DNA of 64,000 nt from Mariannaea sp. PMI_226 (taxonomy: Eukaryota; Ascomycota; Sordariomycetes; Hypocreales; Nectriaceae): positions 1-64,000 of the forward strand of contig JANFOG010000015.1 of NCBI GenBank assembly GCA_024336345.1, in the 5' to 3' direction. The translations under genes were made by a program, and so were the position numbers. Below are positions 1-64,000 of the stretch, piece by piece. The notes beneath the pieces are model-generated. The model was not told the origin of the DNA and searched no databases. It saw nothing but the letters and a program-made list of their open reading frames with translations. The stretch's first letter is position 1; every line of letters starts with the position of its first letter.

Positions 1-2052
1 TTTTAGTAAATAAGATTGGATTAGTGGGAGGGGGAGTTAGTAAATAAGGTTAGAGGTATAGTAATAAACCTATGGCGGAAGTATAGTAAAAACATACTGC
101 TGCTAGAGGTTAAGCTGGGTTGTTGCTCTTTTTGTTATTATAAGTGGCGGAAAATCGATTGATTGGATTGTAGATATATAAATAAGTTGGGCCTGCCTTA
201 GGAATGAGGTATATATAGTTGAAAATCGGTTAGCTATAGTGAGTTAATAATAGTAAGGAGATATAAAGTATAGAGACTTATTTGAAAAGATGTTCTATAA
301 AGTAGCTAAATTAGTATAGTAAATTTAAATAGAAGGTGAGGCAATTAATATATAAAACCTAATAAAGAAGAAAGGAAAGAAGAGAAAAAAAGGAAAATAA
401 AGAAATATTAATTAATATTTTAAATAATAATAAATTAGTATAGTTAGTGATATTAGCTATTAATTTATATATTGTTAGGCATAATTGTTAAATAAATAGA
501 ACCTACATTAGGCCTACTTATAAGAAATTAGGAGAATATAAAGTAAATAAGGGGATAAAGAGATAATATAAAAGATATTAAATTTAATATAAATGTGCAG
601 CAAGTATATAATGCTATTATATAGAGGGAGTAATAAACCCTTATTAGCCTGCTGGCTATAAAATGGTATGTGATTCTAGTTCTAATTATAGAGCAAAATT
701 AGAACCTATAGAGCCAGTATATGGGGCCTACACTAGGCCCATTTAGAAAGGATAGAGGTTTTCTTTTAGCTTTAGTTAATATGGTTTTTTTACTATCTAT
801 ATAGTATAGAAGCACTATCTACCTATATAGGTCTATAGAATATTATTAAATAAATAAATAAATATATATATAATAAATCTTTTTAAATAATAATATAAAT
901 TTAGTTTTATAATTTAATAAAAGGTTTTAAAAAAACTTTAAATAGCTTTTTTAATTCTTCTAAATAAATTGATTTTAAATTAAATAAATATATTTAAAAT
1001 TAAATTAATATATATATATAATAAAAAAAATATTATTTTAAATAATAAATATATCTCTTTATATTCTTTATTATTAATATTATTATAAATATAACTTAGA
1101 GCTAATTTAAGCTTTAATATTACTTTTAATATATAATATATTAAATTCTAATATATATTATTATCTAATTTAATTATTAATAAAAATATAATAAATAAAT
1201 AAATAATATATATATATAAGATTCTTACCTAAAGGAATAAGTTATTTATTAATAAATAGCTTATTTTTATATTTATAATTTATTATTCCTTCTTTAAATA
1301 ATAATTTATTTTTAATTATATATTTAATTAAAATAGATATTTATTAAATTTAATTTATAATAATTAGTAAATAATTATTATTAATTCCTTATATATATAT
1401 ATATATAACTTACTATTAAAATTAGTATTTTCTAATTTAATAAATTCATTATTATTTTAATATATTATATTAATATTTATATATTTTAATAATAAATCTT
1501 TTATTAAATTAGATAATAAATCTTTTATTAAATTAGATAATAAATATTCTTTTAAAATATCCCAGGCTACTAAATTAATAATATATAATATATAGTATAT
1601 ATTATTTATAAATTCCTTATTTAAAAATATTAAATAATTATCTTTAAAAGAAATTATAAATATATTATTATTAATTATATTATCTTAAATAATATTATAT
1701 TAATATTAATATAATTAATATATTAAATAAAACTTATAAATATAACTTATTTAAATATAATATTTAAATTTAAATTAGGATATAATTCTAAGGAATTTTT
1801 AAATTCCTTATATATATTTATTCTAATATAAATATTAATTAATCTATTAAATCCTAATTTTCTTTAAATTTAATATATAATTAAATAAAATATTTATTTA
1901 TTAATTAGCTTATATTATAAATTATAATTATTATTAATAAAGATAATAATTATCCTTAAATAGGAATTTTAATTTAATAAAGTCTATATATTAAATATTA
2001 GGGAAAATAGCCCTAAACTTAATATATTTTCTTTAATTTATTAATTAAATTA

Positions 2053-2252
2053 TATAAGGGATATTAGCTAGGGTGATATTAAGACTTAAGGGTAGGTTAT
2101 ATTATATTATTAGACTTTAATTTATTAAGTAATTAGATATTATTTAGTAAGTTATTATATTATTTAGGATTATCTAAAGTTTAATTGGGGCTTACCTTAG
2201 GATTTGTTAGGCACTTGGCAAATAGTTGTTAAGTAATTAGTATTTTTTTATA
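2053..2252 (-). repeat. 3' LTR of the gypsy element
   Basis: A 200-bp direct repeat of 9391-9590 with no indels. About thirty positions differ and every difference is a transition (C/T or G/A), the signature of RIP. It is the 3' LTR because the polypurine tract lies directly inside it at 2258-2268 when read on the minus strand. Confidence 0.88.
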
Positions 2253-5200
2253 ATTATCCCCCCCTTTTATAGGCCTGGTCCTTTAGACTATTGTTAATTT
2301 ATTAATATTAATTTATTTTTATTAATATATAATTAATTTACCTTAGGTTATATATATAATCTAATATTTAGTTTATACCTTAGTTTTAGACTATATAATT
2401 AATATAGATTATTAAGGCTGAATTATCTTTTTGCTAGCCTTATAATAGCTTTTTTAATTCCTTATAGCTTTATAAGCTATATTTTTAGCTACTTCTTCCT
2501 TTTATTATTATATATATTTATTAATTTATTTTTCTTTATTTTACTATTTTGCTAATTAATTACTAATATATATTTTTTTTTTATATTATTATAATCCTTA
2601 ATAAGTTTAATAATAATAATAATACCTATTTTTTTTAATAATCTAATAATATGCCCCCCTATTTTTATTACTTTCTATAAAAGTATAATAATTTCTTTTT
2701 AATTTATAATTATAGGAAATATATTAATATTTGTATTATTTATAAGAGTTTATTAAAGAAATATAGTATTATAGATTTCTTCTTCTCTCCTTTAGTGAGC
2801 TATTGCTAACCTTTTTAGATCCCCTCTAAATTGCTTAAAGTTATTTAATAATATTAGAATTTTTTATTAAATTAATATAATTATAATAGTGATAATAATT
2901 ATAGTGAGCTTATAGGCATATCTTTATTAAATAATATGGGCTGTTTTTATATTTTCTATGTTATTAAGAGAATTACTTTTATTTAGTATACTTTTTAAGG
3001 GCTTATTAAGAATCTTATTAGTAATTCTAAATATATTATTATTTATAAATTTCAAGAGATTGCCTTTATTTATAAAATCTTAGGTCTTAAGTTTACAATT
3101 TATATATACCTTTTTGATCTTTTAATAAACCTTTATTATTAATTAATTTTATAAAATTAGCTTATTAATTATAACCCTTATAATCTTAAATACTAATTTA
3201 AAGCTATTTAATCTTTTTATATTTATAATAATTTTATTATTTAAATACTTTATAATAAGCTTATTACCCTTTTTATTATTAAGGATATATTTAGCCTTTA
3301 TATTAATTATAAACTTTTTTATTTTAAATTTAGTTTAAATTTAAATATTTTTTAAATTATTTGTAAATATTTTAATTTTTTTATATTTTATTTTCCTATT
3401 TATTAAATAGATATAGTATTTATATATTATGGAGTAATTAGTAGATTTTTGAGGAAAGATATTAAAAATATATTTTATAATATTAAGTATAAATAAGCTT
3501 TTTTTATTATTAATAAGAAAGGCAAAAAGCCTATTATCTTTATTATTCTTTTTGATTATTTCTTTTTTTTTAAGGATGATAATAATAATAATATTAAGTA
3601 ATATTAATATTTTCCCTTTTTATTAATTAAACTTATTAAATATTTATTAATTATTCTACTTCTAATTATTAATATCTATAATATTCTTAATATTAAGTTT
3701 ATATCTTTTTTAAAAAAATATAAACCCTTTTTAAATAATTATTAATTAATTATTAATATTATAAAGAAGATGCTTTTTAATTTATTATTTATTGGGCTAT
3801 TTATTTTTAAGCCTAAGTTTAAGCCTAAGTTTATTATTAAGCTTAAGATTATTATTAAGCCTAAAGTTACTTTTAAGAAAAATAATATATTTATAGCTAA
3901 ATTTATTAAGCCTATTATTTTTATAAAGCCTTATTAAATTATTTATAATATTAAGAAATAAGCTCTTATTATTAAAGTAAGATTGTAGATATTGATGTTT
4001 TAATAAATATAATTAGTTTATAATCTTTTGCTAGAAGCTTAATAGAAATAATAAGCATTTTAATTATTTCTAAAGAATATATTATATAATCCTAATAAAT
4101 AAATTAGATTTTATTATTCTATTTTTTATAATTTTTTTTTTATTATTTATAATATTATTAGATTTTTATTATTATATTAGTAAAATATATTTTTAATTTT
4201 TATATATTATATTTTATAGGCTATTTGGCTTATTTAATTTTATAAAATTTCTTATTTATTATTTTTTTATAGGTAATTATATTCTTTATTTTTTATTTAT
4301 TTTTCTTATTTTCTAGCTTTAGAAGCTTTAGTGATCCCTTAGTGGGCGGTTGGCATTTTTCTAATTATGGTTTTAATAATATTATTAAAAATATATTATA
4401 TATATATTAATATTATTTTAATAAATATATATAATATATTTATTATTTAATCTTTTTTATAATAATTATCCTAATGAATTTAGGGGCTAATTTTTAATAT
4501 TTAAATTAAAAATTCTTTATTAATAGGCCTATAATATCTCCCTAATGGAACTCCTTTAGTATATATTTTTAATTATAATATTTAGCTTATGATTTTACTA
4601 TCTTTTGTTAATATTATTAGGCTTATTCCCTAATTTATTAAAGGATCTTAATTCTCTTAATTATGCTTTATATTTAGATTTTTATATACTATAGGGTATA
4701 TTTAATGATTTAAGGGTAATATCTATATAAAGCCTATATAGATAAAATACTAATGGTATTATATAAACTATTATTATATATAAATTCTACTTTTAGGAGT
4801 TATATTGTTTATTTTTTTAATAAATTATTAATATATACCTAAAGATATCTTCCTAAAGTCTAATTTATTTATTTTATTTATTTATTAATCTATAGATAAT
4901 ATATAATAGATAATTAATAATAAATTGCTTATTTTTTTATAAGGTTTATTTAAAATTGGTTAATAAATAACTTATTTCTATTATTTATTATACCTTTAGG
5001 CATTTTAAATTTATATTTTATATATTTATAAAGTAATTAGGCTAATTATATTATAATTAGTATTTTTTTTATAAATATAAATATTATATATTTTGTTATT
5101 TAATATATAAAAATTAAAATAGTATTATATTTTTTACTATCTATTTGGGTATTATTTGGTAGGCTTATAATAAAATCTATATTAATCTTTTGGAATAGGT

Positions 5201-8200
5201 ATATTAATAATAATAGTGGTTATAGTAGTCTATAGATCTTATGCCTTAATGAATATATATTTTAATATTATTTATAATAAGAAATATAATTCTTAATTTT
5301 ATTTATTATTTTATTTTAATAAAATTTTTGGCTAATTAATTCTAATAATTTAATTATTTTTATATACCCTAATTTTAAATTATTATAATATTAATAAAGG
5401 ATCTTTATTTATAATGCCTATTGGTTAGGTATTATTAGTTTTTTTTTTAAAAAAGAGGGTATTTTATTTATTATAATAATATAGCCCTATTTTCCTAATT
5501 ATTTGCCAAATTTTTATTAACTATTATTAGTAAAATTAATCTTTAGCCTATAATTTTTAAATTAGCTTTTTAATTTATAAGAAGGTTGGGAGAGAAATGC
5601 TATTTTGTTTTTTATAAATTCTTTTATAATTGGGTATAAGATGTATTATTTTGGAATAGTAATTCTAGCTTTAGGTAAGTCTTTATGGCTTTATTAAATA
5701 GCTATTTCTTATTAAGTATTTTTTGTTTATTAATTAGGTGTATTTATTGCCTTTTTAGTATATATAGTAATTATAAATATAAATACTAAGCTTTATATTT
5801 AATTTAGAAATTTTATAGCTTATTATAGATCTGGGGGTAAGGAAACCCTTTTTTTAATTTAATATTAATTAGGGCCCTAAAGGCTGGTCTTTATAGTATT
5901 TATATATATTATTCTTATAGGGTATTTTCCTAAAAGGTTGGCAATTATTTGCTATATATTTAATAATAATTTATTAATTAATTTTAATTTTTTAATAAAT
6001 ATAGGGAGTATATCTTTATATATAGTCTTCCCTTTTATATAATTAGGCTATCTTAATAGGCTATTAATAAGGTTTAATTTATTTATTTAATATTAAATAT
6101 TAAAATTAAATAATATTAGTTTATAAATCTATTTAATAAGCCTTTTATAAAAGTTTTATATTAATATTATAATTACTCCCTTTAGGGTAGTATGGTTTAT
6201 TAATAATAAGAATTTATTTACTAAATTTAGGAAATAATAATTCTAATATTCTAAGCTCTTTATTATAGCTAATAGCTCTTACTATCTTATGGCCTAATAT
6301 TATTTTATTTTTATAAGCTTTTATAATTAGTAGATAATTAATTATTATTAATTATTAATTAATTAGGATAATATTCCTAAGATTGTTTTTATTAAGGTAT
6401 TTATTTTTATTTTAATATAATAAGTAAAATCCCAATATTGTAGAATGATTATTAAATAGAAGGCTTCTTTTAGTTTATAGAAAGTTAATTTTATCTCTTT
6501 TATTTATTAGAAATCCCCTATTTTTTGCCCTTTTTAACTTTTTTTTAGTATTATTATAAGTGGCTTTATTATCCTTAAATATTTAGAAATAAACTTTTGG
6601 TAAAAATTATAAAATTTTAGGAATATTTAAATATTTTAGAAGCTAATAGGCTATAGCTATTTGCTAATTATTTAGATTTAGTTTAGTTTTATTTATAGTC
6701 TTTTCTATATAATAATATAGTCTAGAAATTTAACTTTTTATTAATAAAATATATATTTAGATAATTTTATATATAATTAGAAGGCTTAGAGTCTTTATAA
6801 GATTTTTTTATATTTTTAATATGCTATTTTTGTAAATAGGAATATATAATAATATTATTAAAATATATAATATAATATATATTTAATAATTTAATAAGTA
6901 TTTAATAAATATATATTTAGAATATTATTAGAATATTAGTTAATTTAAAAAATATTATTATATATTTAAAATATTTATAATATATTTAGAATATTATTTT
7001 CTATTAATTAATAGGCTTAATTTAGATTTTATAATAGATATTTTTAATATTGATTTTTAAAATTTATTAAGTATTTACTAAATAATTTAATAAATTATTT
7101 ATTAATAATAAAGAATATTAATTCTTAATTATTATAATATTAAAATCCTAATAATCTATATAGAGCTTTAATATTTTATCTTTTTTAAATATAAATAATA
7201 TAAATACCCCTACTTTATTTATAGAGGGTTTAATTTAACTATTTGCTAGGTTTTTGGTAAGGTAATCTCTAAGGACCTTACCCTATTTTTTATTAATGGG
7301 GTAGATTGGGCTATATAGGGGCTTTTCGTTCTTTATTAAGTTAATTAAATGCTTTATTTTTTTAAGGAGTAAAGGCTTTTTTATTATTTTTTTATTAAAA
7401 GTTTTTTTTTTGTTTTTAACTTTAGGGGGAGATTAATAGGTTTTAAATGATTTCTTTCCCTAAGGTAGATATAAGCTATTTATTTAATAAGAGGATATTA
7501 TAAATATATATAATATAAGCTTATTTATTATTTTTTTATTAATTTTTTTATAAAATCTTTAAATTTTATAATAAAAATAGCTTTATAATATTAAGATTAT
7601 ATATAGATATTAATTATAATATTCTTTCTTTTTATTAAACTTAAAAATAAGAGTAAATTATTTATTTCTTTAGATTATAAAGTTTTAATAAATAGTTACT
7701 AAATCTTTTATAGAAAGTCTTAATAATTAATTAAGAAAAAGATTAATTAATAGGCTTTATTAATAGACATTCTTAAATTATTAAAATCTATTAATTCTAA
7801 GGCCTTCCAATCTATAATTATATTTAGTTTTAGTTTTTTAACTAACCTTATGCTAATTATATTTAATTAGGTATATATATTTATATTTATTTATATTACC
7901 TATTTAGTAAATATTTATAATATAATTATCTTGCTTATTATAATCCCTTTTATATTTATTATTTTAGAGATTAATATAAGAGCCTTTTTTATAACCTTTA
8001 TGCCTATTTATTTCTTAAAGAGTTTAGCTTTTTAATCCTTAATATAATAATTTAAATCTTTATTAGCCTTTATAAGCTTAATATTTAATTTATTTATAAT
8101 AAGGTTTTTTTATTATTTTTATAATTTATTATTTTATAATCTCTTTTATAATAAATAAAGTAATATAATTTTTAAGTACTTAATAATAATTTATTGCTAG

Positions 8201-9390
8201 CTTTTATTATTAGGGCTTAATAGAATCTTTATGAGTTTGGCTAATTGCTAGATTATGCCCTTAAGCTACTTTCTTTACCCCTTTTTTTACTAAAGAATGG
8301 GGATTTCTATAGGCCTTTGTGGGTATAAATTAAGCCCAATCTTTTATACTTAATATTTAGTAAATATTTGCTATTTTAATATAAATATTATCTTTTTGCT
8401 TTTTGGATTATATTTTTAATTTAGTGGATTTTAATATTTAGATATAATAATTCCCTTTTAAGCTCTAATTTTAGCCTAAAGAAATATTAATATATAAAAT
8501 TAAACTATTCCTTTATTTTAGGAGATCTTAATAATATATATATTATGCTTTATATATTAAAATACTTTAGTAGTAATTAATTAATATATTATTAGAATAT
8601 TAAAAGCTTTTTTATTAATTATATATTTTATAGATCTAAGTTTATATATTTCTTTTAGATAAATTCTAAGAAGTCTATTTATAGTAGATTATATAGGCTG
8701 TCTAAATGATTTTTCTATTATATCTAGAGTATAATATTAAATTTGTTTATTGCTTATTTGATTTTTTGTATATTAAAATAATGTGATTATAAAGTATTTT
8801 CTAATTCTATAATCTTAATTTAATTATTTATTTAGATATTTATAGTACTATTTTTTAAAACCTAATAGTTATAAAATAGGGGTTTATTATAATTCTAATG
8901 TTTTAATTCTCTAGGCTTATCCTACCCTCTTTTATAATTATTAGGTATTTATTTTAATAATTATTATAATAGCTATATTTATATTATTTATATTTATAAT
9001 TATATTATTTATTATTAAATTATTATTTTGAGGATTATTTATAATATTTTTCTTTTTTGGATATTATTATTTTATTAATAATTATTTATTAAGCCCTTAT
9101 TAAATATTTAGTAATATTCTTATAATAGCATTAATAATAACCGGGAGGAATATAATATAATATATAATAATATTTATCTTTTACTTTATTTTACTTTTTT
9201 TATAATTAACTAACTAATCTCTTTTAAGCTATTTTTGTATATAGTTTTTTAGGGGTATGGTGTTTTTATATTTTTGGCAAGCTATTAAATAGTATTTGTT
9301 GAGCTTTTGGCCTAAGCTAATGTTTATTAGGTAATCTTTTTTATTCTAATTTTATATTGGCTATCCAAAAGGGTATAGAAGTTAAAGAAT

Positions 9391-9590
9391 TATAAGGGAT
9401 ATTAGTTAGAGTAATATTAAAACTTAAGGGTAGATTATATTATATTATTAGACTTTAATTTACTAAATGGTTAGATATTATTTAATAAGCTATTATATTA
9501 TTTAGAATTATTTAAAGTTTAATTAAGGCTTACCCTAAGATTTATTAGGCGCTTAGTGAACGGTCGCTAAGCAATTAGCATCTTCTTACA
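9391..9590 (-). repeat. 5' LTR of the gypsy element
   Basis: Partner of the 2053-2252 repeat, and the less mutated of the two copies: it keeps several CG and CA words where the other copy has TA. It ends at TTACA followed by the AATTA target duplication. A primer-binding site just inside (below 9391) could not be matched to a tRNA. Confidence 0.88.
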
Positions 9591-10111
9591 AATTATAATA
9601 AACTATTATTAAAAGTATTTTCTAAAATATATTTAATTTTCCATTTATTAATAATAGGATTTTAATTAAAAATAAAAAACATTAATATATATATATATAT
9701 AATAAAAAAATAAAGAAACTTACCTATTATAATAATTTAATAAATCTTAAAAAGAAGTAGAATTTAAAATAGAAAAAGATAAATTATTATTAATAATAAA
9801 ATATAATATCTTTTTTAAAGCCTCTTCTTTAGAAAAATTATTTAAATTAAATATAGATCTTTTATTTTAATAATTTAAATTAAATAAGTCTTTTGGTTTA
9901 TTTAAATTAATTTTTAATAAATTAATTAGTAAATATTTATAATAAAATATATATATATATATATATATTAACTTACTTCTTTTTTTATTTTATTTAGTCT
10001 TTTTATTATAAGCAATTTTTAAGTATTTATATAAATAATACTTTATATAATTAGAAGATTAAAATCCTTTAATTTTATTAATCTTATAATAATTATACCT
10101 AAAAAGGTAAT

Positions 10112-10228
10112 TAATAAAATAAATAAAATAAATAAAATAATAAAATAAATAAAATAAATAAAATAAATAAAATAAATAAAATAAATAAAATAAATAAAAT
10201 AAATAAAATAAATAAAATAAATAAAATA
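10112..10228. repeat. 9-bp tandem repeat (AAATAAAAT)n
   Basis: About twelve head-to-tail copies of a 9-bp unit, AAATAAAAT, with one interruption near 10140. It lies between the right LTR and the isochore edge. This is a simple low-complexity tandem array with no coding potential. Confidence 0.85.
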
Positions 10229-10683
10229 ATTTATATTTATATAATTTTTTAATATAATTATTAAATAATTAAAAAAAATCTTTTTATTATTTTATTTTAT
10301 ATTTTATTATAATATATATTATATATTATATATTATATTTATAATTTCTTTTTAATTAATTATTTATTTCTTTTATTTAATATATTTTAACTTTCTTTTA
10401 TTTTTTAAATTTATATTTTTATTATATATTTAGTAATTTATTTTTTCAAAAGCGAAAAGCTTATCTCTTTATTTCTCTAGTGATTGATTGAGGGGATAAC
10501 TCCCTCATCTTGCGCCTTGTTTGGCGCTTCAACTTTCCACTCGTCATGCGTCACGACTCACGCCGCGACTTGCCATGCTGCAGCCAAAAGGCATTCCCAT
10601 CAATCAGTATCAATTGCTACTTTAATGCTTCTTACTAAACGTTCATTAGCTGCTAGCATCAGTCGCCATAGACAGGTATAACC

Positions 10684-11191
10684 TCAAGTTGTTGCCGGCA
10701 GAGACTCGCCGGCCTGTAGACATGGATAAAACTGGACTCCAACGCTCTTATATCCTTGATCTGGAATTGAATTCCAGTTGAATCCTGGCGGCGGTGGAAG
10801 CACTGACAGAACACACTCATTTTGGCGCACGTCTTTAAAACCTGGATAACCATGTCCGCAAGGGCTTTTTTCACCATAGTACTTGACTAAGACACACTTG
10901 TCTTCTGGCAACTCGCCAATCTTTACCGAACGTATAGATTCTGTTCCGTCTCCCCATGAAAAGCATTGCTCTGTCTGGATGTCGAGGCCGATTGGCCAGG
11001 TATAACTCTCCGACTCTTTACAAGCAGGCCCTTTGTAACCAGTAAGCGTGAATTGGTTTTGGCGGGCAAGAATGCTCCCTGTTGTTAGCTTCATATTCGT
11101 ATTCGTCATACGCTTGGTTATCTTCGGCTTACCCTGGTGCAGCGAGAGCGAAGCCAAGGCATGGCAAGATAACAATTCCGTGAAAGAACAT
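10684..11191 (-). CDS. small secreted cysteine-containing protein, effector candidate
   Basis: Two exons (11191-11133 and 11074-10684) with a 58-bp intron give 149 aa. The ATG at 11191 opens a frame beginning MFFHGIVILPCLGFALAAP, a good signal peptide. It runs into a stop unless the GTAAGC donor at 11132 is used, and the acceptor giving the correct frame is GGGAG at 11075. The mature part has six cysteines (PAC, EQC, DKC, SPC, NEC, YPC), consistent with up to three disulfides, and no recognisable domain. It lies within 250 bp of the RIP-mutated isochore, a typical position for fungal effectors. A more orthodox CAG acceptor 4 bp upstream would break the frame, so the splice model is uncertain, and the gene could be a recent pseudogene. 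Confidence 0.6.
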
Positions 11192-12989
11192 CTTCTGGGC
11201 AGAAATGCTATATTGACTTCTCGATGGAATTAAAGCAAGGATAGGGAATTCACAGTAAAAATACAACCTCTTTTTTTCTTTTTGGCAAGAATTCATCACT
11301 TATAAGTCTTTTATTTACCATAGTTATCTTGGACTCAGCTTAATATTATTAGTATTATTAGGTAGGGGGTCCAATAACCAAGAGATACTATACAATACTT
11401 CCTAATGTAGATAAAAGTGTAAGTGGAGCTGTTTCGCATTAGGCTTATTAATTAAGCTAATGAGAAACTCCCTGTATTCTGATTGGTGCGATGATTACTA
11501 TAGTAAGGGCATTGATTATATGGTCTAGTCACAGGGAGAGTGAGATGTTACGCAACCGTGCGAGTTATTTTATTACAATGAAGGCCTTTATTTCTCTTTC
11601 TTATTGTCCGCAAGCTGGGGGAGTGGCGATCTGGGTTTATAATTACAAAGCAAGGTCGTTCGCAATGACAGGGGCGTTGCCCCTGTTTTACGTCATTAAA
11701 TGTTGGCTACCTTACTCTATATTATCTGCCCACCATCCACAAATAGTGAACCGTCCCTTACTTCTTTATACCTGGGGATCCAATCCTATAGCTTAAACAG
11801 GGCCTCAACTAGGTAAAATGTTGCCACGTTTCTCAAAATTCGGCCAAGGTAAAACAACTGCGTTATAATGGCTGAACCCAAAGATATTAGTCACAGCCTC
11901 GCTTCTCTACTCGATACAGCGGGTCTGAAAGGCCACACTACTTTGACTCTGGCTGCTGCTTTAATATCCTCCTCCCTTTCCTAACATTGCTAGAATAGCT
12001 CCATCACCACCGGGATTGCCGATCTGACAAGGCAGACGACGAGCTAAAGAGACTCACAAATGTGAGCGTAGACCCACGAAGTGGCAAACATAAGTTGGAG
12101 CCTTGATATAACAGACTCTGACTTTCATTCAGGTGTTGGGGCGTGATTATCTGTACCTTGTTTGAGTATGACCGTCAATGAGGTTAGAAGCTGTCAATCG
12201 CTAATGTCCATGATGCATGTGTAGATGCCTCATTGGTAACATTTTGTATTTCACCTTGACATGGCTGCAGCTTCCTCTAAACCTGCGCCGATATGCCTCT
12301 ATCTGAAACATCTACAACTACTACGTAAACACCCACACTCAGCAAAGGATTCTCAACCGTCTTGGCCTTATCGGAGGGCCAGCTTCTCTTACCTCCAGCC
12401 AGGCCCTCAGTATTGGAATGGAGGCTACTTTTGGAGCTTCGGGCTTCTTATCATTTTCAATCTAGACTCTCAGTCTCCTATTCTCCACCCCTCCCCGACT
12501 TTTTTTTCCTTTCTTTTATTTTGCTAATAACCGATAAGTACTTCACCTACTAGTGAGTGAAACCCCAAAGCAGGGCCGAACGTTATGTAAGTGCCACGTC
12601 CCGGGATAGGACTGAATATTATTTCAGCTTCCGAGTTCAAATATTGCAAGAAAACAAGTCATAAGGGCGGTAAGACGCTAGGCATGGAGAAATAAGCTTC
12701 AAGGACGCTTTTGATTCACAAGTTACATGTAGCGAGCTTCCTGAACCTCTATGCGGCAATGAGTCACGACTAACTTCGTGTGTAGAATTACATCACTCGA
12801 GTCAAATATTTTAATCCTCCAGCTCGTACCTCGACGAAGAATGTGTTCAATTCTTCTCTTCCAAAATACAGCATCTCTAGCCTGTGGCTGCAGAAACATT
12901 CGCCTTGTTCCAAATCTCTAGTTGCCATGGATAGCGTGACCGATCCCTTGCAGGTCGAGGCAGCATCATCAACTACCGGCTGACGTATG
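11192..12989. other. intergenic, nothing recognised
   Basis: About 1.8 kb of normal composition between the secreted-protein gene and the F-box relic. Open frames are short and resemble no known protein family. I see no RNA gene. The promoter of the minus-strand secreted-protein gene should lie in its first few hundred bases. Confidence 0.5.
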
Positions 12990-13260
12990 GCAAATGAGAC
13001 TGAGCCTAGGGAGTTTGCCCATCTCTAGGAGGTGATTCAATGGCTTGGGTTCCCCAAAGGTGGCTCGTTTCGCTACAGTGTGCTGGGAATAGCAGGCCCT
13101 CTTTGAGGCTTGTGCATTTTCGCGTCTTGTTCTTGATACCGACTCTCTCGGCAAGTTTGACGCAATCGTCAGACGACACGAAATTCGTTTGCGGTATGTA
13201 CGAAAACTCTGGCGTCAGGTCCGGCTCTCAAATGCGAGTGTCCCAATTGTGTTGTAATGG
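12990..13260 (+). pseudogene. decayed F-box-like protein gene fragment
   Basis: Plus-strand translation shows parts of the N-terminal half of a fungal F-box-like protein, but broken. A block resembling LPxEIxxLxLEVIQWLGFPK (from about 13002) has an in-frame stop and then shifts frame. From 13081 the new frame reads CWE-stop-QALFEACAFSRL, then VLDTDSLGKFDAIVRRHE, then IRLRYVRKLWRQVRLSN, ending at TAA near 13254. The pattern W.ALIE..TF..L.L.T..L..F..IV....R..YVR.L...V.L is familiar from large ascomycete F-box families. Remnants may extend to about 13,650. It has at least one frameshift and two stops, so it is not functional. The assignment rests on pattern memory only. Confidence 0.5.
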
Positions 13261-15447
13261 ATGATAAGGCACCACAGCATTGGTATGTTGTGCATCCACA
13301 TCTCATACTCCGATACTGTTGCACTTCCGGGCTAATCAGTTCTCGCAGAAGTAACATGATATTCACAACTTGCATGCAATCCCTATTGGGGACTCTCAAA
13401 CTCTGGGACGGCAGGTAGACTTGTGCATGTGGAAAAAGTTTTAGATCCTGCTTTCTCGAGGCCACCATCGCCCTCAATCTTGGTGACAATCTTTGGGACA
13501 CCTATCTTGACGAACAGAAAAGCCGCTCATATATCTTCCTGTACATTCATGAAGAAGGTCGAGTCAGTATTGTATAGAGGAGATCCGAAAAGGCCATGGT
13601 ATTCTCAGGCGCGGATTATCGACAACTGGAGCGAGGTGGCCTAGAAATACTCTCATTCGACTCTCTGCGTTAAACGTTGTCCCCTTTGCAGAGACGAAGG
13701 AAGAGATTTTCCAAGTCTGATTGAACCTGCATATATCAACATCTACTGCTCAAAGATTTGATCTAATTACTCAAAATAATCCTGGAGCATGAGCCTTATG
13801 AATGGAGCTGGGGTGGGGGAGCGATTCATCATAGCAAGGTGACCCTCTAGATTTGAATCTCACAAATCCAAATTCATTGGGTGGCAAATCTATTGATGGA
13901 CAAACTTGAATCCGATACTGACCTCGCGTCACTGTAAATAGGTCTTATGGTGTTGGATGGTGAAATAAACGCCCTTGTTTAGAACCATTATAGGTAGTAT
14001 GGTGTGGCTCTATATTCGAGAGAAGTCTGTAGAGCGATGATGGCTCACGCTGCGAACGATATGCAAGTTGTAGAAGAGAAGTTGGAATTTTATTTGGAGA
14101 GGAGGCTTGGAAACAAACACTGTCTATTCGTCCTTGGCCCTCCTCCATATCAATTACACAAGGTGTTTTTCCCGCCCTCCCCAGAGAGGCAGATAAAGTG
14201 GGCGGGATAATAATACTTGTAAGGGATATTATAATAACGTTTACAACAAATGCAACCATCGCACCCCCAAGGACAACAACCCTCCCCCCTCCAGCCGCCT
14301 AAGCAACCGTCGATTGGGTGGGCTTCGCTTTCAGGGCGTCTATTCAATGTCTAGCCGTAGAGGAGTTGATTCTGTATCTTTGTCTCCTATTTGACGGTGT
14401 ATTTCGTTCACAAAATTGACGTGTAGGCTTCAATGTTTGTTTCAAAATCGGTATATTTCCATTACAATAGAAAAGTGCACGTATAATATGAAGAATGGAA
14501 GATTCTGATCCCATCATCAGCTTATGAATGACCATGGACCATAACACCTGTTGAGCGATGGAAAGTAATCGTAGTGCATTCTCAAGGCTTCGCTAACATG
14601 AAATTTTCCTCTGTCTGTGGCTGTTACCTGGCAACCTGGCCGCGCTTCCTTTGCCACATCCAAGTCACTTCAGCCGAGTGGTAAACGTTATGTATGGTAT
14701 TGTAAGAAGCAAATTGCTACTGATTCTAGGTCAAAAGTTCTCAGCTAAAGATACGGATTTAATGAGCCAATGGGCTAAATCTTTTTGCCTAGGGGTTAAG
14801 GCGTAGTATATGTCAGATGGGTGTGTCATAATTGTAGTAAAAATGTGGTTGCAAGGAAGGATATGGCCGAACACTTGTAAGCGTAGGCTCACTCAAAGTC
14901 CCCGCCGAATGTCCAAGTAAAAACCAAGAATACACTCAAGCTAGGGGTTTTGCCCAATGCAGCAGCATCTACCAAAATGGGACCCCACCCATTCGCTTAG
15001 TACCTTAAGTGATTGACTTAGTCTAAAAGATAAGATATATTTACTTCAACTCTATATTTTAGCTTAATTTTGTGATTTCTTTAAAGTAATATCTCTTCGC
15101 CTCCTCTCAGCAAATTCGCTCAAACTATTTTATCTCGCCTTTTAAGTACATTCATACTGTGGTACATGTATCAATTGACTTGCTCTGCCAAGCCAGTTGC
15201 CCAAAGTATTTTCACTAGTAAAATCAATAGTCTTGTGGGGGCATACAGGGGGAAAGCTCAGTGGAGACTGCCTCTACGGAGCATTTCCCCCCGAGATGGC
15301 CCTTACCTAGGTATTAATTCAGCCAAAGGGAACAAAACAAAGGAGAGACACACACGAGCCTTCACCATTCCCTTGGGCTTCTTAACGTTACTTCCTAGAC
15401 GTTTTTTTTTTCTTATTTTCTTTTGTTTCCCTTCCATTGTCTTTACC
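13261..15447. other. intergenic, nothing recognised
   Basis: About 2.2 kb with only short frames. The first 400 bp may still be F-box relic. The last 300 bp is the promoter and leader of the secreted protein that starts at 15448. It includes a pyrimidine-rich stretch at 15401-15447 just before the ATG, as is common in fungal leaders. Confidence 0.5.
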
Positions 15448-16089
15448 ATGAAGGGATTTTCTCTCTTCAAAATGGCATTTGGCCTCTGCGCCTCCACAGT
15501 GCTCGGTGGTCCCTGTAAGCCCGCTACTACTGCTTCGACATCCTCCTCGTCAGTTCCCGCCTTGACCTCTACTTCTACGACATCTACGCATTCTTTGCCA
15601 ACTCAACCAGCGGGCTTTGTCAACGGCGGCTTTGACGATGACGCCGTCAGCTATGCCCCATGGACTGCCGACCTCACATACCTTTCCATGTCTCTTACCA
15701 CTACCAACCCACGCTCCGAGCCCAACGCCCTCAGCGTGTCTGTCACAACAAGCACATCACGCCATAGCTTGGAATTTTTCCAGCAACTGGATAGCTCAAT
15801 CATTGTTCCTGGAGTCCCTTACCTTATCTCTGCTTATGTTAGGGCCGATTCCGATGCAGGAAATGGCGGTTGCGCTGGATGGGTCGCTAGCTGCAGTGGA
15901 ACAGCAACTTGGATCAGCACTCTTGGTGTCCAAAGCTCAGCCTTTAACTGGGCGAAAATATCTTCATCCTGCATTTGGACTGAGGCCCAGCTCTCTGCCG
16001 GTCCTCCTTCTATCTCTGTGATTGCTAAGTTGTGCCGTTCTGGGAGCTTCGCTTTCGATGATGTCGATTTCAAATTGCGAACCCTGTAG
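15448..16089 (+). CDS. secreted protein with carbohydrate-binding-like domain
   Basis: A single exon encodes 213 aa. I chose the ATG at 15448 (context TTTACCATGA) because the next residues, MKGFSLFKMAFGLCASTVLG, form a signal peptide; the open frame extends upstream but without that signal. Residues 24-57 are a Ser/Thr-rich linker that is likely O-glycosylated. The rest (about 58-213) begins FVNGGFDDD and contains an SAYVRAD strand and four cysteines. It resembles the galactose-binding/CBM_4_9-like beta-sandwich found after linkers in many fungal secreted proteins. A role at the cell wall or in plant or insect cuticle binding is inference. There is no catalytic domain. Confidence 0.7.
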   Translation: MKGFSLFKMAFGLCASTVLGGPCKPATTASTSSSSVPALTSTSTTSTHSLPTQPAGFVNGGFDDDAVSYAPWTADLTYLSMSLTTTNPRSEPNALSVSVTTSTSRHSLEFFQQLDSSIIVPGVPYLISAYVRADSDAGNGGCAGWVASCSGTATWISTLGVQSSAFNWAKISSSCIWTEAQLSAGPPSISVIAKLCRSGSFAFDDVDFKLRTL

Positions 16090-16568
16090 ACGCCCCTGAA
16101 TTTTCGGGGACGAGTCTGCCCTCCATCCACCCTCGCCCTAGTTGCTAAGAAGCGTCACTAAGGCACGGCCTGGAAGTAAATATGTAGAGAATATTTTATC
16201 ACCTTTAAATTGTGCTTTCTCTTTATGTGAACCAGAGCCCTCGCGGCAAACCATCTTTTCTATTTAGTCATGCTTCGGACCCTGTCAATCAATCACTCGA
16301 AGTGCTAATAATACCCGCATAAATATTGGGTTTGCTCTTCTTGTGCATAAAAGCAATCACCTAGGACACGTTATCGAGTAGCCGTGGTTACCCTCCAAGT
16401 ACCAGTAACCATGAAATGGCTAGGAAACTTGTGTGATTTCAATTATCCTATGTCGCCCTCCCCCCTCATCCTCACATTCTCACGGCTGTTATTATTTTTT
16501 CCACAGTACCATCAGAGAAAGAGAAAACGGAATAAAGAGCAAAAGAGAACTACAACATTTCCCCCATT

Positions 16569-18637
16569 TCAGAGATGTGGTATCATTTGCAGCCAAGATG
16601 GCGTGTAGTACGCTCCTATCGGCACGGCTCGAAGGCTTAGAAACGACTCGACCACAAGGTAGAGTCTCGCGAGGATGTATACAAAAAGCATGCAATATCC
16701 AGGAAGCTTGTATGCAGTTGCGAATGTATTCTCCATCAGTGATTCATATGGCAGGAACCTTCTCGAAACCAAAGCACCAGCAAAAGTCAGCATGCAAAAC
16801 GCAGGCATCGTTACCATGATATCGATGGAGGCTATCTTCCACAGCAAGCGCTCAACTTCAGTAGCAAAGTACCCATCTGACACAACCAGATGGATTCCCC
16901 CATACACAGCTGGTAGGACAAACAAAAGACTGAGCAGAATGGGGCTGCTAAAGATGAAGTGAAGAATCTGATCCGGATCGGCTTGGCTATCTCCGGTGTA
17001 CTGAAAGTTTCCAGCCGAGCGAGTGAATGCGTCATGAAAGTGCTGTTCTGGATATCGGACCCGTTGACTGTCTCTGTGATAGACTGAAGGCTGTCGAATC
17101 TCTCCCTCTAGGAACTTGACTGCTTCGATAACACGCTCGAGGCGCAACATATCTGCCAACTGCAAGTCCAGCGACGGCGGAACAGGCTCGGAATCCACCC
17201 ACTCTGTAATCCAAACGCTCTCTGGAATGTCCCAGGGGTCATCATAGGAGTGCTCGTTGAACCACGAGGGTAGAACACGGCGCTGAAACCGCTCGACCTG
17301 CCAAGTCTGACTTCGGGCCACAACCCCAAGTCCGGAAGGAAGCGCCTCTCCCGCCTTCAAGATGTACTGGTTTCCCTCGATATGAACCCATTCGACCGTT
17401 TTGATGTGAAGATCATCATCTGTGAGATACTTGTACTGACTTAAATCCGTAGGATGAATCCAGACAAATGCTGGTTGTGATGGGCTTCCTTGTAGCTGAG
17501 ATGTCTGAGATGATCGTGTGGGATAGAAGATGAACTCCTCGCTGCTACGTGCATGAAACTGCTCTTGCACCATAAGAGCAATGAAGTTCTTAAACTCTGA
17601 CACATCAACGCTCATTGGGTCTGTCACATCTTTTGGTTTCTATAATCCTTTGTCAGAGCTGTGCCTTTTTTTTTGGGGGGGAGGGGGGGGGGGGCGGGTT
17701 GGGTTGGGTTGGGTTCTATGTATATTTGCGCCCTCTCCTACCTTGATCCAGAACACAAACATGACAAGTGCACAAACGACGTGTACCAGGGTGTGGATCT
17801 CTAGGAAAGAGACAGGCAATCCGTAAGCCTTCCGGACGGTGCATTGAAGCGCCATCCACAGAACTTGGACGATAATGAGGAACTTTTGCAAGGTATCCGC
17901 CTTGCTTTTGTCGTCAATGACAGCGGTAGGCACCTCGATGAAGTGGCCAAGTCTTGCGAGCTGCAATAGCCCATTGACCGAGAGTCGAAGACATCCAGAT
18001 TCGAGCGTGCCCCGTTGGGCCCATCGATTTGTGTAGTGCTGGATATCCTCTATGGGAATCTCCAGCCCTCCCATGACGACGAAGAAGCCGTATTTAATAT
18101 CGAATCTTGGACCGTCCTCCTATTTTTGTATTCATACCGCGTTAATTTTTTTTGGGTTTTTTTGGGTTCTGTCTTGGTTTGGAGTAGCTGGTGGCGAGTG
18201 GATTGTGGGTGGCTCACCTCGTCCTCTTGATGATCAGCTTTCATCTCGATACCATCGGATTGCTTCTTCTGGCGCCAGAGAGTATTCAGCTCTCGCGCAA
18301 GCCTCCGTGCGTCCATGAACTGTGACGAGGCCAGATACAAGACAACCTCAGGCGCGATGAGACCGATCACAACCCATTTTAGCTTTTCGCGGAGCATAGG
18401 AAGCTTCTTGGTGTTGGCCGGCACATTCAAGTGGAGGGCCGTGAAAATACACGCCGTCAGTGTGAGGAAGCAGCTCCAGAGAATGGTGAGGGTGCCTCGT
18501 AATTCAGAGCTGGGAACCCAAACCGGGGCTGGGATAGTCCTGAAGGCGGTGAGATTTCCTGTATTATTGAGGAGCAGCTGTTCCAGCTGGACGAGGGAAT
18601 CATCTTTGTGGACGGTATAGTTGCCATGAAGAGTCAT
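16569..18637 (-). CDS. uncharacterised seven-helix fungal membrane protein
   Basis: Three exons (18637-18218, 18119-17742, 17639-16569), all phase 0, encode 622 aa. Introns are 98 and 102 bp with GTGAGC and GTAGGA donors. The N-terminus carries putative N-glycosylation sites (NYT, NNT). Next comes a segment with the motif HLNVPA after helix 1 and MDARRLARELNTLWR after helix 2, both familiar from a large unnamed ascomycete family. I count about seven hydrophobic helices: two in exon 1, two in exon 2 and three near the C-terminus. A large soluble loop with the WxxPxDV-like start (KPKDV) lies at the beginning of exon 3. Function is unknown. The second intron contains an exceptional G/C-rich tract, listed separately. 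Confidence 0.85.
17675..17715 (+). repeat. G-tract plus (GGGTT)4 inside an intron
   Basis: The plus strand has seven G, one A, twelve G and one C, then four perfect GGGTT units (17696-17715). It lies within intron 2 of the minus-strand membrane-protein gene, so the transcript carries AACCC repeats and a long C-rich pyrimidine tract between donor and acceptor. The plus strand has clear G-quadruplex potential. Confidence 0.85.
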
Positions 18638-19179
18638 GACCCAAGTCTCTGAATGATTGATTGTGGAGGATAGAATGCCAACGATGGGTGGTCACTACGT
18701 CGAAAGCCATACTATCAATGACTTTATTGAACAGGCTGTTGTTGCCACTAGGGTGGATCAGGCACTCGTGCATCGAACTCAGCCTTCAGCCATCTGCAAG
18801 CCAACATTCTTCCTGAAGGGTGTCTGAGGCGTGCAGCACACAACAGAAACGCCTCGTCTTTTCAGCTCTCCTACATGGCTGCTGGGCCTGTGCTGGTGGA
18901 TTAGGAGGAAGAGGGGAACACACTTTTAATGACCCAAAGCCGACCAACGGCCGGCGTGTACAACAGAACAAAAAAGAGGAGAACCGGCCAAGGAAATGAA
19001 AGAGCCCAGCAGAAGCCAAGCCAACGCCAAGGAAGCATGAAGAGGAGGTATCTTGTTGGAGGAGCTGAAGGGGGCACTAAAAAGAAGCTGTTGCAGGGAT
19101 CTGAATCTAGATCCCAATAGACCCTGGTTAAGCTCTCAGAAACTAAGACAGCCACCAGAGCGGCAGGTCACACGCAAAC

Positions 19180-19220
<41 letters not shown>

Positions 19221-19414
19221 TAGCTTATACGCATGTGTGTCTCTCTCTCTTTCTCCGTGGGTGTACACAGTATTACTTCGTTCGTTTTGGATATGAATGA
19301 AAAAATATCGATCATCGAAAGTGCCCTACCACGCATCGCCCTCCAGACGAAAGGCAAACCAGAAAAAAAAAAAAAAAAGGACCAGACCTACGTGGGGACC
19401 TGGGGCTGAGAATC
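18638..19414. other. intergenic with (CA)n(TA)n microsatellite
   Basis: Upstream region of the minus-strand membrane-protein gene, and downstream flank of the first tRNA. It contains a compound microsatellite at 19183-19220 (CA repeats followed by TA repeats) and a 16-nt A run at 19363-19378. No protein gene is supported. Confidence 0.6.
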
Positions 19415-19485
19415 TCTCCCGCCGGGAATTGAACCCGGGTCTCAAGCGTGACAAGCTTGCATACTGACCACTATACTACGGAAGA
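19415..19485 (-). tRNA. tRNA-Asp (GUC)
   Basis: A 71-nt intronless tRNA read on the minus strand. The acceptor stem TCTTCCG pairs with CGGGAGA (one T-G wobble). The anticodon stem CAAGC/GCTTG closes the 7-nt loop TTGTCAC, giving anticodon GUC. The T arm contains the B-box word GGTTCAATTCC. A 16-nt T run on the transcribed strand, 36 nt downstream (19378-19363), is a likely RNA polymerase III terminator. It is identical to the copy at 20030-20100. Confidence 0.95.
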
Positions 19486-20029
19486 TGACAGGCGTTGAGC
19501 GCCTGTTGTAGCGGATTCGTTGGTCACGTGCAGCATAGCTTAACCTATGAAGTCTTCATTGAATGCAGCCAAGACGCATTTTTGTTACGGATTGGTCTTG
19601 TACCTACTTATTGTGAATGGGAACCAATGGACGTACATCTCAAATATCCATGATTCATGAGAATATTGAGTATCCTAGCAGATTGAAGGGAAAAAATGAC
19701 GCAATTTGTGTTTTTCTGTCTCTTTTTGTGGCACAGGATCCTCCGAGCCCCTCTTTACGAAATGACCAACTTCACGCATTCTCGTCGGAGAGAGACAACA
19801 GTGTGATGGGAAGACATATATATCAAATATCACCACTACCCACAAGCTGCGAAGTAAAAGGTTGCATGCCTCTCCACCATTCACAACAGAGCAGTAGTGT
19901 GAAAATGGGCAAAAGAAGAAGGAAAGGGAGAAAATGAAACAAGCAGCGGCAAAGTTGTGCGACGCAAAGAGCAAAAAGTCCATTAGTAAAAAGAAAACGA
20001 TTTACAGGTGTGTAACCTGTGGCTGGATC
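19486..20029. other. spacer between the two tRNA-Asp genes
   Basis: About 540 bp. It holds the 5' leader of the first tRNA and the 3' flank of the second, including a T5 terminator on the minus strand (19992-19988). The open frames here do not look like protein. Confidence 0.6.
19488..19506 (-). other. hairpin in the 5' leader of tRNA-Asp copy 1
   Basis: A perfect 7-bp inverted repeat, ACAGGCG-N5-CGCCTGT, begins two bases upstream of the mature tRNA 5' end. The second tRNA-Asp has a matching hairpin with a covarying base pair. Confidence 0.7.
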
Positions 20030-20100
20030 TCTCCCGCCGGGAATTGAACCCGGGTCTCAAGCGTGACAAGCTTGCATACTGACCACTATACTACGGAAGA
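20030..20100 (-). tRNA. tRNA-Asp (GUC), second identical copy
   Basis: The 71-nt sequence is identical to 19415-19485, in the same orientation and 615 bp away, with the same GUC anticodon, acceptor stem and B box. A T5 on the transcribed strand 37 nt downstream can serve as terminator. Identity plus shared leader architecture suggests a local tandem duplication kept homogeneous by selection or gene conversion. Confidence 0.95.
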
Positions 20101-20104
20101 TTGG

Positions 20105-20122
20105 CAAGCGTTGAAACGCTTG
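20105..20122 (-). other. hairpin in the 5' leader of tRNA-Asp copy 2
   Basis: Inverted repeat CAAGCG-N6-CGCTTG four bases upstream of the mature tRNA 5' end. It corresponds to the copy-1 hairpin, with one G-C pair replaced by A-T. Confidence 0.7.
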
Positions 20123-20996
20123 TGTAGTTCGAGGGGGTTGATGGCGGCGGTTTGTAATCAGTTACTAAGAACTTCACGCGATGTGCTGCCCGCCTCTCTA
20201 AACTCAAATCTTTGACATTTTATAACACTTTTTACATTAGGATAGACGGCCAACCCTTTATTCCAGCCAGATATACTTGCAGGCTTTTAGTAACCCTTCT
20301 CCCGACCTACCCTGCACATTCCGGTCTAAGACTCGGGTTGAAGGATATCAAGATGTATATTAATACTGGCACAATTGAACAAACGCGCAACTCTCCTGGA
20401 AGCATCCTGGCCTATCGGATACAGAATTGCCATAGCTTCGCTTTGGGTAAAACATTAGGCTACATATGAACATATGATCATCGTCTTCATTTGCTGCAAC
20501 CAGCGCTGATTGCCAAAACACTTCCACTTGAACTTAACCAAGTCAATGCAAGATCACACTCAAATGTCATGACCATTCGCTTTGCGAGAGGGGACACAAG
20601 AATCATCTGTTCCCTCACCACCAGTCCTCCGTTACATACTTGTCTCATACATACATGGATACACTTCTGCCTCCCCTTCTCCCCCTTTCCCATTCCCATC
20701 CCATGCCTGAAATGTATCCACTCCTGAGTTGCAAACCAAGACACGCAGACAGACCAAAATAATCCACCAAGTGCCCGGGTATCCACGAGTAGTATAAAGA
20801 TGTCCTTAGAAAACACATACTATAACACAAGGGGATGTTTCTCCTCCCCTCTTTTTTTTTTGCATCCTCACCACATCCCAGCAACACTCCTTCAGAGAAA
20901 TAACACGGGTTCGCCAGGTCTATGACAGGGGAAAACAAAAAAAAAATAATCAAGGAAAAAGAAAAAGAACACCAACAAAGTTTATGGCCTGTCCGA
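20123..20996. other. 3' flank of the striatin gene, no gene seen
   Basis: About 870 bp, expected to contain the striatin 3' UTR and polyadenylation region. Open frames on both strands are unrelated to known proteins. Confidence 0.55.
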
Positions 20997-22830
20997 CTAC
21001 CGGGCATAAACCTTGACAACTCCATCGCCTCCCGCACTCACCACCCACTTCCCGTCCTGGCTCCAAACACATGCGCAGACTCCTTCACCTCGCATTACTC
21101 GGTGACTAGTAATTTCTTGTGTACACGTGCGCTTCTCCAAGCTCCAGAATCGGAGAGATGCATCATGGCCGGCACTGACTAGCTCGCGGCCGTCAGGGCT
21201 CAGAGAAAGACTTGAGATGGCGTCTGGATGGGCAATCATGTTGTATGTACATTGACCTAATTCATTTTAGAAAGAGAGACAGCGAGAGTTAGCGGTCTGG
21301 TCGGCAGGGAGCGAACAAAACGAGCAAGACTTACCGCTGTTAGCATCGAAGAACCGAACGAACCGGTCTTCGTGTCCAGATATGATCGTTCCCTCAACTC
21401 CAGACCCGGCCATCGATCGACCTCCTCCGGTGGCCCCAGTACTCGATTCCTCCTCACCCATGTTGCCACTGTGCTGGCTTGCCTGATCCAGACCAAGAGT
21501 TGTTGCAACAACGGCATTGACACTCGTTTTTATCGTCCCATCGTATGTCTCCAAGCTGTCCATGTTGCCAATACGGTCACCAGTCCTCGTGTCGTAGACA
21601 ACGATAGCCGCATCCGAATAGGACACGACAAAGGACTCGCCCGAAGGGCCAAGCGGTGTAATGCAGGTTGGGTTTGCACCTGGGTTATCCTCACGCTTGA
21701 TTAAGTGAACCAAAGTATGGCTAAAAGGCGAGTTTGAGGCGGTTGTAGGCTGTGGCGTGTTGGAGAATCCGCTACCGGAGCTCATCGAGTTGCCTCGCAC
21801 TCGTCCTCCACGCCCGGTCATGGCTCGGTTTGTTCCAGGCTGTGGAGAGCTCAGTTGAGGAGGGGCGCTCACCGACCAGAGTCGAACTGTGCCGTCGGCA
21901 GCGCCAGAAACGACGAGGATGCGGTCCGCACTACCGTACTGGCTTGAGGTGCCAAATACGGAGCCCAAGGTAGTAGGGAGCACGCAGATGGCCCAGACTG
22001 CATCGGTGTGTCCTTCCAAGGTGGCTTTGGGATCAACCCTACCCCGTTCCCATACCCGAATGGTCGCGTCTTGGCCACCTGAAAATATCCAGCCATCGCC
22101 TATCGCACGTCCACCAGTGGAAAAGTTTGGAGCAGGGGACCACGAGGTCAAGCAGAGGACAGCTCCCGAGTGACCTCGGTGAGTAAAGTTGGCCGTCACA
22201 TCCAAATCTGAATGCGCACTGGTATGCGACCCGGTGTGGCCATCTAATCGAGGAACATGGAATCGTTTGATCATGCCATCATCACCTGCCGTGCAAATCT
22301 CGGGCTCTCCTGGACTGCCGCCACCGGAGAAGATGACAGTTCGCACTGCATCGAGGTGTCCCCTGAGACCGAACCTCAGCTTGAAATTACCGCTCTCTGC
22401 CTTCTGAGCAGCGTTTGCGGCTGCTTCGTGCTCGATGCTACGCCTTCTTGACATGGAACCTTTCCTTCTGTGGGGGTTGGCTCCTCGACTTGGAGACTTT
22501 GGGAGATTGTCTGCAGGGGGGAAGACATCTGTATCAGGTCGGTTGGGAGCCTGGTTTGGTTGCGATGTACCAGGTTCAGGAAAGGTCCCCTCTGGAAACT
22601 CCCACGCATCAGAAACTGGACCTCCCATGCGCTTTTCTCTGACCTCAGCAGGATCCTCCATGCCACCCAGAGCTTCGGCTGCATGGTTTGCTTGGGAAGG
22701 AAGGGGTCCATCCACGGCTCGAGAAGCAACCAGGACAGCTCCAGGCCAGTCGGTCGTGTTCTGGAATAATGAGGACTGGTCACTAGAAGACCTCATTATA
22801 GACTGCTGCTGCTGCTGCTGCTGCTGTTGT

Positions 22831-22880
<50 letters not shown>

Positions 22881-23740
22881 TTGTTGTTGCTGTTGCTGTT
22901 GTTGAATTTGCTGCTGCTCCGAGCTCTTTTGGGAGAAAATAGACGACCCAGGTTGCATCGGCGGCGCGTGGTTCGGCGGAGGGCCTCTTGAACTCAGATC
23001 TTGAACGTGATTCTGTGCAGGTCTCGACTGGAGCTGATATTGCCTATCCATGGGTTGCGGAGCTAGCATGCCATATCCATCAACTTCTCGCAGATCCTCA
23101 ATCATAGGTAGAGGAGGTGATTCGCGCGGAGGTTGGGGGTTTGCAGGGGTAATCATCAGATACATGAATTCGGACTGGCACTGATCGAGAAAGGTCTTTA
23201 GGTCTTGTCGCTGGGACTCCTCGTCGCCTCGATCCATCTTTTCGCCGTCAACGCCATCAACACCAGGTATCGTGTGGGTCTCCACAGAAGCTGTATGGGA
23301 GTGAGAGTTCGAGATTAGTAGACTGTGACTGTAACATGGCAGATAGTTGTAAATGGAAACTCACATTTTAGCTTTTCCTGGATCTCTGTAGCTCTCTTGC
23401 TCTTGGCGTCCTCAGCAGCCTCGGTAGCAGCAGTGCCCTTGAGCTGGGCACTCTGCTCCTTGACCTTGCGCTCAAGAATCGACACATACTTCTTGAGAGC
23501 GCGCTGAGTGGCATCGGCTCTTCTAGCCTGGCCCTCAAGGTTCGCTATACGTCCCTTCATCTCTTGCTTCTCAATCTCCCAGGCGTTTCTGTCGCGTTCG
23601 TGGCGGTGCCATTCGGTTTGCAGGAACCGCATGACGCCCTGCAAGGTATATTCGGTGGCCTGCGGGAGGTTGGAGTTGTTGCCCTGCATCATAGGCCCCA
23701 TCTCCATGCCTCCCACGCCGTTGCCAGGATTTGGGCCCAT
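20997..23740 (-). CDS. pro11: striatin (PRO11/FSR1-type), STRIPAK scaffold
   Basis: Three exons (23740-23365, 23290-21335, 21256-20997) encode 863 aa. I used the ATG at 23740; no in-frame ATG lies between it and an upstream stop. Residues 31-50 ([20 protein letters not shown]) and the following coiled coil to about 100 are the striatin N-terminal domain that binds PP2A and other STRIPAK subunits. A Gln/Pro-rich middle contains 34 consecutive glutamines (about residues 255-288). The C-terminal half is a WD40 propeller, with repeats such as [26 protein letters not shown] and the final DGVVKVYAR. In Sordaria, Fusarium and Neurospora this scaffold is needed for sexual development, hyphal fusion and virulence. 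That role is inferred from the family. Confidence 0.93.
22803..22904 (-). repeat. 34-codon polyglutamine tract in striatin
   Basis: 102 nt coding for 34 uninterrupted glutamines from mixed CAG and CAA codons, followed toward the N-terminus by Ile and QQQ. CAA interruptions occur throughout, which usually limits slippage of a pure CAG run. Confidence 0.95.
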
Positions 23741-24601
23741 CGCGGCGCGGCTCAACAATTGGTCGTGTGCATTGAGAGGAAGCGAGTTGTATAAGGGAAG
23801 CGAGTGGACGCTTCGTCGTCGCGGGCAGGAGAGCTGCTGCGCACGACCAAACCGTGGCGAGAATTAGTTTTTGAATTACCCTGTTCGAACACGGAAGAAA
23901 AATGGGTTCGTGTGTTTGTGAAGAGTGTCCGGCCGTGTCGTGAGCGTCTCGGTAGGTAGGTAGGTAGGTAGATAGTCAGGTTGGTAGGTATACCGGGGGG
24001 CGAACGGGAATTTAGAGATGAGCGTGATGGAGATGGGGATTCCTTTTTCCTGTGTGAGAGCTCCAGCCAGGTGTCTCTCTGTCTCTCTCTCTCTCTTTGG
24101 GACCAGTAGCTGTCTCTCTTTTCTGTGTTGGTGCTGGTGCCAATTAACCCCGTGCCGGGGTACGTTGTCCTTCACTGTCGCCCCGTTGCCGCCCGCTAAA
24201 AGGGAGTCTAGCCAATCAGCCACCACTTAGCTATAGATGTGAGGCTGTTAGGCATCAACTTTGACCAATCTTGGGTGAGATGGACTCAACATATGCCCCC
24301 TGGATACCTAAGGTAAGCACTGTTGCTGGGTGCGCTGGAAAAAGGCAAGAAAAAAAGGGAAAGGAACCTAGGGGCTAAAAAAAGCAAACTACCGCACACA
24401 GGCATATATAAGGTCCTTGATAGATATTCAATATGATAAGCGTTGTGGCTACCTATATGAACCCATATCATAAAGTACCCTTTCCATGAACGGAAATTGG
24501 TCTCAGCCAACAATCGACTGGACGGCCAGTCTTGGCATTCACGTTCGACGATGACCATAACGTCCCCCCGCAATATTCCCTCCCAAAACTCACCAACTTC
24601 T
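23741..24601. other. striatin promoter/leader and RAD14 3' flank
   Basis: Spacer between two minus-strand genes. Near 23951-23992 is a short GTAG tandem array (five units), and CT-dinucleotide runs follow at about 24075-24097. These are plausible parts of the striatin 5' leader and promoter. No additional coding gene is supported. Confidence 0.6.
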
Positions 24602-25925
24602 CTAAAACTCCAACTCCTCAACCTCCATTCCACATTCAACACACGTTTTCACCGTCATCCCTTCTGAATTCTCCACCGTCCGTCCCCATTCGTGAACATG
24701 CTTGCCGCCTCCTATTGCATCCCCAAACTTGCTTGCTCCAGACTTGCTCAGCGTTCCTGCTTGGCGTCGGAACGCATCTGTTCGAGTTTTACGCTTCAGC
24801 TCCAAAAGCTTCTCCTTGAATTGTGCCTCCTTGCGTGCCTTCTTCTGTGCCTCTCGCCGCTCGTACTCGGCATCTAAAGCTTCTGCAGAGCCCCATTTAG
24901 TTGTAATGGCATACTCTTCCACTTGGCACCGTAGGAACAACATCATGTTATGCCAATGCGATTTGTGGGGATTTGGTTTGGACAGATGAGGCAGGAGTTC
25001 TGGATCTCGGAGCTCAGCTGGCCTCATTATTAGCAAGACGAGAAGAAAAGACAATATATATATAGTGTGTGAACTGGTTTAGGGACAAGATATGTTCAAG
25101 AAGAAAGAAAAAAAAACTTACGATCAGTGAGAAGATAATCGTCCTTGCATTCTGTCTTGGTCAAAAGAGAATATTTTTCAGGAATCTTTTCTTTGCACTT
25201 GTTACACACGCAGAGATGAAAGACTTCCTCCCAGACAAAATCAATCTCCAAACTGCCGCATTCACGGCACTTCTTTCTTTTCTCAGGATCGTCGAGGACG
25301 CTGAGTCCTGGCTCATAAGGACCCGCCTTTTGTCTCTTAAGTTTCCGTATGAGTTGCAGCCGCTCCCATTCTTGTACGCTCATATGTTTCGGTTTCTGTT
25401 CCTCTTCGGACGGACCGGGCTTTCGCCCACCGAGTACAAAGTTGTGAGGATCATCCTCAGTTGTTAAGAAACCGCCTTTCGTATCTGTCATCGAGCTCAT
25501 GTTGTAGTCGACAAACTTGGTAAACTTGCGCGCTGGTCGGAGAGCCTCCTCGTCTCCCTTGTTTCGTCCATCTCGGTTGGTCCCTGGCGCAGTATCGCTT
25601 GTTGATATCGAGTTGTAAGGTCGCTTCCCGTTGGCAGTCTTGGTGATGTGGACATTTTCCGTAGGCACAAATCCAGAAGCACTCTTGGAAATCTCGGGCA
25701 CATTGCCGGCTGCACGACGCTCAGCCTCATGTTGGTCTCGGATTGCTTTGGCTCGCAGCCGATTCTCCTCCTACGAATCAATATTAGAAAGCGTATTTTC
25801 ATCACAATCACCATAACAAACCCATTCTCTTGACTTACTATGCGCCTTGTAACCTCTGGCGTTTGAGGGGAAATTGCTTGGGAAGGCTTAACCCTCGGTG
25901 GTGGTGGCGTTTCTGGGCGCTCCAT
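24602..25925 (-). CDS. rad14: nucleotide excision repair protein RAD14/XPA
   Basis: Three exons (25925-25839, 25770-25122, 25017-24602) encode 383 aa. A disordered N-terminus is followed by the XPA zinc finger, Cys197-x2-Cys200-x17-Cys218-x2-Cys221. The damage-binding domain follows (YLLTDPELRDPELLPHL, KSHWHNMMLFLRCQVEEYA). A conserved fungal C-terminal block begins HVHEWGRTVE and ends with a second Cys pair. RAD14 verifies DNA damage and recruits ERCC1-XPF in global and transcription-coupled excision repair. Length is close to yeast RAD14 (371 aa). Intron 2 splits the LTD/PEL segment in phase 1, and the restored reading agrees with the family consensus. The next gene downstream on the same strand is striatin. 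Confidence 0.93.
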
Positions 25926-26587
25926 GGATACCTAGAGTTGCAAGAAGAGAGATCGCTCGAAGCCAGAATGCTTGTTGGAAATTTGAACTACAGCTAGGCA
26001 GGCGACAAGAAGGTATGGAAAAAGGCGGTAAGACGCGAGAAGTTATTGCTATCTCAGAACTATGAAGAAGAACGAAGATGTGGCCCAGGAGGGGCCAGTC
26101 CTCGCGACGGTACAAGCACGGTGTGTGTGTGTGTGTGGTTATGTCACCAATTAACGCGAGAAAACGTGACCTCAGCTCAATCACGCATGCCGCTTACCGG
26201 CGACACCGGCGGAACATAAAGCCTCTTGATACCATCTCTCGGCCGCTACTTTTTAGGACCTGTAGCCGTGAATAGATAAGAATTGATAGAAATTTCAGTA
26301 CACTGGATTGTTCATATCGCTGAACCATTGTCACATGCTACGAATTTGTAGTGAGACACTGATGTACATTTGAACGGTCAATGGTACGATAGGAGTTTCG
26401 AACACGCAAAAGAAAAACTGAGAACACTTCTCCCAAATTTATTGGGATACGGATATCGTACAATTAAGGTTCTACATAAGGAAAACCCCCTTCATACAAG
26501 TTGCCTCGCATTAACAATGAAAGGTCTACTTTACAACAACAAAAGTGTAGAAAGAGACCTTCCTCATTCGGTATATCCAGTTCGATC
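25926..26587. other. RAD14 promoter and PHO88 3' flank
   Basis: About 660 bp between two minus-strand genes. A (GT)9-like run sits at 26121-26138. Nothing else is recognised. Confidence 0.55.
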
Positions 26588-27434
26588 TTACTCCTCCTTA
26601 GCACCACCACGGCCAGCTCGCTCAGCAGCCTCAACAGCCTTCTTGTCACTCTGGGTAGCGCCGCCCTGCATAGCGCTCATGAAACCTTGGGGTTGCTTGA
26701 AAGGACGCTTCAGATCACCGGAAGCAGGCTGTCCCCAGAAGTGAATCTTGACAATGTTGTTTTCGAAAGCGCTCTTGAGGGGGATGATGCTCTGGATGAG
26801 GAGAGGGTTGGTGTAGCGGAGGTACATGTGCATAAAGGCCATCATGGCGACGCCCATGAGCTGGCTACGGTAGGCAGTGCGGACCTGCTGGCTGTCGTAC
26901 GCGTGGACGGTGGTGGTTACGAGCTTGCCTTCCTCGCTGGAGCCCATGGGGGCAGGCTCAACATACTTCAGAGTGGTTAGGTCTGAAGGTTGGTGGGGAA
27001 TAAGTTAGCCACTGTGCAGAGTTGCAAAAGGTTGCTTAGGGAAGAGGAGATTGAATATTGTGTGTGCGTGTGCGTACCCTTCTTCTTGTTGATGGAAAGC
27101 TGGACATAGAGGTAGAGGCCAGCAATGATGAGATTGCTACCGAGGTAGATGGCACGGATAATGTTGAGAGTCTGAGGATCATCGAAGGGGATGCGCTTGG
27201 AGACCTGGGTCATGCCAAGGATGATGGCGAGGTTGACGCTGTTGCAGATAATGTCAGTATCGCCCCCTCCAAAAAAAATAAAAAATAAACCTATTTTTGA
27301 GGAGGGTTATCTTGCGCCGGACACCGGTTGCGTTTTTGTGTCTGGACGAACAGTTGCCAGAACAAGGCGACCATTACTGGGAAGATGGGAACGAGGAAGG
27401 GGAAGAGAGGCGCTTACACTTGAGGGCTGACCAT
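26588..27434 (-). CDS. pho88: PHO88/SND3, ER membrane targeting protein
   Basis: Three exons (27434-27418, 27238-27078, 26982-26588) encode 190 aa; yeast Pho88 is 188. The first exon is only 17 nt (MVSPQ plus two bases), before a 179-bp intron with a T/C-rich 3' part. Landmarks are the N-terminal helix NLAIILGMTQVSKRI, a second helix (AIYLGSNLIIAGLYLYVQL), the block LKYVEPAP...VTTTVHAYD, the segment MAFMHMYLRYTNPLLIQS, and the C-terminal FWGQPASGDLKRPFK with an acidic/basic tail. The family acts in SRP-independent targeting of proteins to the ER (SND pathway) and was first linked to phosphate uptake. A very short first exon is easily missed by gene callers. Confidence 0.93.
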
Positions 27435-30400
27435 TTTGACGAAGAAGGACCAGAGAAGCTCGAGCGGGCAAAGGGACACAGAGGACGAAAGGAGAGGAGG
27501 GGACAGAAGTAGAAGAAGCAGAAGTTTGTTACGTGGGAGGGTGAGAAGGTGAACAAGGACTCGAAGGACCCAGAATGGCAACTTTTCTCGATTGACGTGC
27601 GCAGGTGTCTTGCTGGCCTTTGTGTTGCCCGAGGGCGCTGAGTGGCCCTGCTGGCTGCGGCTGTGGGACCTGAATTCTTTTTGGGGAGTACCTTACTTAG
27701 GTAACTTAACGCCACCGGATTTGGCGAGTCCGTGCCTGGGGGGATGCAAGGACTCAATTACTTTAGTCTCAGCGATGGCGCCACTTCTTTCGCCTTCTCA
27801 TTGTTTCCATTTCCCAGGTCCTGCCTGGTATGAACTGGTCTGGTTGTCCTAATCCCCACCCGCCAGATCCGTTATCTGTCCTCCGAGTGGGCGAGCCCAA
27901 CTTGATATGATCATTGCCAATCTCATGTACTGACGAGACACGACCACTAGGTTCAAAGCTCTGATAAGAGCCGTTTAAATTTATTGGGGCCTTTTATAAA
28001 ATGCACAATGCACAAAGTATTCGGTAGTTCAGGAATTGCCTTGATACAGAGTTGACAGTATGTTCTTGATTTAATGGGCGTTTGTTGAACCAAGAAACAG
28101 AAAAAAAGACACTAGAAGGCAGAATCGAGTGCACATGTGTCACGCTTACTGACCGACCTACCTATGTAGGTAGCTAAAGGACCTAGGTATCCTATCAATA
28201 AGTACGGAGGCAGGTAGGCAGGCACGAAGCGAGGATGAGGAGAGACCTAACAGTTGTGCAGAAGCCTTGTTCGTGACTAGACAAAACCAAAATAAATCTT
28301 CGCAAAGAATCCTTTTTATTTGCTGTGGTTTTTTTTTTCGCTTTGATTTTTCTTTGCGATTTTCGGTTCAATTTTTTTTTCTTTTTCGCCAATATCTCTC
28401 GTTGGGGCGTCTTTTTCGATCCGTTTCATTGCTATTTGGAACTCGGAATTAAGATCAAATATCCCAAAATAGCCTTGCCTTGGTTATCTTTTTACTTTGT
28501 TACAAAATTTTGCTTCGGATACATGTTGAGCTGAGTTCCCCTGAGGCTGCTTTTTGAATCTGTCTACTTCTACTTACCCTTGCATCTACATGAAATCTTT
28601 GAAGGCCTTTCCCACAAGCATTTCTGTGCATCGGTATAGACTTTGCTTCTCGATGCTACCCAATACAGTCAACGTAACCGTACTTCGTTTTCCTAGCGAT
28701 GGCCACTATGGAGGTAGTCAAATCATGATCAGAAGACTCATGGCTTAGTCTGGCTCATAACTAGGGCAAAATGGCTATATGGTGGTGTCACTCGACACAG
28801 ATTGGGCTGGCCCCAGCCTTTTTTTTCAACCAAGAGACTATCATGCATACAGCCGCTTCATCAACGGCGGTCACTCCGGCAGAGAAATATGAGTCCTTCT
28901 TTCATCTGGAGCCATGTCAAGTCATGGGTACTACTCTTAAAGCAACTACAGTTCTTCTCGCAACCAACCTAGGAATGATACCGAGAGACACTTGACAGCT
29001 TCGTATCGCACTTACAAGACTTACGCCTGATACCTTGAGACTCTCAAGAGCATAATGACACAATAAACTGAGCAAACCATGAGTTCGTGGTGTTGTCTGC
29101 ATCCTTGTTAACATCTACCGAAGTCAGCAGGGTCGGCATGAACCTCTGACGAAGACCTACACCCTTAGGATTGGATCTCGGTAGTATGACTCGACCGGCC
29201 AAGTAGACACATGCCGCCACTACCTTCCACGACATTCTCAATGTCAACGGAAACGCAGCTCCTCCCACATAGGTGATGAGTTTGTCATCTAGTCACTCAC
29301 ACTCGCGAGAGCAATTCCCCTCAATTCCCCTCCTCTTACCCTGTCTACCAATCCATCCATGCCCAACATTGCCCGTTTTTCTGATACCTGACACCTGATT
29401 ATCCGATAAGCCAAGGCCATCACCCCACTGGTTAGATATGGATGGATGGATGGATGGAAGGTTTGAGGGGAACTGTTTGGCGAGGATGTTCCAATGCCAT
29501 TGATCAAGTCACACTCTTTGCCAAGATATCCTGAAGCCAGGCCGAATAAGTAAAGAAGAAGAGGAGTTTACAGGGTATAGTTGGTAAAGATGAAGTGGAA
29601 AAACTACCATATCCAACCGGGATTTCTGAAATTGCAGCAATGCGGCTATGCTGCTGCAGCAGCCTACACTCGGTGATGCAAGTGAAGGAACCGAGATGGG
29701 ACGCATGTAGCTGGCCGGGACTAGAACTTGGTGAGAGATTAAACCCGACAGAATAGATGCTCATTTTGCATCCATTATGAGTCGTTTTACGCCGAAAACG
29801 GAAAGTACTTACTATGCAGCCCAGTCTGCTTCTCAGTCAAGCTAATCTTGTGATCGAAAAATACCCGCAATCTGCCTAATCAGCCCCTCCCCATTGACGT
29901 GATGATGCGCCAAGGAGGGGAGCAAAATGAGGAGACATCGGCAGAGCGCAAGGCTGAATATCTAATCCAAAGTGGTGCTCGAGGCTGCGAATTGAATCAA
30001 CTTTTTAAACTATTCTGAGAACCAAGCTCACAATAACCAGCCATTGTTGAAGTAAGGAGCTACTACATCGAACTTTGCTAGCGAGTTGCGAAAGGCATTC
30101 CACATTTACGGAGTTTTTTTTATTCAGTTTTTTTTTTTTTTTTTTTTTTTAGGAAACTCCCCCCCCCCCCCCCCCCCCCCCCCCTAAATGAAAAACTAAA
30201 TAAAACCAATAGACCAGTTCTGGCAATGCAGCCCTGGTCCTTTTTTGTGTGTCTTTACTCTTGTGTTTCCCCTCTATGAGTCAAGAAAGTGTTGTGGCAT
30301 TCGGTAAATGGTGTCATGTTCGACCGAGATAAAGCTGTGAAGAATGCTTGGTTGTGTGGGATGTGGAGGCTTTTGCCTAGAACCAACCTCCGCCAAATGC

Positions 30401-32491
30401 TTCTTCCTTCAGGTCAACCCCGTCTTAAGCCCAAAGCAGTCATATGTCCTTGTCTACTTTGTGGGGTGCCAGGGATCAGCCCGTCAGCCAGCCTATTGAT
30501 TTACACGGAATAGTTGAAGAAATATGGGCTTCAACCAATGGGTTTTAATTACATATCCATTTAGATTGATGGTAATTAGTGGTCGATAAAAGCACATGCT
30601 AAACATGGAATGGAATAATTGATGATTTGCGAGGGAAGGAAGTATGGTAAATTACCTAAGATAGGTAGAGAGAAAGAAGAAATCCAAAAAAAAAAAGGGA
30701 AAAAAAAAAACCACCACAGCTTCAGCGGACACCACAATACAATTCATTCATAATGCCATCATCACCTGCTGTAATATCAGTCATCATCATTCATCCTTCA
30801 AAACATCAAACATGCCTATACAAGCTGAATATGAATGATACCACAGAGGCTCGGTAATACGCAGAAGGTCAACAATATGCACCCTCCCCCCTCTTCAAAG
30901 TAACAAGCAATACAATGTCAGTGTAGGACATTGTGTTCTCTCTCACTACCAATTCTTGACAAGTCACCCTCAGGTCTCTTCCTCTAGGCACGACAGTGGG
31001 GAAAACTATGGGAATACCCATCGGTTTGTGGACGCGGTGGGGGCGTCCCTTGCAAGGTTCGCTGCAAGGCCACCGTGCTGCGCCGTCCATCACAATATCC
31101 TTGTCAAACGACAGCCGGACATTTGCTCCATACGAGGTCCAGCACCTTGCAGCCCGTACTGGACATCATTTGCGTCAGGAACTTCGAGAGAGAATCCTTC
31201 TTAGGTTCGTTCATGATGCGAGTTTCTTAGTGCCTCTTCTTGTTTGATCCCGTGGCCACGTTCACCTAGTCGCTTCCCTGAGTTTCCCCTCGTGCACCTT
31301 TGTTCACAGCATACATGCCCTGACTACCTTGATATACCCTTGATAAGTACAGTCAGTCCACTACCTACCTAGCTAGCCGCGCATTGCGTGGATACGACCG
31401 AGGTCGCAGTCTGCCGCCTCTTCTTAGCAACGGCCACCTTTCCTTGTAGTTTGAACGATGAAGGAAAAGGACTAAAAACGAAAAAGAGAGGGACTTGGAA
31501 AAAAAGAGACCCCCAAAAAAACCCTATCTCACAATAATCCCAGGTAAACGCACAGAAACTTACATCTGGCTTGCCATTTCCGCCCCCGCAGGCTTGGATC
31601 ATGCAGCTTGTCATCGCCATCCACGCAGCGGGTTGTCGTCACCAACTGCGCTTCCTTCCTTACCAGAGCTGAGCTGATGGTGTACTACCCAACTTCGACT
31701 TTCTCATTCATGATGCGATAAATAGAAAAAAAGCCCAACAAAAAGCCAAGTCGAGCTTCGCTGAGTGTAGTATTCTCATCCCCGTCCCCCTCCCCTTCGT
31801 CCATTCACGGCCCGTACCCATACTTTCTTGGGGCGTGGGTATCACAGCAGTCGTTACAGAGTGGGGATGCAGGCACACTTGTCACCACCCACTTTGGGCG
31901 GATGATGGACCAGGGGAAGGGTGGGGAGAGAGCCCGATAATTGGGTTGTGTGTGCAAGCGCAACATCATCATCATCCACTCTCCGTAGCGCGCTTCATAG
32001 TAGCGACGACACCCATGGATGGGAGCCTGGAAGCCTGGCGGTGCGGCTCGGCGGCACGGGAACGTTTGACACGGATGAGGCGTGGCCTATTGTCGGATTC
32101 ACGCTTCGCTCACGCCCATCTGAAGGGGGGGTGGGTGGACACTCAAGGAGGCTATGAGCTCTTCAGGATTTCTATGCTAAACTTGAATTTGTCGCTATTC
32201 CATCTCGTTTAGCCCGTGGATGCCTGTTTTCGATATAAGAGCCCACGATGACTCGAACCTGCATTGATTATTGTATTTCAAGGCAACCAGCGCACTCCTC
32301 TTCCAGAGCGAGGAGTTTGTATAAGGAAGCCATCCACTTATTTACTTCAGATTTTCCAGTCTGCCTTACGCCGTCTGACACTTACAAAACCTGTCTGCCT
32401 CGCGGCTTGTCCTTAGCAACAGCCACCTCTCCACTTAGACACATTATACCCCGAGCAACCAGTCAACAAATACCAATCCCTTGCCCTCATC
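27435..32491. other. 5-kb gene-free region upstream of a Zn2Cys6 regulator
   Basis: No open frame here resembles a protein, and I see no tRNA or rRNA. It contains the PHO88 promoter at its left end, a T23/C26 double homopolymer at 30128-30184, several A-rich runs and short GGAT repeats (about 29441-29457). Such a long gene-free stretch upstream of a regulator may carry its promoter or a long 5' UTR or non-coding transcript. Confidence 0.6.
30128..30184. repeat. adjacent T23 and C26 homopolymers
   Basis: 23 consecutive T (30128-30150), eight bases, then 26 consecutive C (30159-30184). Exact lengths may be affected by sequencing or assembly. Confidence 0.85.
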
Positions 32492-33352
32492 ATGTTTGGA
32501 ACCTGGAAGTACGATCCAGAAACGGACGAGGTCCAAAGTCTTCGCAATGCCTTTGACCCTGTCACAGCCCGCTCTAGCTCGCACCAGGCCTGTGATCGTT
32601 GCCATGAGAAGAAGGTATGAGACGCCAGGCCACAAACATGGGCGTTGGCTTACACCAATTTTTTTTCTTTTCTCTTTATTATCCCTTTCCCTTCGTTTTT
32701 CCTTCAAACTCATACAACAACGCCTCCCCACCCCCCCCTGGCCCCATGGTAGCAGATGAAAAGAAAAAAGAAAGAAAAATGATGCTAACAAGCTTCCCCC
32801 TGGGGAAATCAATAGCTTCGATGCAGTGGAGACAAGACCGGTTGTGATCGGTGTCGTGGGAATAATCTTCGGTGTGAATACACTCGTTCTGGGTCCAAGT
32901 CCTCTCGAAAGAGCAAAAAGTCTGGCAGCAGTAGGTCCGCTGATGACGACGGAGGAGCCAGCTCTTCTAGCTCTCGACGCGGCGGCTCTTCCAGCGTGAA
33001 GGCATCCTCGTCAAGTAAGCGTCACCACGGCGGAGGACGCTCATCTCGGGACCCAGTGTCTGGGCAAGAGGACCCTGGCATCCTGAACCAATTCGATTTT
33101 TCCTCTTTGAGCCCAGAAGACGGATTTGACTTCACTGCAGGGGAAGATCCCTACGGGGGCGCATCTGCTTCAAACGCTGGTGGCTATGCGGTTCCCGTGT
33201 CTTCAGCGGACTACATGCAGATGCAACAGGGTACGGCTGACGTCGCTTACCAGCAGTCACAGTCTTGGGATGAGTATATGGCGATGTATGGCCAACAGCC
33301 TGGAAATCCGCATGAAGACTGGAGTCAATACGGCAACTATCCGCACCAATGA
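32492..33352 (+). CDS. small Zn(II)2Cys6 transcription factor
   Basis: Two exons (32492-32614 and 32816-33352) with a 201-bp intron encode 219 aa. The binuclear cluster is complete only after splicing: Cys34-x2-Cys37-x6-Cys44-x6-Cys51-x2-Cys54-x6-Cys61. The intron falls between the second and third cysteines. A basic Ser/Arg/Lys-rich stretch (about 64-112), probably nuclear-localising, follows the cluster. After it comes an acidic, Gln/Tyr/Pro-rich tail rich in DYMQMQQ and WDEYMAMYG-type words that looks like an activation domain. There is no fungal_trans middle-homology domain, and the protein is far shorter than most of this class. Target genes are unknown. It is preceded by about 5 kb without genes, as often seen for developmental regulators. 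Confidence 0.88.
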
Positions 33353-34906
33353 AGTGAGATGGAGATGATGATGACTATGACGACGACGTCGATGACGATT
33401 TGAGATGGTGTTGGCTAAGGAGCCAGCAACAAAAGGAAGACAACTGCTGCTCAGTCAAGGAAGTGTGCTGAGTGATGATTGAAATATGAGTTGCCTGACA
33501 GAAAGGCAAGAAAAAGGAAAGAGGAGGATTATGAAGCCACACATATCCAGATCTTGTGCTGGCAACGACTTTGAGACGACCATGATGCGACGAAATGAAA
33601 TGAGCAACCCATCGAAGGAACTTTCCATTGTACAACTAACGGCCTCATCTATTCCTTTCTTATCTGGCCTTTTTTTTTTCTTTTCTTTTTTCCCTTTGAG
33701 GCACTGTTATACCCTTTTACGAGTTTTCTTCTTCTTTCCGCAACTACAGGTATTGATTTTGCATTTCCCTTCACGTCTTTACCTGTTTACTTCTTTCTTC
33801 TCCTTGCTTAGATTTCTTTTTTTTTTTTGTCCTCCCCCTTCTTGTACTCTATCCTTTTCCATCTCCCGCAATACCCCTCCCCAACCTCCCCCTGATATGG
33901 AGGAGAGGAAGGGGCTTGGTTGAATGGCAAGGCATTTTTTTTCCTGAAACGGATAAATATTTTCCGCTTCTCCATGGGGATTCCTGTATTATTGGTGGTT
34001 AATTTAGAAGTTCAGACTTCCATGGAATGTAACACCATTCTGATTTTCGATGATTGCGAAAATCTCACACTTCCGGCTCTTATATACACTTAGCTGCTGT
34101 GGCGGAGTTTGTTGGGCATACACGTCACCTCGTCACTCTATCACCCTTCAGTACGGACTGAGCAAGTACAAGGCCCAGACAAAACCCCTCGTGTTCGAAG
34201 ATGTGACCAGCCGTTCTGAAAGAGGAGCCCCGTATTTTTGCTCTGCTGTTTCCCCTCGTCTTGTTTCCTCAAGATTCGCCATGGCAAGGCATGGTTCTTG
34301 GCATACAGGTTGGCATGGCCATGTGAAGCCTATCGAACCACCGGCAATGTATACACAGGCAAGGTGGACAGTCAAAATAGTCTAGCGTATTTCGTATATT
34401 CGTGGCGGAGATGCTTGTAAGGACAGGCATGGCCATCTATTTCCCCCTTTGGCGGAATCAAGCAAGCCAGTTTTCAAAAAGGCAGGATGTGACCATGACG
34501 AAGACAAAAAAAAAAAAGGTTAAAAAAAACACAAAAAAAGAAAAAGGGGCGGGGCGTCCACGATGATGGAGGATGAAAGTTCCGCAGGACCCAATAGTCA
34601 GCTAACTTAATGGATGGATGCAGCCTGGGGCTGAGGGAGGGGGTGAATGTGTTCGGGAATAGAAAGGTACAACGCAACCAGATGCACCCTGGTGGTTACA
34701 GCGAAATGCACATATGCACAGAAAAGGACACTAAGCTGGTGGCGCCAACGCGGCTATTGCTTAGTCAGGTCACACAACCGCGCCCGTCCCCGACGTCACC
34801 ACCATCGCATCATGATTTTTTGTGAACAAAGCTCTCTCACTCATCGAGTCGATTCAGAGTCAGCATCCCACGCCTTCCTACTAGCCATTGGCTTTTAACA
34901 ACTACC
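33353..34906. other. intergenic between the regulator and the AIM19-like gene
   Basis: About 1.55 kb. Pyrimidine-rich runs at 33655-33840 may belong to the 3' region of the regulator. Nothing else is recognised. The AIM19-like promoter should lie at the right end. Confidence 0.55.
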
Positions 34907-35518
34907 ATGGCCGCTGAAGAACCCGTAATTCCAACCAAGTCTATCTTGGATAGGATCGAGGACTGGGGCTGTAAGTCTTATTCACGCTGTCATTCCATCG
35001 CTGGTCCTACTTTTGTGCTGTGCATCGTGCTGAACGTACCAACACTACATACATTAAATTCCACACCACCACCTCCATCTTTCAAAGCCTCGTCCCTCAG
35101 CCTACAGGACTGACAACCTCATCTTCTAGCCGCGTCTCTTCCACCATCCCTCCTCGCCACTCTCGTCTTCGCCCTGCACGCCCGTCCCATTCAGGCTCTG
35201 CCGTTGATCACCTTTACGCCGCCGCTCCTCTTTTCCTCCTACCTTAACCTCTCTGGCTACCCTACTGGCAGCGCTGGCATAACTGCCGCATGGTCTGGCC
35301 TCTATGTTCTTCTCGCATTGCGCCGGCGCCAGCCCTTCCGGTCAAAATTCTCTATTCGAGGAATTGTTCGTGGGACAGCTGTCGGTCTCGGAACGGCGAA
35401 TTGCGTTGCTGGCGGATGGGTATACTTTAATGGTGACTTTGAAAAAGACGCCAGAGACCGCAAGGATCGAAACCGCTGGGGACAATTTGATGACAATGAT
35501 GATGGTGATGGAAAGTAA
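34907..35518 (+). CDS. aim19: AIM19-like mitochondrial membrane protein
   Basis: Two exons (34907-34970 and 35130-35518) encode 150 aa; yeast Aim19 is 157. The 159-bp intron has a GTAAGT donor and a CTAG acceptor at 35127-35129. An alternative CAG acceptor at 35105-35107 leads to an immediate stop. Hydrophobic segments are SLLATLVFALHARPIQALPLI, FTPPLLFSSYL, and a TGSAGITAAWSGLYVLLAL block that matches the glycine-rich AWS.LY signature of the AIM19 family. A further glycine-rich segment (RGTAVGLGTANCVAGGW) follows, then a charged Asp-rich tail. The family is mitochondrial and poorly understood; loss affects mitochondrial inheritance in yeast. The family call is from memory. Confidence 0.65.
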
Positions 35519-36503
35519 TATGCCTCTCTATGCATAATGTAAAAGAAAGCTACGACAAAAAAAGAAAGAAAGAAGGAAACAAAGAAATTGATGATTGTAC
35601 GATATAGCCGAAAATGTATTCTAGATTAAAATAACATTTCTCTATGAGAATGATACTTGAATTCAGCTCTGCAATATGGATAAGGCGGAGTTTTCTCCCC
35701 CCCTTAGGTATCATGCTGAGTTGTCGCGGTGATCAAAACAGCCCTTACCCAAGAAGTATTGTCGTTGGAAGTATTGTTTTAGAACGAATATTAGTCAATT
35801 TCTCAAATGCGAAGATATCTCTTGACGCATGAATATATCCTGCTAAAAACTCATCATCCTGTGCCGCAAACAAAATTTTACGCACACAAACAGCTGAAAC
35901 ACGCTCAAAGGTACACGTACATATATATTACATGTATATACGTCTTTAAACGCAAGGTTTTTGTTTGTTACATTTGAAGCCTCAACTGTCCATCAGTCGG
36001 GCAAATCTAGAAGTCTTCTGACATAATTGTACCATATAATTTTCTCTTCAATGCTATTGTCTCCAAAACACCTTGCACCCCAAAACTAGTCAGACACGTC
36101 CGACTTTATGCAAACCATATCTCTACCAAAATCAATGAAGAAGACTATATAGGAAAATAAGAAAAAAAAAAACATAAAACGCCGCAATGGAGACGGTCTC
36201 AGCCCTTGATGCGTCCCCAGCCCAGGTGGTGCCGTGAAATTGCATGAATCAAGCAATCATCTCAAAATCTCAATCCAGTGAGGAAATGCCCATTCCCTGA
36301 TGAATGAAAAGGGGCCTCTAGCAACCATCAAACTATTTCCAGTTCATCTTGAATCTCGAGTGTTCTGAAATGATGTGTCGGAAGTGGTCATGAAAGGGTA
36401 AAAGAGTTTTTTTGGAAGAAGAAAAAATGGGTAATGTTCGAGTATTAGAAGACGAAGTTGGGTGGGAGGTTGTATGAATGAGGTGGTGGTTCCGAGAAGA
36501 AGG
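35519..36503. other. convergent intergenic region
   Basis: About 1 kb between the 3' ends of the AIM19-like (+) and SIW14-like (-) genes. A/T-rich words typical of polyadenylation regions are present. No gene is seen. Confidence 0.55.
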
Positions 36504-37643
36504 CTATATTGGCATCCCCTCTTCTCTCACTATGCCGCCTAGTTGTGAGCCTGACACAGCCCACAAGGCCATGACGATGAATGAGAACAGGAGGCTTCGA
36601 AAAAAGGTCCGGTTAGGGTGGCGTGGACTTCGTCCTAAGTTATCGTCCGTCGTAAGTCGGAGAGAGGAAACCTGGAAAGCGCGGATGTAATCCAGATCAC
36701 ACTCACGAGCCTTTGGCTCAGCGTAGGCTTTATATTCGTCTAGCACCCTTGAGGTGTCCCAGCCGGAGACTTTTCGAATGATGCCAACAACACATCCTGT
36801 CCGATGTTTACCATGGTTGCAGTGAACCATGAGAGGGTAATTTTCTTTGTTCAGGACAATGCTGAGAATTGACTTCATCGTGTTGAGCGGAATGGACTCC
36901 TTCTTGGTACCCTTCATATTGAATACGATTTGGCGGATGCCTTCGCGGTTAAGTAAGGTCTCCAAATCATGATCACGTTCATCCTTTTTAACCAATGTAC
37001 TAGTAATGCGTCAGTACAGGAAGCGGTGATCTGCGAACGGGGCTAAATGTTTGCTAAAGGGACAATGGGAAAGTAAAGAGAAAAAAAAAGCAAGAAGAAT
37101 ACTTACACTACAGTCTTCAGCTTCAAGTTCTTGATATAATCGAAGTCGCAGGGCTTTGGATAGCTGCTTCGGTACACCCCGGGAACGATGATGCCAAAGT
37201 TGACTGGCGGTCCGTTTGAAGGGGCTGGACTCTTTTCGGAAGACTGTGATGAGATGGAGGAAGAGGAGGAGGATAAAGACATTGCTAGAAGCACTATTAT
37301 TTAGTTGGGCGATCGGTGTAGTGGGCCAAGGGCAATTGGTGGGCTTACTGGTCGCTTCGTGAGTTCTCGCTGCTGAACTCTCTTTGCAGTGAACCGTGGA
37401 CAAGTTCTGGGACCGAGTAATGGCGGTTGCTTCTCGAATGGAAATAGCGCTACGCTGGCTATCTTCTAGATCCTTTGCTACCTGCATTATTTCCTCCTTG
37501 GGGACGTTGCGGGAGCTGCGTCTTGATCGGAACGGGGTTTGCGTGGGCTTCGGGTGAGGCTCTTGGGCATGCAGCCCCTCATCCATGTAGGCATGCGAGC
37601 TGCGTTTCGATGCCATATCAGGTGTAGCCGGGCTCAATTCCAT
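36504..37643 (-). CDS. siw14: SIW14-type atypical dual-specificity phosphatase
   Basis: Three exons (37643-37349, 37284-37107, 36999-36504) encode 322 aa. After a charged, disordered N-terminus comes the PFA-DSP domain, starting PVNFGIIVPGVYRSSYP. It runs through the P-loop HCNHGKHRTGC with catalytic Cys218 and Arg224 (CX5R) and ends at YKAYAEPKARECDLDYIR. Yeast Siw14 is a 5-beta-phosphatase of inositol pyrophosphates (5-InsP7), linking phosphate signalling, stress and endocytosis. The frame continues past the domain into a hydrophobic segment (FFRSLLFSFIVMALWAVSG), suggesting a tail anchor not found in yeast Siw14. Exon 2 has two in-frame acceptors 9 bp apart (exon starts 37293 or 37284). 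Confidence 0.9.
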
Positions 37644-40600
37644 ACGGAGGGTGTGTTGGCGTTAGTAAGGAGACAGCGAGTGGTTGGTAGGAGGCGGATG
37701 CGTAGATGTGGATGGCGTATACGAATAAACTTGTAGGGCGTATGGTATTGTGGTATTGTCGTAGCCGCAAAAACAGGAGAGAGGAAGACTAGGAGAGGGG
37801 AAAGAAAGAGAGAGAGAGAGAGTGTGTGTGTGTGAGTGTGTGTGCAGGTATGAAATGAGAAGGAGTAGTCTCGCTTTCACAGGTTCATTGAACAAGAGAA
37901 AGATGGAGGGACCAGAAGAGGGAATTGGTGGAGATATTCAACGGAATGGAGGAGAAATAAGTGCAATATCGAGTTGATCGTCGTTGGTCAAAAGGTGGAA
38001 GAAAGCAGTCTTCTTGTGAGTAGGAAGAAAGTGTTTGCATCCGCGTCCCAAGGCAGCGGGCCTAGAGCGTGAAGATATTCATATTGAAGAGATGGAGTTG
38101 GGCAGAAAAGTCCATGATGTTCGAGATGAGGAACAGGGGAGCGTGGGGGTTTCTTTGACGTCTCGGTGAGGAAGAATGGACAAGGTAGAGGCGAAGATTG
38201 TCTCAAAGAGTGGGAAGAGGTAAGATGATGTTGTCTGAACACAGGTCGGCTGGGGGAGCAAGGGAAGTAAGTAGAAAAGTGGGAAAGGATGGAGAATGAG
38301 CTGAAGGGTACAGGGAACAACGGCCCAGGGACCTCGTTCCAGGCAGGGGGATCTAGCGGACGGAAGACCGGGGGAACAGGGATACGTATGCAGGCGACAA
38401 GGGAGCCCTCTTTTTTTTTTTTGGCTGCTATGGTTGCTATTACCGAGAGACCGTAGGTCGAGAATCACGGACAGGAAGGGGAAGAAGAAATCAAAAACAA
38501 AAAACAAAAAAGGCGGGCTAGTGAGTGGGTGGGCGGACAAAATAAAAAAATGTGGAACAAATATATACATACGAATGAGTACGGGTCACTCGTTTCTGAA
38601 CTGACGTTCTGTAAGTACACAAAGTTCCCAACTGTACAGTACGGCTCTCAAATGTGCCGGGAGAGGTTTGGGGTTGGGGGGGGGGGGGTAGACGAGTGAC
38701 GAAGGCGGAGTGGAGTTTGGAGGGACGGAGTGGACGTGGGATGTTGGCTAAAAAAGTAAACTGGGAGTCCAGTGCAGTACCGAAATAAGTACGGATTAGT
38801 TGACTTGAAGGCCGTTTTGAGGTAGTGGAGTGGGGTGTACCGTGCGGTGTGTCTTCGCAAGGCACCTAACTACTGTGTATAATGAGGAGGAGAAGAGAGA
38901 AGAAGGGACTGTGTACACTGGGCACCGCAGCGACAAAAAAAAAAAACATGGATGGATCGCTCAGTTGCGGTGGGCTCGGATACGATACCGGTGCTCCGCA
39001 CGAAACTCACATTCCCATAGTAGTGGGCAACTTCAGGGCAACTGGACAGGACTTTGGGGAGGAAAGCCTATGGGTACATTACCTTACATAGTAAGTCATG
39101 TCGCTGTCGGTGATGTAATTTAGCACCGAGCCCATCTTCGATGTCCGGCCGACCCTGAATTTGTGGCCTCAGGCTAAAGCCTCAATTTGGTTTCAGGGCT
39201 GCACTATAATGCTGCAAGCAGAGAGCTAGTCAACAAAGTAAGCCCTTCAGTGACTATACAAGTATTCAAATCACTTTTTGCCACTCAATTGGCCACCCAC
39301 AAAGCTACATTTTGGTGCTGGTGTTGGAATTGTTGATCCATGGGGGGCTTGGACAACAGATCACTGATTTTGGTCACATCATTTCCAGGGAGGGCCCTGG
39401 CAAATCTGGGGGGAAAGGGGGGGGGGGGGGGGGGGTTTGCTGCTATAAGCGGTCAGACCCTGAACCTGAGCATGCTACAGTACGCAATACAAATAACATA
39501 CCTTGAGAAAAGGATGATCTTGTTGAATGCAGAAGTTATTGTCGACAGAGCCCAAACTCTTTCCATCGATACTCCTCTTCTGTTTCTGAGACAAACACTA
39601 CCAGCATTACTAACCTCAGCAGGAAAACCTCCACCTTCTGAACACCGTCTGCAGCTCGCCGAGCTCCGATGGTTTGGGTCAGCATTAGGTCCGATACGAT
39701 ACATAGTACCTGGGCAAGCACACACGTTAGGAAACTCCAGACTAACCGATTAGCACTCTACCGGACTGGTCTTAGACATGATTTTGGATGACCGATTTAT
39801 GGAGTTCCTGTACTGTGCATCACAGTCGGTAACAGTACGTACATGCTATTCTTTCCCGAGGTTTTGGAAGCTTGCATTCCAACTGTACCTGGTTGCAGCT
39901 CAGGGCTTTCTCAATTGGAAGACGGGTAAGACATGGTGTTAGGAACAAACGGGGAGAAGGGGGGGGGCGGGGTGGGCGAGCTAGAATTGCCAGCCTCGGA
40001 GCTGAATTATTTCCCCAATGGGCATTGAAACCCTCACTTTTGAAGGAGAGCTTCCTAGGTAGTTCCTCCAGTGCGTCTCACTCGTTTGCGTGCTGGCAAC
40101 TTGCCGGGGCCCTTTCAGTCTAGCCAGCTTGAGGCTTGGACTTGCAGACTTACTGTGTTGTCTGGGCACGTGACAATACTTGAGTCTCGTGTCTTTCTGT
40201 ATATAGCCAATTCCCCCACGATGAGGAGGCTGCAAATGGGAATGGGGGTCTTCTTGGTTATTCGAATTGTATGAAGCTATTATGTATAGAGCATTTACTA
40301 CTGTCACGCGTTTGACCGTTCACCAATGAAATTGATGGTCTGGGGGAGAACTCCCTGGCAGAGGGGCTTGGGAAGCCCTTAGTTGAAAGTAACCATCAAT
40401 ACGCGGGACGCGGGTTGATTTTCTTTTGGGAAATGGGGGGAAGGATTGCCATTTGCTGGTTACACAAATGCATCTGCGTCCTATGTGTTGTACGGTATGG
40501 TGGCACACGATCACTTTTGACGAGAGATTTTGGCATGACACAAATCTCAACATGCCATCGTCAGCTAGGGCATGCCAGAAGCTTGGACTCCCGAGGATTC

Positions 40601-41791
40601 CGTTGGATCGAGGCTACCAGTCGGTGGCACACCTAATGGGCACTATAAATACGTACATAACCTACCTATCTTAGGTATTGAAATGCTGGATGTGTGGTAC
40701 CTCAGGGACAAACTGACGTAGCTTGGAGACCTAACACTGCCTCCAAGATTTGCAACTGTTCCCTGGTAATTGAGATCATACAGCAAGTATTTTTAACAGT
40801 ACTTGGGGCTCTTGGACAATTTTACTGTTGGGGTGGTGTGGTGCCACTGCAAATGACTGGCTGGGTCTCCAAGGAAATGGTAACCAACATGGCCCGCTTC
40901 CCAGGGTTGGGGGGGGACAGACTCATCTACGTACTGTGTAGACAGACCTTTCCACCTGTCAACGGTTGGAGGTACAGTACCGAGAGCAGACGGAAATCAT
41001 TTCTTTGTTATATTTCTCAGCTCTTGATTACAACCCAAATTTTTCTTATACGCTAACTAGATTTCTCGATGATCTTTTGTTGATATCCAATTAAGTCACA
41101 AGCAAACAAAACCAAGCCTTGCTCCGGACAAAGCATGTATGAGTCAAGTTTCAATCATCTTGGTGACGCTGGTGGTTGTGGAGGGCAGGCAACAAACTCG
41201 GCCTCGTCGGGCCTGGCATTGAGCCGGATCTCTCAGCTGGATTGAGAATAGTCATAAGAGCCGCTCTCACCCACACCGAGAGCTAGCTCACTATATATGT
41301 TGTTTGGCCAGGCTCATACAGTGCATGAACTCGAGTTTCCTCTGCAGATCCATGATCGTACGAGAAAGCTCTCAATAAGCCGTTCAAGCCATTTGCTGCT
41401 TTGGTGAAACCTTTTGGCTGGTATTATTCCACAGGAGAAAGACCTCCGCATGTGAAACCACGTGATTTAGCTTAACCAACCCCACCCCTCCAGAAAACAG
41501 ACGCAAGGATCCCCAAAAGATCGTGGCTTCAGATCAACATGCTACGTAATCTGTGCAGATGTGAAGATGAGTGTCCCTTCAGAACCAAGCAATCTCTCAA
41601 CATCGAAAGTCACCACCTCCCCCCTGAACCCCTTGCATTAGAACCACCGATTTCCATCAATGTATTTTTTTTTCTTTAAAACTTCTTGTCAACGCCTGAT
41701 GAATAATATGTCTCTTGCCTGCCGCCCCCCCGGAGCTCACCGGACGGAAACTATCGTAAGCATAGGTATGTACGGACTAACTACACCTTCT

Positions 41792-41822
41792 GCATCGGCC
41801 AAATAACATAATTTACCGATGC
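41792..41822. promoter_or_regulatory. GCATCGG/CCGATGC inverted repeat in a G/C-rich island
   Basis: Perfect 7-bp arms separated by 17 A/T-rich bases, inside a region otherwise rich in CCCCGATC and CCGGAC words. It resembles a dimeric Zn2Cys6 or similar binding site, but no adjacent gene is evident (the nearest start is over 3 kb away). Confidence 0.4.
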
Positions 41823-44800
41823 CGTCTGGCGAGAGCCCGGACGCGTTTATCCCCGATCGCCGACACTGAATAAGCCCCCCGACCCCCGGCCCGAATTACG
41901 GTAGGCCCGGGTATGTCAGCTCTCATAGTCCGCTTAGACTGTCTAAACTCAACTTCTAGTTTACTGAGCGGGCTTGGGATGAGAAGGGGGATTGGAGTTA
42001 TTGCTGTGCTTCTGTATCAAAGAGTAAACATCCGCCTCACATCAGCCACACTTATGTGAGACTTATGTGGCGCGTTCCAGCATGCGTACATACCATTACC
42101 ACCCCAAGAACAGAACATAGCCACACAGGCTCTGGGTGTCTGTATTCCTCAATTGGGAACACACTGAGCGTCGTAGCTTACCGGCTTACTGTATACACAT
42201 GTGTTTTATCCACCCCAGCTTGTCTCAGCCTCATTTTGAACTGAAGGTCTGGGAATAGTCAGCCCCCCTTACCCCCTTCTCTCTCTCCCCTTGGGACGAC
42301 TTATAGAACGATCTATCTTTGTCGGGCGCGTATTCCTGGAAAGGGTTACTCGGCACAAGTCGGGCCGTCGTGCAGCTCCCACGTTATTTCTCCGAACCCT
42401 TCACCGGAAGGCGGATTCAAGTTGGGGTGGTGTCGCGTGCTTCATAGCCATTCTCTGACAAAGATGCAAGTGGGATCTTTACACCAACCCAAAACGACAC
42501 ACAGAGAAAGAGAGCGCTTGTCTCGTGTGCCTCCCGCAACGCAGTCGATCCATCCCGCTCATCCCACGTGAAGCAATACCGTATTGCGACACCGAAGCGA
42601 ACTGGCAATGTCCGGAGAGGCCTTGCATGCATGCATGTTCGATTGAAGTGGAAACTTCCAAACTTGCCTGTTTGGGACACCGAGGTCAGCTCCACGGACG
42701 CCGGAATACCAGCGTGCGGCTCCGCGCACCAATAAAACACTCAGAAATCAAGAATTCTTGACGAGCAGCTGGTTAAATCTGAAGACCGAAAAGTTCTTTC
42801 TGCCACATACATATATTAAGTGACTTACATGCTGCCAATTTGGAGTGTTGGGGGGGGGGGGGGAGGGAGAGGCCGACCAGAGGTGGGTTGTTTTTCGTAT
42901 AATCCTATGAATGCACATGGTGTTTCAGCACCCCCTGCTCATTACGATGAATTCCGTGTGCTCTGTTTACAACCGATTTCACCCGTAGAATGTATGTCCA
43001 ATGTGTAGCAAGATGTCTTGACATATTTTTGATGGCTAGCTTCGCATGTAAGAATTTGCGAAAATCTGCGCATCGCCTGCGGGCTCGCCGCCCAGGTTCG
43101 CAGAGTAGCATGTCCAAATGCTGGAACGCCAGGGGGGGAAGGACAAAATAACCCAGGCATTTGTATTTGCAGAAGCAGTCCTATAATAACTGATCAATTA
43201 CTAACCCCCACCTCTCTTCGATTGGCTCATTGGCATTTACTGTTCGAGTGCTAGTCGGGCGCAGATGCGCCTCCATGTAAGCCAGCTATAATGGTGATTA
43301 CGAAGATGGAGCCATGGGGTCATGCCTCCCACCATTCTTTTCGTTCTTTGGGAAAAGACAGAACAAGATCTGTCCGTTCATGGACTAGTAATATTCTTGG
43401 GATAGTTGCCTAACAGCGGTTTTGTCAATTGTCAAGACTTGGCTGCCACTTTCATATTGACACGGTGAGCTACAGGAATTGTTGATGTTGACACTATTTA
43501 ACGATAATAAAAGGGCAAGGCAAAATGGTTTTTTCTCTCCCTTCAAGTATAGTGTATTAGCCACGCCCTTTGACACGGGAAGCCTATTAAGAAAAAGGAA
43601 CACCCCCCGAGGAATATTTCAATTCTGTTCCTGCTTAGATAATTTGTGTGATGAAGAGATGTTATTCAGTGGCCCATAGTACGACTCTACGAAGTACCAA
43701 GGTGGGGTGGTAAAGAAGAGGTACGTATAGCGGAAGACGATGCAAGAAATTCCAAGCCTTTATGTCCAGTAGTCTTACTCTCTTGGTCTTGACCAATCGA
43801 AATCGCCATTGTCCTGGTTGATAGATGTTATGTATTTCAAGAGGATGAGCTTAGAAAAGGATTGGACGAGGAGCTTATGATGAGACGACCACGTAAAAGG
43901 AGATCAGTCGCGTGTTTTTGCCTTTGCAAATGTTTGCGATTCCCAGTGCAACACTTGTTCCCATATACGCATTCTCCATTAGTACTTGCCTGTTTGTTCA
44001 ACAGCAGCCTTAGGCCTTGACTTGTCTTATATCTTCAAGCGGTGGCAGTATACGTTTCACGTATCTATGTATCAGTGATGGATATGCAAAACCGTGCCAT
44101 GTCGTGGTTTTGGAAGGGTTTTTTTAGGTCCTTTTTTTTTTTTGGATGTGTATAATGCACCCTGACTTGGGCCTACGTCAGTAGCAGATTCTGAGCTGGG
44201 GGACTTGTCCAGTTCTTAGTAACCGAGAGAAAGATCTGTCTGTGTCGGTATGTTGTATTCATTAGCACACATCGTGGGCATGTTTTCAAATTACTTTCCG
44301 TAATGGGAGCAATCTTTTCATCCCTTTGTGACAGTAGTCTACCTGATCTGTTTTCTAGGTTTCTTTCGCTCTACATGTTGTTAGCCGCAAGGTGGCATGT
44401 ATACACCAAAGAGCCATTTACAGCTCCTCGCGTCAGTTAATTAGCCCCAAATCACAACACAGAAGGAAAGCTCGTCCAAAATCACGAATGGCTTTCATCA
44501 CGCAAAATTCTCACCACCATATTCCTTCTAGCGCAGAGGCAGAGACTGAGCAACGGGGATAGCAGATGGGTAGAGAAAGGACAAAAATCAGACCGGAGAC
44601 AGCGGCACTGACACGTCAACGTAACTCTTCACGCAAGCAGTCGTCCAGGCCCGACAATGAACGGGGCCAGCAATTAACTGATGCCTGTCCATAAGTCAGG
44701 TTTCGCCAGGGAATGGGGATATATTCGTACGAATTGGAGCTCCCCTAATCTGTCTGCATGCAACCCAACATAGGCATTGGAGGCACATAGACATGTACAT

Positions 44801-45080
44801 TATACCAGAGTAACTTGTGAAGCAGACCCAACTTACCTATATCATATAGTATGGTAGGGTGCCAACACTGTTAAGGCAGTACCTTATATTGTCATCTTGT
44901 AAGTCGTATATAAATATCGCTCGGTTACTTGGCCTAACATAGCTAGAAATGCGAGACTGTGGCCAAACATATCCCAGCACCTAATACAATCTCGGATAAC
45001 TAACCGTATACGGCTTAGGCGCTCGCATTCCAACATCAAGGCATACCATAGGGTATCATCATGAGTATCGTGTAAGTGCG

Positions 45081-45088
45081 TATAAAAA
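45081..45088 (+). promoter_or_regulatory. TATA box of the RTA1-like gene
   Basis: TATAAAAA lies 82 bp upstream of the start codon at 45170, in good position for a core promoter with a short leader. Confidence 0.5.
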
Positions 45089-45169
45089 GAAATTGTATTC
45101 CAATGTGACTCTCTCAAGTTTCATTCAACCTAGGCAGACACCAGATCTTTCGAGTTTCTCATCGCTAAG

Positions 45170-46302
45170 ATGGTATCACCCAATAACTGCACCCAAGTCT
45201 CTGCGGCTTGTCCGGTCGAATTGACCACATACGGCTATTATCCTGCGTTGGGACCCAATGCAGCGCTCCTCACCGTGTTTGCCATCCTGCTCTGTGCTCA
45301 GATTACATTGACTATTCTCACAAAGATCTACTCATACTCCATTGTTGTGGCTGTAGGATGCTTTGTGGAAATGCTCGGCTACGTGGGACGAGTTATGATG
45401 CATAGCAACCCATGGAACAGGCTCGGCATGCGCATGCAAATCGTCTGTCTCATCATCGCTCCCTCGTTCGCGGCAGCTGGGATCTACCTCACATTGAAGC
45501 ACACAATTCTGCACTACGGCAAGCAGTATTCCCGACTCCGACCCAAGTTATATACTTGGATCTTCATCGGCTGCGACATTGGCTCGATTCTGCTCCAAGC
45601 AGGTGGTGGTGGCATCGCTGCATCTGCCAACAGCCCCGACAAAGTTGACATTGGCAATAATGTAATCATTGCGGGAATCGCCTTTCAAGTTGTCACTATG
45701 GCCATATGCGGCGCTTTGGCCGTTGACTTTTTATTGAGGCGCTTTCGTCGCAAGCAGCAACCCAAAGACAATAATAACTTCTGCATGCACTCCTCCAGGG
45801 CCACCACCATGTTCCAGGTAGCTGTATGCTTTGCATATGTAGCCATCTTGATCCGGTCGATATATCGGTCAGCATCTTCCTTTCTCTCTCTCTCTCTCTC
45901 CCTTTCCCTTTCCTTTTCCTTTTTTTTTCTTTTTTTCTTTTTTTGCGTTCCATGTTTTCTTTAAAGGTCAATTGTCTTACTCTACGAACATTAGAATCCC
46001 TGAGATGGTGGGAGGTTGGGGAAATCCCATGATGAGAAATGAAAAAGACTTCCTTCTTCTAGATGGCTTGTAAGTGAAACGTATAGACTGTTTTGTATCT
46101 TTGGATTGAAAAAGAGAAGACTTTGTTTGGCTGACCAAGAAGGATGATTGCCCTTGCATCGATCGCCCTTACTGTCTTCCATCCAGGATTCTTCTTCCCA
46201 GCAATGAAGACCGGAGCTGGACATACTGCAAACGATTCCTCTTCATCCGATGGGCTCACGAGCATTCGCCTCGACTCCTCACCTCGAAACGAAAATAAAT
46301 AA
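45170..46302 (+). CDS. RTA1-like lipid-translocating membrane protein
   Basis: Three exons (45170-45867, 45995-46069, 46143-46302) encode 310 aa. Introns are 127 bp, with a GTCAGC donor and a very long CT/T tract, and 73 bp. About seven transmembrane helices can be traced. Family marks are E.LGYVGR in helix 2/3, QIVCLIIAPSFAAAGIYL, the loop FIGCDIGSILLQAGGGG, GIAFQVV, IRSIYRIPEMVGGWG (restored by splicing) and a helix ending TVFHPGFFFP. RTA1/RTM1/RSB1 relatives confer resistance to toxic sterols and sphingoid bases, acting as lipid exporters or sensors. Exon 3 has a CAAGAAG tandem acceptor, so an extra Arg is possible. It is convergent with a Zn2Cys6 factor gene 305 bp away. Confidence 0.92.
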
Positions 46303-46607
46303 AAGGGATACAGAGTGCTGGATGATGCATTAGGATTCTGAAATCATGAAACTCTCGGCGTAGGACAATAGGCAGAGTTTGGTCTACTATGGAGGGAAGT
46401 GGTAGATGAAGACAGAAGAACACATAGACTTGAATTTTGGCTCGTTCAACGTTCGAAGCAGTCTAAATAGAACAATCTACGTCGTCAAAAGCACACACTA
46501 TGCCCCTGTCGGTCAACGGAAACATGGGACTTATATAATGATTTTGTAAAAAAAAAAAGGGGGGGGAGGGAGAGGGGTATTTCCTCTCTGGCCACACAAC
46601 TAACTAT

Positions 46608-47829
46608 TCACGGGGTGTGGGCTAGGGAATCTATTGGGAAACGCAGTAGTTCTAGCCACTGCCCTCGAACAACAGTAGAGATCTCGTCCACAAGAGCCTT
46701 TGACCACCCTCTTGACCACCACCTTCCATTCATAGCATCAAAACAGACAGCCCAGTATGCGAGTAAGGTTAGCGCTGCGTGGTCTCTGTGTTTCAGGCCC
46801 TCAATCATCTGCTCTGAGAGCTGAATGGGCCAGCCCACCAGCAGTTCCAACAGGTCAGGACACAAGCTAATGCAAAACAAGAACTCCATTGTGAATGCTG
46901 GGAGATCCCCGGTCGATGCTGAACTGAGCGTTGTATGTCGCTGTAGTTGGTCCTCGAGCTCACCAAGCGCATGTCTTGTATCGTCTGATAACTGGGGCAG
47001 TTCATGAGGGCCAGGCACTTTTAAGAGGCCAGTCAGCTTCCCCGTCAGAAGCCAAGGTCGGGACTCGCGTGTGACGGCACGTAAGGGTTTAACCTTCCGA
47101 AGCAGCTCGATGAATTGGCCAATGGCGGAGCGTTTCGACTCGTTGCTTGACAAGAGGCTCACACGTTGTGGTAGAGTACGTGATGCGAATGTCCAGAAGG
47201 AAACCAAGGTTGAAAGAGCAAACACTTCGTCGCAGTTCTCGGAATTGATGTTCTGTAGACCTAGTCTCAGTCCCTCCAAGGCCTCAGTCTGTTTTCGAAG
47301 AGCGACGTTCTCAAGTTCTGGTGATGGCCCAGAAGTGGCAAGCCTGTGCATGGCCGCGGTAGCGAGGAGGCCAGCCAGGAGTGTGGGCTTTACCAGTGCC
47401 ATTTGAAAGATGTTATCCCGCCATGTGAGTTTCCCCATGTCACTCCCCCACAGGGTTGCGTACGTGCGTGTCAGGTATTGGTGTGTGAGGTCCAGATCAA
47501 TCAGAGACGGCTGGGAGTCTGGCCAGGACGGTTGTGATATTGGGCTGATGTCCTGCTGCGTGGGCGAAGCTGCAGACGAACTGATGACACCAAACTCAGT
47601 GATATATGAGCATATCTCTTGACGTTGCGTACATCGTTGACAGCTGGGCAGTGTTTCGTCGCACTACCTTGTGGTAAGTAAGCAGAACCAATTGCTAGAT
47701 TCATTGGTAATAGGTTTAAAACTATTCCCAAGCGTTCTCGTCGTTCCAAACTGGAGAGAAAAGAAATACCTTTACTTTCCGCCGCTTACATCTTAGGCAG
47801 CCCCGCCGTGATTTTCTATGTTCCCTCAT
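46608..47829 (-). CDS. UPC2-like Zn(II)2Cys6 transcription factor
   Basis: Two exons (47829-47770 and 47663-46608) encode 371 aa. The first exon is 60 nt (starts MREHRKSRRGCLRCKRRKVK). The 106-bp intron splits the zinc cluster exactly before the third cysteine. The spliced cluster is Cys11-x2-Cys14-x6-Cys21-x6-Cys28-x2-Cys31-x6-Cys38. The rest is helical with the pattern of the compact fungal-specific regulatory domain (LTHQYLTRTYATLW, ALVKPTLLAGLLATAAMH, RKQTEALEGLRLGLQN), as in UPC2-like factors of 350-450 aa. Targets are unknown. Convergent proximity to an RTA1-like gene fits a lipid or xenobiotic stress role, but only as inference. Confidence 0.88.
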
Positions 47830-49256
47830 CAACGAGATAGATACTTAATATGGAGTCAAGAGAGAATGAAAGAAAGCAAGCAGAGGCGATGTACAAGTAA
47901 TGTCAGCTATGGAAGGGGGGGTTGCTTGGTTTCGTAGTTGAGTGGGTCGAGGCAGAGCATCACATGACTGTACGATATATGAGAAGCTCGTCTTTACTCT
48001 TCAATGGTAATGGTAAGAATCGCAAGTTTTTCCTTTTTCTTTTCTCTCTTTCTTTCCTTTTCTTCTTCTTTTTTTCTCTTTTTCCCTTTCGGGAGAAAGG
48101 GTGTGGTTGGAAGAGTTTATCTATCAGATATGAGTTTGGCGTGTCCCTTTGGGACCAGCACTCACTGAATGGTCTAGAAGCATGAAGCAAGATTTGGTCA
48201 CTAAGATAGGCCTTGATTTGGGTTATCTTATTGATGGCTGGCTCCCATGTCTTATTCTTGCGATTTCCTCTATCCTCGATAGAATTGTAAAGAGGTTTTC
48301 AAAAGTGTGATAGAATAATCTGACTAGAATAATTGTGGTCATAACAAACATGTCAGCGTTGCAAAATCAACAGTAATGTCGAAACATTCCCAAGCTGGTA
48401 ATACGAGAGAATGCTTGGACTTAGTTACACTTGGACTCCCATCTGCAGAGAACCTGCGAAGGTTGAAGAATACAAATCGGAACTTTCTGACCAACCTGAA
48501 ACATGATCTGACTATCTACCTATCTATGTATGATCTGCGTCCACTCGGCGAAAGGCCAGGATGGATTTGGGAGGAGTACAACTAGAACTCGCCTGAGTTA
48601 TGATGAACTCTCGGGGTCCATATCTTTCAATCGAGTATCTATTAGGCCACCATCTTGGGACTCGTTCCCCCCCCTCTCTTTTTAATCTTCTCAAATCACC
48701 CAACCACATCTGTCCGTCTCCTATAGTTTTGTGTTGAAGTAAATAAAATTAAGATGAAAAGAAAAATAATCTTGCACGAATAGAGGCTTCTAAATATTAG
48801 CTACAGTTCAATCTAGGCATGTTTTAGGTGGCGAGATGCCCACTGTTGAAAGTCAACCATTTCCTTTGATGCTATCTAGAACTCTTTTCAATCAGTCCTG
48901 ACTTCGAATAGTCCGACTTGCCCTCTATGCAATTGCAATTGTTTCTGCATAAATATAAGCAGCAGAAAAATCAACGGAAGTGAATCAATTTATTAAAAAC
49001 TTCATAAAGAGCAAGATGAATCAAGCAAAATATCAATTACCCAACAGAAAAATTGAATGGCCATTTTGTGAGTTTCTTGTTCTGCTCCATTAATACATGG
49101 CCCCCATCATAGTTTAACAGCCACCTCCACGCACCACCATCCAAGCCAAACAGTATCCAATGTTTCTATACCCACTGTACATCATAATGTTTTTTTTGTC
49201 GAGATCATTACAGTCATTAAATCAGCTAGAGGAACTTCCAATTATCCCCAGCATAG
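47830..49256. other. intergenic, nothing recognised
   Basis: About 1.4 kb. The left part is the promoter of the UPC2-like factor, with a strongly pyrimidine-rich stretch at 48028-48090. The right part is the 3' flank of the coiled-coil gene. No gene is supported. Confidence 0.55.
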
Positions 49257-50446
49257 TCAGTTCTTGAACAGGCTCAGGCGAAGACGCGACCGTCCCTTCA
49301 TCTTATGCGAGCTCTGGTTGCTCATCGGTCTGTCGTCATCGTCCACAAAGCTCTCCATGCGCACCATGCGCTGAACAGGTTCAGGCGATGGCAATCGGGG
49401 CTGCGGTTCCGGTTCGCCGCGCAAGGCTCGGCCCACACCCACATGTTGCCGCTCGTACTCGTCGTGCTTGGTCTTGGCCTCGACGAAACGCTCCTCAGCT
49501 TGAGCTCGACGGTCCTGCATGAGGCGAATCTCCTCATCGAGCTGCATCATCTGGTTGTGCGCGTCCTGCATCAGTTGATCGTACTCTTGCATCTTCTGTT
49601 CGAGGGGCTGGAGCACGCTCTTCATGACGCTGGGACTGTTGAGGCGGTTGATAGCATTTCCGTCGACGGACAGAGTGCCAGGCGAATTCGGCCGTCGCTG
49701 TGATGGAGGCGCGAGCGAAAGCCCCTGAGGGGTTCGACCGTTCATGTTCGCTGCAGAACGGGTAGGGGACTGGCTGGGATGAAGATCGGGAGCAGAGGAG
49801 GAAGGGGGTGGACCGTCGGATTCCGACGGTCGGCGACCCGCATTGCTGGGGTTCCGGCGATAATGGCCCCGGGAGGAGCCGTTGCGAGAGTCGGAGCCAT
49901 CGTCCATGGCCGAGCTGGAATACGAGGGAGGCTGTGACTTGCTGGGAGAAGGTGGGACGGCTTGAGGACCACCGCGAGAAGGAGGATGGCCGTTTTGGCC
50001 GGGAGCAGGTCGACGCTGAGGAGGAGGAGCGTTGCGAGAGAGCTGTCCAACGGGTACCATTCGTTGCTGAACGCCAAGAAAAAAAAAGGGAGCAATGGTT
50101 AGCTACATTATTACAGGAGGAAAAGAAGAAGAAGAGAGAGAGAGGAGGGGGAGCGAGGAGAGGGTAGGATGGGGAAGTAATAATATTAAGTGGTGTATTT
50201 CAAGGTACTTACCTGTTGTGCCTGTGCAAGAATGGCGTCTTGCAGCGCAACGTCCGAATTTGGTGAGCGAGGTTCGTCTGGGCCACTAAAGTGGTTATAC
50301 TCGTCAAGTTCTGGAGAAAGACCTCCTCGACGATAATGTGAACTGCCTCCTGATTTTGCTGCTCTGGCGGCGGCGCGAGCTTCACGCGAGCTGCGCGGAG
50401 GTCTATCGTCGAGATTCATGAGATTCTGCTGCGTTTGAGGTGGCAT
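49257..50446 (-). CDS. low-complexity protein with C-terminal coiled coil
   Basis: Two exons (50446-50213 and 50066-49257), phase 0, with a 146-bp intron encode 347 aa. Residues 1-230 are disordered and rich in Pro, Ser, Arg and Gly, with many SP and RRP motifs likely to be phosphorylated. A coiled coil of about 60 residues follows (LEQKMQEYDQLMQDAHNQMM, then EEIRLMQDRRAQAEERF). The tail is acidic then basic, ending RSRLRLSLFKN. I recognise no named domain. Such composition is common in fungal cell-polarity, septum or cytoskeleton adaptor proteins. The start at 50446 is the first ATG in frame. Confidence 0.82.
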
Positions 50447-52625
50447 AGAAAAGGTGGTAAGGGGAGGGATGTTGGGAAATATGCGAGTGAGGTGGTGGTG
50501 GTGCTGTAAGGTGCTGGTAAGTGGGTGATGATGTATGTGACGTGGTGTGGTTTGTACTCTGTATGGTGGGGTCGTCAATTGATGATGGGTTCCTAGAAGC
50601 TGGACAGAGGCATGAAGATGTATGGAGGGGGAAGAAGATAGAAAGAGAGAGAGAGAGAGAGAGAGTGAGTGAGAGGAGGGAAAAGAAGCAATGGAAAGGG
50701 GAGGAGAACAGAAGAGGAATAGGGATTAGAGAAGTAACGGTCTTCAACGGTCTTCAACACGGAGGATCACTTTTTTTTTTGTTCCTGAAATTAGTTAGCG
50801 AGATAGACAAGGAACAAGAAAAAAAAAATACGTTGGCTGGGGAAACAATCTATGGAGTAGAGCACATACATTCGCAATAGGGATAGGGAAGCCCAGAGGA
50901 GGAGATTGGGGGAGGGGGGGTAGGGGGGGCAGAGGGAAGAGGTTGGGGTCAAGTGGAAATCTGACGTGGTTGGGCCCTCGACTGCAAAACGACGCGAAGT
51001 GAAGCAACGAAACGACCATCTGAGAATTTTCCCCATTTACTCGTCTCCACGTCAGCGTGACATTCGACTTATAATTGGAACACATATTTTCTTTTACGAG
51101 GTGGAAGCTACACGCATATGCGGCATGCAGCTTGCGGCCGTCTTTATTGGGCGTTCAGACCCATGGCCTCCCGAGGTGGCTGGATGATGCTGTTCCGTGT
51201 GTCGTCGTGAGTTGATGGAACCATGCTCTCACCACCGAAGCTGCATGCGCAAAGAGGCAAGGAAATGGACCCTCTTCTTCTGCTTGGCCTAGCACAAGAC
51301 ACTGACACAGACATATTTTTTTTTTTTTCCTTTCCCTCCCTTTTCCTCCCCTCTCTCTCTGCTTACTCCTTTCTATTCTTTAGTTATTTTATTTTATTTT
51401 ATTCTTGCAATTTTTTTTTTCCGTCACACAATTTGGTAATTAAAAGTCTTTATCCAACAATTTTGGGACATGTCGTGGAAATTAATGTGCAGGCTGGGTA
51501 TGTTTAGGGCGTTACAGAATAAGTCTCCCAGCCACACCCATTAGACTGATTGCGAAGGTCGTCAACTCCGTTACAGACTACTGTAGGTAGGTATCCGTAA
51601 TTGCTGCAACCACATGGTTAGTCCAACTACCGGGAAACTGACAGAGTCCGGGGAGGGGGACAAGGGGAGAAGCAAACGGAACCAAATAAGAAGTCTGACA
51701 ACCAATTACGAAGCCCTTTTGTGGCTAGGAGCAATTGACGGAGCGCTAGATCCATAGCTCCGGAACCCGCGATTCCGGACTGCGGAGCAATTACTTTCTG
51801 AGTGAGAGATGAGAGAGATTCCCCCCGGCCCCGATTCCCCGATCCCCCGATCCCCGATCCCGATCGAAATGGGCGTCCCCCCCTCCCTCTCCCCCCTACT
51901 CCCCCGTTTAGCGGATCCGGCTGCCGCAGCGGGCCGGATATGTTGCAGAAGGGTGATTCGCTTCCGTGAGTCAAACTTTACCAAAAAAGAGAGAAAAAAT
52001 AAAACAAAGGATAACAAAAGGAAGCTAAAGATGTTTGGTCTATGCTTTAGACTACATTCTTTAGTTAGATTTCCTCCACCCATTCTTATTCTCCCCCCCC
52101 TAAATTTTCCACTTCCTTTTTTCTATCTGAGGCACACTGTAGCATCTATTGCAAATGATCAAGTCTCTTTTCTGGATTCCCTTTATTCATCCTATCTACG
52201 CAAATGGAGCCGCACAATGGAGACACAAGCTATCTGGATACCTGCCTATGGTGTATATACATATATCAACAGAGCCGCAAATCATGGGCGCCAAATAGCC
52301 TTCAAATTGTCCAAATTGGTAACCGAAACTTCGCCGCCACACACTTACATACGTGATCTGTCTCAAAATGGAAACACGCCTCGGGTATTGCAGCTCCCCT
52401 CGATTCCGCATTCATCAAGGCACATGGTTGCACTCAAATATTCTAATCATTGATGTATTATTCGCGTATTAAAGTGGTGTGCGTGTCTGAGAAAGCACCC
52501 GGACCTTGGCCCGTCTTTGATTCCTCTCCTACCTCTCGACTATGCTACACATGTGTACCCTTAATTAATCGTATCTTATATTTGTGCAACGCTCAGTATG
52601 GTCTTGTCTGCTTCGTGACATTCCT
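50447..52625. other. promoter region of the coiled-coil gene and UstYa 3' flank
   Basis: About 2.2 kb. It contains a (GA)n run at 50641-50665, pyrimidine runs near 51316-51365, a G/C-rich island at 51755-51925 with a CGG-N11-CCG palindrome, and CCCCGAT tandem words. A 214-codon frame at 51809-52453 has no protein-like composition and is not called. Confidence 0.55.
51759..51779. promoter_or_regulatory. TCCGGAA-N7-TTCCGGA palindrome (CGG-N11-CCG)
   Basis: Perfect 7-bp inverted arms. Read as CGG (51761-51763), eleven bases and CCG (51775-51777), it has exactly the spacing bound by Gal4-type Zn2Cys6 dimers. CCCCGATC-type tandem words follow at 51829-51866. It lies about 1.3 kb upstream of the coiled-coil gene and 0.85 kb beyond the 3' end of the UstYa gene. 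Confidence 0.45.
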
Positions 52626-53876
52626 TCATGGCGTGCTCGGCAGCACATCTCCATCATGTGGATTAGCTACAAAATCTTTGGGCACCTGACCATTGGGTGG
52701 TGCCTTGTTTATAATTGATTGTCAGCATATCGTTTCGTTCCTCTAACTGTCTCATCGAGGGACACACACCTGAAGTTTCTCTGCCCATTTCCGGACGTCG
52801 TCATAGTTCTTACACATGTGTCTTGTATTGAAGTCGGGAAACGCAGTTGGCTCATCTGGGTCCGCCCAAACTTGGCCCAGGACGCCCGTATCGACGTTGC
52901 ACATGAGCACCTGGCGGATGGTGTCGAGACAATGTGCTGGCGCGCATTAGTTCTGCAACCAACTGAGTTGGGCTGATGTCTCTATGTTTGTACTTACTGA
53001 CATGCAGCTGCAGGATCCGGTCGTCGTTCTTGAATGCATGAGCCCCCAGTTTCTTGTAGTAGGGGTAATTGAAATACAGCGACTTGCGCAACAGATTCTA
53101 TACCACAATTAGATACGGAACGCTCCCCCTTCAAGGGCCCCCCTACCCCCCTTCTCATTCAGGGTTATTAATGTAGAGACTTACCAAACAATGAAGGTGA
53201 TGCATGCCCTCGACGTTGACGATGAAACCGCCACCATACTTTTCATTGCGCTGGACAAACGAATCGTCCAAGCCGCTCTTAAGTCCATCCTCGTACGATA
53301 TCACGCCCGCTCGGTCTGTTTGGGAGTTAGCAGTGCAGTTGATACCCAGGAGTGCGACGAAGAAGCAAGAGGGAAATGGAGGAAAGAGGGCGGAGAGAGA
53401 GGGGAGGGGGGGGGGAGGGCATACAATCAACCCCTAGCGATTCCCAGGCGGCGTCTACCTCCTTGGAAGCGTTCTTCCTGAACACGTTTTCGTCCATGAA
53501 ACGTCCGTCGAATGACTGGATGGCGTATTTGATGGCCACATCCTTCAGGACAGGTGCTGCCACTCACTTGTCAGTTATGCCATTTGAAACCCGTAAAACT
53601 ACCTGTCCATAGATAGATGGATGACAGCTTACACCATTGAGTCGTATGCGCAGCGCATTTCCTGTCGAGGTCAAGATGCCCATGTGAGAGCCATGCGCCG
53701 AGGCCACCAGACAGGAGGACGATGCCAATCAACCCAACGACCTGTCCAAGGCGGCCCCCCCACGAACGATGGGGTTCCTTGCTTGGGACGAAACCATAAG
53801 GCTCAGCAAGCTCCTCCTCAGAGTCGCTGCGGTCGAGTGCTGAGTTCAAAGGGGCTTCCTCGTCTTTCTGATGCAT
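52626..53876 (-). CDS. UstYa-family (DUF3328) oxidase
   Basis: Six exons (53876-53633, 53556-53425, 53315-53185, 53097-52998, 52936-52770, 52703-52626) encode 283 aa. A short cytosolic N-terminus and one transmembrane helix (about 43-63) precede the catalytic domain. It has PVLKDVAIKYA, DGRFMDENVFRK, AAWESLGVDYR and both family motifs: HHLHC (His164-Cys168) and THCLD (His204-Cys205), the HXXHC signature. The exon-6 ending (VPKDFVAN...GDVLPSTP) matches usual UstYa C-termini. An unspliced exon 5 would end nine codons later with no such match. UstYa/UstYb proteins catalyse oxidative ring closure, halogenation or hydroxylation in fungal RiPPs and other metabolites. It lies 1.8 kb from, and divergent to, the Tyr/Gly repeat peptide gene. 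Confidence 0.92.
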
Positions 53877-55669
53877 GGCGAGAGGGTAAGAAAGTGAGTC
53901 GATTCGATGTATGAGAGTGTAAGTTGACAAGCTGACCAGATAACTAAATTGAATGAATGGATGCCCACGCCGCCACAATGCCCATTGAGCAACATAGCTA
54001 GACCAACTTACATAACCATGTGAAGTAAATTTAAGTTGGAAATGACAGGCGAAAGAAGTTGGTCGTATTGAAATCCCGCCCGCCCCTCCACACCAAAAAA
54101 AGATACAATGATAACGTTTAAACCCCCCTCTCCCCCCCCCAAAAAACATCGCCACTTTTTAGCAGCGCCCAGTCTCGGTCCAGGCTACATCCGGCGCTTT
54201 GGCATGTCTGCAAGCAACTCTCGCCATCTCACCACATGCTCAATTCATGCGAGGCGTCCACATAGTTTTTGCAGGGGTATATAGTCGATTGACCTTTCTT
54301 TTACTAGATAGAGCCTTGGAGAAGAAAACAAACAGAGTTGTAGCCAGGACGAAAGCGGGCACCAATCGCGCCGTCTCGCCTGAGAGATCACCGACAGGCT
54401 CCGGTGGTTATTTTTCTGTTCAGCTGAACAGCGCACTCATACCAATCGCGGATAGCTCAACTTAATTAGACTGCATAGCTCCAGAGCTCTCTTCAAATGA
54501 CAACGTTCATGCTACGGTTAGCTAGCAGCTCACCAAAGGAAGAGAGGGACCTTTCTGTTCGTTGTTCATTTTCACTCGCAACCACGAGCCATGAAAGAAA
54601 AGAACAAAGCAAAACAAAACAAGAAAGCCACCATCCAAAACGGATGACGTTCTCGGCCCTGCGATAACTCAATCAACTCTTCCCTCTTTGGCAGCTTCGG
54701 TTGCAAACCACCCCCCACACACACGAGATCAGCTCCATCACGGGGGGACTTTTCTCACCTCAACTAGCCAACTCAGCTTTGACTGGACGTTTGGCTAGTC
54801 AATGTACCTTTTTTGGGTTGCTCTCGTTCCTTGCTTGAGCTTCGTTCACATCACCACCGAGCTCGACCCGAGTATTACCCATTACGTTCTAGATGTATAC
54901 GTCTGCCGAGTTATTGATCGACGTGGCTTGGCGGGACTATGACAATAAGCTTCACATCAAGCAAGAAAATAAAAATACGAGGTCCTTATCTTTCCCCCAC
55001 AACCTCCGTTGAAGAACTACAAAATATGTTTGGCGAAAAATAGTCAACGCTTCAGTCCAGCTACAGTTATTAGGCCCAAGCCACCAGAACAGCACAGGAC
55101 GGCTAAGGCAAAGCTTCCAATGGCGATGATGCAATGTACAACTTGCAGCACATTGCATCACCAGGCCTAGAACGCCTCCCCTCCCCCCGGTGAGAGGGAG
55201 AGGAGTAGCTGTCGTTCGAGCCCCCATTGGATTTCTGGCTGGACGAGGCAAGGATGCCTTAACGGACAGATCCGAGTTAGCCGGAAGGGCTAGAATGGGC
55301 TTGAATTTGATGATCACTTACATCTTTGGTCGTGAGCCTCGAGCAGGATGGCGTCCTTCCCCCCCCCCCCCCCCCCCCCTTCCCCCACAAAGCACGCCGG
55401 TAAGCACAAACTTGGATAGTTTTCCCAACGTAGGTCTGACTGAGAAGGTTGGTTGGAATGTTCTGATAATGTAATACGGTCTTGGTGTTTAAAAAGAGCT
55501 TGTCCTCTCCTCTCCTGCCCTCCCTTTCACACTTTTCAGTTCCTTCAGCCTTGACTGTATAAGTCGATCTTTCAAACAAACTCTTGTCACAATTGCAGCT
55601 TCTCATATCTCAGACAGCAAGAACACCAACAACAGCAAGGTCACACACACACGCACCTATCTCGTCAAT
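53877..55669. other. divergent promoter region between the UstYa and repeat-peptide genes
   Basis: About 1.8 kb shared upstream region. It contains a 21-nt C run at 55359-55379, CT-rich stretches before the peptide gene and a TATA-like word at 55558. No coding gene is supported inside it. Divergent genes with one promoter region are often co-regulated. Confidence 0.5.
55558..55563 (+). promoter_or_regulatory. TATA-like element of the repeat-peptide gene
   Basis: TATAAG at 112 bp upstream of the ATG at 55670, preceded by CT-rich sequence (55501-55550) and followed by an A/C-rich leader of the type seen in highly expressed fungal genes. Confidence 0.4.
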
Positions 55670-56056
55670 ATGAAGCTGTCCCTCGCCATCCTCGCTACCA
55701 TTGCCACGGCAGCTCTCGCTGCCCCTGCTCCTGTGGCTGTTCCAGAAGCTGCCCCAGCTCCCGCCGACGAGAAGAATGAGGCTCGCGGCTATGGTGGCTA
55801 CGGAGACTATAAGGACGCTGGCAAAAAGGCCTCCTATGCTTCCTATGGAGATTATAAGGGTGCCGGCACCGGCAAGTCAACCAATGGAAAGTATGGCAGC
55901 TATGGTACATACAAGGATGCTGGCAAGAAGGCTTCTTATGCTTCTTACGGCGACTACAAGGGTGCTGGCACTGGCAAGCCGTCTAATGGAAAGTACGGCA
56001 GCTATGGCAACTACCCCCCTCCTAAGGGCGGATACAGCAGCTACGGTCATTACTGA
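55670..56056 (+). CDS. secreted Tyr/Gly-rich repeat peptide; possible RiPP precursor
   Basis: A single exon encodes 128 aa. Residues 1-18 are a clear signal peptide (cleavage near ALA-AP). An Ala/Pro/Glu-rich propeptide to about residue 39 follows, ending EAR. Two 34-residue repeats (47-80 and 81-114) then differ at only three residues and start YKDAGKKASYASYGDY. The tail is PPPKGGYSSYGHY. About fourteen codons differ silently between the repeats, so the protein sequence is under constraint. There is no cysteine. Dibasic KK occurs once per repeat, but there is no KR. Signal, propeptide and repeated Tyr-bearing cores resemble UstA-type precursors, and a UstYa gene is the divergent neighbour. 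The alternative is a structural Gly/Tyr-rich cell-wall or adhesive protein, which is equally plausible from sequence alone. Confidence 0.85.
   Translation: MKLSLAILATIATAALAAPAPVAVPEAAPAPADEKNEARGYGGYGDYKDAGKKASYASYGDYKGAGTGKSTNGKYGSYGTYKDAGKKASYASYGDYKGAGTGKPSNGKYGSYGNYPPPKGGYSSYGHY
55808..56011 (+). repeat. two 102-bp in-frame repeats
   Basis: 55808-55909 and 55910-56011 encode near-identical 34-residue units. DNA differences are mostly at third positions; the only residue changes are Ser/Pro, Thr/Ser and a terminal Thr/Asn. Confidence 0.92.
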
Positions 56057-58184
56057 GCAGATTTCGAACTGGGCCAAGACGTAGGGAGTGAGTTTGCCGT
56101 GGGTGGTGGGCGGTGGGGGTTGGACAATTTGTGAACATTGTACATACAGAACTCTCGAGGATCTACAGACTGGAGCTTACAATGATAATGTGGAGGATCC
56201 AAAGCGATTTCATGATTTGAACGCACCTACGCTCCTTATATAATGGATAATTAATTATATTAGCATAAATTGCAATATGAAAACTTGGAAGATGCTTCTG
56301 CACAAGATACATAGCCAGAGATGCTCTCTCTCTCTCTCCATCCGTCCGTCCATCCGTCTGTTTGATTGTCTGCCTTCTTCCTGTACCACGTGCTTCAGAC
56401 GCACCATATACACCCCTTCATTCCCCATCAATTAGCGTGGCTAGGAAAGAAACAAGAGATTTGATTGAACGAGCCAGCTCAATACTATTGACCTGATTAC
56501 TGTTTCGCACATTGCTTTAAACAGCTAGCCAAGCTTTCATTGTGTCTCTTCTACCGTTTTTGAACAAACCCACTGCTGAACAATGCAAGCCACATACTGT
56601 AACGAGAGGCCGAAATGGGTCGGCCATCCCGGCATAAAGTCAGACGTTTGCGAGCAGACTTTCTTAGCCAAGGTCAGATCTGAGAGCACGCTCTTTTTTT
56701 TTTTTTGAGCTTGTGAAAGAAAGGAGGGTGAGCAATGCACTAACAGATAAGGCAATCAAATCTGTGGTGATTCCTGAGAGGCTTGAATCCAACCATTTCG
56801 TCATTGACGTATCGGGCAGCATCTGCTCCCGCTCTCTTCAGCTGGATGCGCCACTGTTGTTGGCCTAGATAGCTAACAAGGTCCATGAGAGCCGAGACCC
56901 TTCCAGTGTTCACTTCTCCATTTACTGTCTTTATTCATGGTAACTATTGGGCGAGAGGGACGCATTTAGGCATTTACTGTCGTTCGACAGCTCTCCCTCG
57001 CCATCAGGTAAGAAACGATCAGTATTGATAATCCGGTGCCAAGTGCCAGCTTTCAATAAATTATACCTGTAGCTGTAGCTGCAGCTGCAACTGCAATTAC
57101 TCTTTCACGCCAATTGCAGATTCCATGCCGCCAAGGTTGCCTACTTGAGAAGGAGAAGAGGAGGAGGAAGAGGAGGAGGAAGAGGAGGAGGAAGACAAAG
57201 CTATTGCAAACTATCACTACGAGCCCTCAGCTTACCAGCAGCTCCGCTCGTTGATTTCTCAGCTGCGCAGTTAGCGCTGATCTCATCGGGAGAAGCTTGC
57301 CGGACCAACAACTGGCTCGCTTTACGAACAGATGTTCCGAGGTAGTGACTAGTCTACTTGCAAGGTATGCTTACTTCTAGCACTAATTGTGCGAGCCTGA
57401 TTGGCTGACCTCACAAGCAGCCTTATAGGGCGTTTCTCCCAGAGCATCAGATAGATCCAAGGTACGTAACGGCTTGTTATACAGTACGTAGAACTACCTC
57501 TTCAGACAATGTGCCCAATCACTAATAATCACCTAACCCACTCACTCCCATCTGCTATGTAATTCGATCAACCTCATTTGTTTTGTTGAAATGAATGAGC
57601 CCAGAAAAAAAAACATGCAAGTCTGAGCTGCAGGTGACGGGGTCTTCTGGCTGGGCTTACTACTGCCAACTTTTGAACAAACTAACGTATACTTGGACTT
57701 GGACTTGGCTGAATCTTCCATTTGTGCGTGATATGCGCAAGAGCAGCCCATATTCATCTTAGCTTGCATACTTAACTACGTAGCTTGGGTAGACATTTTG
57801 ATGGCATCCCCACACTACACATGACTGAGAAGCACCATCAAAAGTTGAATACATGTACGCGAAATGTGGACTGACAGATGTTTTTGGGGGACCGACCTTT
57901 TCTCGTGCCACCAGACAAAAAGCACTCATTTGTGAACGTTGATGATCACCTTTAATGCTGTTCTGCAATGCATGAGATGGGCTAGGCTCACCACAAACGC
58001 TTACTATCAATCCAACACGAACATTACATCACCAGAATTAACCATAGCAGCCATCACCGCATTACAAATTTGTTACTACCTTTTTTTCTTTTTTTTGTTC
58101 TTACCCCCCTTCCCCTTCATCTTTCCCTTTCTCAGCCTATATTTGTGTACAATAATCTATTACATCCTATTGAATTTAGCCTCC
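56057..58184. other. intergenic between the repeat-peptide and hydrolase genes
   Basis: About 2.1 kb. It contains (CT)n at 56325-56338, a GCTGCAG-rich word cluster at 57065-57100 (CTGTAGCTGTAGCTGCAGCT-like) and a GGAAGAGGA tandem at 57150-57195. No protein or RNA gene is recognised. Confidence 0.55.
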
Positions 58185-59243
58185 TTAGAGACGACTCAAT
58201 GGCAAATCTTCCCGCTCAAGGAAGTTGTTAATAATTTTGGAGAACTCTTCCGCATATTGAAATAAAAACCCGTGCCCAGAATCCGGAAAGAGATGCAGCT
58301 GTCCATTCGCTTTATTTAATTTCCTCCACATCAGATAGCTATTCTCTGACGGCAATAGCAAATCCTCAGAACCTGGAGCTTATTAGCTGTGTCGTTTTGT
58401 TGCGATCGTTGTCTCAGAACCGATGTCTAACTCACCGTTGGCAATCAGAACAGGGAGGGTTAACTCGTTAAACCGATTGTAAGAAGCGTTTTGGGCCTGT
58501 TTTGGGTCCATAAACTTTGCGAATGCAATCCCCTGCCTGCGAGCGTTGGCGGCATCGACATGGCCAGATCTATTATTTCGGGCCGTGATGATTCTCTTCC
58601 AGGATTCTTCTCCTGCTTTTCGACTGCGTGCCGAGGTGTTAAAAAATCCATCAAGAAACGCTTCTTTGTGCTCTTCCTCGGTCGAGGCCGCCTTCAGCTT
58701 GTTAAAGGGCCCGAGCGGTGCGGTGACAACTCCATCTCCGGTGCTCGGGATCGTGCCGCATAGGATAAGGCGACGAGTGAGAACGGGTGCCTGAAGAGCC
58801 ACCAGCTGCGCAACACATCCTCCCATGGAAAACCCCATCACATCAGCCTTCTCAAAGCCCAGCGCACGGATGACATCGATGTAATATTTTGCCCAATCCG
58901 CAAAGATCGTGGGAACTTGACCCTCAGACCGTCCCACGCCGGCATTGTCAATTAAGAGGACAGGGCGTCTTTCTGCAAGTGGGTTGATCAAATTTGGGTC
59001 CCAATGGTCCATAGTTCCCCTGTTCGCGATCAGTCTCAATATTTCTTTTGGTAAAAGAAACACCCTCCCCCCTTCCCAACAAAAAAAACTAGAAAATAGA
59101 AACAGAATCCTCATCATGGCGACTCACCGAAAGTGCATGAGCAACACGAGTGGGACGCCCTTTGTAGGACCGAGGAGTCGGTAGGCAAACTTGATGCCAC
59201 CAACAGTGACAAACTGATCTTTTGCCGTCTGGTAAGTCGCCAT
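58185..59243 (-). CDS. alpha/beta-hydrolase fold enzyme
   Basis: Three exons (59243-59128, 59019-58436, 58372-58185) encode 295 aa. The first exon gives MATYQTAKDQFVTVGG through HFR, reaching the oxyanion region (PLVLLMHFRG). The nucleophile elbow is GFSMGG with Ser103. Asp237 (SEDLLLP) and His267 (SGHGFLFQ) complete the triad. Overall it resembles single-domain hydrolases of the haloperoxidase/ester-hydrolase group. The substrate is unknown. It has no signal peptide, so it is probably cytosolic. The protein ends ERED...SRL at a TAA at 58185. It lies between the repeat-peptide and TauD genes and could be part of the same locus, but these enzymes are common everywhere. Confidence 0.88.
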
Positions 59244-61400
59244 GCCTGGTTTCATTCCAATTATGTTTTTCTTTCTTATTTTGAATGCAAATGTATTTTC
59301 TCTCTTCGTCTTGTTGAAAAAAATCCAGAGAGATGTAGTGAACTACAAGAATGCCGAGACCGAGGTATCGGGTATGAGTCAGGTGATCTGACCCCGCGGC
59401 ATCTCCACGAGAAGCCATTCATTATCCATCGGCGATTGAGAACAAGTTCCGGCAACTATACCTTATTGCAAACAGTCAGACTCCATTTGCCTATATGAGA
59501 CATAAATGCGGACTTTACACCATCAATGTATCAAGAAGATATGGGTTGTTCTTCCTCTGCCATGCTCAATCGCATCTACATACCATCGGCATGGGTGATT
59601 CGAAGTTACAAAGAGTTCACCCCAAGCCGAGGACGGCCAGTCTCAGTTGATTCAATAAAATCTTCGGACTAGATCAATTCATCTACCATTACCTGTCAGC
59701 ATGGATGCCAAGTGAAAAAAAAGGAAAAGGAAAGAAAAGAAAAAAAGAAAAGAAAGAAAGCCTGTCCATTATTTAGAAAACCGGGGGAAACGCATCAATG
59801 AATATCTGGGTGAATCTGGGCATGAGATACTGAACCGACGTCTGCCGAAAGAGAAGCTTAAGACCTTACTGCAATTGACTAGATATTCGGGACTATAGCT
59901 TATAATGGCTCACCCAGAGAACTGAATACAGTCCAATTATCTTTTTTGTGTGGTCGGGTCCCGCGTAGAGGTTTGATGATTTGGACCTCGACAGGAAGAA
60001 CATGGCTGGGGATATCAACTCGGTGGCTGAACAGGTCATTGTTTCGATCTCACCTAGGGTTGAAGTTGTTTGAATATTCTACTACTCTTACAACCGCGGC
60101 TGAATAACATGAAACTTCAGTTCTCGTCCTGGGGAATATGTCGCCATAGTCTCTCCACCTCGCGTCGAGACGGTATTCTGTGACCTCAATCACACACTCT
60201 CTTTCTATAACAGGCGCCATGAAGGGGCAGCACAAGCGACTAAACGCCTAGTTTTACTCGCCAAACTAATTGAAGAAGCTTGGTAAAGACTCAGTTTAGT
60301 TGATCATCAACTAGAGGCAAAGTTAGGGTAGGACGAAGGGTGTGTCAAGTGGACGGGGTCCTACTAACATGACAGTGCAGGTAGATGTTGCATAGAAAAT
60401 GCAGGGAGTAACACATCAACTAGAGGGATGATACCAATGAGTGACTATCCCGACCGAGAGCCAGAGATGTGCTTATGCAATGAGTGGAGATGTTCTCTTC
60501 CTTTATGAAGATCTAAGCAAAGCAGACGCCGAGTCTGAGGCCGAGATTGAGAAGGTTTAGCATTAAAAAAACGGCTTCCTACTAAGGAGCTGATAAGTCG
60601 AAATCTTGGCATGCTATTTTCTCTATTATCAGAAACTCAGGCATATATATCTCACCTTTCATGACCGCCAGCAACATCGAGGCGAGTCCAGAAACCCAAC
60701 AAGCAGCACTGGCTGGTAGTTAACTCGTCCATTCCCACCATGTACAATTACTTGATCATGAACAGCATGGCGTGACCAGGCCCTTGATATGGCGACACCC
60801 AGCTTGGCGCCGTCGCATCAACCTCAAGCATGTCGTGATGGCGCAATCCTCCAGTCCCACTCTTATCATTTTCCTTCTCCAGCAGAGAAACAGAGCGGCA
60901 CTTGTGAGAAGCGTCACTTGGGGGAGGGGCCAGTTGTCATGTTAATCCTATTGCGTCATTTGATCGGAGATGTTGCTGTGTCGCTGCGCCCTTTGCTAAC
61001 ATCCGGCACCATTGGCCTGGAACAGCGTCATCTGTCGACATGATGCTTTTGTTTCGTTGCCGATTGACGAATCGAATTGCATGGCGACCGGGCAATCTTG
61101 ACGTTTCCCTGCGCTGACATATCAAGAAGGGCGATGGCGATGCTACAGCCTAGTTTGAGATATGCCCGGTGCCGGTGCCGATGCCCAGCATGACGAAACC
61201 TCGATGGAGGAGAAGAAGAAGATTTGATCGTCTATAAAAGGACTCCACTGCACGTCTGCAGAAGAAGATTTGATGGCTGACTTTTGAAATTAAGAGGCAT
61301 CAGCAGAACTAGAGACTATTAGTATATTGAATCGCCATTTACGTCTGCCATCTCAACTCTGATATCGCAATAAAGCAATAATTCAACAATAAAAGAAAGA
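59244..61400. other. divergent promoter region between hydrolase and TauD genes
   Basis: About 2.2 kb between divergent start codons. It contains an A/G-rich stretch at 59713-59762 and, near the right end, a TATA box and two copies of a 15-bp word. No gene is supported. Confidence 0.55.
61214..61274 (+). promoter_or_regulatory. TauD-gene core promoter: TATA box between two 15-bp direct repeats
   Basis: AGAAGAAGATTTGAT occurs at 61214-61228 and 61260-61274, bracketing TATAAAAG (61233-61240). The start codon is at 61401. The perfect repeat suggests a factor-binding site or a small tandem duplication. Confidence 0.55.
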
Positions 61401-62759
61401 ATGCCTCCTTCAGCAACGGAAACAGTCACCAGCAGCTTGGCCCAGGCCACAGCCAACCTGAAGCTTTATTCTGGAAGCAACGAGAGCGCCTACAAGGAAA
61501 TTGCTCCTGTTGCCTTTTCCAAGGCAGTTGAGGAGGTGGGATCTGAAGAGCATGCCGCTGCCAAGGTGTGTGTCATCATTTATTTGCCTGACAAGTAGCT
61601 ACCTTTCTTTTATTACCTACATCATGTCTGTCTCATGTATCGCCAAATCTCGACTACTAACATACTTTTTTTTTCAGTACCCCAACTACCTCCCAACCTG
61701 GAACAAGGACGTGACCTACCCTCCTCTCCAGCCCTTTGAGCATTACGATCACGGAAAGGACGCCGATACATCGTTTCCTAACCTCATCACCAAGGATACC
61801 AAGGTTGTCCACCTCACACCCACCATCGGCACTGAGATTTCCGGTATCCAACTCAGCAAGCTCTCCAATGCCGGCAAAGACGAGCTTGCCCGCTACGTGG
61901 CTGAACGTAAGGTCGTAGCCTTCCGCGCTCAGGACTTTGCCGACCTGTCCATTGACGAAGCTCTCAAATTTGGCGAGTACTTTGGCCGTCATCACATCCA
62001 TCCTACGTCAGGAGCCCCTGCCGGACATCCTGAGATTCACCTTGTGCACCGCGGTGCTGGCGACAAGTCACACGAGACCTTCTTCCAGACCCGTCTGAGC
62101 TCTGTAGCCTGGCACTCGGATGTCACATACGAACAGCAACCCCCTGGCACAACATTCCTGTATAATCTCGACATCCCCGAGACTGGTGGTGATACCCTGT
62201 TCGCCAACGCTGCCGAGGCTTATAACCGATTATCTCCCTCCTTCCAGAAGCTTCTCCACGGCCTCAAGGCTACTCACTCGGGCATCGAACAGATCAATGC
62301 CAGCGTGCGAAAGGGCAGTGTTAAGCGACGGGAACCTGTCGTTTCCGAGCATCCTATCGTCCGAACGCACCCTGTTACGGGCGAGAAGGCTCTTTTTATC
62401 AATCCCCAGTGTAAGTCAAAACTCAAGTTTTATAAAAGAGAGAATTTAAAATAAACCCCCCCCCCCTTTTGTTTCAACCATGAGCACTCGTGGCTAATCA
62501 CTCTTTCAAAGTTACCCGCAGCATCGTCGGCCTCAAGAAAGAAGAGTCTGATGCCATTCTCAACTTCCTCTACGAGCACATCGCCTGGGGTGCCGACTTC
62601 CACGCCCGCGTCAAGTGGGAAGAGGGTACCGTTGTTGTTTGGGACAACCGTCTGGTCCAACATACTGCCCTTGTTGACTGGAAGACTGGCCAGCGAAGGC
62701 ATCTTGCCCGTATCACGCCGCAGGCCGAGCGACCCTATGAAACCCCCTTTGAGGGTTAA
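61401..62759 (+). CDS. TauD/TfdA-type 2-oxoglutarate dioxygenase
   Basis: Three exons (61401-61565, 61678-62410, 62512-62759) encode 381 aa. Intron 1 has a CTAAC branch site and T-rich acceptor; intron 2 carries a C10-type run. The Fe(II) ligands are His201 and Asp203 (AWHSDVTY) and His350 (VQHTALVDW), with Arg362/Arg366 for 2-oxoglutarate. The blocks VAERKVVAFRAQDF, HPTSGAPAGHPEIHLVHR and PPGTTFLYN are typical of the fungal sulfonate/taurine dioxygenase group (yeast Jlp1), which releases sulfite from sulfonates for sulfur assimilation. Other substrates are possible, since relatives also occur in biosynthetic clusters. There is no signal peptide. Confidence 0.92.
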
Positions 62760-63145
62760 TCGGCAAGGGTGGAAGATGTGTACACGACGAAATATTACAT
62801 ACATACAGATGACATTTTTTTTTACGTAACAATGAATGAGATTGAAAACGAACATTAAAATATAAACCTTTAACATGCCTGTATACATTGCACAGCTTTG
62901 TGCTGGAGGTCATAACGATGTTCCACTTGTATCGACCAAATCGTACTGCATTCTTGCCAACGTGAGCTGACAAACCCTAATGTCAAACGCCTTCTATCAG
63001 TGTGTTATATACCCAACGCCTTTGCTAGATTCAGTTATGCCACCTTGAGCACAAATCATTTGCTCTTATAATAAACACTCACACGCACATATATCCACAC
63101 ACAAACTCTCTCTCTCTCTCCCTCTTCTTCCACCCTTGATCAACT

Positions 63146-64000
63146 TCACTGGGTGGTATTCCAGACCTGATGCGCCAACATCGACAACAACACGCCAGTG
63201 CCATATTTGCCAGTGTCGACATCGTTCTCCCATACCTCCCAGCTGAGCCAACAGACGGCCGCAAGTTCAACGACGCTGAGCGCAGACCCGATGTAGTCAG
63301 CTCTGCTCGGTCCTGTCCCATCCCCTCCTGCACTGTCTGCAGAGTTGCCTGTGACCCGCAGCGCAATCGTTCCGGCCCCGGCAAGAAGAGCCAGCCGCAA
63401 TTCCCTCCCAAAGGGGATAGAGAATGCAACGGTCAGAAGCCAGAAAGCTAGCAGGCAAGCAATGATGACAAATTCGACGCCAATTTCCCTTTCTGCTAGA
63501 GGGTTCTGAGGAGTTCGAGGGGTAGTGGGCCTACTACGGCCAAACCTCTTCGTCATCCCAGAGTTCTTACGAGTGTTCCTAGCTTCTGACTCTTCTTCCT
63601 CCCTCAGCTTGAAACTCCTGTTCACCAGGCTAGCGAGGCTGTCATCAGTGTTGTTGCCCAACTGTTGCGGTACAGCAAAGAAGCTGGGTTGTTTGAATTC
63701 GACACCATCCTCCTCCTCCTCCTTCTTGGCTTGCGTCTTCTTGGGCGGCTCGATACTCCGTGGGAAGAAGGCACCCTCCCTCTGAACGGGGTTTTGCGTC
63801 AAGACTGGCATGGGAGGGTTGCGCAGTCGCTGGGCAGGGTTCATCGGCGCTGCAGGCACTTTGTACCAGAAAGGGTTGTCGTGATTGACTGGTGTCTCTC
63901 CAAACCGCTGTTTAGACCAGCTCTGTGACGCCTCTCCAAACGGACGGCGTGGGACTTGCGTGACAGTCGGCTGCCAGTCCATTTCATCCGAGTACTGCAC
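63146..64000 (-). CDS. Ima1-like inner nuclear membrane protein, 5' part cut by the window edge
   Basis: The C-terminal 284 residues are visible; the start lies beyond 64000. The visible part opens with YSDEMDWQPT and continues with a Pro-rich linker containing PFWYKVPAAPMNPAQRLRNPP. This combination is characteristic of fungal Ima1 homologues after their N-terminal zinc-binding Ima1_N domain. Four hydrophobic segments follow the linker (EFVIIACLLAFWLLTVAF, RLALLAGAGTIALRV, ALSVVELAAVCWLSW, GVLLSMLAHQVW), ending at TGA 63146. Ima1 (TMEM201/NET5 in animals) links heterochromatin and the cytoskeleton at the nuclear envelope. The assignment is from remembered motifs. Confidence 0.65.
   Translation of the reverse strand: MQYSDEMDWQPTVTQVPRRPFGEASQSWSKQRFGETPVNHDNPFWYKVPAAPMNPAQRLRNPPMPVLTQNPVQREGAFFPRSIEPPKKTQAKKEEEEDGVEFKQPSFFAVPQQLGNNTDDSLASLVNRSFKLREEEESEARNTRKNSGMTKRFGRSRPTTPRTPQNPLAEREIGVEFVIIACLLAFWLLTVAFSIPFGRELRLALLAGAGTIALRVTGNSADSAGGDGTGPSRADYIGSALSVVELAAVCWLSWEVWENDVDTGKYGTGVLLSMLAHQVWNTTQ

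What the first reader, a model, noticed from the sequence alone, without database searches (positions are those of the whole stretch)
52626..56056. UstYa oxidase divergent to a repeat Tyr/Gly peptide: possible new RiPP-like system
Known: UstYa-family proteins act on fungal RiPP precursors that have a signal peptide and repeated Tyr-containing cores (ustiloxin, asperipin, phomopsin types). Seen here: a full UstYa gene with both His/Cys motifs beside a signal-peptide protein with two conserved repeats, each with KK followed by ASYASYGDY. No KR sites are present, so processing would have to differ from the usual kexin rule. That would make the system novel if real.
Basis: inference. Interest (0 to 1): 0.75.

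Follow-up and report, generated by a model that had tools for sequence, protein, structure and literature searches.

The report
Overlooked tyrosine-repeat peptide beside UstYa oxidase
A mould carries a small, apparently unannotated gene for a secreted peptide made of tyrosine-glycine repeats next to an oxidase of the kind that cross-links tyrosines in fungal peptide natural products, and similar gene pairs seem to occur in at least three other fungi, so it may make a cross-linked peptide that current search rules would mostly miss.

Summary
UstYa (53876..52626, minus, six exons) is identical to Mariannaea sp. PMI_226 BGZ63DRAFT_395695 and has both HxxHC motifs. A 128-aa secreted-looking Y/G repeat protein (55670..56056, plus) lies 1.8 kb away, divergent; the protein collection returned no identical copy. 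Its two repeats differ at 19 of 34 codons, 15 silently. The pairing is unlikely to be chance: the 4 other UstYa loci found in this genome all hold a nearby tandem-repeat precursor (5 in all), against 0 of 12 control blocks; and in 3 of 5 species checkable, relatives of both proteins have neighbouring locus tags on contigs of equal length. In Coniochaeta the contigs differ. Relatives share Y-x-x-Y-G-x-Y heptads; 35 of 53 have KR/RR right after the last one, but 51 of 53 give at most two Kex2-delimited Y fragments, mostly below published KEP filters. Best reading: a dikaritin-like RiPP whose long multi-heptad segment is cut out at its ends and oxidised by UstYa. Expression, product and cross-links are not shown. 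New variant of a known kind.

The parts
52626..53876 (-). UstYa-family (PF11807) oxidase gene, six exons 53876-53633, 53556-53425, 53315-53185, 53097-52998, 52936-52770, 52703-52626; 283 aa, long N-terminal helix (membrane anchor by eye), HHLHC and HVTHC
53877..55669 (.). 1.8-kb divergent intergenic region, presumably holding both promoters
   Evidence: promoter function not tested
55670..56056 (+). single-exon secreted-looking Tyr/Gly repeat protein, 128 aa, putative precursor; six Y..YG.Y heptads (overlaps counted)
55670..55786 (+). signal peptide and pro-region, ending NEAR39 (putative cleavage after Arg39)
   Evidence: junction by comparison with relatives
55787..56053 (+). putative excised segment, residues 40-128 (89 aa), ends exactly at the last heptad
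   Evidence: cleavage inferred
55790..55993 (+). two 34-codon repeats, YGxYGxYKDAGKKASYASYGDYKGAGTGKxxNGK

Best explanation
A two-gene core of a dikaritin-like RiPP pathway. The repeat protein enters the secretory pathway by its signal peptide; the membrane-anchored UstYa protein, with its catalytic part in the ER/Golgi lumen, oxidises tyrosines of the Y-x-x-Y-G-x-Y heptads, most likely making ether links between a Tyr ring and a nearby carbon as proposed for AprY on FYYTGY of asperipin-2a. Proteolysis after Arg at the leader junction (and at KR/RR at the other end in most relatives; in this species the protein ends there), perhaps also at KK, releases a secreted peptide holding several modified heptads. 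Shown: both genes, motifs, protein-level constraint on the repeats, recurrent pairing. Inferred: modification, its chemistry, cleavage, secretion, expression.
For: UstYa intact and identical to a deposited protein. Repeats kept at protein level. In the same genome the 4 other UstYa loci found (6 UstYa genes by my reading; the search gives lower bounds) all have a tandem-repeat precursor 1.4-2.7 kb from a UstYa match, 4 of 5 divergent as here; 5 precursors in about 84 kb against none in 12 ten-kb control blocks. Neighbouring locus tags plus equal contig length in three other fungi: SPI_06361/06362, SCUCBS95973_009899/009900, B0T16DRAFT_409532/409530. These three UstYa proteins are 57-61% identical to the window's; the UstYa paralogues in its own genome 26-39%, in partial alignments. 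A dibasic KR/RR directly after the last heptad in 35 of 53. One UstYa homologue, in a four-gene cluster, serves the Tyr-rich asperipin-2a (PMC6514808, passages).
Against: No expression, product or mass shift is known. In Coniochaeta sp. 2T2.1 the family member and the UstYa relative lie on contigs of different length (4453468 and 4640340), and in Apiospora arundinis contig lengths also differ (7581536 and 7098314); other strains or UstYa paralogues might explain that. Only 5 of the 16 species named among the 52 family hits appear among the 120 UstYa relatives listed of 523, so the pairing was checkable in few. UstYa proteins also act elsewhere (hydroxylation, chlorination in cyclochlorotine; PMC12048977 passage). 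The window protein lacks KR. Heptad counts are partly circular because the relatives were found by that similarity. The control scan's threshold was set after a first look.
Confidence: 0.68

Rival explanations
1. The repeat protein is a Tyr/Gly-rich structural, adhesive or cell-wall protein (or a linear secreted signal peptide) and the UstYa neighbour serves something else.
For: Composition resembles structural Tyr/Gly proteins (recalled); no KR/RR inside 20 of 21 definable segments; a family member not on the contig of the UstYa relative in Coniochaeta.
Against: Neighbouring locus tags in three other species; the 4 other UstYa loci found in this genome all have a repeat precursor nearby; small size and end-processing sites suit a secreted peptide.
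Confidence: 0.17
2. UstYa does act on the protein, but to cross-link whole secreted chains into an insoluble or wall-bound polymer rather than to make a defined peptide (overlaps in part with the best explanation).
For: Several Tyr heptads on one chain with PPPAGG/KGAG-like linkers; no KR/RR between them in 20 of 21 definable segments.
Against: KR/RR right after the last heptad in 35 of 53, often with a short tail, points to a defined released peptide; I recall no UstYa that makes inter-chain links.
Confidence: 0.1
3. A more classical multi-core precursor: KK sites cut the window protein into three Y-containing pieces, each a separate core (a variant within the RiPP reading, so its odds overlap with the best explanation).
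For: KK counts as a Kex2 site in published surveys; cutting at KK gives three Y-containing fragments; another UstYa locus here has KK in its repeats.
Against: The layout is not shared: 51 of 53 family members give at most two such fragments.
Confidence: 0.15

Closest known systems
Asperipin-2a (aprA/aprY, dikaritin)
   Same: One UstYa homologue, Tyr-rich core, small cluster (PMC6514808, passages)
   Different: Core FYYTGY, repeated in a precursor with Kex2 sites; here Y-x-x-Y-G-x-Y heptads strung on one segment without KR between them; equivalents of aprT/aprR not identified
Ustiloxin / phomopsin dikaritins
   Same: UstYa oxidases, ER-targeted repeat precursor (PMC6514808, PMC7329392, passages)
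   Different: Cores YAIG / YVIP cut at KR, with a tyrosinase and further enzymes; no tyrosinase among the 7 neighbouring ORF stretches given to Pfam
KEPs (Kex2-processed repeat proteins)
   Same: Secreted, repetitive, short
   Different: One survey needs at least 3 repeats between Kex2 sites (PMC7329392), another at least four fragments (PMC6339444); 51 of 53 members have at most two Y-containing fragments
Epichloecyclins (gigA)
   Same: Repeat precursor, Tyr-based oxidative ring (PMC6514808)
   Different: Different core; KR sites in the repeats

Membership tests
UstYa (PF11807) oxidases | Pfam model above cut-off | tested here: met
   181 bits, cut-off 25
UstYa (PF11807) oxidases | two HxxHC motifs (PMC12048977, passage) | tested here: met
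   HHLHC and HVTHC; kept in an alignment of 52 sequences chosen from 120 listed
Dikaritin RiPPs | UstYa-family gene close to precursor gene | tested here: met
   1.8 kb, divergent; also by locus tag and contig length in 3 of 5 checkable species
Dikaritin RiPPs | ER signal peptide on precursor | tested here: inconclusive
   Typical N-terminus by eye; no predictor run
Dikaritin RiPPs | repeated cores separated by Kex2 sites | tested here: inconclusive
   Repeats yes; two KK but no KR in the window; 51 of 53 family members give at most two Y-containing fragments
Dikaritin RiPPs | oxidatively cross-linked product | not testable with these tools
   needs LC-MS/MS
Dikaritin RiPPs | tyrosinase, methyltransferase, transporter or peptidase in cluster (original definition; later work drops some, PMC12048977 passage) | tested here: inconclusive
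   No tyrosinase or methyltransferase among 7 neighbouring stretches scanned with Pfam; an alpha/beta hydrolase just above the Hydrolase_4 (S33) cut-off is there
KEP (survey definitions) | at least 3 tandem repeats of at least 8 aa between Kex2 sites, or at least four fragments | tested here: inconclusive
   Window protein gives 3 Y-containing fragments if KK is cut: fewer than four; the repeat score of the other survey was not run

The most novel reading that the evidence does not exclude
A distinct and widespread ascomycete RiPP class: UstYa converts a string of Y-x-x-Y-G-x-Y heptads on one ~30-100-residue secreted segment into a ladder of cross-linked rings, excised as one piece at its two ends instead of being cut into small cores. 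It would have escaped surveys because the genes are short, apparently often unannotated, and have too few internal Kex2 sites.
Probability: 0.35. Interest if true: 0.78.

Novelty: new variant of a known kind. Interest (0 to 1): 0.6.

Why it matters
Only five dikaritins had been reported by 2022 (PMC10512285, passage), although 22% of 7878 KEP genes have a DUF3328 (UstYa) gene nearby (PMC7329392, passage). A large group of close UstYa relatives (523 found) would gain a substrate family with a motif that can be searched directly, and mining rules based on Kex2-separated repeats would be shown to miss a class. If the long segment stays in one piece it would be an unusually large multi-ring fungal RiPP (size comparison recalled).

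Tried and rejected
Solved-structure and fold comparison of UstYa gave nothing: no sequence match in the PDB at E up to 1; AlphaFold2 model of moderate confidence (mean pLDDT 71.6, pTM 0.60) with the two HxxHC motifs on two helices (161-186, 195-215); Foldseek against PDB gave 5 matches at E up to 10, none at 0.001 or better.

Scans of viral and of bacterial/archaeal contigs with UstYa found no relative, so synteny rests on locus tags and contig lengths only. Pfam and NCBIfam do not know the repeat protein. No tree of UstYa was built, so orthology is judged by identity alone.

A hidden C-terminal exon restoring a KR tail was looked for by eye in three frames over about 600 bases after the stop and not seen; P0001 from Fusarium keratoplasticum also ends at the last heptad. 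P0001 and P0005 look like gene-prediction fusions and were left out of profile A2 (2 of 6 hits) but kept in the counts.

Control scan: (at least 20 residues in repeated 5-mers) also gave two overlapping low-complexity ORFs at 10.0 kb of the window, one place; one search asked for 30 residues and six residue types, set after that look, which drops them. The random stretches come from four contigs only (C2, C7, C19, C20), away from UstYa loci; the 6 fetched are my pick from the 60 drawn. Window blocks and L021 share a contig with the finding.

Of 83 ORFs of 110 aa or more only stretches near the finding went to Pfam: the repeat protein and 7 neighbours; tailoring genes elsewhere in the window are not excluded. 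One search was translated one base out of frame and is not used.

Full report
What is there. The window is the start of contig C7 of a 42.2-Mb, 25-contig genome; C7 is 970319 bases, the same length as the contig of P0053, Mariannaea sp. PMI_226; Mariannaea is a genus of Nectriaceae. On the minus strand 53876..52626 lies a six-exon UstYa gene; the spliced 283-aa protein equals BGZ63DRAFT_395695. It has a long N-terminal helix in the model (39-65), HHLHC at 164-168 and HVTHC at 201-205. In an alignment of 52 sequences (it and 51 of the 119 other listed relatives) H165, H167, H201, H204 and C205 are invariant, H164 and C168 nearly so. On the plus strand 55670..56056 an intron-less ORF gives a 128-aa protein with a signal-peptide-like start (by eye) and two 34-residue repeats. 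The best of 6 hits in a search of 5.8 billion proteins is 69% identical over 42% of the query, so no identical protein was returned and the gene seems unannotated.

Is it more than chance. The repeats differ at 19 of 34 codons and 15 of these changes are silent, so the protein sequence is being kept. The whole-protein search finds the gene once in the genome. A search with a five-sequence profile (A2) returns 52 proteins at E up to 1, 31 of them at 1e-3 or better; only the 7997 candidates sharing most words were scored. Sixteen carry species or strain names, all ascomycetes as I recall; the rest are unnamed. With the window protein, 52 of 53 have two or more Y..YG.Y heptads (partly circular, since they were found by this similarity), 35 of 53 have KR or RR directly after the last heptad, and 2 (the window and P0001) end there. 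In 196 heptads position 2 is mostly G/A/S, position 3 mostly S, position 6 mostly S/D/T/K. Twenty-one of 52 have a short hydrophobic tail such as KRAVDWVKSLFA. Of 36 with a dibasic tail site by the looser rule, a leader Arg could be placed in 21; the segment between has median length 52 and range 27-106, and 20 of 21 lack internal KR/RR (KK not counted).

Does the oxidase belong to it. First, the same genome. PF11807 finds 10 stretches (lower bounds by the tool's own statement), which I read as 7 UstYa genes: this one and 6 at 4 other loci (C20:3835/3842 kb, C2:1664/1666 kb, C2:1248 kb, C19:3959 kb). A scan for ORFs with repeated 5-mers finds a tandem-repeat precursor at all 4 other loci, 5 precursors in all, 1.4-2.7 kb from the nearest UstYa match and divergent in 4 of 5. 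Signal-peptide-like starts are visible in the same frame for two and in an upstream frame, presumably across an intron, for three. The scan finds none in 12 control blocks of 10 kb: 6 random stretches, 5 blocks of the window, and L021. The scanned UstYa loci amount to about 84 kb against 120 kb of controls. The cores differ (DVDYIREGR, DVNAPDWKR, GNHLWKNSAPE, DGVANWQWKKEAR, NTNIYCFIDKR). In two of them (E/K)AR directly precedes cores, as NEAR precedes the heptads here, and in a third EAR follows KK. That UstYa genes crowd next to repeat precursors is known: their count peaks at the gene next to a KEP (PMC7329392, passage), and nine such clusters were described in Venturia (PMC9632046, passage).

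Second, other genomes. No fungal genomes could be searched, but the two protein searches can be crossed. Three pairs share contig length and have neighbouring locus tags: Niveomyces insectorum SPI_06362/SPI_06361 (1126750), Sporothrix curviconia SCUCBS95973_009900/009899 (23722), Cercophora newfieldiana B0T16DRAFT_409530/409532 (5353116; numbers two apart). Of the 16 named species only 5 appear among the 120 UstYa relatives listed (523 found); 3 of these 5 pair, Coniochaeta sp. 2T2.1 does not (different contigs), and Apiospora arundinis shows different contig lengths. The three paired UstYa proteins are 57-61% identical to the window's; the UstYa paralogues in its own genome match at 26-39% in partial alignments. 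So the pairing seems to follow one group of close UstYa relatives; no tree was built.

How it probably works. UstYa proteins cyclise ustiloxin, phomopsin and asperipin-2a; asperipin-2a needs one UstYa homologue, AprY, on the core FYYTGY, with ether links between Tyr side chains and beta-carbons (PMC6514808, passages). By analogy the heptads, with three tyrosines each, are the substrate. The piece is freed at the leader Arg and, in most relatives, at KR/RR behind the last heptad; in Mariannaea the stop codon takes that place. Whether KK inside the window protein is used is open: surveys count KK as a Kex2 site (PMC7329392, PMC6339444, passages), but 51 of 53 members give at most two Y-containing fragments when cut at all dibasic sites. 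I therefore favour one long excised segment over many small cores. Chemistry, cleavage and secretion are inferred.

What is known. Umemura's survey asks for at least 3 repeats between Kex2 sites and Le Marquer's for at least four fragments; 51 of 53 members have too few Y-containing fragments, which may be why I did not meet the family in print. In the held library SYGDY gives 6 papers and SYGSY/YGSYG/SYGTY/GSYGDY 19 papers, none on fungal RiPPs by title. Searches on UstYa, dikaritin, DUF3328 and Tyr-rich Kex2 peptides showed 20 of 20, 40 of 515, 25 of 571, 15 of 1297, 20 of 60 and 20 of 24 papers; none shown names this motif in its title or the start of its abstract. From 8 papers I saw passages (PMC7329392, PMC7099791, PMC6339444, PMC9632046, PMC12048977, PMC6514808, PMC10512285, PMC9233826), from PMC7329392 also the first part of one section. 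Figures, supplementary tables and subscription papers such as Nagano 2016 were not seen; the 838 KEP types of PMC7329392 could include relatives.

Verdict. No product is known.

Noticed in passing
L012 7262-7468 and L013 8214-8750 (G000 C20): Two UstYa genes about 6 kb apart, each with its own repeat precursor nearby: DVNAPDWK repeats with KR, and DVDYIREGR repeats with (E/K)AR junctions.
   Followed up: partly
L015 5178-5711 (G000 C2): Precursor-like secreted protein with nine GNHLWKNSAPE-like repeats and no dibasic sites between them, near two UstYa genes: a second case without Kex2 sites.
   Followed up: partly
L017 6811-7350 (G000 C2): Repeat precursor DGVANWQWKKEAR with KK as the only dibasic site between cores, divergent from a UstYa gene.
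   Followed up: partly
L019 6559-6849 (G000 C19): Three NTNIYCFIDKR repeats containing Cys, divergent from a UstYa gene.
   Followed up: no
window 45164-47663: RTA1-like membrane protein (plus) and a Fungal_trans_2 transcription factor (minus) on one side of the pair; cluster membership unknown.
   Followed up: no
window 58386-62451: Alpha/beta hydrolase just above the Hydrolase_4 (S33) cut-off (minus) and a TauD-type dioxygenase (plus) on the other side; could be tailoring enzymes.
   Followed up: no
P0001 (Fusarium keratoplasticum), P0005 (Sporothrix bragantina): Deposited proteins in which the heptad peptide is joined to an unrelated protein (P0001: ATPase-like piece, recalled; P0005: snoRNP protein by its name and Pfam PF04135), apparently gene-prediction errors.
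   Followed up: no
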